From contig DUVH01000020.1 in assembly GCA_012841145.1 (NCBI GenBank), forward strand, positions 1 through 40,330: DNA of 40,330 nt. The letters run 5' to 3'. The DNA is from Clostridiaceae bacterium. Lineage in GTDB: Bacteria; Bacillota; Clostridia; Saccharofermentanales; DTU023. This document shows, piece by piece, positions 1 to 40,330 of this stretch. Made by a program: the position numbers and the translations under genes. Positions within the stretch are counted from its first letter, which is position 1. Every line of letters starts with the position of its first letter. Below the pieces are notes generated by a model. It did not search any database. It saw only the letters and a program-made list of their open reading frames with translations, and was not told the DNA's origin.

Positions 1-17
1 CAAGGGAGGGAAAATAA

Positions 18-434
18 ATGGCTATCTCACTAAAAAAACATACACCCGGAGCGGGGGAGCAAGAATCGGCTCGGCTGAATGACGTAAATAGCAACTGGGG
101 CACAATCGAACAGGCGATAAACGACTTGCAAGCAAATGCCAGTTTGTTGGCGATTGACGTAACGCCTAAGCCGGGATTCGCTGTTGCCGGAAAGCTATAT
201 AAAGTTGGCCGCATCTACATCATGCCGCTCACAATTAACGGCTCAATCCCCGCTGCGTGGACTCCGGTTGCGACAATTCCGTCAACTTATGCTCCGACGT
301 CAGGCATCTACGTCCCGGCTGCAACAGGTGGAGCGACCTTTGGGATGGGCAGTATATCTAATAACGGCACCATTAACGCCTATGCTCCCGGTGGTACAGG
401 GCAGATCAATTTCATTCTTGCGTGGGCTAAGTAG
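18..434 (+). CDS. Phage tail-fibre/tip protein, currently expressed form
   Basis: This 138-residue protein has a good ribosome site (GGGAGGG, bases 4-9) before its ATG. About 40 N-terminal residues (GEQESARLNDVNSNWGTIEQ) read like the short helical head of a small tail fibre. The remaining ~95 residues are rich in Gly, Thr, Ala and Pro, as in beta-structured receptor-binding tips. The junction is at Ala-Ser-Leu (bases 138-146). The same Ala-Ser-Leu codons open two silent cassettes on the opposite strand, so I read this gene as a constant head plus an exchangeable C-terminal module. The tail-fibre call is inferred from phage context, composition and cassette layout; I recognise no named family. 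The gene lies upstream of the lysis genes, the usual place for tail-tip genes. Confidence 0.65.
   Translation: MAISLKKHTPGAGEQESARLNDVNSNWGTIEQAINDLQANASLLAIDVTPKPGFAVAGKLYKVGRIYIMPLTINGSIPAAWTPVATIPSTYAPTSGIYVPAATGGATFGMGSISNNGTINAYAPGGTGQINFILAWAK
137..146 (+). repeat. Putative inversion site 1 (TGCCAGTTTG), constant/variable junction
   Basis: The 10-mer TGCCAGTTTG occurs here in plus orientation and twice more (704-713 and 985-994) in minus orientation. Site 1 and the 704-713 copy share one more base (T). The reading frame is GCC AGT TTG (Ala-Ser-Leu). Conserved in-frame copies at the start of each alternative C-terminal module are what a site-specific recombination site inside a shufflon should look like. 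Confidence 0.65.
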
Positions 435-451
435 CAGCTCTCGCGGCAGTC

Positions 452-712
452 TCACGCCTTCCTAAACCACACCTTGACCGCGACGTACACATATGTTGGC
501 AGCGGCGAGGCGTCGGGAGAACTGAACAACATTTGATATTTGCCAAATTGAAAGGTGTTGCGATACAGCACAACCGCGGCGTTGCTCGACCACTGCGTAA
601 TGGCGGCGTCAGCAACGAATCCAGCAGGAACGCTAATGTTGAAGTGGATTTCTGCACTTGTTCCGTCGCCGTTTTTGGTGTCGGTCACGTAATGCAATCC
701 AGACAAACTGGC
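452..712 (-). CDS. Silent tail-fibre C-terminal cassette A
   Basis: This open frame of 87 codons, stop included, starts at the Ala-Ser-Leu codons of inversion site 2 and runs leftward to a TGA at 452-454. There is no ribosome site or ATG at its start, and an in-frame TGA lies just upstream (725-727), so it cannot be translated on its own. It contains beta-rich sequence typical of fibre tips (ISVPAGFVADAAITQW, LPTYVYVAVKVWF). It is close in length to the expressed module and ends only 17 bp from it, tail to tail. Inverting the segment between sites 1 and 2 would fuse it in frame to the 40-residue head of the gene at 18-434. I see no sign that it is a decayed gene. Confidence 0.6.
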   Translation of the reverse strand, partial: ASLSGLHYVTDTKNGDGTSAEIHFNISVPAGFVADAAITQWSSNAAVVLYRNTFQFGKYQMLFSSPDASPLPTYVYVAVKVWFRKA

Positions 713-713
713 A
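704..713 (-). repeat. Putative inversion site 2 (TGCCAGTTTG on minus strand)
   Basis: The plus strand reads CAAACTGGCA. On the minus strand this is the first codon group (Ala-Ser-Leu) of cassette A. It begins 1-2 bases after the TAA stop of cassette B (715-717), so the two silent cassettes are packed with almost no spacer. Confidence 0.62.
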
Positions 714-714
714 G

Positions 715-993
715 TTACATAATCTCAAGAACAACTAAGTGAGTCCATGTGCTGAGCGGGAAATCAAGGATGTTAGGAGAGGAGGATGAATTGATTGTCG
801 GGGTAAAGGATGATGTTCCGTACAGCAGATTAAGCCTCCACTGATTGCTATGCCAATTAAGCGTTCCCATCCATGTGCCGATGTAGCCGACCCCCGTTAA
901 AAAGATTAAATATTCTCTGCCGGGATATATTTCTACGCTCACTGGATCGTAACCGAAGCTTTTCAAGGCGCATCGAACATTAAGCAAACTGGC
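715..993 (-). CDS. Silent tail-fibre C-terminal cassette B
   Basis: This open frame of 93 codons, stop included, begins at the Ala-Ser-Leu codons of inversion site 3 and ends in TAA at 715-717. It has no ribosome site; its only possible start is the TTG inside the repeat. Immediately upstream on the same strand is the stop codon of the recombinase gene. The sequence (VSVEIYPGREYLIFLTGVGY, WRLNLLYGTSSFTP) suggests a compact beta domain unrelated in sequence to cassette A and to the expressed module but of similar size. Inversion between sites 1 and 3 would join it in frame to the constant head. The function is inferred from layout only. Confidence 0.6.
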   Translation of the reverse strand, partial: ASLLNVRCALKSFGYDPVSVEIYPGREYLIFLTGVGYIGTWMGTLNWHSNQWRLNLLYGTSSFTPTINSSSSPNILDFPLSTWTHLVVLEIM

Positions 994-994
994 A
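985..994 (-). repeat. Putative inversion site 3 (TGCCAGTTTG on minus strand)
   Basis: The plus strand reads CAAACTGGCA. On the minus strand the site sits four bases after the TAG stop (999-1001) of the recombinase and starts cassette B in the frame GCC AGT TTG. It is inverted relative to site 1, so recombination with site 1 would invert rather than delete DNA. Confidence 0.62.
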
Positions 995-998
995 ATCG

Positions 999-1865
999 CT
1001 AAAACTCGGCCATTGGATGACTCTCCATCGCGGCGATGACCTGATCGCTCACGACGTGGGTATAAATTTCCGTAGTGGCGATGGACGCATGCCCTAGGAT
1101 TGACTGTAAGGCTCGGATATCGACATGCCCATATCGGTACAGCAGAGTCGCCGCCGTATGCCTTAACTTATGGGTGGATAAGTGGCCTAGTCCGACCTTG
1201 ACAAGCTCTAGCTTGACCACGGATGCGAGGGACGACGGGTGTAAGCCTTGTCCTTGCTTGGAGACGATCAAGTGACCGGAGCCATGACCGCGCTTACCGA
1301 GCCACAGTCGCAAAGCGCGTTGGCATGAGTTATTAAGATACACGTATCGCTCTTTACCACCCTTACCAACTACACGGATGGCGTCGTCGTAGACGTCGTG
1401 CATCTGTATGCCGGCAAGCTCGGAGAGCCGGAAGCCGCAGTTAATGTACAAGATTATTACAAGCGTATTGCGGCGCCGATAAAAAAGATCGTCACGCGAC
1501 CGAGCAGAGCGGACAAGTGCCTTAGCGTCATCTAACGAGAGATAGACAGGGAGCGACCGACTGATCTTAGGCCGCGGCATACCTGCGACGGGGTTGTCGG
1601 AGCGATGTCCGGCGTCAACACACCAAGCAAAAAAAGTCCGCAATGTACTGATTTTTCTCGCTCTGGTGGCGGCTGACCGCTCTGAGCATGACTCGATGTA
1701 TCGCCTGACATCTGATCGCATGGCGAGCATGAGCACTTCGTCAACAGGGAGGCCCGGCTCGAGCCAAGCTGCAAAGTATCTAATTTCTTTGGCGTACTCG
1801 ACGCAAGTACGATCAGCGCGACCAAGGACAGCAGAAAAGTAAACAACAAAACTATTTATCAACAT
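999..1865 (-). CDS. Tyrosine recombinase, probably the tail-fibre cassette invertase
   Basis: This 288-residue protein has the two-domain layout of XerC/XerD-type recombinases: an N-terminal SAM-like core-binding domain (about 1-95) and a catalytic domain (about 105-285). The catalytic signature is visible: Arg in CGFRLSELAG, Lys in GKGGKERYVYL, HxxR in HKLRHTAATLL, and His/Tyr in LGHASIATTEIYTHV. The ATG at 1865 follows an AGGAGGG site. The gene reads away from the lysis genes and ends right against inversion site 3. A phage integrase normally lies next to attP, but this gene is 3 kb from attR, behind the lysis genes, and directly beside three matching repeats in a tail gene. I therefore infer a shufflon-type role like that of Rci. 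A role in prophage integration cannot be excluded. Confidence 0.85.
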   Translation of the reverse strand: MLINSFVVYFSAVLGRADRTCVEYAKEIRYFAAWLEPGLPVDEVLMLAMRSDVRRYIESCSERSAATRARKISTLRTFFAWCVDAGHRSDNPVAGMPRPKISRSLPVYLSLDDAKALVRSARSRDDLFYRRRNTLVIILYINCGFRLSELAGIQMHDVYDDAIRVVGKGGKERYVYLNNSCQRALRLWLGKRGHGSGHLIVSKQGQGLHPSSLASVVKLELVKVGLGHLSTHKLRHTAATLLYRYGHVDIRALQSILGHASIATTEIYTHVVSDQVIAAMESHPMAEF

Positions 1866-1873
1866 GGAAATTC

Positions 1874-1901
1874 CCTCCTAGAGCTATTCTAGGGGGTTTT
1901 T
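1874..1901 (+). terminator. Terminator hairpin that also overlaps the recombinase ribosome site
   Basis: Bases 1874-1882 pair with 1888-1896 (9 bp, one G-T) around a 5-base loop, and TTTTTAT follows on the plus strand. It would stop rightward transcription from the tail-fibre gene before the lysis genes. Read on the minus strand, the same stem contains the GGAGGG that serves the recombinase, so a transcript begun further right would fold its own ribosome site into the hairpin. Confidence 0.6.
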
Positions 1902-1959
1902 ATATGCACGGTGTTAAACGTGAACTAATCACATGAACATAAATTAAGGAGGTGCGTTG

Positions 1960-2820
1960 ATGAACCTTAAAAAACTAATTTTTGCCAATTCCGACTGTTA
2001 CAAGGAAGGCATGGCGAAAAAACAATTTATCAAGCCTGTTGGAATTATGCTGCATTCGACGGGCGCGAATAATCCGTGGCTCAAGCGCTATGTCGGCCCC
2101 GACGACGGTCTGCTTGGGAAGAATCGATACGGCAACCACTGGAACAAGCACCGAACGCGGCGCGTCTGTTACCACGCGTTTGTCGGCAAGCTCAATGATG
2201 GCTCGATAGCGTCCTACCAGGTTTTGCCTTGGGACTTACGCGGTTGGCACTCGGGATCGGGGAAGAACGGCAACGGGAACAGTCTCGGGTACATCGGTAT
2301 CTGCATTTGTGAGGATAACCTCAAGGACAAAGCGTATGCGATGGCCGCTTACAAGGAGGCTTGCGAGCTATCGGCGCACATCTGCGAGCTATACAACCTC
2401 GATCCCATGAAGATCATCGACCACGCGGAAGGGTACAGACTCAGAATCGCGTCGAATCACGGCGATGTGCGGCATTGGCTCGGCAAGTACGGGATCACGC
2501 TCGACAGGATTAGGCAGGACGTTAAGGCGCTCATGGCGAAGCCTGAACCGAAGCCGACACCGACACCAAAACCAACGGAGGAAGAAAAAGTGAAAGAGTG
2601 GCAGAAAAAGAATACACTCAAGCTCGGCTCCAAGAATCCCGTTGTGGGGTACTTGCAGGCGTACTTGATGAGCAACGGGTACACAGACGACAACAAAATG
2701 GTTGCCGATGACGATTTTGGTTCACTAACCGACAAAATGTTACGTCAGTACCAGGAAGACAAAAAATTGTTTGTGGACGGTATTTGTGGCCCGCAAACAT
2801 GGAGGGCGATCATGAAATGA
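1960..2820 (+). CDS. Phage endolysin: N-acetylmuramoyl-L-alanine amidase with peptidoglycan-binding domain
   Basis: The 286-residue enzyme should cut the amide bond between muramic acid and the stem peptide during lysis. Residues about 25-170 form an Amidase_2-type domain: GIMLHSTGANNP carries the first zinc-ligand His (about residue 32), and IDHAEGY and ASNHGDVRHW hold the later His/Asp positions typical of clostridial phage amidases. A Pro/Thr/Lys linker (KPEPKPTPTPKPTEEEK) leads to a C-terminal PG_binding_1 domain (LGSKNPVVGYLQAYL, FGSLTDKMLRQYQ, VDGICGPQTW). The ATG at 1960 is preferred over the TTG just before it because AAGGAGG (1947-1953) is correctly spaced. There is no signal peptide, so export depends on the holin encoded downstream. 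The stop overlaps the next start. Confidence 0.92.
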   Translation: MNLKKLIFANSDCYKEGMAKKQFIKPVGIMLHSTGANNPWLKRYVGPDDGLLGKNRYGNHWNKHRTRRVCYHAFVGKLNDGSIASYQVLPWDLRGWHSGSGKNGNGNSLGYIGICICEDNLKDKAYAMAAYKEACELSAHICELYNLDPMKIIDHAEGYRLRIASNHGDVRHWLGKYGITLDRIRQDVKALMAKPEPKPTPTPKPTEEEKVKEWQKKNTLKLGSKNPVVGYLQAYLMSNGYTDDNKMVADDDFGSLTDKMLRQYQEDKKLFVDGICGPQTWRAIMK

Positions 2821-3278
2821 GCGTGACAGAAAAGATTGAATTCGGGTTCCGTATGATCGCTGGTCTAGGGACAATCATCACAGTGATTACCTTGCTCATT
2901 GCTAACCGGAAAAAGATCAAGGCGTGGGGTGACGGCAGGCGCGAGAGGGCAAAGAAGCTAGATTGCTTGCTTGAGAATGTGACGCAAATCAAGACCACGC
3001 ATGAGGCACTGGAGGCGCTGATCGCGGCAACAAAGTCAACAAGCGCAAGTGTTCAGCAGTTAGCCGAAACACTCGAAGAGACGATTGAACATAATAAGCG
3101 GCAAGACGCCGAGATCGAGCGGTCAAGGGAGCAAAGAAGAGTCCACGATATCGCGCTATTCGCTCTCGTGGATGTTGCTAAGCAGAACGGGCATAACGGC
3201 GCGATCACGCAAGCACATGAAGAGTTAACAAGCTATCTGCGCGAAGAGGCGCATAAGCCTGTCTCGTATACAGGCTAG
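2817..3278 (+). CDS. Membrane-anchored coiled-coil protein of the lysis cassette
   Basis: This 153-residue protein starts at the ATG that overlaps the endolysin stop (ATGA, 2817-2820), with GGAGGG ten bases upstream. One membrane segment lies near the N-terminus (about 10-27, FRMIAGLGTIITVITLLIA), followed by basic residues (NRKKIK). The remainder is a long charged, probably coiled-coil region (about 45-105) and a helical tail. A single membrane segment plus coiled coil between endolysin and holin genes suggests an accessory lysis protein (antiholin- or spanin-like) or a tail-chaperone remnant. I do not recognise a family, so the role rests on position alone. Confidence 0.6.
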   Translation: MSVTEKIEFGFRMIAGLGTIITVITLLIANRKKIKAWGDGRRERAKKLDCLLENVTQIKTTHEALEALIAATKSTSASVQQLAETLEETIEHNKRQDAEIERSREQRRVHDIALFALVDVAKQNGHNGAITQAHEELTSYLREEAHKPVSYTG

Positions 3279-3292
3279 GAAGGAGAATTAGC

Positions 3293-3589
3293 ATGGACTG
3301 GAACGCATTTATTGTGCCGGTTGTTTTTATACTGGTTGAGTTGGTCAAGTTGAAAATCAAGGACAAGACATGGTTGCCGCATATCGCAGTTGTCCTTGGC
3401 ATGGCTTTGGGTGCGGCGTATGCCGTCTATTTTAAGCACGACCTGTTTATCCATATCGTTATGGGATTGATTTTCGGTGGCGCGGCGGCGGGCATCTATG
3501 ACGGCGCAAAAGCAGCCGGTATTTATGACGCTGTAAAAGAAGGACTGTCGAAAATCAAAAACATCGGCAAGAACGAAGACCTCGATTAA
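3293..3589 (+). CDS. Phage holin-like membrane protein
   Basis: This 98-residue protein has about three hydrophobic segments: residues 5-20 (IVPVVFILVELVKL), 30-47 (IAVVLGMALGAAYAVYF) and 52-68 (IHIVMGLIFGGAAAGIY). A charged tail ends KNIGKNEDLD. Small size, multiple membrane spans, a charged C-terminus and a place directly behind the endolysin are the usual marks of holins, which open the membrane so that the signal-less endolysin can reach the wall. The ATG at 3293 has AAGGAG nine bases upstream. Its exact holin family was not determined. Confidence 0.78.
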   Translation: MDWNAFIVPVVFILVELVKLKIKDKTWLPHIAVVLGMALGAAYAVYFKHDLFIHIVMGLIFGGAAAGIYDGAKAAGIYDAVKEGLSKIKNIGKNEDLD

Positions 3590-3620
3590 ATCAGACGTTT
3601 CACAACTCTCCTCTATGTAA

Positions 3621-3656
3621 CCCTCCGTCTCGGTTTGGGGGAACCGGGGCGGAGGG
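3621..3656 (+). other. Strong intercistronic stem-loop
   Basis: Bases 3621-3635 (CCCTCCGTCTCGGTT) pair with 3642-3656 over 15 bp, including two G-T pairs, around a G-rich loop. No T-run follows, so it is more likely an RNA processing or stability hairpin between the lysis genes and the baseplate gene than a terminator. GGAGG at about 3676 lies outside it. Confidence 0.55.
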
Positions 3657-3684
3657 GGAGGAAGGCAGAAATTAGGAGGTACGT

Positions 3685-4713
3685 ATGAGCATCGCAGATA
3701 AATCGCTCACCATCGACGTATGGGGGAGCGTTACATCACTGACGCTGATCCAAGGCGAATCGGCAGGGCGCAAACTAACCTATGCGATCACGAACGGAAG
3801 CACGCCGATTGACCTCACAGGACGGTCGGTTCGGCTGTTCGTCGTTAAGCCGGACGGCATGGTTGTGTACGCGAATTGCGACATCGAGGACGCGGCCGAG
3901 GGCAAGGTGTCCTTCGTCGTGTCGTCGCAGATGGTCGCCGTGAGCGGCCTAGGTTCAGGCGAATTCCACGTGATTGACGCAGACGGCACGATGTTAAAAA
4001 CGCCTAAAATCGGTATCGCCATCGAGCCGTCTCACGATGTAGACGGAGCGGTCGAGAGCAGCAACGAGTTCTCCGTGCTGGTTGATCTGATTAACTCGAT
4101 ACCGGGCGGCAGGGTGTTCTCATCCGGCAGACCGGACAAACCGGAAACGACGATATTCGCCGCTGAAGAACTGGACGCCATGCCGATCGGAACGGAATTT
4201 GTTTCGACAGACGGCGCTAACGTTGGTGCATGGGTGTGGACGAAGTTTGGTCGGGCAGACGAGCCTAGCACGCCAGCCACGGCTAAGGGTTGGACTGTGA
4301 CCTCCGGCGATACTGGCAATGTGATCGTCACACCGACTAATGTCACAGGCGGAGCTAAGATCGTGTTCCGGCGGGTGAACAACACAATCTTTTCGAGCCT
4401 TGGCTTCCAAGGGCCTTGGGGAACGTTTGGGATCGACGAAAACGCTATTGCCCTAGAAGGCACTAAGTTTGAACTGGGTATCACACCGCAAGGTTTTGGC
4501 ACTAACATTGCGCAGACGATGCTGTTATCGAGGGATGGCAAAGAGATGATAATCGACGCCATCTACAACGTATTGACGCGGACTCGTGACGGCGGCAAGA
4601 TTCAGATTAGATGCAAAGACGCGACCGCCGCCAACAATCTGAAAGGGCAGACATTGCTAAGAGCGGCGTCGATTCGATGGGTGACGAATGAGCCGTGGCC
4701 GGAAAGCTTATAA
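3685..4713 (+). CDS. BppU-family phage baseplate upper protein
   Basis: The first ~120 of 342 residues match the pattern of the BppU N-terminal domain: a TLIQGESAGRKLTY strand, IDLTGRSVRLFVVKPDG, EGKVSFVVSSQMVAVSGLGSGEFHVIDADG, then a closing strand TPKIGIAIEP. In Lactococcus-type phages this domain fixes receptor-binding proteins onto the baseplate. The rest (about 140-342) is a Gly/Thr/Asn-rich beta region with FVSTDGANVGAWVWTKFG, probably a spike or fibre portion. AGGAGG precedes the ATG. A baseplate gene behind the lysis cassette rather than with the tail genes is seen in some Firmicutes phages. It could be a second adhesion module that works with the switchable fibre at 18-434. Confidence 0.75.
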   Translation: MSIADKSLTIDVWGSVTSLTLIQGESAGRKLTYAITNGSTPIDLTGRSVRLFVVKPDGMVVYANCDIEDAAEGKVSFVVSSQMVAVSGLGSGEFHVIDADGTMLKTPKIGIAIEPSHDVDGAVESSNEFSVLVDLINSIPGGRVFSSGRPDKPETTIFAAEELDAMPIGTEFVSTDGANVGAWVWTKFGRADEPSTPATAKGWTVTSGDTGNVIVTPTNVTGGAKIVFRRVNNTIFSSLGFQGPWGTFGIDENAIALEGTKFELGITPQGFGTNIAQTMLLSRDGKEMIIDAIYNVLTRTRDGGKIQIRCKDATAANNLKGQTLLRAASIRWVTNEPWPESL

Positions 4714-4768
4714 TTGAATCAACAGGATCTCTCACACCTCTCAACGATGTGCCCCAGCGGAGAACGTC

Positions 4769-4799
4769 AGCCGCTCGCGAGGGCGGCTATTTTATTTTA
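4769..4799 (+). terminator. Terminator after the baseplate gene
   Basis: AGCCGCTC (4769-4776) pairs with GGGCGGCT (4781-4788), followed by ATTTTATTTTA. It closes the lysis/baseplate transcript 56 bases after the stop codon. Confidence 0.75.
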
Positions 4800-4802
4800 G
4801 GC

Positions 4803-4831
4803 TTGACAAATACAAATAAGCAAGGCATACT
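4803..4831 (+). promoter_or_regulatory. Sigma-A type promoter for the small RNA unit
   Basis: A perfect -35 TTGACA (4803-4808), 17 bases, then CATACT (4826-4831). The expected start of transcription is about 4837-4839, exactly where the first repeat unit begins. It sits right after the terminator of the baseplate gene, so the RNA unit is independently transcribed. Confidence 0.65.
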
Positions 4832-4835
4832 CTAA

Positions 4836-4885
4836 ATGTCGGATCACAATTTGTGGTCTGTGGATTGAAATCATTGTATTTATAA
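4836..4885 (+). repeat. CRISPR-like repeat unit 1
   Basis: ATGTC (4836-4840), then the stem GATCACA (4842-4848) pairing with TGTGGTC (4852-4858), then TGTGGATTGAAAT (4859-4871) and CATTGTATTTATAA. The stem bases differ from unit 2 but pairing is kept. Confidence 0.6.
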
Positions 4886-4923
4886 GCGAGAATGGTGTAA
4901 TCTACAAACTGAAAGCATCGTTC

Positions 4924-4970
4924 ATGTCAAGCCGGCAACGGCTTGTGGATTGAAATTATTGTATCTACAA
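4924..4970 (+). repeat. CRISPR-like repeat unit 2
   Basis: ATGTC (4924-4928), stem AAGCCG (4929-4934) with CGGCTT (4939-4944) closed by a GCAA tetraloop, then TGTGGATTGAAAT ending at 4956 and TATTGTATCTACAA. From GTC to GAAAT it is 31 nt, with the architecture of a type I-C repeat. Confidence 0.65.
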
Positions 4971-4979
4971 TGCAGAAAA

Positions 4980-5014
4980 AGGTCGCAGAACATTGCGACC
5001 TCTTTCTGTTTTTT
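4980..5014 (+). terminator. Terminator of the small RNA unit
   Basis: AGGTCGCA (4980-4987) pairs with TGCGACCT (4994-5001), then CTTTCTGTTTTTT. A textbook intrinsic terminator on the plus strand. Confidence 0.85.
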
Positions 5015-5049
5015 GCACACATTTTGCACCAACCAAAATAATCACTAGC

Positions 5050-5093
5050 GTAACATTTGCGCTATATGAAAGTAACGTAATCGCTGTAACGTT
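5050..5093 (+). repeat. Three short direct repeats beside attR (possible integrase arm sites)
   Basis: GTAACATT (5050-5057), GTAACGTA (5072-5079) and GTAACGTT (5086-5093) lie in the same orientation within 100 bp of the attachment site. Arm-type binding sites of phage tyrosine integrases look like this. Eight-base matches are short, so chance is possible. Confidence 0.35.
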
Positions 5094-5148
5094 GACATGC
5101 TAGCAGTTTTGTCGTACTTTAATCCGTGTCTGTTTTTATAACATTTTC

Positions 5149-5192
5149 CTCTGACTCAGTTTGTCCGGGTTCAAATCCTGGATCGGCAGCCA
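5149..5192 (+). other. attR: 3' half of a tRNA-Gln(CTG) gene
   Basis: The segment begins in an anticodon loop (CTCTGAC, anticodon CTG at 5151-5153). It continues with the 3' anticodon stem TCAGT, a variable loop TTGT, a T-arm (CCGGG, TTCAAAT, CCTGG), the acceptor strand ATCGGCA, discriminator G and CCA (5190-5192). The required 5' anticodon strand ACTGA is absent (TTTTC instead), so the tRNA is not intact. A U1-type acceptor and G73 suit tRNA-Gln. Many prophages integrate into the 3' half of a tRNA and leave exactly such a fragment at their far end, so this marks the phage/host boundary. The intact tRNA-Gln should be at attL, outside the window. Confidence 0.8.
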
Positions 5193-5200
5193 AACATGAA

Positions 5201-5237
5201 AGCCCTGTGATCATGAGGTTACAGGGCTTGTATTTTT
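5201..5237 (+). terminator. Terminator belonging to the disrupted tRNA-Gln
   Basis: AGCCCTGT (5201-5208) pairs with ACAGGGCT (5221-5228), followed by TGTATTTTT. It lies eight bases after the tRNA CCA and is probably the original host tRNA terminator. Confidence 0.75.
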
Positions 5238-5289
5238 CTATACACCACTAAGCGATAAATGTCGTCATGATCAGGCGTAGGTGATTGGT

Positions 5290-6045
5290 ATGTTTGAGTT
5301 TTATGAGATTCAAAGCCCGGAGGGTTCAGTTCTCTGTATCCGAAAGAATGGCGCGGAATTCGGACAAGTTCCCTTTCATTTTAATCGACTTCATCTTGCC
5401 CATGTTTACCTTGAGTTCGAGGGCAACTCTTTTTTAGCTATCGTTGACACCGAGCTTATACAAGGAATCTCCGCTTTTTTTCAGAAACCTCTTCAAGTCA
5501 TGGTGTCATCGCGAAAGGCGAGTGTCGCGGGAAAGCTGAGAGCGCTCGGTTTTGAACGAAGGCGTCGTTGCTATGAAGTCGTCGCGAGGAGAAGCGATTA
5601 TCTGGGGATTGAATCTGGCGGAGATGCCGAAGTGCAATACGCTGGTAAAGGCAGCGAACCATTTCAACAGTGCTCCGATCTTATGCTCTGCCGCTACATC
5701 GAAACGCACCGCGATATCAGCCCGTGGACAGGCAGTCCCGCTGCTTTTTTCGACGTTCTGCCGGCGAAAGCGGCTTATGAAAAACGAGGCAGGCACATTG
5801 AAAATCTTGCTTTTATTGAGGGAGGAGAGATCGCCTATGTCTGCGGCGGGGAGCTTGACTCATTCAAAAACTTTGCCGAGACATTGATTGTAGAGATGTT
5901 CAAAGATACAGATGAGCTGTCTTTTGAAGCCGATGACAATGATATCTACGCCATGACTCTGAAGAACCTCTTCACCATACAAAACGAAGAATCATGGGAC
6001 ACTTATGTTCTTACGATTTCCTGTGGATTGCGGTCAGGCTTTTAA
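5290..6045 (+). CDS. GNAT-like protein of unknown substrate
   Basis: This protein of about 251 residues is the first host gene after attR. The stretch FLAIVDTELIQGISAFF...KASVAGKLRALGFERRRRCYEVVA (about 50-100) follows the strand-helix-strand pattern of the end of a GNAT fold, where the helix before LGF is followed by a long strand. The C-terminal half (LSFEADDNDIYAMTLKNLF, SWDTYVLTISCG) may be a second degenerate GNAT half. The usual acetyl-CoA loop (R/QxxGxG/A) is not evident, so activity is doubtful. I chose the ATG at 5290 because AGGTGA (5278-5283) is spaced well for it; a GTG at 5281 is also in frame. No operon partner is visible. Confidence 0.5.
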   Translation: MFEFYEIQSPEGSVLCIRKNGAEFGQVPFHFNRLHLAHVYLEFEGNSFLAIVDTELIQGISAFFQKPLQVMVSSRKASVAGKLRALGFERRRRCYEVVARRSDYLGIESGGDAEVQYAGKGSEPFQQCSDLMLCRYIETHRDISPWTGSPAAFFDVLPAKAAYEKRGRHIENLAFIEGGEIAYVCGGELDSFKNFAETLIVEMFKDTDELSFEADDNDIYAMTLKNLFTIQNEESWDTYVLTISCGLRSGF

Positions 6046-6087
6046 CTTTAAGCGCTAAAGTTCTAACTCAGAGTCAAGTCCCGACTG

Positions 6088-6225
6088 TGTGCAAAAATTC
6101 AACTTAAAATGATAAAGACCTGTCGAACATTCGATTTTTGACGGAATTCTCTTGTTTTAAGCCCATTTTAGTCAGTTTTTCAACTTACAGGTGATGACTT
6201 TCAACTTAAATTGAATTTTTGCACA
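6088..6225. repeat. Small inverted-repeat element (MITE-like), 138 bp
   Basis: TGTGCAAAAATTCAA (6088-6102) is repeated as its perfect reverse complement TTGAATTTTTGCACA (6211-6225). Inside are two more TTTCAACTTA motifs (near 6176 and 6199). No reading frame and no clear target-site duplication are seen. The TGTGCA...TTCAA motif also resembles the repeat units at 22513-22833, suggesting a dispersed repeat family. This element fills most of the 6046-6356 gap. Confidence 0.5.
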
Positions 6226-6356
6226 ACGGAGCATGCTAAGTATTGTTCTGGCCAATCTTCACGTGATTCAGACGGATTGTGGGCAATATTTTGACTTTGG
6301 GTACAAAAACTCAAAAGAGGCTTTCTCGCTTTGAAACAGTCCCTTGATCCATTTGT

Positions 6357-7148
6357 CTAATATGCAAGCGTCGGCGATTCGACGTTCGGCAGGTAGGAAT
6401 TGGCGGCTGTTCTGCCGGCGGCGTCGTTCGCGGAGACCTCGACAAAGTAATACCAGCTCATCATATCGCACGTTCCCAACTCGGGAAATGTGAAGTTGAA
6501 CAAGACTGTCAGATGTTCATCCGTTTGGATGACATCTTTGATGTCGACTTGGATGGAACCGGAGTTCAGTCCGACGGCTCCTGCAATGAGAACATTTTTG
6601 CGGAAGAATTCGCGATTGTAAACGTCAAGCAAGTTATCGACGTCGGTATCGTTGAAATACCATCCGTTCTGCGCCTTCGAGAGATGAACGGTCAATTGAT
6701 CAACGTTGCTGATGATAACGGGATTTGTCGAAATGCCGACCGTACATTCACGCGGCGGTGTGCGCAAGATGCGCGCATCAAAAGGGATGCTGTTACCGGG
6801 CACAATCGGCGGTCGAAGCGCATTCATAAGTTCGCTTAGGTCTTGTTCCCAAAGTTCATCCGCGGGTGTTGTCGTGACGGGCAGCGGCGGCTCGGTGACT
6901 GCATCATTTTTTGTCGTAAATGTGGTCGTAATGGTAGCAGGTTCCGTCGTCGTGGTCGTTAACTCGCTTGTAGGAGATGTCATCGGCATCGATTCCGACG
7001 CGGGAGATTCTGATCCGTCTGGATTCAAGGAACCGGCCTGATCGCAGCTCGCGACAAAAACGATGGTAAGGAATAGAGACGTTGCGATCAGAACAGGAAG
7101 AATTTGACGGATTGTACGTGATTTGAGACGAAATCTGTTTGTTTTCAT
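6357..7148 (-). CDS. Predicted lipoprotein with Thr-rich linker, function unknown
   Basis: This protein of about 263 residues begins MKTNRFRLKSRTIRQ followed by a hydrophobic stretch and the lipobox VASC (Cys about residue 35), so it should be exported and lipid-anchored. Next is a long Ser/Thr/Pro-rich spacer (about 40-95, with runs such as TTTTTEP), then a globular domain (about 100-263) with no motif I recognise. The ATG at 7148 is preferred over an upstream in-frame codon because GGAGGT sits correctly before it and the signal peptide then starts properly. It stands alone on the minus strand between the phage boundary and cdaA. Confidence 0.7.
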   Translation of the reverse strand: MKTNRFRLKSRTIRQILPVLIATSLFLTIVFVASCDQAGSLNPDGSESPASESMPMTSPTSELTTTTTEPATITTTFTTKNDAVTEPPLPVTTTPADELWEQDLSELMNALRPPIVPGNSIPFDARILRTPPRECTVGISTNPVIISNVDQLTVHLSKAQNGWYFNDTDVDNLLDVYNREFFRKNVLIAGAVGLNSGSIQVDIKDVIQTDEHLTVLFNFTFPELGTCDMMSWYYFVEVSANDAAGRTAANSYLPNVESPTLAY

Positions 7149-7266
7149 GTGGCACCTCCGTGACATATCCTCTTCAACGGTTACACGCAAGATTGTCTCT
7201 GCCGGATTATTTTACCACACGAGTCTATTGAAGAATACTGATCTTTGGTATTCCGGTGTCGTTACG

Positions 7267-7486
7267 ACTAAATCTCCGCACATGCGGGAGAGGAAGACGG
7301 CGCGAACGCCGCTAACTCACACACGTCGCCACCAATTTCTGCACATGCCGTTTCTCTACGAAGGACGGCGCGAACGCCGCTAACTCACACACGTCGCCAC
7401 CAATCTCCGCACATGCGGGATAGGACGTGTCAGAGGCATTTAATTTGATTACACGATGCACCAATCTCCGCACATGCGGGAGAGGA
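7267..7486 (-). CRISPR. Degenerate orphan array resembling a type I-E CRISPR relic (4 repeats)
   Basis: The sequence AATCTCCGCACATGCGGGA occurs at 7271, 7402 and 7463, and a decayed copy lies at 7334. Extended 28-base units at 7398-7425 and 7459-7486 differ at one base and flank exactly 33 bases. That gives the 61-bp period of type I-E arrays. The hairpin core (CCGC, four-base loop, GCGG) also resembles I-E repeats. On the minus strand the last copy (7267-7294) is altered only at its 3' end, as terminal repeats usually are. Against this, the other periods are 63 and 68 bp, two 'spacers' share an identical 41-base block (7296-7336 and 7364-7404), and there are no cas genes or AT-rich leader. 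It may therefore be a decayed array or another tandem repeat. Confidence 0.45.
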
Positions 7487-7633
7487 GATGATGGCGGTTC
7501 GGGATAGTGAATGACAAAGCAAAAGGGACGGCGAGCCGGAGGTATGCGATGTGAATTACTGTGGAGCGCCTCTGCCGTATGATGATGTGATAAAATGAGG
7601 AAAATGTTTCATTGAACGGAGGAGAACCGGCTA

Positions 7634-9124
7634 TTGTACTTGGCTTCTAACCTGTTTTCAAAAATCGGTACATTTTTTAATGAATTGCGCTACAGTCTGT
7701 CGGACGGGTTGCTGTTTCTGGGCGGTCCGCTCGATATCGCTATCGCTCTTTTTGATATCGCGATCACGGCATTGGTCGTATATTTTATTTTACTTCTTCT
7801 CAGAGATTCGCGTGCATGGCAATTACTTCGAGGCATAATACTTATCATCGCTTTCGCGCTTGTATCTAGTGCGGTCGGCTTGAATACGATCGGCTTTATG
7901 TTGAATCGCACTATTTCGATTTTGGCAATTGCCATCATCGTCCTCTTTCAGCCTGAACTGAGACGGACGCTGGAGACTGTCGGACGCAACCGTCTGAAGT
8001 ACGGCGTAGGGAACGGGTTCACGAGAGACCCCGCGCTCCATCGGATGATTGAGGATATTGTCAACGCCTGTGAGTGGATGTCGAAATCGCAGACAGGCGC
8101 GCTGATCGTTATTGAGCGCGGCACGAAACTAGGCGAACTCTGTGAACAGGAGAATGCCGTTCGTATCGATGCGCTCGTCTCTTCTTCGCTTCTGCGTCAG
8201 ATATTTTATGTGGGATCACCTCTGCATGACGGTGCAGTCGTCATACGAGATCGACGTGTGGCGGCAGCCCGCGTTCATATCGCGCTTTCCGATAATTATC
8301 ACCTGCGACGCGATTTCGGCTTGAGGCATCGCGCGGCCGTCGGCGCGAGCGAAATGGGCGACGCTATCGCCGTCGTCGTATCGGAGGAGAGGGGGACGAT
8401 CAGCATCGCGATTGACGGTGTTCTACATGTTCTCGGTAACGCCGATTCGCTTCGCACACATCTGCACCGTTTGCTCGGCCTTGTTGTAGACGATGAGCGT
8501 CGTCCGATTGTGGGATGGTTCAGGAGACTTTTCCGCTCCGGGAAAGAAGCCGAACAGGAGCGCGATCGCGAAGAACAACATGCCGTAGCTGCCGAATTAG
8601 AGACGAACTACGACGAACAAGTTAACGATTCCGCAGCGCCTGAAGAAGATATGATCATCGAAAATCGATCGGCAGGCAGAAAACGTAAGCTGTTGCGCAG
8701 GAGAAGTACCGGCTTTTTGCTTACGCGCAGACAGCGTATGGGGTTGGCTATTTTATCTGTCATCATTTCGTGTTTTATGTGGGTTTTCGTCCAAGTCAGC
8801 GTCAACCCCGTGACAACAAAAATGTATAGTGTCCCTCTCGCTCATTACGGTTTGGAGGAGGCGCATGAGCGAGGTTTCGGAGTCCAGAATTTCCCCGTTG
8901 CAAATGTTCAGGTAACACTTCGAGGGCGACAGCAAGTGCTTGAAAGTATAGAGCCCGGAAAGATTGCCGCCTACATAGATGTCAGTGAAGTCAGCAGAGT
9001 CGGGTTAGTGCGCTTGCCGGTCATTATCGATACGGAGACGCTGCTTTATACGAGGACAGAATTGCTGTTGCCCGACTCGGTTGCGGTCAATGTTTACGAG
9101 AGAACGTCCGATACTGCTGATTGA
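7634..9124 (+). CDS. cdaA: Diadenylate cyclase CdaA fused to a YbbR (CdaR-like) domain
   Basis: The 496-residue membrane enzyme makes c-di-AMP from two ATP. Three N-terminal membrane helices (about 30-100) precede the DAC domain (about 115-280), which shows the signature DGAVVI (about 199-204) and RHRAAVG (about 231). A charged linker (RDREEQHAVAAELE) leads to a fourth membrane helix (about 375-395, LAILSVIISCFMWVFVQV) and one YbbR domain (about 400-490). In Bacillus cdaA and the YbbR regulator cdaR are separate genes, and CdaR has several YbbR domains; here both parts are one polypeptide with a single domain. The TTG start follows GGAGGAG with good spacing. glmM lies 74 bp downstream, as in the conserved cdaA-cdaR-glmM cluster. 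Confidence 0.92.
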   Translation: MYLASNLFSKIGTFFNELRYSLSDGLLFLGGPLDIAIALFDIAITALVVYFILLLLRDSRAWQLLRGIILIIAFALVSSAVGLNTIGFMLNRTISILAIAIIVLFQPELRRTLETVGRNRLKYGVGNGFTRDPALHRMIEDIVNACEWMSKSQTGALIVIERGTKLGELCEQENAVRIDALVSSSLLRQIFYVGSPLHDGAVVIRDRRVAAARVHIALSDNYHLRRDFGLRHRAAVGASEMGDAIAVVVSEERGTISIAIDGVLHVLGNADSLRTHLHRLLGLVVDDERRPIVGWFRRLFRSGKEAEQERDREEQHAVAAELETNYDEQVNDSAAPEEDMIIENRSAGRKRKLLRRRSTGFLLTRRQRMGLAILSVIISCFMWVFVQVSVNPVTTKMYSVPLAHYGLEEAHERGFGVQNFPVANVQVTLRGRQQVLESIEPGKIAAYIDVSEVSRVGLVRLPVIIDTETLLYTRTELLLPDSVAVNVYERTSDTAD

Positions 9125-9198
9125 TTTTTCCGAAGAAGAAATGAAAACCGGCGAAATCATATTAACGAGTATTTTTTTAAGAATAAAAGAGGGTTAAA

Positions 9199-10572
9199 AT
9201 GTCAAGATTGTTTGGAACAGATGGAGTGCGCGGTGTTGCAAATCGCGATTTGACTCCCGAATTAGCATATTTGCTCGGGTTCGCCGGAGCTCATGTTTTG
9301 ACGGAGGAGACTCGTCATAAGCCGACGATCGTTGTCGGTGAGGATACGCGCGTCTCTTGCGGAATGTTGGGGTCGGCGCTGATTGCAGGTATTACCTGTG
9401 CCGGTGCCGATGTCCTGCATGTCGGAGTAATACCGACACCCGGTGTCGCTTGGCTGACACGGAGACTCAGGGCGGATGCTGGCATTATGATCTCCGCGTC
9501 TCATAATTCATTTGAATACAACGGGATTAAGTTTTTTTCCGGAGGTGGATTTAAATTGCCCGATGAAACGGAAGACGCGATTGAAGCACTTATAAACGAT
9601 TCGGATTTTTTAGATGAGGATCGCCCTACGGGTGAAAAGATTGGGAAACTTATTCGCTACGATCAAGGCGCCGATGAATATCGCGAACACCTGCAATCGA
9701 TCGCGGGACTCGACCTTACAGGCATGACAATCGTTGTCGATTGTGCGCACGGAGCAAGTTATGCGGTTGCTCCCAAGCTTTTTAATGATTTAGGCGCGGA
9801 TGTAATCGCTGTCGGTGTGAACCCCAACGGATACAACATTAATCACGAATGCGGTTCGACGCATGTCGGGAAATTGTCGAGTGTCGTGCGCGAATATCAC
9901 GCTCATATCGGTCTTGCCTTTGACGGTGACGCCGATCGGCTGATCGCCGTCGATGATCAGGGAGATATCTGCAATGGCGACGTTATGCTCGCGATACTTG
10001 CTCGTGATCTCGACAGGCAGGGTAAACTGACGAAAAAGGCGATTGTCGCGACAGTTATGAGCAATCTCGGTCTTGAGCATATGACAAATGCTGCCGGTTA
10101 TGAACTGATCAGGACGCAGGTCGGTGACCGCTATGTCCTTGAGCGCATGTTGGCGGACGGATACGTGCTCGGCGGTGAGCAGAGCGGCCACATCATTCTC
10201 TTGGAGAACTCAACGACGGGAGATGGAGTTCTGACAGCTATCCGTCTGCTCAGCGCCATTCGGAATGAAGGCAAAGGCGCGCTCCTCAGCGAAATGAGAA
10301 AGATTATGACGACACTCCCTCAGATCATCGTCAACGCTCACATCCCGGACGAGCTGAAACAAATTACGATGAACCATTGCGACGTTACGGAGGCGATCAA
10401 AGAGAAAGAGAATGTTCTCGGAAGTGATGGGCGGATCGTCGTTCGTCCGTCGGGGACGGAACCTCTCATCAGAGTCATGATCGAGGGTGTCGATCAGACG
10501 CAGATTACCGATATGGCTCACGAGCTCCGCGAAGTGATCGAGACTGTCTGTGCGACGTTCAGTGAGGAATAA
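9199..10572 (+). CDS. glmM: Phosphoglucosamine mutase GlmM
   Basis: The 457-residue cytoplasmic enzyme converts glucosamine-6-phosphate to glucosamine-1-phosphate for UDP-GlcNAc and cell-wall synthesis. All four phosphohexomutase domains are evident: N-terminal FGTDGVRG, the phosphoserine loop GIMISASHNS (Ser near residue 101), the metal loop FDGDADR (near 243), the sugar loop GGEQSGHII, and the phosphate loop VRPSGTEPLIRV near the end. Length is normal (about 450). It directly follows cdaA; GlmM is known to bind and restrain CdaA in Bacillus and Lactococcus, so the pairing ties c-di-AMP to wall precursor supply. ATG with AGAGGG upstream. Confidence 0.97.
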   Translation: MSRLFGTDGVRGVANRDLTPELAYLLGFAGAHVLTEETRHKPTIVVGEDTRVSCGMLGSALIAGITCAGADVLHVGVIPTPGVAWLTRRLRADAGIMISASHNSFEYNGIKFFSGGGFKLPDETEDAIEALINDSDFLDEDRPTGEKIGKLIRYDQGADEYREHLQSIAGLDLTGMTIVVDCAHGASYAVAPKLFNDLGADVIAVGVNPNGYNINHECGSTHVGKLSSVVREYHAHIGLAFDGDADRLIAVDDQGDICNGDVMLAILARDLDRQGKLTKKAIVATVMSNLGLEHMTNAAGYELIRTQVGDRYVLERMLADGYVLGGEQSGHIILLENSTTGDGVLTAIRLLSAIRNEGKGALLSEMRKIMTTLPQIIVNAHIPDELKQITMNHCDVTEAIKEKENVLGSDGRIVVRPSGTEPLIRVMIEGVDQTQITDMAHELREVIETVCATFSEE

Positions 10573-10575
10573 GTC

Positions 10576-11862
10576 TTGACCGGCAAAAAAAGTGCGCGAA
10601 ATGTCCTAATTCTTCTCGTTCTCAGCGGCATACTGCTCCTTCTGTCATTTGTCGGTGTTTTGCCCAAGCCCGTGCGGGGCGCCAAGCGCTTTCAAGTCGA
10701 TGTCGCTTTGCCTGACGGCGTCAAGAGAAACGACGGACAGCAGAGTGAAAGTGAGCCCGCTCATGAACAGACGACTCAATCGACACCGAGCGAGCCGTCC
10801 GATACGAGCGGTACGGAGGCGATGGAGACGACTGAAACAACGAGCGAGACGGTAAGCGTTGAGAAAGTCGAGTTGCCCATTACCGATAATGATCCCGATC
10901 TGCTGCCGCCCGGCGTCGACGCTTTACGAACATGGCCTTCTGCTTTGGCCGTTCCGGTACTGCATGATGCGAATTTGGAGCAATACAGGACGCGCTCCGC
11001 CTCCGCTCAGCCTCTAAAAGGTGTAACGGTAATCCTTGACGCGTCGCGCGGAGGTGAAGAGACGGGAGCCGTCTGGGGCTCTGGGGAGGGCGTCCTGACG
11101 GAGAAGGCTATTCTTCTCGACATAGCGACGCAAGCGGAAAAAGCGCTGACGAGGTTCGGTGCGACCGTAGTGTTGACGCGTACAACGGATGAGGCATATT
11201 CTCTGTTTGCTCGCGTCGCGATCGCTGCCGACGTCGCCTTGATACGATATCGCGAAGCAGCCGATCAGGCAGGGTACCTGACATCGGTCGTCGACAACTT
11301 GAGACTTCTCATGGGCGATGTGATCCGTATTAATCAGAACAGTCCGGCATCGGGAGGGCGCGGGCTGTTCGGTTCGATCGGAACCTCTCCGCAGCTCCGC
11401 ATCCTGTACGATATTGAAGCTCAATACAGCGATATTCTCTTGATTAATCTTTCGCTCGGGAGCGACGACGATACCTCGCGTAGAGGATCCAACACTTACT
11501 ACATGTCAGCAGAATACGTTGCGAGCACGAATAACGGATATGCCGTCAATCTTAATCCGAAGGATCTCTATCCCAACTACACGAACATCAATAGCGCGGG
11601 TCGCGCAAGTTTGGCAGGATTATTGAAGACGAATCTCGCGCGCATGGTGCCGTCGCTGAAACCGGAAAACGGACTCGACGCAGGTGAAGAGAAGGATCTC
11701 GCATTACTTCGTCTGACGAATTACGTGTCGGCGACCCTCGTTCCGGGTTACTTGTCAAATGATGGAGATCGTGCAATTCTCGCGTCGGAAGAAGGCCGCG
11801 CCAACATCGGGCAAGCGATCGCAAACGCCGTCTTTCAGTACTTTATTGCGCCCGCACCCTAA
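10576..11862 (+). CDS. Membrane-anchored Amidase_3-fold protein lacking zinc ligands (pseudo-amidase)
   Basis: The 428-residue protein has an N-terminal membrane anchor (about 10-28, LILLVLSGILLLLSFVGVL), a Ser/Thr/Glu-rich spacer (about 50-100), and an Amidase_3-like domain (about 150-425). Family landmarks are recognisable but altered. The DPGHGG loop reads DASRGG (zinc His replaced by Arg), EK in EKAILLDIA is kept, the SIHAN motif reads INLSLGS (second zinc His replaced by Leu), and the catalytic VETGFxSN reads LVPGYLSN (Glu replaced by Pro). It is therefore unlikely to hydrolyse peptidoglycan but could bind it or regulate an amidase. A TTG start follows GAGGAATAAG three bases after the glmM stop, so it is translated in the cdaA-glmM operon. 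Confidence 0.7.
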   Translation: MTGKKSARNVLILLVLSGILLLLSFVGVLPKPVRGAKRFQVDVALPDGVKRNDGQQSESEPAHEQTTQSTPSEPSDTSGTEAMETTETTSETVSVEKVELPITDNDPDLLPPGVDALRTWPSALAVPVLHDANLEQYRTRSASAQPLKGVTVILDASRGGEETGAVWGSGEGVLTEKAILLDIATQAEKALTRFGATVVLTRTTDEAYSLFARVAIAADVALIRYREAADQAGYLTSVVDNLRLLMGDVIRINQNSPASGGRGLFGSIGTSPQLRILYDIEAQYSDILLINLSLGSDDDTSRRGSNTYYMSAEYVASTNNGYAVNLNPKDLYPNYTNINSAGRASLAGLLKTNLARMVPSLKPENGLDAGEEKDLALLRLTNYVSATLVPGYLSNDGDRAILASEEGRANIGQAIANAVFQYFIAPAP

Positions 11863-11881
11863 ATCGAACCATCATCCTGAA

Positions 11882-12982
11882 TTATTCTTTACCGTATGAA
11901 AATCGGCTAAATGAATGAATACGCATCCATGTCAGCAGAATGTTTATTTCGGCATGAGTCGTCGCGTATTGATTCAGGCTGCGCATGATCGCGAGAGCCG
12001 TTTCTTTTGTGGCGATCATGATAACGGCTTCTTTGCCGACATCGCCGGTGTGGCTTAAGAACCCGCGACTTTCATGCTCGGTAAAGCGGCCGCGCATGAT
12101 AGTGGCGCCTTGACTGCCCGCCGCTTCCGCCGCACGGACAACCTCGCCTGTGTGGCCGCGATCGACGAGTGCCAGAACAGCGATCCTGTGAGAAATGTCT
12201 TGTTCAGCAGCCTCTTTGTCGATCGATGTAGAGTATGGTTCTGTGATTTCTTTGCCTGATATTTCGTCAATCGCCTCGTTGTCGTCGACTTCGTTTGTTT
12301 TTTTGTGTTGTCGTTCTTGTTCGTGAATTCCCGCAACCATATCCAGGTCGGTCGTAAAGATGACGCCGCGTCCAGGCAACTCGGTTCGAAGCGATTCATG
12401 AATCGTTCGGTAAACTGCTTCACAGAGACTTTTCTTAGTGATGATCAGAACGATTTCTTTGCTCGGGACAATTTCGAAGTCAAAAGTCTTTCGGCTGTGA
12501 TCTGCCGAACCTGATGCATGCAGGATCGTTGCCCCGACGTAATATTTGCGGCGTACGTTTGTGACGACATCTTCGCCTTCGCCTTCGTTGACGATAGTCA
12601 CGATCGCCGAGTATGTATGATCCCTGTCGACGTCCGGTCGCGTCATTGTTTTTTCCAGACTGATCAGGTAAGCGATTCCGCCCATTTTTTCAGCAAGGTC
12701 AAACTTTTGATTGATTCTATCGAGAAGTATAGCGGCCATGCTGTTCGGAACGGAAAGTACCGCGATTTCGCGCTTTACGTTGGCGAGTCCAAGCGCCAAG
12801 AGAATATGATTCGGGAGCGTACCTCGCGCGTAGCTGAAAAAGGCACTGTTCGCACCGTTCGCTAATGCGTAGTTAGCCATTTTTTCCACTTTTTTCTGCG
12901 TGGAGATCATGACGAGAAGTGAGTACTTCTCCCGTATCGCCTCATGGCGATCGTCCTGATTTGCCACAATATTTTTCTCCAT
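11882..12982 (-). CDS. Protein with three tandem PII-like domains, partner of DUF1538 membrane protein
   Basis: The 366-residue cytoplasmic protein reads as three copies of a PII-like (ferredoxin-fold) unit. They begin at YSLLVMISTQKKVEKMANYA (about 20), YSAIVTIVNEGEGEDVV (about 125) and HRIAVLALVDRGHTGEVVRA (about 270), each with a helix, a glycine loop and a closing strand. The middle copy ends GRGVIFTTDLDMVAGI, close to the C-terminal signature of GlnB-type proteins. PII proteins sense nucleotides and 2-oxoglutarate or related ligands and gate transporters. The ATG at 12982 follows GAGGAG at proper distance; longer frames would overlap the upstream gene. It lies 31 bp after the DUF1538 gene, so it probably regulates that membrane protein. 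The ligand is unknown. Confidence 0.75.
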   Translation of the reverse strand: MEKNIVANQDDRHEAIREKYSLLVMISTQKKVEKMANYALANGANSAFFSYARGTLPNHILLALGLANVKREIAVLSVPNSMAAILLDRINQKFDLAEKMGGIAYLISLEKTMTRPDVDRDHTYSAIVTIVNEGEGEDVVTNVRRKYYVGATILHASGSADHSRKTFDFEIVPSKEIVLIITKKSLCEAVYRTIHESLRTELPGRGVIFTTDLDMVAGIHEQERQHKKTNEVDDNEAIDEISGKEITEPYSTSIDKEAAEQDISHRIAVLALVDRGHTGEVVRAAEAAGSQGATIMRGRFTEHESRGFLSHTGDVGKEAVIMIATKETALAIMRSLNQYATTHAEINILLTWMRIHSFSRFSYGKE

Positions 12983-13013
12983 GGTTTGACTCCTCGTAGT
13001 ATTTCTATAAAAG

Positions 13014-14660
13014 TCATTCACGCTGATCGCTGTCATCAATTTTAGAAGAGGAAAGTGTCTCTTCATGCTCCTGCGGGATCTCCGAGTTTCCGAATTCACT
13101 TTCCGTGCTCTCGTCAGCCGATTCGAGAGTGTCAATCGCATATCGGTGCTCGATATCGATATGCGCCTTTGAAACGGGCTGTCTCTTCTTTCGTTTTTTT
13201 GCTTGAATAACGGAGATCAGGCCAAGTAATTGCAGTGTGATTAGAGGCGCCAAGGCGACTAAAGCGATGACGCCGAATCCATCGAGAAGGGGGTCGGCAC
13301 CCGGAACACCCGCAGCGATCCCTTGCGTAAAGGCGAGGATGAATGTCGCTGTCATCGGTCCCGATGCGACACCGCCCGCATCAAATGCAATCCCGATAAA
13401 GATATCGGGGGTGAAATAACTCATGATCATGACAAGGATATAGCCGGGAAGCAAGATATGCCAAAGGTGCAGACCGGGTGTATAGATGCGAATGACCGAC
13501 AGCATGACGGCGAAAGCGACACCGATGGATAGAAAGGTGAGGACGACTTTGCGGAGGATAACGCCTTCCGTTACCTCTTCAATTGATTGCGTTAAGACGT
13601 GAACTGCGGGTTCGGCAATGACGGTCACCATCCCGAGGAAAAAGCCGGCGACGACGGTAATCCAACGCTTTTCGATAGCGACCAGCTTTGCTCCCAAAAT
13701 GTGCCCTGTAGACATAAAACCGCCCATGACTCCTATCATAAAAATAGTCAAACCTATATAGCAGAAGAACATGCCGAGATAAATGCGTACTGTATCGCGC
13801 TTTCGAATTTTGATAACACTGATCTGCAAAAGGAAAAAAACGGCGACGAGCGGAGCGACGCTTAAAAGAGAATCGCGCAATGATGCGGGCGTTACGAGTC
13901 GAAATGATTCGAAAAGCGTTGAGTAGGAGGGGGTGACCGATTCCGGCGGTACACCGATGGCGTTTGAACGCTGAATCACTCCCATGGCGAGTACGGCTAG
14001 GATGGCGCCCGCGGAGGCGAACCCGACAAGTCCGAACTGATCGCGTGCGTCTTCATGTCTGGAAGTTGTCAGTTTGGCGACTCCGGCAGCCAACGCGAGA
14101 ATAAACGGAGTCGTGATCGCGCCCGTCGTCGCCCCTGACGCGTCAAAAGCAAAATCGTGAAATAGCAGAGGACTGAAACAGGCGAGGATGAAGATGATTC
14201 CGTAGACAAACCAGAGAACATAGCGAATTCTGACCTGCTTGACAATTCGCCAAAAGCCCACCATCACAAGGAGTCCGACGCCAAGGGAGACGACAATCAC
14301 CATTGTCCATTTTTCAATACCGCCACCCGTCAGCTGTTCGATCTGTGTCGACAAAATATGAAGATCGGGCTCGGCAATTGAGATAAGAAAGCCGAGAATA
14401 ATGCCCCCGATGAGCAGAATCGACATCTTGCCCGATCTGACAATCGCATGGCCGCTGTGTATTCCGATCGGTGTCGCTCCGAGATCGACACCGACAAGGA
14501 AGACAGAAAGTCCCATAAGCAAAAGGAAAGCCCCCAGTAGAAATTGTCCAAGCTGAAGCGATGTGAGCGGTGCAATCGTAAAGTGCAATACGAGTACGAA
14601 GATAGTGACGGGCGCCAGTGACTGTGAGACCTCTTTAATTTTCTCGTTTAGTAAACCCAT
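13014..14660 (-). CDS. DUF1538 family membrane protein (two repeats)
   Basis: The 548-residue integral membrane protein has about 12-14 hydrophobic segments and an internal duplication. SVFLVGVDLGATPIGIHSGHAI with FLISIAEPDLHILSTQIEQLTGG in the first half (about 50-110) corresponds to TIFMIGVMGGFMSTGHIL with MVTVIAEPAVHVLTQSIEEVTEG in the second (about 305-365). The repeated AEPxxHxLxxQIExxT signature is the hallmark I associate with DUF1538. Transport substrate is unknown; proteins of this family are often encoded next to PII-like genes, as here. A hydrophilic acidic tail (about 495-548) follows. It starts with ATG and a weak AAGAAAGAG site. Confidence 0.85.
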   Translation of the reverse strand: MGLLNEKIKEVSQSLAPVTIFVLVLHFTIAPLTSLQLGQFLLGAFLLLMGLSVFLVGVDLGATPIGIHSGHAIVRSGKMSILLIGGIILGFLISIAEPDLHILSTQIEQLTGGGIEKWTMVIVVSLGVGLLVMVGFWRIVKQVRIRYVLWFVYGIIFILACFSPLLFHDFAFDASGATTGAITTPFILALAAGVAKLTTSRHEDARDQFGLVGFASAGAILAVLAMGVIQRSNAIGVPPESVTPSYSTLFESFRLVTPASLRDSLLSVAPLVAVFFLLQISVIKIRKRDTVRIYLGMFFCYIGLTIFMIGVMGGFMSTGHILGAKLVAIEKRWITVVAGFFLGMVTVIAEPAVHVLTQSIEEVTEGVILRKVVLTFLSIGVAFAVMLSVIRIYTPGLHLWHILLPGYILVMIMSYFTPDIFIGIAFDAGGVASGPMTATFILAFTQGIAAGVPGADPLLDGFGVIALVALAPLITLQLLGLISVIQAKKRKKRQPVSKAHIDIEHRYAIDTLESADESTESEFGNSEIPQEHEETLSSSKIDDSDQRE

Positions 14661-14847
14661 AGATTCTCTTTCTTAACGAAGGACAAGAAGCGCCGTCACA
14701 CGTGTTCCGATTGAGATGTGAATATCTGCGGTTCAACAGACTTCCTGATTCAATAGATGTTGGGAATATTTTAGCATACGCAAGATCGCATCCTGCCTGC
14801 AGAAGCATATACGTATGATAAAAATCACGAATCAAAGCGCTATCTTG

Positions 14848-14853
14848 TATAAT
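14848..14853 (+). promoter_or_regulatory. Possible -10 element before the sensor kinase
   Basis: A perfect TATAAT (14848-14853) lies 84-90 bases before the kinase start in the 14661-14937 divergent gap. No convincing -35 is found 17 bases upstream (TCACGA), so the promoter may need an activator. Nothing else is seen in this gap. Confidence 0.35.
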
Positions 14854-14937
14854 GACAATGTCGAATTTATACAGAACTGATTTCTGACATCGGTATTTTT
14901 GGCGAATGAAAAGGTGCTGTTCCGCAGAGTAGTGAAA

Positions 14938-16743
14938 ATGATCAAACTATTCTTTAAACTTAATCTTCGCACGAAGTTGGCGCTATTATTCGTATTCGCG
15001 CTGATCTTGTCAGCTATTTCAGTCGGCTATTTCTCTTTTTATTCGGCGCGGACGATCGTACGACGCGATCAAAGGAAAACGCTGGCGGAAATTACGAATT
15101 TAATCATCATGAATATCGATGGGCGTGTGGGGGCTTTATCGAGGCAAATGCAGCAGGTGGCCGGCTCAGAGTTGATTCAGAGTTATGCGAAACGGTTGCC
15201 TGAAAAAGCCTCTCCGGAGCTTAAAGAATATTATGAAGCGACGAAAAATGCATTCGGTTTTGTTCACGCCGTTTACGTCGTTAAGAACAAGACGCTTTAT
15301 GTTCCCGGGGATGACGAGTCGTTTGCAATTCCGGCAAAAGAATATGCCGCATTGTGGTCGAGCGCGGATAAAGCAAAAAACAATGTGGCTTGGCAAGGAG
15401 TGCAAACGCCGCTTGATGTGATCGCCGGAACTTCAACGAGACACGGAGAGAATGTGATTCGCGCCGTGCAAGGTATTCGAGAATCGCCTGACGGTCCTCT
15501 TCACGCAATGCTCATTCTGGAACTTAAAGCGCAAGAATTCGATAACTTATTGTTCAGTAACAGAGCTTCACTGTCATATCAGTACCGCATGATTTTCGAC
15601 CAAAATATGCAACTGATAGCTGCCAATCGGCGATTCGATGACGAGACTCTTGATGAGATCGTCAAAGCATTCAACGGCGGCGAGAGGCGTTTTACGGTCA
15701 ACACGCCGCATGCCGATTTTTATGTTCAGGGGCAGTATGACGGTTTAACGGGTTGGGCTGTCGTTTCGGCGCAAGAGGTTATGAGTACGTTCCCGAGCAG
15801 TCAGGAATTGATCCGGCTGATTATCCAATTTGTTATCGTATCGAGTTTACTCGTTTCGGTCAGTGTCGTTACCTTATCTTGGACGATCACACGGCCTGTG
15901 CGATCGTTGTCGAAGGCGATGAAGAGCTTTGAACAGGGTGATTATTCTGTCAGGCTTAATCCGAAAGGCAGCGATGAAATGGGTCAGCTGATGCAATCAT
16001 TTAACTATATGGCCGATGAGATTGATCTGTTGATCAACCAAGTGCTCGGTGTGACGTTAGCGCAGAGAGAAGCTGAAATTATGGCGCTTGAAACGCAAAT
16101 CAATCCGCATTTTCTTTACAACACGCTTGATAGTATTCAATGGATGCTGATTAAAGAAAATCAATTTGAAATTGCGCAGGTTGTCGTGTCTTTGGGCAAA
16201 ATATTCAGATATTCCATTGATCGTGATAAACGTCTCGTTCCGCTCGTGAATGAAGCGGAATACGCGCAACACTATTTGAATATTCAAAAATACCGTCTGG
16301 ATGAACGTCTGATGTACAATATCTCTTTGCAGCAAGATCTGTACGCATATCTCGTTCCGCGTCTCATACTCCAGCCGCTCATTGAAAATGCCATTTTACA
16401 CGGATCGGATGATGCGGCAGCCATCAGTGTGGAAGTGGCTGCGAGAAGAGAGGGCGATTCATTGGTGATTGAGGTGCGTGACTATGGCAAGGGGATGAGT
16501 GAGGAAAAGTTGGCTCAGGTGAAGGACATGATCGAAAGCGATCACCCTTCCAGCCACCTCGGTTTGCGGAATGTTCATCGCAGGTTGCGCCTCCAATTTG
16601 GTGAGCCGTACGGCCTGACCATCGTATCCGGAGACGATGCCGGTTGTTCGGTCACTTTGAGAGTTCCCCTTATTAGGGATGAGCATGACATCGACATGCT
16701 GAATGAACATGTGTTCCCATTCACGGAATCAAGAGAGGTGTGA
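14938..16743 (+). CDS. YesM/LytS-type sensor histidine kinase
   Basis: This sensor of about 601 residues spans the membrane twice (about 9-30 and 290-312), with an extracellular sensing domain of ~250 residues between. A HAMP linker follows (TRPVRSLSKAMKSF...GDYSVRL), then the His_kinase domain with phospho-acceptor His in INPHFLYNTLDSIQWML (about 391), the N-box PLIENAILHG (near 490), and G-boxes DYGKGMSEE and GLRNVHRRLRLQFG. This is the HPK8 (YesM) class, whose members usually sense extracellular solutes. I place the start at ATG 14938, giving a normal N-terminal anchor; a TTG at 14899 is in frame but has no ribosome site. Its response regulator follows within 9 bp. Confidence 0.9.
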   Translation: MIKLFFKLNLRTKLALLFVFALILSAISVGYFSFYSARTIVRRDQRKTLAEITNLIIMNIDGRVGALSRQMQQVAGSELIQSYAKRLPEKASPELKEYYEATKNAFGFVHAVYVVKNKTLYVPGDDESFAIPAKEYAALWSSADKAKNNVAWQGVQTPLDVIAGTSTRHGENVIRAVQGIRESPDGPLHAMLILELKAQEFDNLLFSNRASLSYQYRMIFDQNMQLIAANRRFDDETLDEIVKAFNGGERRFTVNTPHADFYVQGQYDGLTGWAVVSAQEVMSTFPSSQELIRLIIQFVIVSSLLVSVSVVTLSWTITRPVRSLSKAMKSFEQGDYSVRLNPKGSDEMGQLMQSFNYMADEIDLLINQVLGVTLAQREAEIMALETQINPHFLYNTLDSIQWMLIKENQFEIAQVVVSLGKIFRYSIDRDKRLVPLVNEAEYAQHYLNIQKYRLDERLMYNISLQQDLYAYLVPRLILQPLIENAILHGSDDAAAISVEVAARREGDSLVIEVRDYGKGMSEEKLAQVKDMIESDHPSSHLGLRNVHRRLRLQFGEPYGLTIVSGDDAGCSVTLRVPLIRDEHDIDMLNEHVFPFTESREV

Positions 16744-16752
16744 GGTTGTACT

Positions 16753-17457
16753 ATGCGATACGTTGTCGTCGATGACGAACCGAAAATCCGTCAAGGTTTA
16801 GCAGCTTTCATAGCCAATAGGGATGATTGCGAAGATGTGACATCATTTTCAACGGCGTCTGTCGCCTATGAGTATCTTTCGAAGCACCCGGTCGATGTCC
16901 TGATTACCGACATCAGAATGCCCGGTCTGTCGGGACTTGAGCTCATTGAACAGTTGCGGGAGCATTACCCCGACCTTGATATCATCATCATCAGCGGATA
17001 CGGTGAGTTCGACTACGCGCAAAAAGCTTTGGAGCTCGGCGTACGTCAGTACTTGACGAAACCGACCGATTTGATAAAACTGACGAGCGTTTTGGACGAC
17101 TTGGCATCGAAACGCAGGGAATCTCCTTTACCGGAAGACCTGATGATTAGGAACGTGATCTCTTTTATGGAGCAGAACCTGGATAAGGATCTTCAACTGA
17201 CGCGGCTGGCGGAGATCGGTTACGTGACACCGAATTACCTTTGTCGTCGATTTAAGGAGCTGACCGATGCGTCGCCGATGGAATATATGACGCGGCTTCG
17301 TTTGGAAAAGGCGAAAAAACTCCTCCAAGATCCCGGCCTTACAATAGAGGTCATTTCGCAAAAAGTCGGCTACAACAGTCGCCGTTCATTTAGTCGCGCT
17401 TTCAATCGCGAATACGGTTTCTCTCCACAAGAATTTCGCAACAAAAACAACAAATAA
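16753..17457 (+). CDS. Response regulator with AraC-type DNA-binding domain (YesN-like)
   Basis: The 234-residue cytoplasmic regulator has a receiver domain (about 1-118) with acidic pair DDE, phospho-acceptor Asp in VLITDIRMPG (about 54), a switch residue in IIISGYGEFDYA and Lys in YLTKPTD. The C-terminal domain (about 135-232) has two helix-turn-helix motifs of the AraC family (LTRLAEIGYVTPNYLCRRFKE and ISQKVGYNSRRSFSRAFNRE). It is 9 bp behind the kinase gene. YesN-like regulators commonly activate the neighbouring importer; here that would be the BMP-family importer directly downstream. This target is inferred from position. Confidence 0.93.
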   Translation: MRYVVVDDEPKIRQGLAAFIANRDDCEDVTSFSTASVAYEYLSKHPVDVLITDIRMPGLSGLELIEQLREHYPDLDIIIISGYGEFDYAQKALELGVRQYLTKPTDLIKLTSVLDDLASKRRESPLPEDLMIRNVISFMEQNLDKDLQLTRLAEIGYVTPNYLCRRFKELTDASPMEYMTRLRLEKAKKLLQDPGLTIEVISQKVGYNSRRSFSRAFNREYGFSPQEFRNKNNK

Positions 17458-17568
17458 CAAAGACTAAAGCTCAGCAAATTATGTTGAGTATGGTCAAAAA
17501 AGATAATAATTGTCCCCAAAAGATAACAGCGGTCATTGTGAGAGCTTTGCCGGAAATTCTATTATTAA

Positions 17569-17597
17569 TTGTAGTATGGCTGTACCATTTGTATAAA
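17569..17597 (+). promoter_or_regulatory. Promoter of the BMP importer operon
   Basis: TTGTAG (17569-17574), 17 bases, TATAAA (17592-17597), ending 24 bases before the start codon of the solute-binding protein. The -35 is imperfect, which suits an activated promoter. AAAGGAGG (17607-17614) follows. Confidence 0.5.
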
Positions 17598-17621
17598 TTT
17601 GCATATAAAGGAGGACTTGTT

Positions 17622-18668
17622 ATGAAAAAAAGAATGATTCGTTTGTTATCGCTCATTCTCGTTCTGATGATCGGACTGGGAATTGCCGCGTGTGACAAAT
17701 CTAAAGATTCAGGTGAAAAGCCCGATGAAAGCGCGCCCGCCGGTGATAAAGCGGCGGCTGATTACAAAATCGTGCTCATCCTGCCGGGACCTATCAACGA
17801 CCAGAGCTGGAACGCGACTAACTATGCAGGACTTGTCGCATGTAACGAGCAGCTCGGAACAAACATCGAGTACGTCGAGAATGTCAAATCGTCTGATTAC
17901 GAGTCAACGTTCCGCGAGTATGCCGAAAGAAAATATGATCTGGTCATGGCGGCCGGAACGCAATTCGATGAGCCGGCTGCTGCCGTCGCTCCGAACTACC
18001 CTGACACGACGTTCTGTGTCGTCAACGGTTCAAAAGCCGACGGCAATAACGTAGCACCTATATTCCCGAAAGAATACGAGGCAAGTTACCTCGCATCCGT
18101 GATCGCCGGCAATGTGTCTGAAAATGGTAATTTTGCTACGATCGGCGGATTCCCGAACGAGCCTATGGAGAAACTGCTTTCCGTCTATGAAAAGCATGCT
18201 GTAGAGATCGCTACGGAACGCGGCATCGCAGATGCCAAAGCGACACGCGCTTACGCGAATAGCTGGGACGACGTGGCGCTCGGCAAGCAAATGGCCGCTC
18301 AGATGATTGATAACGGAGCTGACACGCTCTTTGTTTACGCCAATGAGGTGGGATTGGGATCGATCGAAGCAGCTAAAGAAAAAGGCGCAAAATTCATCGG
18401 TTTCTCGAGTGACCAGAACTCTGTCGCTCCCGAAACGGTTGTTGCATCTGTTGTTTTTGACTTTGAGACTTTCTATGTATGGGCTGTTGATCAGTACGTA
18501 AAAGGAACACTGTCCGGAAATAAAGTACATGAGGCCGGTATAAAAGAAGGTATCTTCAAACCTGTGTACGGCCCCGACATCTCTGATGAGGTTAAGACTG
18601 CTGTCGAGACAGCCATCGATGACTACAAAGCCGGAAAGACTGATCTTTCAAAATATTTTGACGAGTAA
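17622..18668 (+). CDS. BMP-family solute-binding lipoprotein (nucleoside-type ABC importer)
   Basis: The 348-residue lipoprotein has a signal peptide MKKRMIRLLSLILVLMIG and lipobox IAAC (Cys24), so it is anchored outside the membrane. The mature part follows the BMP/Med pattern: VLILPGPINDQSWNATNYAG, DLVMAAGTQFDEPAAAVAPNYPDTTFCVVNG, ASYLASVIAGNVS, and IGFSSDQNSVAPETVVASVVFD. Characterised BMP proteins (PnrA, BmpA, YufN/NupN) bind purine nucleosides, but the exact ligand here is not visible. The ATG at 17622 follows AAAGGAGG; a longer frame exists upstream without ribosome site. It heads a four-gene importer with an ATPase and two permeases. Confidence 0.9.
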   Translation: MKKRMIRLLSLILVLMIGLGIAACDKSKDSGEKPDESAPAGDKAAADYKIVLILPGPINDQSWNATNYAGLVACNEQLGTNIEYVENVKSSDYESTFREYAERKYDLVMAAGTQFDEPAAAVAPNYPDTTFCVVNGSKADGNNVAPIFPKEYEASYLASVIAGNVSENGNFATIGGFPNEPMEKLLSVYEKHAVEIATERGIADAKATRAYANSWDDVALGKQMAAQMIDNGADTLFVYANEVGLGSIEAAKEKGAKFIGFSSDQNSVAPETVVASVVFDFETFYVWAVDQYVKGTLSGNKVHEAGIKEGIFKPVYGPDISDEVKTAVETAIDDYKAGKTDLSKYFDE

Positions 18669-18684
18669 GGATTCCATCCCCCCA

Positions 18685-18716
18685 CCGGTTCGCCGAATAG
18701 TTCTTTGGTGAACCGG
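18685..18716 (+). other. Stem-loop after the BMP gene
   Basis: CCGGTTCGCC (18685-18694) pairs with GGTGAACCGG (18707-18716), with one G-T pair. No T-run follows, so it is probably a 3' stabilising hairpin protecting the mRNA of the abundant binding protein. Confidence 0.55.
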
Positions 18717-18730
18717 AAAGGAATCAAGGT

Positions 18731-18778
18731 AATGGAGGCGGTCGTTCGGGTGTTAATCCGAATACGCCTCCATTTTCC
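18731..18778 (+). terminator. Partial terminator/attenuator between BMP and ATPase genes
   Basis: AATGGAGGCG (18731-18740) pairs with CGCCTCCATT (18765-18774), with TTCGG/CCGAA extending the inner stem, then TTCC. The short T-run suggests incomplete termination, reducing ATPase and permease levels relative to the binding protein. Confidence 0.6.
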
Positions 18779-18834
18779 TAATAGAAGCTTTCCTAATTGA
18801 TCGATGATCAGTTTTGGTTTAAGGAGGTGATGAA

Positions 18835-20406
18835 GTGAGAGAAGAGATAAAGGGTAACTGGTCGGAAATAGAGATCCGCAATGTGTCAAAGTATTTTGCC
18901 AGAGTTGTCGCGAATAAAGATGTCAATTTCACCATTCGTAAAGGAGAAGTTCTTGCGCTCCTCGGAGAGAACGGTGCCGGCAAAAGTACGATCATGAAAA
19001 TCCTTTATGGTCTCTATCAAGCGGACGAAGGAAGCATTCTTTTCGACGGAAAAGAAGAACGAATTGCAAATCCGAAAGATGCCATGAAGTTCGGAATCGG
19101 GATGATCCAACAGCATTTTTCTCTAGTATATGCTCATACAGTGACAGAAAATGTCATTCTTGGGGCTATGCGCGGTGTAATCCCGTACGCAAAAGCCAAA
19201 GAAGAAGTTGAGAGTTTGGCGTCGCGCTACGGTTTCGACGTTGATGCAGACGCGCTTGTCGGCGATCTCGATGTCGGTGTTCAACAAAAAGTTGAAATAA
19301 TTAAAGCGCTTTTCAAGCAGACGACGCTGCTGATCATGGACGAACCGACGGCTGTGCTGACGCCACAGGAGGCAGATCAGCTTATGGAATTTGTGCGCCA
19401 ATTTGTCGCGGACGGACATGCCGTCGTCTTTATCACCCATAAGATGAAAGAGGTGATGGAAGTCGCCGATCGGATCATCGTTATGCGTGACGGTCGAATA
19501 TCCGGTGACTTGCGCAAGGAAGATACGAACGAGGCTGAGCTGTCTCGCCTGATGATCGGCCGTGATATTGTCGCGCCCGCGAAAGTTGATTTTGAGGGTT
19601 CCGACCATGAGCGATCCGGGCTTGTTGTCAAGAATCTGTCTCTTGCCCAAGGAAAAGTAAAACTTCTCGATGACATCAGTTTCCATTTACGCCCCGGCGA
19701 GGTGTTGGGTATCGCAGGTGTCAGCGGTAACGGACAAGAAGAACTCTGCGAAACGATTTGCGGTATTCGCGCTTTTGACAGCGGATCGGTCGTGCTCGAC
19801 GGGGTCGATCTTTCGGAGCTCTCTTTGCGTGAACGTATTGAGCAAGGTGTAGGCTATGTTCCTGTTGACCGGCATCGCGACGCCATGATCGGATCGATGA
19901 GTTTGGCGGAAAATATATATCTAAAATTTTCCACCGACGGTGATTGGAATCGTCGCGGATTGATTGATACAAACAACCTCAGGCAGAAAACTCTTGAATC
20001 GATTGAAGATTTTGACATCCGCGCTCCCGGACCGGACGCTCCTGCAGGCAATCTTTCAGGAGGCAATCAGCAAAAGTTGATCTTGTCAAGAGAGATGCGT
20101 CTGGCGAAAAAGCTCCTTATCTTAAATCAGCCGACGCGCGGTCTTGATCTGGGGGCGATCAATAATATTCATTCAACTGTTTTGAAGGCTCGTGCCGAGG
20201 GGTTGCCCGTTTTGCTTATTTCTACGGAGTTATCGGAGATTTTTGCTCTGTCGGATCGGATCGCCGTCATGTATAAAGGGCGATTCATGGGCATTTTTTC
20301 GCCGAGAGAATTGAACACGGAGCACATCGGACTCCTTATGGCGGGCATTGTTCCGGATGATATGTCCCATGTTGCCGGTGAAGAGATTAGAGCGGAGGTA
20401 GTGTAA
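18835..20406 (+). CDS. Double ATP-binding protein of the BMP importer
   Basis: The 523-residue protein has two ABC domains in tandem. The first (about 8-245) has a full Walker A GENGAGKST, a variant signature DLDVGVQQKVEI and Walker B LLIMDEPTAVLTP. The second (about 265-510) has the altered Walker A GVSGNGQEEL, signature NLSGGNQQKLILSREM and LLILNQPTRGLD. This asymmetry, with a non-canonical second Walker A, is usual for ribose/nucleoside-type importers (RbsA, NupO). The GTG start at 18835 has AAGGAGG eight bases upstream; the ATG just before it is immediately closed by a stop. The stop is followed after one base by the first permease gene. Confidence 0.95.
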   Translation: MREEIKGNWSEIEIRNVSKYFARVVANKDVNFTIRKGEVLALLGENGAGKSTIMKILYGLYQADEGSILFDGKEERIANPKDAMKFGIGMIQQHFSLVYAHTVTENVILGAMRGVIPYAKAKEEVESLASRYGFDVDADALVGDLDVGVQQKVEIIKALFKQTTLLIMDEPTAVLTPQEADQLMEFVRQFVADGHAVVFITHKMKEVMEVADRIIVMRDGRISGDLRKEDTNEAELSRLMIGRDIVAPAKVDFEGSDHERSGLVVKNLSLAQGKVKLLDDISFHLRPGEVLGIAGVSGNGQEELCETICGIRAFDSGSVVLDGVDLSELSLRERIEQGVGYVPVDRHRDAMIGSMSLAENIYLKFSTDGDWNRRGLIDTNNLRQKTLESIEDFDIRAPGPDAPAGNLSGGNQQKLILSREMRLAKKLLILNQPTRGLDLGAINNIHSTVLKARAEGLPVLLISTELSEIFALSDRIAVMYKGRFMGIFSPRELNTEHIGLLMAGIVPDDMSHVAGEEIRAEVV

Positions 20407-20407
20407 T

Positions 20408-21487
20408 ATGGGTAAACGTATCGGAGCCTCGACACGCGACCTGATCATCACGAATCTTGTGGCGATTGTCGCAGGTCTCGTGTTAAGCGGGTTTTTACTC
20501 CTTTTTCTTGACATCAATCCCATTCAAGTCTATTCAAGCGCGATTAAGACGCTCTTTACCGACCGCTATATGGCGGCAGAAGTATTCTTAAAGGCGACTC
20601 CTTTTATTTTTACCGCGCTTGCATTTGCCTTCACCTACAAAGCCAACTTGTTCAATATCGGAGCTCAAGGACAGTTCTATTTAGGATCTGTTGCCGCTGT
20701 TTCAGTATCACTGCTCTTAGACGGAAAGATTCCGACAGCTATTCTCCTAGTCGTCGTATTTGCTGCGACACTCCTAGCCGGAGGGCTCATGGGAGCCGGG
20801 ATCGGTTTTTTGAAGGCGCGTTACAACGCGAATGAATTCTTGACGTCGATGATGTCAACGTACGTAGCGCTTGCGTTCATGAATTATCTCTTGCGCACGG
20901 TACTCAAGGAGACAAAGGGTGAGTACCCGCAGACAGATGCTCTCTCTGAGGCGGCTTGGATTCCGAGAATCGTACCGGGTACGAGGCTGCATCTCGGATT
21001 TGTGATCGCCGTCATAACAGCTATCCTTATCTGGGTATTTCTTTATAAAACACCTTTAGGCTTCAGGATTCGAGCGATCGGGAGCAATGCGCGCGCCGGG
21101 GAGCTTGCCGGTATCAATTCACGTAGAATTTTCGTAATTGCTTTCCTGATCAGCGGAGCGCTTGCAGGTGCGGCAGGTTTTACGGAAGTCAACGGTGTTC
21201 AGCGCATGTTGATACAGGATTTCAACCCCGATCTCGGATCGGCAGGGATCGGCATTGCCATCCTTGCCAACGCAAATCCGATCGGCATCATTTTTGCTTC
21301 AATTCTCTTCGGTGCGATTTCAGTGATCGGAACGATGATGGGGCGGATGCCGGGGATCAATGTTCCTCCGAGCATCGTCTCGATTATTCAGGGCAGTGTC
21401 ATGCTGTTCGTCATTGCCGCTTACTATGTTCGAGCTATGATCGGAATTCGTCGCGATAAGAAGAGACTGAAAAGAGAGGAGGCCTGA
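20408..21487 (+). CDS. Permease 1 of the BMP importer
   Basis: The 359-residue membrane protein of the BPD_transp_2 family (RbsC/YufP-like) has about nine hydrophobic segments. Recognisable stretches are FTALAFAFTYKANLFNIGAQGQF near residue 75 and the cytoplasmic loop GFRIRAIGSNARAGELAGIN (about 220), which contacts the ATPase. It is longer than the second permease because of an extra N-terminal helix, as in YufP/NupP. The start codon lies one base after the ATPase stop, and the next permease begins one base after this stop, so the three are translated together. Confidence 0.95.
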   Translation: MGKRIGASTRDLIITNLVAIVAGLVLSGFLLLFLDINPIQVYSSAIKTLFTDRYMAAEVFLKATPFIFTALAFAFTYKANLFNIGAQGQFYLGSVAAVSVSLLLDGKIPTAILLVVVFAATLLAGGLMGAGIGFLKARYNANEFLTSMMSTYVALAFMNYLLRTVLKETKGEYPQTDALSEAAWIPRIVPGTRLHLGFVIAVITAILIWVFLYKTPLGFRIRAIGSNARAGELAGINSRRIFVIAFLISGALAGAAGFTEVNGVQRMLIQDFNPDLGSAGIGIAILANANPIGIIFASILFGAISVIGTMMGRMPGINVPPSIVSIIQGSVMLFVIAAYYVRAMIGIRRDKKRLKREEA

Positions 21488-21488
21488 G

Positions 21489-22415
21489 ATGAACGTAGCA
21501 GTTGGAATATTAGCGCGCGCTTTGACAATGAGTACGCCGCTCCTGTACGGATCGCTCTCAGAGGTTGTCGCAGAACGTTCAGGCATGATGGTGACAGCGA
21601 TTGAAGGCATTTTCTTAATCGGTGCCTGGGGCGGTTTCGTCGGCACTTATCTGTGGGGAAGTGCTTTGTACGGGATTTTATTGGCGATGGGCCTCGGGAT
21701 GGTTATTGCCGCCATCTATGCTTTTGTCACCGTTACTATGCGTCAACATCAAGTTGTGACGGGAACGGCCTTGAACATACTCGTCGCCGGCCTTTGCACG
21801 TATTTTCAACGTGTCCTGTTCGGTATACCGACAAGTCCTCTGAAGATTGATCGACTGCCGCAGCTTCCCGTACCGCTTCTGAGCGAAATCCCCGTTCTGG
21901 GAGAGGTGTTTTTTAACCAAAATATCTTAACGTACATCATGTACGCGATCATACCGATTATTTATTTCGTGCTCTACCGTACGTCGGCAGGATTGGCGAT
22001 CCGCTCAACAGGGGAGAACCCAGTCGCCTCGGATGTAGCCGGCATCAATGTCAATTTTGTCCGTTATGCGACAGTGCTATTCTCCGGGTTGATGGGCGGT
22101 GTCGCCGGAGCGTTTTACTCCATAGGCTTTCTCGGTATGTTTACGGCAGGTATTATCGGCGGACGCGGATGGATTGCATTTGCTATCTGTTTTCTCGGCA
22201 ACTGGCATCCTTTCGGAGCAGTTGTCGGCACACTCGTGTTCGGCTTGGCAGAATCGATCAGTATCTACATGCAATCGCTCGGCAGCGCCGGATTCCTTCC
22301 GAATGAATTCTTTATCGCGCTGCCTTACATCCTTACGATTGTCTTGACGGTAAGCAGGCGGAGCTTTAAAGTTCCCGCAAAACTCGGCATCCCTTACGTG
22401 AAAGAAGGCGGTTAA
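21489..22415 (+). CDS. Permease 2 of the BMP importer
   Basis: The 308-residue BPD_transp_2 membrane protein (YufQ/NupQ-like) begins at TPLLYGSLSEVVAERSGMM, the conserved opening of this subunit. The ATPase-contact loop is GLAIRSTGENPVASDVAGIN (about 165), and an eight-helix pattern continues to the C-terminus (RRSFKVPAKLGIPYVKEGG). It forms the heteromeric channel with the preceding permease. GGAGG precedes the ATG inside the upstream gene's end. A strong hairpin 26 bp after the stop ends the operon. Confidence 0.95.
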   Translation: MNVAVGILARALTMSTPLLYGSLSEVVAERSGMMVTAIEGIFLIGAWGGFVGTYLWGSALYGILLAMGLGMVIAAIYAFVTVTMRQHQVVTGTALNILVAGLCTYFQRVLFGIPTSPLKIDRLPQLPVPLLSEIPVLGEVFFNQNILTYIMYAIIPIIYFVLYRTSAGLAIRSTGENPVASDVAGINVNFVRYATVLFSGLMGGVAGAFYSIGFLGMFTAGIIGGRGWIAFAICFLGNWHPFGAVVGTLVFGLAESISIYMQSLGSAGFLPNEFFIALPYILTIVLTVSRRSFKVPAKLGIPYVKEGG

Positions 22416-22440
22416 ACCGACATAAAACATCTTTACTGCA

Positions 22441-22483
22441 GAAGGGGCGGCTGTTTAAAAAAGAAACAGCCGCCCCTTCTATT
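22441..22483 (+). terminator. Strong hairpin closing the BMP importer operon
   Basis: GAAGGGGCGGCTGTTT (22441-22456) pairs perfectly with AAACAGCCGCCCCTTC (22464-22479), 16 bp. Only TATTA follows, so the T-run is poor, but stem strength and position make termination likely. Confidence 0.7.
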
Positions 22484-22512
22484 ACGCCATTTCTTCAAAC
22501 TCCCGGCACCCA

Positions 22513-22833
22513 TGTGCAATTTTTCAATTAATTTCGAAATTCTGTTTATCCTCAACTTCGGTGTCCAATTTTTCAATTAATTTCGAAATTCCGGACAGTC
22601 CGCCCGAACCCCGAATACAATCACCGAATACAATTTTTCAGTTAATATCGAATTATTGTTTACCCTCAACATTGGTGTGCAGTTTTGCAGTTTATATCGA
22701 TATTCCGGACAGCCCACCCGAAACTGCGTGTACATTTTTTCAGTTAATATCGAATTTCTGCACTCAGCAGCGGCCGGTCTCTCTAGACGCCCCACACCGG
22801 TGTGCAGTTTTTCAATTAATTTCGAATTTTTGG
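22513..22833 (+). repeat. Six interspersed palindromic AT-rich repeats
   Basis: Units of about 31 bp start near 22513, 22562, 22627, 22676, 22728 and 22801. Each follows the pattern TGTGCA, T-run, CA(A/G)TTAAT, then a central CGA palindrome. Copies 1 and 2 contain the perfect palindrome AATTTCGAAATT; copy 4 has changed to ATATCGATAT, still a palindrome. Intervening sequences recur too: TGTTTAYCCTCAAC after copies 1 and 3, GGACAGYCC after copies 2 and 4, so part of the array arose by duplication. No coding frame is credible. The array fills the gap between the importer operon and the gntR promoter. Confidence 0.7.
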
Positions 22834-22870
22834 ATTAACAAAAAATTTTCAGCAAAATTAAACTTCCAGC

Positions 22871-22909
22871 TTGACGCGGATTGTTTTATTGTATTAAGAT
22901 AGTAATACA
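22871..22909 (+). promoter_or_regulatory. Promoter and GntR operator of the gntR-ABC operon
   Basis: TTGACG (22871-22876) forms the -35 region. Over the expected -10 lies the inverted repeat TGTATTA (22890-22896), AGATAG, TAATACA (22903-22909), a perfect 7-bp dyad. YtrA-type GntR repressors bind GTATTA-N-TAATAC sequences over their own promoters, so autoregulation is very likely. Confidence 0.75.
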
Positions 22910-22938
22910 GTAAGGCGCCAAAGGTAAAGGAGGTTGTG

Positions 22939-23313
22939 GTGAGTTATAAATTCTTGCACGATATTCCGATTTACATGCAAATTATCGATATCTTTCGCGG
23001 CAAGATTTTGCGAGGTGAACTGATGCGAGGGGACCAAATGCCATCGGTGCGTGATGTTGCCATGGAGTACGGCGTTAACCCGAATACGGTACAACGAGCT
23101 TTTTCGGAGATGGATCGATTGGAGTTGACGCGCAGTGAGCGTACGACGGGCCGGTTTGTCATTGCTTCGGATCAGTTGATACGCGAATGCAGGAAAGAAG
23201 AATCGAAAAATACGATAAAAGAGTTTATCGCGAAGATGAAGGCGCTTGGGGTCAAGCGCGAAGAGATCATCGAGATCATTGAGATGATCGAGAAAGGGTG
23301 GATTGATGAATAA
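22939..23313 (+). CDS. GntR-family repressor, YtrA subfamily
   Basis: The ~124-residue regulator starts at the GTG at 22939, five bases after AAAGGAGG; another GTG lies just upstream. The winged-helix domain (about 8-75) shows PIYMQIIDIFRGKILRGELMRGDQMPSVRDVAMEYGVNPNTVQRAFSEMDRLEL, matching GntR-type HTH sequence throughout. The C-terminal part is a short helical dimerisation tail of about 45 residues, as in the YtrA subfamily, without a ligand domain. It heads an operon with an ABC ATPase and a permease. YtrA-type operons usually respond to cell-envelope stress such as wall-active antibiotics. Confidence 0.93.
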   Translation: MSYKFLHDIPIYMQIIDIFRGKILRGELMRGDQMPSVRDVAMEYGVNPNTVQRAFSEMDRLELTRSERTTGRFVIASDQLIRECRKEESKNTIKEFIAKMKALGVKREEIIEIIEMIEKGWIDE

Positions 23314-24031
23314 TATGGTGGACATTATAGGCCTGACTCGTCGATACGGCTCAAGACGCGGTATCGAGAATGTCAGTCTTTCCATTTATGAAGGGGAAAT
23401 CGTCGGACTTTTGGGGCCGAACGGTTGTGGAAAAACGACGCTGATAAAGCTGATCATGGGGTTATTGCAACCTGACGAGGGGAGCGTTTCTGTTATGGGC
23501 TTGAAACCGACAGAGGCGCATCATCTTGTCTCTTACTTGCCGGAGCAGACATATCTCAGCGACTGGATGACGATGGAAGAGGCATTCTCTGTCTTTGAAG
23601 ATTTTTATCGCGATTTTGACAAGTCGAAAGCGATGCGCATGTTGGAGGAATTCGCTCTTCATCCGGAGCAACCGCTCAAGACGATGTCGCGAGGTATGAA
23701 GGAGAAGGCGAATCTGACGCTTGTCATGAGCCGTTATGTACCTGTCTACATCTTGGATGAACCGATGAGCGGTATCGATCCGGCGGCGAGGCAGACGATT
23801 CTTGATAGCATTTTGCGGAATCACAATCCGGGGAGCACGCTCATCCTGAGTACTCATCTGATCGGTGATGTCGAGATGCTGTTTGACCGCGTCATTTTCA
23901 TGGATGAAGGCTACATTCGGTTGGATCGATCGGTTGAGGATCTGAGGGCGAATGAAGGCAAGAGTGTTGACGAGTATTTCCGCGAGCTTTATGCCCCTGT
24001 CAGAGGAGGAGACTACTATTATGTTAGGTAA
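23306..24031 (+). CDS. ABC transporter ATP-binding protein of the gntR operon
   Basis: The 241-residue ATPase has Walker A GPNGCGKTT (about 36-44), signature TMSRGMKEKANL in place of LSGGQ, Walker B VYILDEPMSGIDP and switch His in STHLIGD. The variant signature (SRGMK) is common in drug- or lantibiotic-type exporters of the YtrB class. The ATG at 23306 overlaps the gntR end by 8 bp, and the gene overlaps the permease start by 11 bp, so the three are translationally coupled. Likely an exporter or envelope-stress pump, not an importer, since no binding protein is present. Confidence 0.92.
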   Translation: MNNMVDIIGLTRRYGSRRGIENVSLSIYEGEIVGLLGPNGCGKTTLIKLIMGLLQPDEGSVSVMGLKPTEAHHLVSYLPEQTYLSDWMTMEEAFSVFEDFYRDFDKSKAMRMLEEFALHPEQPLKTMSRGMKEKANLTLVMSRYVPVYILDEPMSGIDPAARQTILDSILRNHNPGSTLILSTHLIGDVEMLFDRVIFMDEGYIRLDRSVEDLRANEGKSVDEYFRELYAPVRGGDYYYVR

Positions 24032-24905
24032 ACTGATTAAACTTGATTTTCGTATGGTGCGTTCGCAACTCAAATGGGTCATCCCTATTTATGCGCTTTT
24101 GCTGACGAGCGCCTTTGTTTTTAAAAGTTTCAACATTCCCGTTCTGGGAACGCTCATGTATGTTCTTGGGATCATCGCCACGTTGGCTCTTGTACCTGTC
24201 GTGCTTGTTCTTATGTTGGCCCACTACTACCGACATTTTTATACGAATCAGGGTTACTTGACGCATACGCTTCCCGTGACGTCATCGCAGCGCTATCACG
24301 CGAAAATGATTAGCGGATTTCTTCTGTACGTTTTTTCTTCCCTGATCGCTGTCTTCGGATTTTTTATCATCTTATTGACGGAAGGAATTTCGAAGGGGAA
24401 AGCGATGTATGCGATCAATGAGTTTTTTAAGATTATGGACACATGGCCTGCTTATATTGGATTGAGTACTTTTGCGGGGGTTCTTCTCATCATTGGTATT
24501 TGGCTTCTTATGTATGTGAGTTTTTTCACGACGATGAGCTTTTCCGTCACTGCCGGCATGGGACGTCGATTCAACCGTTTCGGCGTGGGCGGTCCGTTTC
24601 TGGTGTACATTATCCTCTACGTTGTCAATCAGATTTTAGGTTTTTTCGGACTCTTCTTTATACCGCTTTCACTGCGAATCAGCCCCGGAGATACTTATCT
24701 GAAAATGCGCGTGGTTACGGAGATGCCGATTCACAATTTTCTGGATATTGGGGTAACAGGGCAGAATATCCCTTTTGAGGAGATGATCGAGCGCGGCGGA
24801 GGACATTTTGACTTAGGGCTCGGCGTGTTTATCTTTTCGTTTGCGTTTGTCGTGTTCAGCTATTTTTATACGAAGCGTCAAGTGGGGAAGGTGAACCTTC
24901 GCTAA
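24021..24905 (+). CDS. ABC-2 type membrane permease of the gntR operon
   Basis: The 294-residue protein has six hydrophobic segments: about 20-38, 50-72, 103-125, 150-180, 195-225 and 265-285. It opens with the cytoplasmic MLGKLIKLDFRMVRSQLKW typical of ABC-2 permeases and includes a loop TNQGYLTHTLPVTSSQRYHAKMISG, a pattern frequent in these proteins. The ATG at 24021 with GAGGAGG is the right start; longer frames run inside the ATPase gene. It partners the ATPase at 23306-24031. Substrate unknown. Confidence 0.85.
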   Translation: MLGKLIKLDFRMVRSQLKWVIPIYALLLTSAFVFKSFNIPVLGTLMYVLGIIATLALVPVVLVLMLAHYYRHFYTNQGYLTHTLPVTSSQRYHAKMISGFLLYVFSSLIAVFGFFIILLTEGISKGKAMYAINEFFKIMDTWPAYIGLSTFAGVLLIIGIWLLMYVSFFTTMSFSVTAGMGRRFNRFGVGGPFLVYIILYVVNQILGFFGLFFIPLSLRISPGDTYLKMRVVTEMPIHNFLDIGVTGQNIPFEEMIERGGGHFDLGLGVFIFSFAFVVFSYFYTKRQVGKVNLR

Positions 24906-24952
24906 GTGGTATGAGTAAGGATGTTTGAGAGGATCTGAAGCAGGGCGAAAAG

Positions 24953-24981
24953 TTGACAGAATCGCAACAGTCGGTTATGAT
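24953..24981 (+). promoter_or_regulatory. Promoter of the tRNA-Thr gene
   Basis: A perfect TTGACA (24953-24958), 17 bases, TATGAT (24976-24981), placing the start site about five bases before the mature tRNA. Confidence 0.85.
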
Positions 24982-24992
24982 CAGCTTTGCGC

Positions 24993-25068
24993 GCCTGCGT
25001 AGCTCAGCTGGTAGAGCAGCCGCCTTGTAAGCGGCAGGTCGGGAGTTCAAATCTGTCCGCAGGCTCCA
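24993..25068 (+). tRNA. tRNA-Thr (anticodon TGT)
   Basis: The 76-nt cloverleaf has acceptor GCCTGCG/CGCAGGC, D-arm GCTC...GAGC, anticodon stem GCCGC/GCGGC with loop CTTGTAA (anticodon TGT), T-loop TTCAAAT, discriminator T and encoded CCA (25066-25068). One T-stem pair is a G-G mismatch (GGGAG against CTGTC). It is intact, with its own promoter and terminator. Confidence 0.95.
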
Positions 25069-25072
25069 AGAG

Positions 25073-25113
25073 AAGACGACAAAACGGATAACCATCCTGA
25101 GTCGTCTTTTTTT
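25073..25113 (+). terminator. Terminator of tRNA-Thr
   Basis: AAGACGAC (25073-25080) pairs with GTCGTCTT (25101-25108), followed by a run of T to 25113. Confidence 0.85.
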
Positions 25114-25300
25114 ATGTCTTGACTTTCAAAAAAACACATAAAAAACAAATAGAAGTCCGATAAAAAACAAATGCCGAGTCTATCCTGAGATCACAATTAT
25201 GAAAGGAAGTAATCACCATGAAAATATATCTAAACTGCTAATTATTGCAATGTTTGCTTTGGCTTTTGAAAAAGAAGATATCGAAATGTTGGGAAAACGG

Positions 25301-25627
25301 CTAGAATACTTGCTGCACCAAAATCATATAACAGATCGTGCCTCCCCCAATACTCAACAAGGGTTGACGTTTCCATAGATGTAAAAGAGAGACGACAACA
25401 AGTGCGATCAATTCAGGCAAAAAGCCTTGAGGCTTGGTAAAGTAAATGCCTTTGAGACAATAAACGACGAGCATGGCAATAGCCGCGGAGGGGAGTACGT
25501 TACTCAAACGCAACAGCCAACGCGGCTTCTTTCTGCCTGCGGGGAAAAGAAGAAAAGGTAGAAAGCGTGTTGCGGCCGTTCCTGCCGCGATCACTCCTAA
25601 GAGAATATAGTCGTGTGTATCAGGCAT
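25301..25627 (-). CDS. azlD: AzlD-family small subunit of a branched-chain amino-acid exporter
   Basis: The 108-residue membrane protein has three to four hydrophobic segments. The conserved opening is ILLGVIAAGTAATRFLPFLLF, followed by WLLRLSNVLPSAAIAMLVVYCL and a C-terminal GGGTICYMILVQ, all typical of AzlD. The stop of azlC overlaps this start. I prefer ATG 25627 because AAAGGAG is about ten bases before it; an ATG at 25636 is also in frame. AzlD acts with AzlC in export of branched-chain amino acids and analogues. Confidence 0.88.
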   Translation of the reverse strand: MPDTHDYILLGVIAAGTAATRFLPFLLFPAGRKKPRWLLRLSNVLPSAAIAMLVVYCLKGIYFTKPQGFLPELIALVVVSLLHLWKRQPLLSIGGGTICYMILVQQVF

Positions 25628-26327
25628 AGTCTTCATTCTCCTTTCGCAGCTGTAAAAGCAACAATAAGCCTGCAGCTATGATGACCATGGCGATGACTAA
25701 AAAGTGATCAGGACCGAACACAATTCTGGAGACAACCGTAGCCGCGATGCCAATCAGTGCCGGAGTATGATTTTTTGTTTGTTTCCACTGTTCGAGAAAT
25801 ATCACCATAAAAAGAGCCGTCATGGAGAAATCGATTCCCTTGCTGTTGAAGGGAATTACGTTACCCAGAACATTGCCGATGATACCGCCTGCGATCCAAT
25901 AGAGGTGATTTAGGAGCGTGACAGTGAAATAGTAGGCTGTTCTGTTATCGTCTGTCGCATGAGGTTTGCTGCATACAAGGGAATACGTCTCATCGGTCAA
26001 ACCGAAAATAAGGTATGGTTTTGCTTTTCCCGTGTCTTTGTAACGTTCCAATAATGACAAGCCGTAAAAGATGTGTCTGGCATTAACGAGAAACGTCATC
26101 AGTAATGCTGTCAAGGGCGTCACTTTTGACGCCAGTAAGGACACGGCAACAAACTGCATTGAGCCTGCATAGATAAAGGCGCTCATAAGGAAAACGAAAA
26201 AGAGAGGGTAACCGGCATCCGACATTAAAACTCCAAAGCCAATGCCGAGAATAATAAAAGCGACTAGAATCGGAAGTGTGTCAATGAACGCAGTTTTCAG
26301 CACTTTCACTTTGTTTGTAGTCCGCAT
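25620..26327 (-). CDS. azlC: AzlC-family large subunit of a branched-chain amino-acid exporter
   Basis: The 235-residue membrane protein carries the AzlC landmark sequence: LPILVAFIILGIGFGVLMSDAG, FLMSAFIYAGSMQFVAVSLL (about 50-70), and TFLVNARHIFYGLSLLERY (about 85). These define the family permease half. Six to seven membrane segments are visible. It precedes azlD on the minus strand with an 8-bp overlap, the usual arrangement. No Lrp-type regulator gene adjoins it, unlike Bacillus azlB. The start ATG has GAAAGGAATG upstream at a rather long spacing. Confidence 0.92.
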   Translation of the reverse strand: MRTTNKVKVLKTAFIDTLPILVAFIILGIGFGVLMSDAGYPLFFVFLMSAFIYAGSMQFVAVSLLASKVTPLTALLMTFLVNARHIFYGLSLLERYKDTGKAKPYLIFGLTDETYSLVCSKPHATDDNRTAYYFTVTLLNHLYWIAGGIIGNVLGNVIPFNSKGIDFSMTALFMVIFLEQWKQTKNHTPALIGIAATVVSRIVFGPDHFLVIAMVIIAAGLLLLLQLRKENEDYA

Positions 26328-26584
26328 ATGCTTTTTCGCATTCCTTTCGCTACGCTCTTACTGTTTGGTTATAGTGATATATTATGCAGGATTCGTAATT
26401 AATAATCAAGCTAGGTCGAAAAGTAAAGCGCTTGATAGCCTATCAAGATTTTTACTCTTTCAGAGTTGAGTAGAACTTCGCAACCGCTGTTTTTAAAATA
26501 TTGTCTGAATTTTATTTGTATGTACATCGGGAGAGAACGTATCCGATCACACGACAACTCATATCTGAAAAGCGTATTTTCGCT

Positions 26585-26609
26585 TAAATATTGTCGAAGA
26601 CAATATTTA
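26585..26609. promoter_or_regulatory. Perfect palindrome in the azlC/iron-importer divergent region
   Basis: TAAATATTGTC (26585-26595) and GACAATATTTA (26599-26609) form an 11-bp perfect dyad around GAA. The same half-site AAAATATTGTC occurs 90 bp to the left (26495-26505). This is operator-like, about 100 bp before the ATPase gene of the importer. The remainder of the 26328-26711 gap holds no gene I can support. Confidence 0.5.
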
Positions 26610-26711
26610 TCCATTGTTTTCCTCTCATTTACTTTAATTTAACCTAATTTGTTCACGGGATTTACACGCTTCCCTTAGTCTGAATCGGTAAGAACAGAAA
26701 TGAGGGGTGTT

Positions 26712-27665
26712 ATGGAGATTAAACTAATTCAAGTTACGAAGAGTTTTTCCGGAAAACAAGTAATCTATCCGACCTCGCTGAAGATTGAGCATGGAAGCTT
26801 TACGACGCTACTCGGTCCCTCTGGTTGTGGTAAAACGACATTGCTTAGGATGATTGCTGGCCTTGAAACGCCCGACACGGGCGAGATATGGTTTGATGAA
26901 CGCTGTGTCTTTTCCAAAGAGCGAAATGTAAATGTGCCTCCGGAAGACCGCCATCTTGCCTTCGTCTTTCAAGATTTTGCTCTTTGGCCTCACATGACAG
27001 TATTTGAAAATGTCGCATTTGGCTTGAGAGCGCGCAAGAATACGGTGGAACTTGATGAGCGCGTTCACAATGCATTACGAACGGTGCGATTGGAAGGTTA
27101 TGAAAAACGCTATCCGCATCAGCTTTCGGGTGGGCAGCAACAGCGTGTGGCCTTTGCGCGCGCGGTTGCCGTGAAACCTGGATGTATTCTCTTTGACGAG
27201 CCGCTTTCCGCGCTTGATGCATTGCTGCGTGTAGAAATGCGACGCGAGCTCACAGAACTGACGTCATCCATGGGCATTACGGCCGTTTTTGTGACGCACG
27301 ATCAAACTGAGGCAATGAGCATGAGCGACCGTATTGCAGTCATGAATGTGGGGCATGTGGAACAGTACGACAGTCCCGAAACGATTTATCATAAGCCAAG
27401 CTCAGAATTTGTCGCACGCTTTGTCGGGAGATCGAATTGGTTGAGCGAGACGGAATTGTTCCGTCCTGAAGTTGCAACGATGACTCCTATCGAAGGGGCT
27501 CTTCGCTACGATCTTCCGGTAGAGAACGTACAGTATCTCGGTGATACATATGAGCTTGCGCTTCCCTACATGAGTGAAACATGGACGATTCACAGCGGGC
27601 AAAAAGTTGTTCCGGGTCAGGAGTTGTCCATTTATATAGATCCAAAAAATGTTATCTCATTTTAA
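26712..27665 (+). CDS. ABC importer ATP-binding protein, iron(III)/FbpC type
   Basis: The 317-residue ATPase has Walker A GPSGCGKTT (about 37-45), Q-loop FVFQDFALWPHMT, signature LSGGQQQRVAFARA, Walker B CILFDEPLSALDA, H-loop VTHDQTEAM, and a C-terminal TOBE-like domain (about 240-317). DFALWPHMTVFENVAFGLR and the domain length fit the FbpC/PotA class. The ATG at 26712 has GAGGGG in front; an ATG at 26700 is in frame with no such site. It heads an operon with binding protein, permease and hydrolase. Ferric iron is the likely cargo, but the class also includes other importers. Confidence 0.9.
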   Translation: MEIKLIQVTKSFSGKQVIYPTSLKIEHGSFTTLLGPSGCGKTTLLRMIAGLETPDTGEIWFDERCVFSKERNVNVPPEDRHLAFVFQDFALWPHMTVFENVAFGLRARKNTVELDERVHNALRTVRLEGYEKRYPHQLSGGQQQRVAFARAVAVKPGCILFDEPLSALDALLRVEMRRELTELTSSMGITAVFVTHDQTEAMSMSDRIAVMNVGHVEQYDSPETIYHKPSSEFVARFVGRSNWLSETELFRPEVATMTPIEGALRYDLPVENVQYLGDTYELALPYMSETWTIHSGQKVVPGQELSIYIDPKNVISF

Positions 27666-27688
27666 TTTTTAGTGAAAGGGGATTGAAG

Positions 27689-28711
27689 ATGATGAAAAAA
27701 CGTATTGTATGTCTTTTGCTGGCGCTTTGTCTCTGTTTCGGCGTGGCAGCCTGCGGCCAGAAAGAAGGAGAAAAGCAAAGTGGAGACGCGGATAAGAGGG
27801 GTAAACTCACCGGTAAAGTAACTGTTTATATGCCCAGTCCTGCCGGACTAGCCGATAAATTGGCTGCGGCGTTTTGTGAGAAGACGGGTGTGGAGGTAGA
27901 ACAGTTTCAGGGAACAACGGGTGAGATTCTTGCTCGCCTTGAAGCGGAGCAGGCCAATCCCGTAGCGGATGTCGTCATTCTTGCTTCTTGGTCCGACGGT
28001 CTGACATTAAAGGCCGACGGTCAGCTTGCAAGCTATACGCCGGCCGATGTAGATAAGATCAACAAGGGATGGATTGATAGCGATAACACTCTGTTTGGTT
28101 ATAGTGCTTCAGCAGTTGCCGTCATTTACAACACAACCTTGGTTCCCGAGTTGAGTGCCGACTGGAAAGATCTTGCTGATACTCAGTACAAAGATATGAT
28201 CGCCATTCCTGATCCTGAAAAATCGGGCGCTTGTAAGGACTTTCTCGCCGGTTTTGTTACAGGGCTTGACGATGGCGAAGAGATTATTGAAAGCTGGGCC
28301 GAAAACGGTCTGGTCGTGCCCGGTGCAAATAAGGCGGCACTGGAAGCCGTTACCACGGGTGAGAAGGGGATTCTGATCGCAGGCGTCGACTACAACGCCT
28401 ATTCTTCTATGCAGAAGGGTGAGCCGCTGAACATATACTATCCCGCCTCGGGAACAGTTGTAAATCCCCGTCCGGCCGTTATTCTCAAGACAGCTCCGAA
28501 CATGGATAATGCCAAAGCGTTTATCGATTTCCTGTTCAGTGATGAAGCGCAAAAGATGGTTGCAGAAGCCTACCTCTTGCCCGGCCGTAGTGATGTCAAA
28601 TGTGAAAGCCGTAGTAATCTTGATGAAATTCCGCAGATTCCCACCGATTGGGACAATATGATGAGCATTGCCTCCGAGACGGCCGCGAATCTAAACAATC
28701 TCTGCAGGTAA
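27689..28711 (+). CDS. Extracellular solute-binding lipoprotein, iron(III) AfuA/FbpA type
   Basis: The 340-residue lipoprotein has a signal peptide and lipobox VAAC (Cys near residue 23). The mature part (VTVYMPSPAGLADKLAAAF, VEQFQGTTGEILARLEAEQANPVADVVILAS, DPEKSGACKDFLAGF, INIYYPASGTVVNPRPAVILK, AKAFIDFLFSDEAQKMVAEAYLLPGRSD) follows class-II binding proteins of the AfuA/FbpA group. Start ATG 27689, seven bases after AAAGGGG; a second ATG follows directly. The order ATPase, binding protein, permease is less usual than binding protein first. Cargo (ferric iron or another ligand) is not proven by sequence. Confidence 0.88.
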   Translation: MMKKRIVCLLLALCLCFGVAACGQKEGEKQSGDADKRGKLTGKVTVYMPSPAGLADKLAAAFCEKTGVEVEQFQGTTGEILARLEAEQANPVADVVILASWSDGLTLKADGQLASYTPADVDKINKGWIDSDNTLFGYSASAVAVIYNTTLVPELSADWKDLADTQYKDMIAIPDPEKSGACKDFLAGFVTGLDDGEEIIESWAENGLVVPGANKAALEAVTTGEKGILIAGVDYNAYSSMQKGEPLNIYYPASGTVVNPRPAVILKTAPNMDNAKAFIDFLFSDEAQKMVAEAYLLPGRSDVKCESRSNLDEIPQIPTDWDNMMSIASETAANLNNLCR

Positions 28712-28749
28712 GTTACCGTATATAACCGTATTTAGAGGAGGGACGATTT

Positions 28750-30411
28750 ATGAAACAAAACAGCCCGAGACAGAATTTTCCACGCGCTCTACTGCTGTTG
28801 ACTTTGACAGTTCTGATTCTCTGCCCTCTGATTTCAATTTTTGCTCAGGCGGTCATCATTGATGGCCGCCTCGATCTCTCACAAGCGTGGAGCAATATCA
28901 CAAATTCGGATAATTTGCAGACCATTTACAATTCTTTACTTCTCGGCATCTCGGTTGTGATTTGTTCGACCGTTATTGCGGCGCCCACGGCATTCCTGCT
29001 TGCGCGTACTCATCTCGTAAAGAATCGTTTTTTGGACATCGTATTCATGGTGCCGTTTATGACGCCTCCCTATATTGCTTCGATGGGGTGGATACTATTC
29101 ATGCAGAAAAACGGGCTTTTTCAGCAGCTGTTTCCTGCAACCGACTCATGGTCTGAATCGTTTTTCTGTTTTGGTGGTTTGGTGCTCGTCATGAGCTTGC
29201 ACGTCTTCCCTTTTCTTACGACGATGCTCAAAAACGCTATACTCAACATACCGGCAAGCCTAGAGGAAAGCGCTGCTGTTTTCGGTGCCGGTAAATCGCT
29301 GAGATTACGCAAAATTTTCGCACCTTTGCTCACCGGAAACTACGCTATCGGCGCACTACTTGTTTTCGTTAAGACGTTATCTGAGTACGGTACTCCCTAC
29401 ACGCTTGGGAGACGCATCGGATTCTACGTTTTCACTACGGATATTCACCGTTACTCTACGACAGCGCCAGTGAATTTTGGTCGTTCGGCAAGCCTCTCGT
29501 CGATTCTGATTTTCATCTGTATGGCGATGTGGTTGACGCAGAACTATATCACCAACCGCACGAGCTATCGTCTGGTGGGTGGCAAGGGAAGCCGTCCGGT
29601 GCAAACGAAGTTATCGGGAGCGGGGAAATTCGGCGCTTGGCTTTGGATTGCAGTCGTTATTATAGTTGCCATCGGGATACCGTATTTCGCGATTATTTCC
29701 ACGTCGCTCATTAAGCTGCGAGGATTTGGACTTGCGGCAGGTAATTTCACTATTGATCACTATAAGGAACTTTTGACAACGCCTAAAGCTATTTCCTCAA
29801 TCGGGAACAGTTTTTTTCTCGCGATATCGTCCGCTGTAATTTGCTCTATCATCGGCACAGCCGTCGTTGTCACTGTTAGAAAGGCGAAAGGATTTTTCAA
29901 AAAAGCTTTGGAGGCGGTGAGCTTGTTGCCGGAGATGCTGCCCAGCATCGTAATGGTCATCGGCATCATGCTGTTTTGGAATACAATTTACAAGATCATT
30001 CCGCTGTATAACACTATCGGCATCATGGTACTTGCCTATGTTGTACTGTATCTGCCGTATACTGTACAGTACGTTACGTCCGCTTTTACCCAGATCAATG
30101 ACAGTCTACTTGAGGCCGGGCGTACGTTTGGCGCGACCCCAAAATACGTCTTCCGGCGCATCACGCTGCCCATGGTTTCTCGCGGAATATTCGCGGGAGC
30201 GATGATGATCTTCATCATAGCGTTCCGCGAGCTTGTAACGGCAAGCCTCATAGCGCCGCCCAACACATTAGTGATTTCTACGTACATCAACCGTGAATTT
30301 GAGCAAGGAAGTGTCTCCCTCGGTATGGCAATGGCCGTGATCTGTGTGATTATTACGATTGTGGCGCTTCTGATATTCAAGGGAATCGTCGAAAAGAATA
30401 AAGAAGCGTGA
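28750..30411 (+). CDS. ABC importer permease, fused double-domain FbpB type
   Basis: The 553-residue membrane protein holds two BPD_transp_1 domains in tandem with about 12 membrane segments. The first ATPase-contact (EAA) loop is PASLEESAAVFGAGKSLRLRKIFAPLL (about 175), the second NDSLLEAGRTFGATPKYVFRRITLPM (about 450). Duplicated permeases of this kind are characteristic of Fbp/Afu iron(III) importers. It follows the binding protein by 38 bp with GAGGAGGG before the ATG. The next gene starts 8 bp after its stop. Confidence 0.92.
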   Translation: MKQNSPRQNFPRALLLLTLTVLILCPLISIFAQAVIIDGRLDLSQAWSNITNSDNLQTIYNSLLLGISVVICSTVIAAPTAFLLARTHLVKNRFLDIVFMVPFMTPPYIASMGWILFMQKNGLFQQLFPATDSWSESFFCFGGLVLVMSLHVFPFLTTMLKNAILNIPASLEESAAVFGAGKSLRLRKIFAPLLTGNYAIGALLVFVKTLSEYGTPYTLGRRIGFYVFTTDIHRYSTTAPVNFGRSASLSSILIFICMAMWLTQNYITNRTSYRLVGGKGSRPVQTKLSGAGKFGAWLWIAVVIIVAIGIPYFAIISTSLIKLRGFGLAAGNFTIDHYKELLTTPKAISSIGNSFFLAISSAVICSIIGTAVVVTVRKAKGFFKKALEAVSLLPEMLPSIVMVIGIMLFWNTIYKIIPLYNTIGIMVLAYVVLYLPYTVQYVTSAFTQINDSLLEAGRTFGATPKYVFRRITLPMVSRGIFAGAMMIFIIAFRELVTASLIAPPNTLVISTYINREFEQGSVSLGMAMAVICVIITIVALLIFKGIVEKNKEA

Positions 30412-30418
30412 GCGTAAG

Positions 30419-31486
30419 ATGGAACTCTACATTGCAGGTGGCGTGGGGGAACACGGTCGCAATTGTTTCTATGTGGAGGGTTCGAACAGCAGCTTTCTTG
30501 TAGATTGTGGCGTGCTGGCAAGTGATCTTGAAGATCCCTATCCGCGCCTAACGCAACAACAAATAGATCGCATTGACAAAGTTTTTCTTACTCACTCACA
30601 TGCTGACCATACGGCTGCTCTACCATGGCTTTACAAGCGAGGATTTCGCGGTCGCTTGATTGCCTCAGACGAAACGTTGCGTCAGCTTCCTTTTGATCTT
30701 TCGAAGAACATTTCACTCGAGCGTATCTGTTCTAACGGTGAAGGTTTCGATAAAGATCTTGCGATTGTATGGGGGCGCAGCGGTCACTGTCCAGGCGGCG
30801 TTTGGTATCGATTTTCAGAAGGCGGAAAATCCATCTTGTTTTCGGGAGATTACACTGAAGACACGCAAGTCTATGTCTGTGATCGTATTCGCGGAATATC
30901 GGCTGACGTCGCTGTGATCGATTGCGCTTACGGGAAGGACGAGGTGTCTTATGACGCTGCTTGCAATCGCCTCATAAGCAAGACGAAGGAGGCTCTGACC
31001 TCACATGGGATACTACTTTTCCCCGTGCCGAGGTACGGTCGCGGACTTGAATTGTTGAAACTCTTTTCCAATCATCTAAGCTGTGTCAACTACTTTGGTG
31101 ATGAGATTTTCTTGGATCAAGTGGAGGCCGCAAAGCAGGAGACATTCTGGACTCGATCGGTCAACATCAATGTCTCTTTGCAAACTTATTCGGGAGAGGA
31201 GCGGGGCATCGTGTTTGTTAGCAATCCTCAGCTCAACGCAAAGGCGGCGCGCGCAACGGCTCAAGAGGTACTCTCTTTGGGCGGGAGGGCTATCGCAACG
31301 GGAACTGTCGAAGCAGGTTCTTTTAGTGCAACCCTGATCGCCGAGGGAAACATGGATGTGCTGCGTTATCCAATACATCTCCATTACGCTCAATATTTGC
31401 AGCTGATACAGAAAAACCGCTTTACCGAAACCATCGCCTACCACTCAGCAGAATTCCCGCAAAAACGTGATAGACGTTCTCTCTAA
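30419..31486 (+). CDS. Metallo-beta-lactamase-fold hydrolase, beta-CASP-like
   Basis: The 355-residue cytoplasmic protein has the metal motif THSHADHTAALPWL (HxHxDH, about 60-65), a GHCPGGVW loop and FSGDYTEDT (Asp ligand). Following sequences PVPRYGRGLELLKLFS and, near the end, YPIHLHYAQYLQLIQ...TIAYHS resemble the beta-CASP region of RNA-processing nucleases (CPSF-73/RNase J relatives), although it is short. It is 8 bp behind the importer permease, so co-transcribed. Such a nuclease-like enzyme is an unexpected partner for an iron importer; a small-molecule esterase role is possible. No signal peptide. Confidence 0.75.
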   Translation: MELYIAGGVGEHGRNCFYVEGSNSSFLVDCGVLASDLEDPYPRLTQQQIDRIDKVFLTHSHADHTAALPWLYKRGFRGRLIASDETLRQLPFDLSKNISLERICSNGEGFDKDLAIVWGRSGHCPGGVWYRFSEGGKSILFSGDYTEDTQVYVCDRIRGISADVAVIDCAYGKDEVSYDAACNRLISKTKEALTSHGILLFPVPRYGRGLELLKLFSNHLSCVNYFGDEIFLDQVEAAKQETFWTRSVNINVSLQTYSGEERGIVFVSNPQLNAKAARATAQEVLSLGGRAIATGTVEAGSFSATLIAEGNMDVLRYPIHLHYAQYLQLIQKNRFTETIAYHSAEFPQKRDRRSL

Positions 31487-31500
31487 AGCAAGAAACCAAG

Positions 31501-32049
31501 CTACTTCAAATACTGAGCTCGTTCTCCGCCGATGAGTTTGGGCCTGTACATGAGAGCTGTCACTCTGGCTTCGCCGATCGTCCCGACGGATAGTCTGACG
31601 GGGCGTTGAACGTGTTTGACGTGCATGCCGATCTCCGTGTCGCCTATGTCGATGCCGAGTGTGCCGGTGATATGTTCGACCATGACCGGTTGATTGAATT
31701 GTTCGTATGCGGCGACGGAACACGCGCCGCCCGCATGGAGGGCGGGGACGACGTTTACTTCTTCAAGGCGGTGTTGCAGCATGACATCGCGCTCAACAAC
31801 GAGCGAGCGGTTGATGTGCTCACACCCTTGCACGGCAAGATGGAGGGCGTGTGCTTTGACGACGGGAATCAGCGACTCAATGATGAGCGAACCGATTTCC
31901 TGACTTGAACCTTTGCCAATCTTTAGTCCCAGAACTTCGCTGGTACTGCAGCCGAGAACGAAAATATCGCCGGGACGTGAATATTTTGCTTCCTTAATGA
32001 GTTCCTCGGCGGCATCAGCTACTTGTTTTCTTAACGCATCGTAATTCAT
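31501..32049 (-). CDS. TIGR01440/UPF0340 (YwlG-like) family protein
   Basis: The 182-residue soluble protein matches the whole pattern of this conserved Firmicutes family: GDIFVLGCSTSEVLGLKIGKGSSQEIG, LAVQGCEHINRSLVVERDVM, EVNVVPALHAGGACSVAAYE and a C-terminal DIGDTEIGMHVKHVQRPVR. Molecular function is not established. Length is normal. It ends 14 bp from the convergent hydrolase gene with no clear terminator between. Confidence 0.88.
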   Translation of the reverse strand: MNYDALRKQVADAAEELIKEAKYSRPGDIFVLGCSTSEVLGLKIGKGSSQEIGSLIIESLIPVVKAHALHLAVQGCEHINRSLVVERDVMLQHRLEEVNVVPALHAGGACSVAAYEQFNQPVMVEHITGTLGIDIGDTEIGMHVKHVQRPVRLSVGTIGEARVTALMYRPKLIGGERAQYLK

Positions 32050-32124
32050 GGCTGTTTCATTCCTTTCCGTTCTGCAGGTATATTTGTTTCTGCCTAGTTC
32101 AATGAGATTCTTGAGCTGACGAAG

Positions 32125-32823
32125 TTAGTAGTTATACGTATTATCGCGCTGCAGGAATGTCAAATTGTGCAGGATAAAATCGGTCGCCATCCTGTACACT
32201 TCATCGACGGATTCCTTCATGCCGGTCTCAAGCCAGTGTTCAATCAGCCCCCGGACACCGTTCGAGACAGCGTAATAATAGTATTCGATGGTGCGGTTTG
32301 TTTTATCATCGTGTATACTTGCAGTCTTGTTCATTAAGGTCGTGCGACCTTCTGTCCAGATTCTACTGAGAAAAGTACTGTCGGGATTCGTGAGCAATAC
32401 GATACATAGGTCTGTGTTGTCATCGATGAATTTGAAGACTTCGTAGAGCGTCGGTAATTGTACTTTTCCTGACGAATCTATATTCATGTGAAGAATCATG
32501 GATGAATCGACGAGAGTTTCGTGGATGATTTTTTCAAATCGCCTGTAGATATCTTCCTCCAAACTGTTGAACAAATCATTGATATCGGTGTAGTGGAGGT
32601 AAAAAGTCGTTCTGCTGATGTCGGCCAATTCAGTAAGCTCGGTAATGGTGATCTCACGAAGAGGTTTCTTCAGGAGAAGTTTGATGAGACTATTTTGAAG
32701 TGCGCTGACAGTTCGGCGCGTTCGTCGATCGTCTCGTTTCCGCCTTATTTGTTTAGTCTGCTCGCGAGTTGTCGGGTGCGGCGGTGAATGCTTGGCTGCA
32801 GACGATGGTTTATTTTCATTCAT
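32125..32823 (-). CDS. TetR/AcrR-family regulator divergent from an MMPL transporter
   Basis: The protein of about 232 residues has a basic, Pro-rich N-terminal extension (about 1-35, many Arg and Lys), then a TetR helix-turn-helix: ALQNSLIKLLLKKPLREITITELTELADISRTTFYLHYTDINDLFNSL. The C-terminal half is helical (IIHETLVDSS to the end) and fits the TetR_C_8 type found in DhaS-like proteins. I place the start at ATG 32823; a TTG 18 bases upstream is possible. It is divergently oriented to the MMPL gene, and an operator-like palindrome (33078-33099) lies between them, so it probably represses that operon. Confidence 0.88.
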   Translation of the reverse strand: MNENKPSSAAKHSPPHPTTREQTKQIRRKRDDRRTRRTVSALQNSLIKLLLKKPLREITITELTELADISRTTFYLHYTDINDLFNSLEEDIYRRFEKIIHETLVDSSMILHMNIDSSGKVQLPTLYEVFKFIDDNTDLCIVLLTNPDSTFLSRIWTEGRTTLMNKTASIHDDKTNRTIEYYYYAVSNGVRGLIEHWLETGMKESVDEVYRMATDFILHNLTFLQRDNTYNY

Positions 32824-33077
32824 GTGCTGGTACCCCGTCAAAGCTTGACTGTTTGTTGAAATGACATGACATCCAAGAGTTTGTTTATCTTTCCGTGCCG
32901 ATCACGTTCTTTCAAGGAAGTGATCTTCAGTAAAATAGGCTATTCCCTATAAATATTCTAACATGGCTTAACATTTTTTCAAAATGTGTTGATTAACAGA
33001 CATATGTACACATTGTGTTGCATGTCGTGACAGCGTCGTCACAAAGTTGCCATATTTGCGCCCGAATCGCTACACGA

Positions 33078-33099
33078 ACACCTGTTACTATACAGGTGT
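33078..33099. promoter_or_regulatory. Probable TetR operator between tetR and MMPL genes
   Basis: ACACCTGT (33078-33085), TACTAT, ACAGGTGT (33092-33099): an 8-bp perfect inverted repeat with a 6-base centre in the divergent gap (32824-33210). A second shorter dyad GTGAC-N6-GTCAC lies to the left near 33028. No strong -35/-10 pair is clear, though TACTAT may double as a -10. Confidence 0.65.
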
Positions 33100-33210
33100 C
33101 GCGTATTTATTGTTGCGATATCTGTTGCAGGAAGATCGAATTGAACGGAGGATGTCAAGGCGAATCATAGACTCTGTCACGTCTTTTGATTTTTTCTTGG
33201 CTTGAGAAGA

Positions 33211-35301
33211 ATGAACAAACTGGCAGGCTATATTGTTAAATTCCGGGTCGTCATATTTTTTATATTCATTGCACTTATGGTCGTAAGTGTCTTTCTTGCT
33301 ATGAAAGTCAAGGTAAACTTTGACCTTGCATCTTATTTACCCAAGGATGCTCCGTCTACGATTGCTGTTGAAAAAATGGGCGAGGAGTTTAAGGAGTCGG
33401 TTCCCAATACTGAGGTCGGTTACCCCGTCGATAATCTTGCTGAAGCGTTGGAAATGAAGGAAAAGCTGCAATCGCTCGATTTTGTCGATGAGATCCTTTG
33501 GATGGATGACCAGCTCGATCTTGCCGTGCCGCTTGACCTTCATGATAATAAAATCGTAGAAGGGTTTTTGAAAGACGATATCGCGCTGTTTCAGCTGACG
33601 ATTGCCGACGATATCGATGTTCAGGAGGCCCTGATTGAGCTGGAGGAGCTCGTCGGCGAAGAGGGGCGCATACGCGGGGAGATCGTCGAACAATCATTCA
33701 TGCAGCGCGCCGTATCGTCGGAGATGACAATGATCGCGGCTGTCATGATTCCCGCCGCCTTGATTATCCTGCTTTTATCCACGCGCTCATGGCTGGAGCC
33801 GATTCTTTTCATGCTCGTTATTTCCGCGGGCGTGATCATTAATATGGGGTTAAACTCATTTGCTGCGGATGTCTCCTTTATCACGCAGGCGGTAAGTTCC
33901 GTGTTGCAGCTAGCTGTCTCGATGGACTATGCGATCTTCTTGTTGCATCGTTTCGGCGACTACCGCGCGGCGGGGATAGAACCGAAGGAGGCGATGCGAC
34001 AGGCTATTGTGAAGAGTTTTGCTCCTGTCAATGCCTCAGCTTTGACGACGGTTTTTGGTTTCCTTGCGCTTGTTTTTATGCGCTTCGGTATCGGCAAAGA
34101 CTTGGGACTCGTGCTTGCGCGCGGCGTGATAGTCAGCCTGATTACTGTTTTTCTGCTGTTACCCTCGCTTGCGTTGCTGAGTTACAAACTGATCGACAAG
34201 ACAACACATCGCTCTCTTATCCCTTCATTTAAGGGGTTTAGCCGCGTCGTGACGCGCATCGCTATCCCCATTGTGGTATTGGCTCTGGTGGTTGCCGTTC
34301 CGGCGTACATCGGACAGAGATCGAATGACTTCCTTTATGGAGGACGTTCGTATCCTGAGGATTCGCGTGCCGGGAACGACGCCGCTTTCTTGAAGGACAC
34401 TTTCGGCGACAACATGCAGATGGCGCTGCTTGTCCCGAAAGGAGAGTGGGCGACGGAGCAGGAGCTGATTAAAGAATTGGAAGCACAACCCGAGATGAAG
34501 TCGGTCATCGGCTACGTCAACATGGTGGGAGCGGGCGTACCTGTCGATCTTTTGCCGGAACGCATGATCTCTCCACTTATCTCGGAGCACTACAGTCGCA
34601 TCGTGCTGATCGCCGACTCACCCGACGAAAGTCCCGAGACATTCGAACTCGCGGAGAGACTTCGAACTATTGTCGATAACGCATATCCTGAGGGTGATAC
34701 ATATCTCGCCGGCGCCAACGTTGTCCTGCTCGATATGAAAACGACAATTAATCACGATATGACGATTGTTAACGGTCTCGCGATTCTCGCCATATTCTTG
34801 GTAATCATGTTGACATTCAGGTCACTCGTCATACCGATCGTACTCGTCCTGACCATTGAGCTAGCCGTATGGATCAATCTCTCCATACCTTACTTTACGG
34901 GAACATCGCTCGCCTTTATCGGTTACCTCGTTATCAGTACGGTGCAGTTGGGGGCGACGGTCGACTACGGGATCCTGATGACGCAACATTATCTAGATCA
35001 TCGACAAGTCATGGGTCGCAAGGAAGCGTCGATCAAGACGATCCAATCGGTGGCCGGTTCCATTATTCCGCCGGCAATCATTCTATCGACCGCAGGTTAC
35101 CTGCTCTACCTTATATCGAGTATCCAAGTCGTTAAAGAGCTCGGTCACGTGCTCGGGCGCGGAGCTTTGTTATCACTTCTCATCGTCCTCATACTGTTGC
35201 CGAACTTGCTCTATGTGACGGATCGAGCCATTGAAAAAACAACCTGGAAGCTTCGTATGCTTCCGGACAGACCGACCAAAAAGTCTGGAGGGAAAAATTG
35301 A
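33211..35301 (+). CDS. MMPL/RND-family membrane transporter
   Basis: The protein of about 696 residues has two repeats of the RND fold. Each has one N-terminal helix, a large external domain and five clustered helices: helix about 10-28, external domain about 35-165, helices about 170-335; second external domain about 365-500 and helices about 510-680. The conserved stretches AVSMDYAIFLLHRFGDYR and GATVDYGILMTQHYLDHR carry the paired Asp-Tyr positions of MMPL proteins. The ATG at 33211 is chosen; a TTG nine bases earlier is in frame. The ribosome site is weak. It overlaps the next gene by 4 bp. Likely exports lipids or other envelope material; substrate unknown. Confidence 0.93.
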   Translation: MNKLAGYIVKFRVVIFFIFIALMVVSVFLAMKVKVNFDLASYLPKDAPSTIAVEKMGEEFKESVPNTEVGYPVDNLAEALEMKEKLQSLDFVDEILWMDDQLDLAVPLDLHDNKIVEGFLKDDIALFQLTIADDIDVQEALIELEELVGEEGRIRGEIVEQSFMQRAVSSEMTMIAAVMIPAALIILLLSTRSWLEPILFMLVISAGVIINMGLNSFAADVSFITQAVSSVLQLAVSMDYAIFLLHRFGDYRAAGIEPKEAMRQAIVKSFAPVNASALTTVFGFLALVFMRFGIGKDLGLVLARGVIVSLITVFLLLPSLALLSYKLIDKTTHRSLIPSFKGFSRVVTRIAIPIVVLALVVAVPAYIGQRSNDFLYGGRSYPEDSRAGNDAAFLKDTFGDNMQMALLVPKGEWATEQELIKELEAQPEMKSVIGYVNMVGAGVPVDLLPERMISPLISEHYSRIVLIADSPDESPETFELAERLRTIVDNAYPEGDTYLAGANVVLLDMKTTINHDMTIVNGLAILAIFLVIMLTFRSLVIPIVLVLTIELAVWINLSIPYFTGTSLAFIGYLVISTVQLGATVDYGILMTQHYLDHRQVMGRKEASIKTIQSVAGSIIPPAIILSTAGYLLYLISSIQVVKELGHVLGRGALLSLLIVLILLPNLLYVTDRAIEKTTWKLRMLPDRPTKKSGGKN

Positions 35302-37649
35302 AAATGAAACTGATTAAAAACGGAAAACAGCTTAAGAACAATCCTTTGGCGAAATCAATTGTCGCCATCGTGTTGTTGGCGCTCGTTCTCAGCGTGATTC
35401 CCGCGTTCGTGCAGGCCGATCGCGAGGCAAAAATCGTCACCTTGCCGACGTCAGACGCGAGCAAGCGGGAAGTTGTCTACGCGCGACTCAAAGCGACGGG
35501 GGATGTCGACAGCGTCTACGTTGTCAACCATTTTCATCCTTCCGGAAAGACATCGCTGACAGACTACGGTGACTACGAAGAAGTCATCCAGCTGACGGGG
35601 AACGCACCGCCCGTGCTGAACGGGACGACCGTTTCGATTGCAGAAGCGGAGGGGCCGTACTACTATCAGGGCAACCTGAAGTCGCGCGAGCTGCCGTGGC
35701 TTTTCGATATGAAATGGAAGCTTGACGGAGAGGAGCGAGAGCCCGAGACGCTTTCCGGTGTATCAGGCGAACTCGAACTTGAGATGAGCGTCAAGAGCAA
35801 TGAAAATATCGACGACGACTTCTTCAATCAGTACGCTCTCCAAATTAGCATTCCGATCGATCCCGAGCGCACACAGATTGTGGCGGCGAGTGAAGGATTC
35901 ATGGTCTCATATGCCGGTACGGAACAGCAGATGACGTACATGGCCTTGCCGGGCATGGAGACGACGTTCAAAGCCGTCTTCGATGTGAAAGATTTCGCCA
36001 TGGGGCAGATGACGATAGCGGGCGTCCCGTTGGCTTTTGGCATTGATCTTGAGACATTTGACGATGAGTTCAATGAAATGCTCGCTCCGCTTGAAGAGTT
36101 GGAGTCGGGGATTGCCGAATTCGCTGACGGTGCTGTGGAATTGCGGAAGGGCTACAAAGAACTTCTCAACGCATACAATAAAATGAGCGACGGCAGCGGT
36201 AAGCTGCTCTCGGGCGGCAAGCAACTCAAAAGCGGCGCCGATAAGCTTAAAGACGGCGTCAAAAAATACACGTCAGGTGTTGATCGCTACGTCGGTGGCG
36301 TCGGGCAGCTGTCGAAAGGCTACCAGACGTTCGACCAAGGGGTTCAGGCGATGTATCAGGGGACGCAACAGCTGAACGCCGAGGGCGCACAACTCTTAGA
36401 AGGGTCGGCTGCCGTTCTGGCAGGATTGAATGCGATTGTCGACCAACTGTCGGCCGATGCGCTCAACGGAGTTGAAATTCCGGCGATCACGCCCGAGATG
36501 TTGGCACAGCTTGATGAGCTTGTGGACGGATCGGAAGGTGTACGCGACGGTTTAGCAGGGTTGGCCGAAGGCGCCGAGCAATTGTATGGTGGATTAATTG
36601 CTCTTCAAAATCAACTGACCATCCTTAAGGAGAATGCAGATAAATTCGTCATTCCTGAAAACGATGTGCCTGCGATGACTGCAGCCGAATGGCAAGGCTA
36701 TATTACGAGTCCGGCTCCATATGGACTGGGATTAACCATCAGTGGTGATGCGGCGGGGCAACTCTACATTGAACTCGCCGGCCTGTCGGGTCTTGCGTCT
36801 GCCTATAAACCGGCTGCCACCATGTTGCGCGGAACCATCGACGGTCTTCTCGACCAAAAAGAGGGAGTACCCGCTTTAGTAAATGGCGCCAAGGGTCTTC
36901 TTGCTGGCGTCCAAAAGCTATCAGCAGGATACGGCGGCTATCATGACGGGACGAACCAAGTGCCCGGACTGCACCAAGGTATCGTCGCGCTCGTCGAACA
37001 GCTGAAAGGTTTTGCCGGCATGTCAGGTCAATTCGCTCCGCTTCTCGAGCAATTTCCGCAACTCGTCGAAGGGCTGCAGCAGCTGAGAGCCGGTTATGCC
37101 GGCGTGTACGATGCCGACGGAACCCCTGTCGTTGGTCCTGATGGAGTGCCGATGATCGGGTTCCACCCGGGGTTGAAAGCTTATCTCGAACAGGGTGTAG
37201 GCGGCCTTATCGCCGGATATGAAGGCGTTGCGGGTCAGCCCGGTCTCTTGGCGGGATCGAAAGGCATTAAAGATGGTCTTGCCGCCCTTGCGAAGAACGG
37301 ACGTCAGCTCTCTTCCGGAGGATCCGAACTTCGAGACGGTATAGCGAAGACAGGTAAGGGGATTGCAGATTATATCGGCGGTATCTCATCGTTCGACAAG
37401 GGGCTCGATCGCTATCGTGCCGACGGACTCATTCCTTATTACGATGGATTGATCAAATTCGAAGACGGAGCAGAAACTCTGAAGGCCGAGACGAGCGATC
37501 TGCCTCAGAAATTTGAAGACGCTATTAGCGAACTGTTGGAAGAGTTTGAAGGCTCTTTCGAGGTTCGCTCATTTGTTTCAGAAGCGAACAAAGATGTGAC
37601 AAGCGTTCAGTTTGTATTCATGACGGAGGAGATTCCGCCGGCAAAGTAA
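35298..37649 (+). CDS. xxxLxxG heptad-repeat (YhgE/Pip-like) envelope protein
   Basis: The 783-residue protein has an N-terminal membrane anchor or signal (about 17-40, AKSIVAIVLLALVLSVIPAF). An N-terminal beta-like domain (about 50-260) follows. From about 265 to 750 come many heptads of xxxLxxG type (SGGKQLKSGADKLKDGV, YQTFDQGVQAMYQGTQQL, GLAALAKNGRQLSSGGSEL), as in YhgE/Pip-related proteins. Glycine-punctuated heptads form long helical rods outside the cell. It lacks the five C-terminal helices of full YhgE proteins; the adjacent MMPL protein may supply the membrane part. TTG start (35298) overlaps the MMPL stop, with GGAGGG seven bases upstream. A terminator follows. Confidence 0.82.
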   Translation: MKMKLIKNGKQLKNNPLAKSIVAIVLLALVLSVIPAFVQADREAKIVTLPTSDASKREVVYARLKATGDVDSVYVVNHFHPSGKTSLTDYGDYEEVIQLTGNAPPVLNGTTVSIAEAEGPYYYQGNLKSRELPWLFDMKWKLDGEEREPETLSGVSGELELEMSVKSNENIDDDFFNQYALQISIPIDPERTQIVAASEGFMVSYAGTEQQMTYMALPGMETTFKAVFDVKDFAMGQMTIAGVPLAFGIDLETFDDEFNEMLAPLEELESGIAEFADGAVELRKGYKELLNAYNKMSDGSGKLLSGGKQLKSGADKLKDGVKKYTSGVDRYVGGVGQLSKGYQTFDQGVQAMYQGTQQLNAEGAQLLEGSAAVLAGLNAIVDQLSADALNGVEIPAITPEMLAQLDELVDGSEGVRDGLAGLAEGAEQLYGGLIALQNQLTILKENADKFVIPENDVPAMTAAEWQGYITSPAPYGLGLTISGDAAGQLYIELAGLSGLASAYKPAATMLRGTIDGLLDQKEGVPALVNGAKGLLAGVQKLSAGYGGYHDGTNQVPGLHQGIVALVEQLKGFAGMSGQFAPLLEQFPQLVEGLQQLRAGYAGVYDADGTPVVGPDGVPMIGFHPGLKAYLEQGVGGLIAGYEGVAGQPGLLAGSKGIKDGLAALAKNGRQLSSGGSELRDGIAKTGKGIADYIGGISSFDKGLDRYRADGLIPYYDGLIKFEDGAETLKAETSDLPQKFEDAISELLEEFEGSFEVRSFVSEANKDVTSVQFVFMTEEIPPAK

Positions 37650-37681
37650 AGACTGCGTCAGAATAATCGCTAAATATAAAT

Positions 37682-37716
37682 AGCCGCCGACTCCTGACGA
37701 ATCGGCGGCTGTTTTT
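37682..37716 (+). terminator. Terminator after the MMPL/heptad-repeat operon
   Basis: AGCCGCCGA (37682-37690) pairs with TCGGCGGCT (37702-37710), followed by GTTTTT. Confidence 0.85.
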
Positions 37717-37779
37717 GCGTTTCCATGTTGCGGTGTTGCCGCGGTCACCACAACATTCGTTTCGTTGTTGCAACAACTC

Positions 37780-38229
37780 TTATTTGGCGCGCTTGAGAAC
37801 AGAGGCTACATCGCCATCCTCGTCGAAGATGGTGAGCGTATCGCCTTCGACCTTGAATTTTGACGAGTCAGTCTCTTTTTCGCCGAACGCTTCTATTGTC
37901 ATTTCGAGCGTGTCACCGCTGACCTTGTACCCGATCTTGACCATCTCAAACATTGCTGCTGCGAGTTGAATTTCTTCCGGCGCATTGTCGGCCAATTCAA
38001 TTTTTACCGTTCCGTCTTTTTTGAAGTTTAAAACCACACCGGGCGGAAAATCGTCCGCGCCCTCTTCGGGAACGCTCCACTTCCCGACGATGCTGTCGCC
38101 TTTAGCACCACAACCGGCGGCAAAGGCGAGGGTGAAGACGAGGACAGAGACTAAAACGATTGAGACGATCTGTGTAATCGTTGTCGTTTTCTTATCTGAC
38201 TTGGGAACTCCACTTTTTTCACTGTACAT
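37780..38229 (-). CDS. Small lipoprotein with lipocalin-like (DUF5640-type) domain
   Basis: The 149-residue protein starts at the ATG at 38229, six to seven bases after GAGGAG. A hydrophobic stretch (about 19-39, IVSIVLVSVLVFTLAFA) ends in lipobox AAGC, so it is an anchored lipoprotein. The mature part has the pattern IVGKWSVPEEG...GVVLNFKKDGTVKIEL...YKVSGDTLEMTIE...KFKVEGDTLTIFDEDG, the repeated strands of lipocalin-like stress proteins commonly annotated DUF5640. Function unknown. It lies 53 bp downstream of mscL on the same strand, probably one transcript. Confidence 0.8.
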   Translation of the reverse strand: MYSEKSGVPKSDKKTTTITQIVSIVLVSVLVFTLAFAAGCGAKGDSIVGKWSVPEEGADDFPPGVVLNFKKDGTVKIELADNAPEEIQLAAAMFEMVKIGYKVSGDTLEMTIEAFGEKETDSSKFKVEGDTLTIFDEDGDVASVLKRAK

Positions 38230-38282
38230 AGAAATCTCCTCTAATTCATTTTCATTTGCCATTTTCCATAAAAGGGGGGCCA

Positions 38283-38681
38283 CTAATCTTCCTTTGAAAG
38301 AAGATCACGAATATCTTTCAGCAACTCTATCTCAGACTCGCCAACCTCTTCCACGGTTTCCTCAGCTTCTTTCTTGCGGCGCGCTTTATTAGCTACACGA
38401 ACGACTAGGAATAGGAAGAAGGCGACGAGAATGAACGTCACGAGCGCCTGAATCACCTGGCCATAACTGATGGCGACTTCTTCGACACCATCAGTCGCTT
38501 GGCGCAGGACGATCTTGAGTGAAGCAAAGTCGATGCCGGCAGTTATGAAGCCGATGAAGGGCATCAAGATGCCGTTGACAACGCTGTCGACGATCGCTTT
38601 GAATGTGAGACCGAGAACAAAGCCGATGGCTGCGTCCAATACGCTGCCTTGTGCGATGAATTCTTTGAACTCTTTGATCAT
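38283..38681 (-). CDS. mscL: Large-conductance mechanosensitive channel MscL
   Basis: The 132-residue membrane protein forms the pentameric safety valve opened by membrane tension on hypo-osmotic shock. The N-terminal helix MIKEFKEFIAQGSVLDAAIGFVLGLTFKAIVDSVVNGILMPFIGFI is diagnostic, with the pore-lining VLDAAIGFVLGLTF. A second membrane helix (ALVTFILVAFFLFLVVRVANKA, about 75-97) and a charged C-terminal helix (KEAEETVEEVGESEIELLKDIRDLL) complete the family pattern at normal length. GAGGAG precedes the ATG. Confidence 0.97.
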   Translation of the reverse strand: MIKEFKEFIAQGSVLDAAIGFVLGLTFKAIVDSVVNGILMPFIGFITAGIDFASLKIVLRQATDGVEEVAISYGQVIQALVTFILVAFFLFLVVRVANKARRKKEAEETVEEVGESEIELLKDIRDLLSKED

Positions 38682-38754
38682 TGTTCTATCTCCTCTGCGT
38701 ACGTTATTTAACCGGATTTTCGCAGGAAACGTACTAACTTAAACTCTGCGCAGG

Positions 38755-38782
38755 TTCATCATCAGAGAACGCTGATGATGAA
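38755..38782. other. 11-bp hairpin between mscL and the P-loop gene
   Basis: TTCATCATCAG (38755-38765) and CTGATGATGAA (38772-38782) form a perfect dyad around AGAACG. No T-run follows in either direction. It lies upstream of mscL and downstream of the P-loop gene; it may be an operator or an RNA hairpin. The rest of the 38682-38906 gap shows nothing clear. Confidence 0.45.
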
Positions 38783-38906
38783 AAATAGTATATCAGATAA
38801 TGCCTACAGATCCGATTGGTATCATGTGTAAAACTTACTGCTTTTTCTCTCATTTCATGTGACAGGATGTTCTTACTCTCTAGGCATTGCTTAGAAAAAT
38901 CAGGTG

Positions 38907-39326
38907 TCAATTTTCGACGAAGCGTAGAGCGTTTTCAGATAAGTCTTGGACGTCAGAGCTGATGGAGATAGTGACATGGACATCGGCTTCCCGGGCGAGT
39001 GTATTTAAATCGACTAGGAACTCGTCCAAATGCTCTTTGTCGTAATCGTCGGCAATGGTAAGAAGGCTATCGATGAAAATATGCGAGATGTCATAGTCCT
39101 TCGCGTTCATACCTGCTAGAAAAGCGATGAGTTGTCCATATCCGCGGACGGGATATTCAGTGATATCAATCAGTCTGACGGAATGGGGGAGGATCTGGTC
39201 AACCGTTTTACCGTACTCGATAAATACAATGTTTAAATCTTTATCTTTCGCTAGTAACTCCATTTGATCGAGCATGATCGGAGTTTTTCCGGAACCTTTG
39301 CTCCCGACAATCGCTTTTACAAACAT
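38907..39326 (-). CDS. Small P-loop ATP-binding protein
   Basis: The 139-residue protein has Walker A VGSKGSGKTP near residues 6-14 and a possible Walker B strand ISHIFIDSLLTIAD (about 80). Similar short P-loop proteins occur widely in Clostridia and are often labelled as twitching-motility ATPases, but no pilus genes are present and it is far too short for PilT. The ATG at 39326 has GGAGGT at good distance; an upstream in-frame codon lacks one. Function unknown. Confidence 0.72.
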   Translation of the reverse strand: MFVKAIVGSKGSGKTPIMLDQMELLAKDKDLNIVFIEYGKTVDQILPHSVRLIDITEYPVRGYGQLIAFLAGMNAKDYDISHIFIDSLLTIADDYDKEHLDEFLVDLNTLAREADVHVTISISSDVQDLSENALRFVEN

Positions 39327-39498
39327 GATGACCTCCATTCATCTCTGTGGCTATTAGTTCTGAATCTTTGTGCTTGCGACAAAGAGTTTCAATGAACAGA
39401 ACTCTTAATATAATCATACGACAAACGGTACATTTTTTGTAGATTAAGAACGTTTTTACATGCTAAACTTTATAAAAATTTGATTTAAAGGTATCGCC

Positions 39499-39984
39499 AT
39501 GGTAAACGTAAATATTCACGATACGAAGAATTCCACGCCACATTCACCGCCCATCGAAGGCACCGGCAGCATCTATTACGCTCTTTTCCATAAGCTGCCA
39601 CAAGACGTCAGCATAGCGGACGGTTTTTTTGAAGGTTGGCCGAATCCACCTGATAAGTGCGCGCATCGGAGAATCTTGGCGGAAAGCTATATGTCCGTTG
39701 TTGCAGTAGATCGGGAAAGACACCTGATTGTAGGATTTCTGAATGTCGTCAGCGATGGCGTTTTATCTGCCTACATTCCATTGCTTGAAGTGATTCCGGC
39801 CTATAGACATCAAGGTATCGGTACGAAGCTCGTCAAGATCGCGCTTGAGAAGACAAGCCATCTCTACATGGTTGACCTCTGCTGCGATGCTGAACTCATG
39901 CCTTTTTATGAGAAACTGGGTATGAGCGGATCGAATGCTATGATTCGCAGAAATTACGATAGGCAAAACGCAAGTCTCGAATAG
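39499..39984 (+). CDS. GNAT-family N-acetyltransferase
   Basis: The 161-residue cytoplasmic enzyme should transfer an acetyl group from acetyl-CoA to an amine. The core motif A is clear: IPLLEVIPAYRHQGIGTKLVKIAL, with the pyrophosphate loop RHQGIG (Gln-x-x-Gly-x-Gly type). A later PFYEKLGMSG matches motif B. The substrate is not visible. An ATG at 39499 follows AAAGG. It stands alone; no terminator was found downstream. Confidence 0.88.
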   Translation: MVNVNIHDTKNSTPHSPPIEGTGSIYYALFHKLPQDVSIADGFFEGWPNPPDKCAHRRILAESYMSVVAVDRERHLIVGFLNVVSDGVLSAYIPLLEVIPAYRHQGIGTKLVKIALEKTSHLYMVDLCCDAELMPFYEKLGMSGSNAMIRRNYDRQNASLE

Positions 39985-40168
39985 AAACCGTCTTCGATAA
40001 CCTAGTCTTTGCTGCGGTTGTTGTCACATAGACGGCTTTACAGGTCACACATCAAAAACGTCATAATGACTGCTGCCGTCGTCTAAAGACAACAACTCCT
40101 TTAGAAATACGCCGCACTCCTTGCTAGACTGCGAGCATGAGCAGTTGCGTTTGGAGACAAATTCAAGC

Positions 40169-40330
40169 ATGAGCGGTTATATAGAGAAGTATATTTACGG
40201 GAAATTCGCACTTGATTATTGGGACGTACCGGCCATCCGAGGCAAAATAGAGCCTCCCGATGCGATCTTTCCCGAAGAATATGTCATCTTCACCGACAAA
40301 CCCCTCTACCGTCCCGATCGCGCCATCATC
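40169..40330 (+). CDS. Start of an unidentified gene, cut by the window edge
   Basis: An open frame runs from ATG 40169 to the last base (54 codons, no stop), beginning MSGYIEKYIYGKFALDYW. GGAG lies about 12 bases upstream, a weak ribosome site, and a small competing ATG frame at 40137 closes within it. The visible part is acidic/aromatic with RGKIEPPDAIFPEEY and no recognised motif. The 39985-40168 gap before it shows no gene or clear signal. Confidence 0.4.
   Translation, partial: MSGYIEKYIYGKFALDYWDVPAIRGKIEPPDAIFPEEYVIFTDKPLYRPDRAII

Follow-up and report, generated by a model that had tools for sequence, protein, structure and literature searches.

A compact receptor-binding protein shufflon with an adjacent Xer-like tyrosine recombinase, proposed at the end of a Clostridiaceae prophage

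Organisation of the locus and its repeated site

The window analysed in this work is a stretch of 40,330 nucleotides that constitutes a complete contig (C40) of a Clostridiaceae bacterium, whose genome comprises 1.57 Mb in 41 contigs. The first 5.2 kb of the window correspond to the right end of a prophage, where the gene order is receptor-binding protein (RBP) gene, cassettes, recombinase, endolysin, small coiled protein, holin, BppU-like baseplate gene and attR (Table 1). The switch locus itself covers about 2 kb (window 1-1865) and contains one stalk gene, three alternative tips and the adjacent recombinase gene. These elements are tightly packed, with 17 bases between the stop codon of tip 1 and that of cassette 2, and four bases between the recombinase stop codon and site 3; the preliminary description, made from the letters of this DNA, had already placed the end of a tyrosine recombinase gene at this distance from the site.

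Table 1. Features of the prophage end contained in the window
Feature	Position	Strand	Remarks
RBP gene, present state	18..434	+	ATG and Shine-Dalgarno-like AAGGGAGGG; stalk codons 1-40 (18-137) fused to tip 1 (138-434)
Site 1 (stalk site)	137..146	+	Exact 10-mer; core TGCCAG 137-142; right arm TTTGTTGG 143-150; left arm CAAGCAAA 129-136
Headless tip cassette 2	452..712	-	Open frame, 86 codons from site Ala to stop; no upstream start or Shine-Dalgarno
Site 2	704..713	-	Exact 10-mer; core TGCCAG; right arm TTTGTCTG; left arm without match
Headless tip cassette 3	715..993	-	92 codons from site Ala to stop; stop two bases short of site 2
Site 3 (recombinase side)	985..994	-	Exact 10-mer; core TGCCAG; right arm TTTGCTTA; left arm without match
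Xer-like tyrosine recombinase, 288 aa, proposed invertase	999..1865	-	PF00589 97 bits, PF02899 37 bits
Endolysin	1957..2820	+	Amidase_2 and peptidoglycan-binding domain
Holin	3293..3589	+	phrog_1299, E 3.9e-16
Baseplate upper protein-like gene (BppU_N)	3685..4713	+	PF10651 52.4 bits (cut-off 23.1)
attR, right prophage end	5149..5192	+	44-bp exact copy of the 3' part of tRNA-Gln (G000:C27:49918)

The contig breaks 17 bases ahead of the RBP start codon, which may represent an assembly break due to variation at the locus, although no sign of such variation was found. Between the BppU-like gene and attR there are two direct repeats of 34 nt (4859-4892 and 4944-4977) that are 82% identical (TGTGGATTGAAATYATTGTATYTA...), each one preceded by a small inverted repeat. 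They look like CRISPR repeats, and just these two are present in the genome and none in that of a relative (G011, see below).

The 10-mer TGCCAGTTTG was found once on the plus strand and twice on the minus strand of the locus, at the same positions as in the preliminary description, and each copy opens a module in the frame that encodes Ala-Ser-Leu, as had also been claimed. From the site's Ala codon onwards, the open modules comprise 98, 86 and 92 codons (about 95, 87 and 93 in that description). An ATG, at position 18, and a Shine-Dalgarno-like sequence are present only at the plus-strand module. In the minus-strand modules the first possible start past the upstream stop is a TTG that lies within the site or next to it and lacks a Shine-Dalgarno sequence, in agreement with the earlier statement that start codon, ribosome site and N-terminal head belong to the plus-strand module alone.

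No other 10-mer was present three times in window 1-1000, and any thrice-present 10-mer appeared in just 3 of 3000 dinucleotide shuffles of this region. The genome contains six copies of the 10-mer, three of them at the locus; a fourth copy in the window, at 33216, is a stray one. The repeat is short, asymmetric, located at the start of each tip and rare elsewhere, as are the sites of the Rin-type phage shufflons considered below. A search of positions 1-2000 for promoter-like sequences gave no match to the consensus, which is a weak one for phages.

A related locus and the architecture of the sites

A second locus of the same design (L032) was found in contig C53 of G011, a genome of the same genus, whose recombinase is 88% identical to that of the window. 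The preliminary description had suggested a search of related prophages for the same site with other cassettes; L032 has a site changed by one base and no tip in common with the window. In L032 three headless cassettes run in the direction of the recombinase and are opposed to a stalk-tip gene; the four modules each open at TGCTAGTTTG in the Ala-Ser-Leu frame (9236, 9480 and 9727 on the plus strand, 10248 on the minus strand).

All seven sites are exact within their own genome, and the one base that distinguishes the two forms is uniform within each genome, the T form being absent from the window and the C form from L032. Ser is encoded by AGT and Leu by TTG in all seven of these otherwise unrelated modules, indicating a constraint on the DNA and not on the protein alone. 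The putative crossover site has changed in concert between the genomes. Strand exchange by tyrosine recombinases needs matching cores, and we infer that a base uniform within and different between genomes is what a crossover core would be expected to show. In L032, the cassette nearest to the recombinase obtains its stop codon from the next site itself (ATA TGC TAG, 9480-9489), a stop that the C form of the window could not provide.

The stalks of both loci are 56% identical across residues 1-45 and not past that point. On the recombinase side, nucleotide homology extends from position 1903 to 985 and stops exactly at the outer end of site 3 (985 corresponds to L032 9245). On either flank, then, the two loci cease to be homologous at the sites. 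Between the outer sites no similarity of the window to L032 was detectable, and none of the window tips matched any L032 tip by blastp. Two of the L032 cassettes are 36% alike, as would be expected of tips derived from a duplicated cassette.

When the seven sites were read as core plus arms, all of them contained TGCYAG, after which came TTTG and a pyrimidine. Right-arm scores of 9-11.7 with left-arm scores below zero were obtained for five of the seven, whereas both stalk sites were two-armed. A left arm that repeats the right-arm consensus in inverted form was present at these two only (CAAGCAAA in the window and GAAGCAAA in L032): the fraction of background 8-mers scoring as high as the left arm was 0.0000 and 0.0004 at the stalk sites, compared with 0.05-0.14 at the other five. 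On this reading, TGCYAG may be a crossover core of 6 bp and TTTGYTTG the conserved right arm next to it, and only the stalk site would have an inverted left arm as well. The core can be likened to the 6-bp central region that lies between the arms of dif sites. We take the two-armed stalk site as a working hypothesis, because just two stalk sites are known (n=2) and both left arms overlap a conserved coding stretch (Leu-Gln/Glu-Ala-Asn). The preliminary description had proposed to compare the flanking bases for an Rci-like asymmetry; conserved core and right arm with a variable left arm were indeed observed at the five cassette sites, but the stalk sites departed from this pattern. Ten conserved bases is short for a tyrosine recombinase, and this counts against a shufflon.

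The G011 prophage begins right after a tRNA-Leu/tRNA-Met pair (L032 7170-7344) and not at tRNA-Gln. Beyond the shufflon and one peptidoglycan-binding domain, no genes in common with the prophage end of the window were detectable, and the shufflon seems to travel as a module between different prophages. When the recombinase was sought in 188 genomes of the order and 391 genomes of the class, it was found only in the window and in G011. No close relative appeared in viral contigs queried with the recombinase, RBP, baseplate and L032 tail proteins, and the RBPs had no match among annotated phages; the endolysin retrieved seven loci with 32-48% identity, and a scan of genome contigs gave one weak, unrelated match. 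Among phage contigs from human faeces whose recombinases are 29-39% identical, none contained a switch-like 10-mer repeated at least three times. The paired-site pattern was found in five stretches of the viral contigs, none of them with a relative of the recombinase and one of them a tandem repeat. An RBP match in another genome (G028) was rejected as a relative; it contains stop codons and sits in a repetitive protein.

The recombinase, the receptor-binding protein and the proposed switch

The domains PF02899 and PF00589 span residues 3-271 of the 288-aa recombinase, which thus has core-binding and catalytic domains only. The protein ends 20 residues past the predicted catalytic Tyr268, and the extra C-terminal domain of Rci is absent. 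It scored 193.7 bits with the XerC model (cut-off 335.15) and 174.8 bits with the XerD model (cut-off 329.6), so that neither equivalog cut-off was reached. Its closest sequence relatives are the Xer proteins of the host's order, with ~36-42% identity; the host retains its own Xer, encoded in contig C1. In the tree the window and L032 recombinases formed a separate branch that grouped with Xer proteins (split 99/96) and not with Rin or the integrases; Rin fell with the integrases, on a long branch whose own placement is unsure.

The AF2 model of the 138-aa RBP, folded by itself, contained helices at residues 12-26 and 30-40 and a beta domain at 42-137 (mean pLDDT 73), and the site codons 41-43 fell on the predicted junction between helix and beta domain. 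Foldseek comparison with solved structures retrieved gp15 of Listeria phage PSA (E 4.6e-4) and the head domains of the lactococcal p2 and TP901-1 RBPs, and the viral library returned receptor-binding and baseplate proteins. Since the E-values were moderate and the model was built from one sequence, the RBP fold of this protein is probable and not certain; the model of the L032 RBP (pLDDT 35) was left out. BppU bears the RBP in phage TP901-1, and the presence of a BppU-like gene in this prophage agrees with the RBP assignment. Depending on the tip, the predicted RBPs would have 138, 126 or 132 aa in the window and 130, 123, 122 or 124 aa in L032.

Taken together, it is very probable that window 1-1865 is a compact RBP shufflon, in which the adjacent Xer-derived tyrosine recombinase fuses alternative tips to one stalk by inversion. 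The core of the preliminary description, a tip-swapping inversion switch with an adjacent tyrosine recombinase in a prophage, is strongly supported by L032; action of the recombinase on these sites, the occurrence of inversion and a different receptor for each tip are inferred. The recombinase would pair the site at 137, in the RBP gene, with the opposed cassette site at 704 or 985, and the segment 137-713 or 137-994 would flip. The 40-residue helical stalk would gain another beta tip, and the frame would be kept, since Ala-Ser-Leu has the same register at every site. The stalk would retain the ATG and the left arm, the incoming cassette supplying the right arm and the tip, and successive inversions could reach all tips, three here and four in L032. 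The outcome would be a phage population with mixed host recognition. Cassette sites with a single arm might make inversion more likely than deletion, an argument also made for Rci.

A further suggestion, which we put forward with clear reservation, is that a chromosome-dimer-type Xer recombinase was turned by the phage into an autonomous invertase working with a two-armed stalk site and one-armed cassette sites. If true, the symmetry of the stalk site would steer the enzyme towards inversions between stalk and cassette and protect the cassettes from being deleted; this would resolve a question left open for Rin.

The locus could instead be a frozen relic, a former switch with an inactive recombinase or phage and cassettes that no longer move. 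The genomes and viral contigs searched yielded no second arrangement of these cassettes, and the prophage is split across at least two contigs and so may be incomplete. However, the recombinase is intact, and the comparison with the L032 copy (dS ~1.7, dN ~0.09, dN/dS ~0.05) shows purifying selection and therefore a recombinase that was kept working. All the cassettes are open, the sites have remained exact and the lysis genes read open, making a relic improbable.

Phage integrases often adjoin attP, and a tyrosine recombinase beside short repeats might be taken for the prophage integrase, with repeats that are att-like or due to chance. Yet the prophage is inserted at tRNA-Gln, and in contig C27 the genes of a 407-aa phage integrase and of an S24/HTH repressor come after this tRNA gene (attL); the prophage thus has its own integrase and the recombinase at 999-1865 is a second enzyme. 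Moreover, attR lies 3.3 kb from the recombinase gene, the 10-mer is not part of the att core and the same layout occurs in L032 beside other tRNA genes, which leaves the integrase explanation very little room. Tail-tip genes often recombine between phages, but ordinary small tail or lysis genes assembled by mosaic exchange, with a repeat due to chance, are an extremely unlikely explanation in view of the shuffle test, the two minus-strand modules devoid of start codon and Shine-Dalgarno sequence, and the same design in L032 with its site changed in concert.

Comparison with known systems

Gin, Cin and Min of Mu, P1 and p15B exchange phage tail-fibre C-termini by inversion, as proposed here, but they are serine recombinases (PMC6109161), while the enzyme of the window is a tyrosine recombinase (PF00589). 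The chromosomal XerC and XerD proteins are its closest relatives in sequence; in contrast to them, it falls far below both cut-offs, forms a separate branch with the L032 enzyme and is encoded inside a prophage.

The preliminary description had recognised the logic of the Rci shufflon of IncI plasmids. The kind of switch was right, but the nearest known system is the phage Rin shufflon, which agrees with the window locus in gene order, in tip size and in having a very short site. In Rci sites, core and right arm are conserved and the left arm varies, an asymmetry held to prevent deletion (PMC11852207). The proposed shufflon shares with Rci a tyrosine invertase, several C-terminal cassettes and, except at the stalk site, the conserved core and right arm with a variable left arm. 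The target of Rci is the PilV pilus adhesin, whereas here it would be a protein with a probable phage RBP fold among lysis and baseplate genes. Compared by description, Rci also differs in its 7-bp core, 12-bp right arm and extra C-terminal domain, which the recombinase of the window lacks (PMC11852207).

The Rin shufflon of Bifidobacterium dnaJ2 prophages has a constant N-terminus, tips of 95-100 residues, an 11-bp site, TTCCCTAACCC, and a tyrosine recombinase distinct from the integrase, and its inversion was detected in the DNA of virions as well as of lysogens (PMC6109161). Eggerthella lenta clade 1 prophages provide another case, in which the site has 8 bp (PMC8778435). The Bifidobacterium site was present in three IMG/VR contigs (L067 5886-6867, L068 5305-6840 and L069 88-1396) with the cassettes in differing arrangements, and the Rin recombinase sequence used here was read from L068, located by the published Rin site in the viral contigs. 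In L068 the outer two sites are both preceded by GGGA and the inner ones are not, which faintly resembles the stalk-site dyad described above.

Both systems have a constant RBP N-terminus with the site inside, headless variable C-termini of ~80-100 codons, a short asymmetric repeat before each tip (11 or 8 bp in Rin, 10 bp here), a tyrosine recombinase without an arm-binding domain at the far end and a separate integrase, and the tips of Rin, and probably also those here, are akin by fold to lactococcal phage RBPs. They differ in that the recombinase of the window is of the Xer lineage (194 bits with the XerC model against 56 bits for Rin, the two being ~25% identical over 181 residues), the site sequence is unrelated, the constant part has 40 residues instead of 168 and the expressed tip is not followed by a site. 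In the Bifidobacterium Rin inversion has been documented, while here it is deduced from sequence.

The locus of the window would work like Rin through another recombinase lineage and is new in recombinase lineage, site and stalk size. Given a recombinase of the Xer lineage and an unrelated site, the same solution probably arose more than once. As regards RBP-tip switches with tyrosine recombinases, the two papers found describe prophages of Bifidobacterium and Eggerthella, both Actinobacteria (PMC6109161, PMC8778435). With three tips in less than 1 kb, the present locus is small and tractable. Together with L032 it provides a natural experiment in which all copies of the site underwent the same change at one position of the putative core. 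It also makes testable the standing question of how an armless recombinase avoids deletions when it inverts DNA among many direct repeats.
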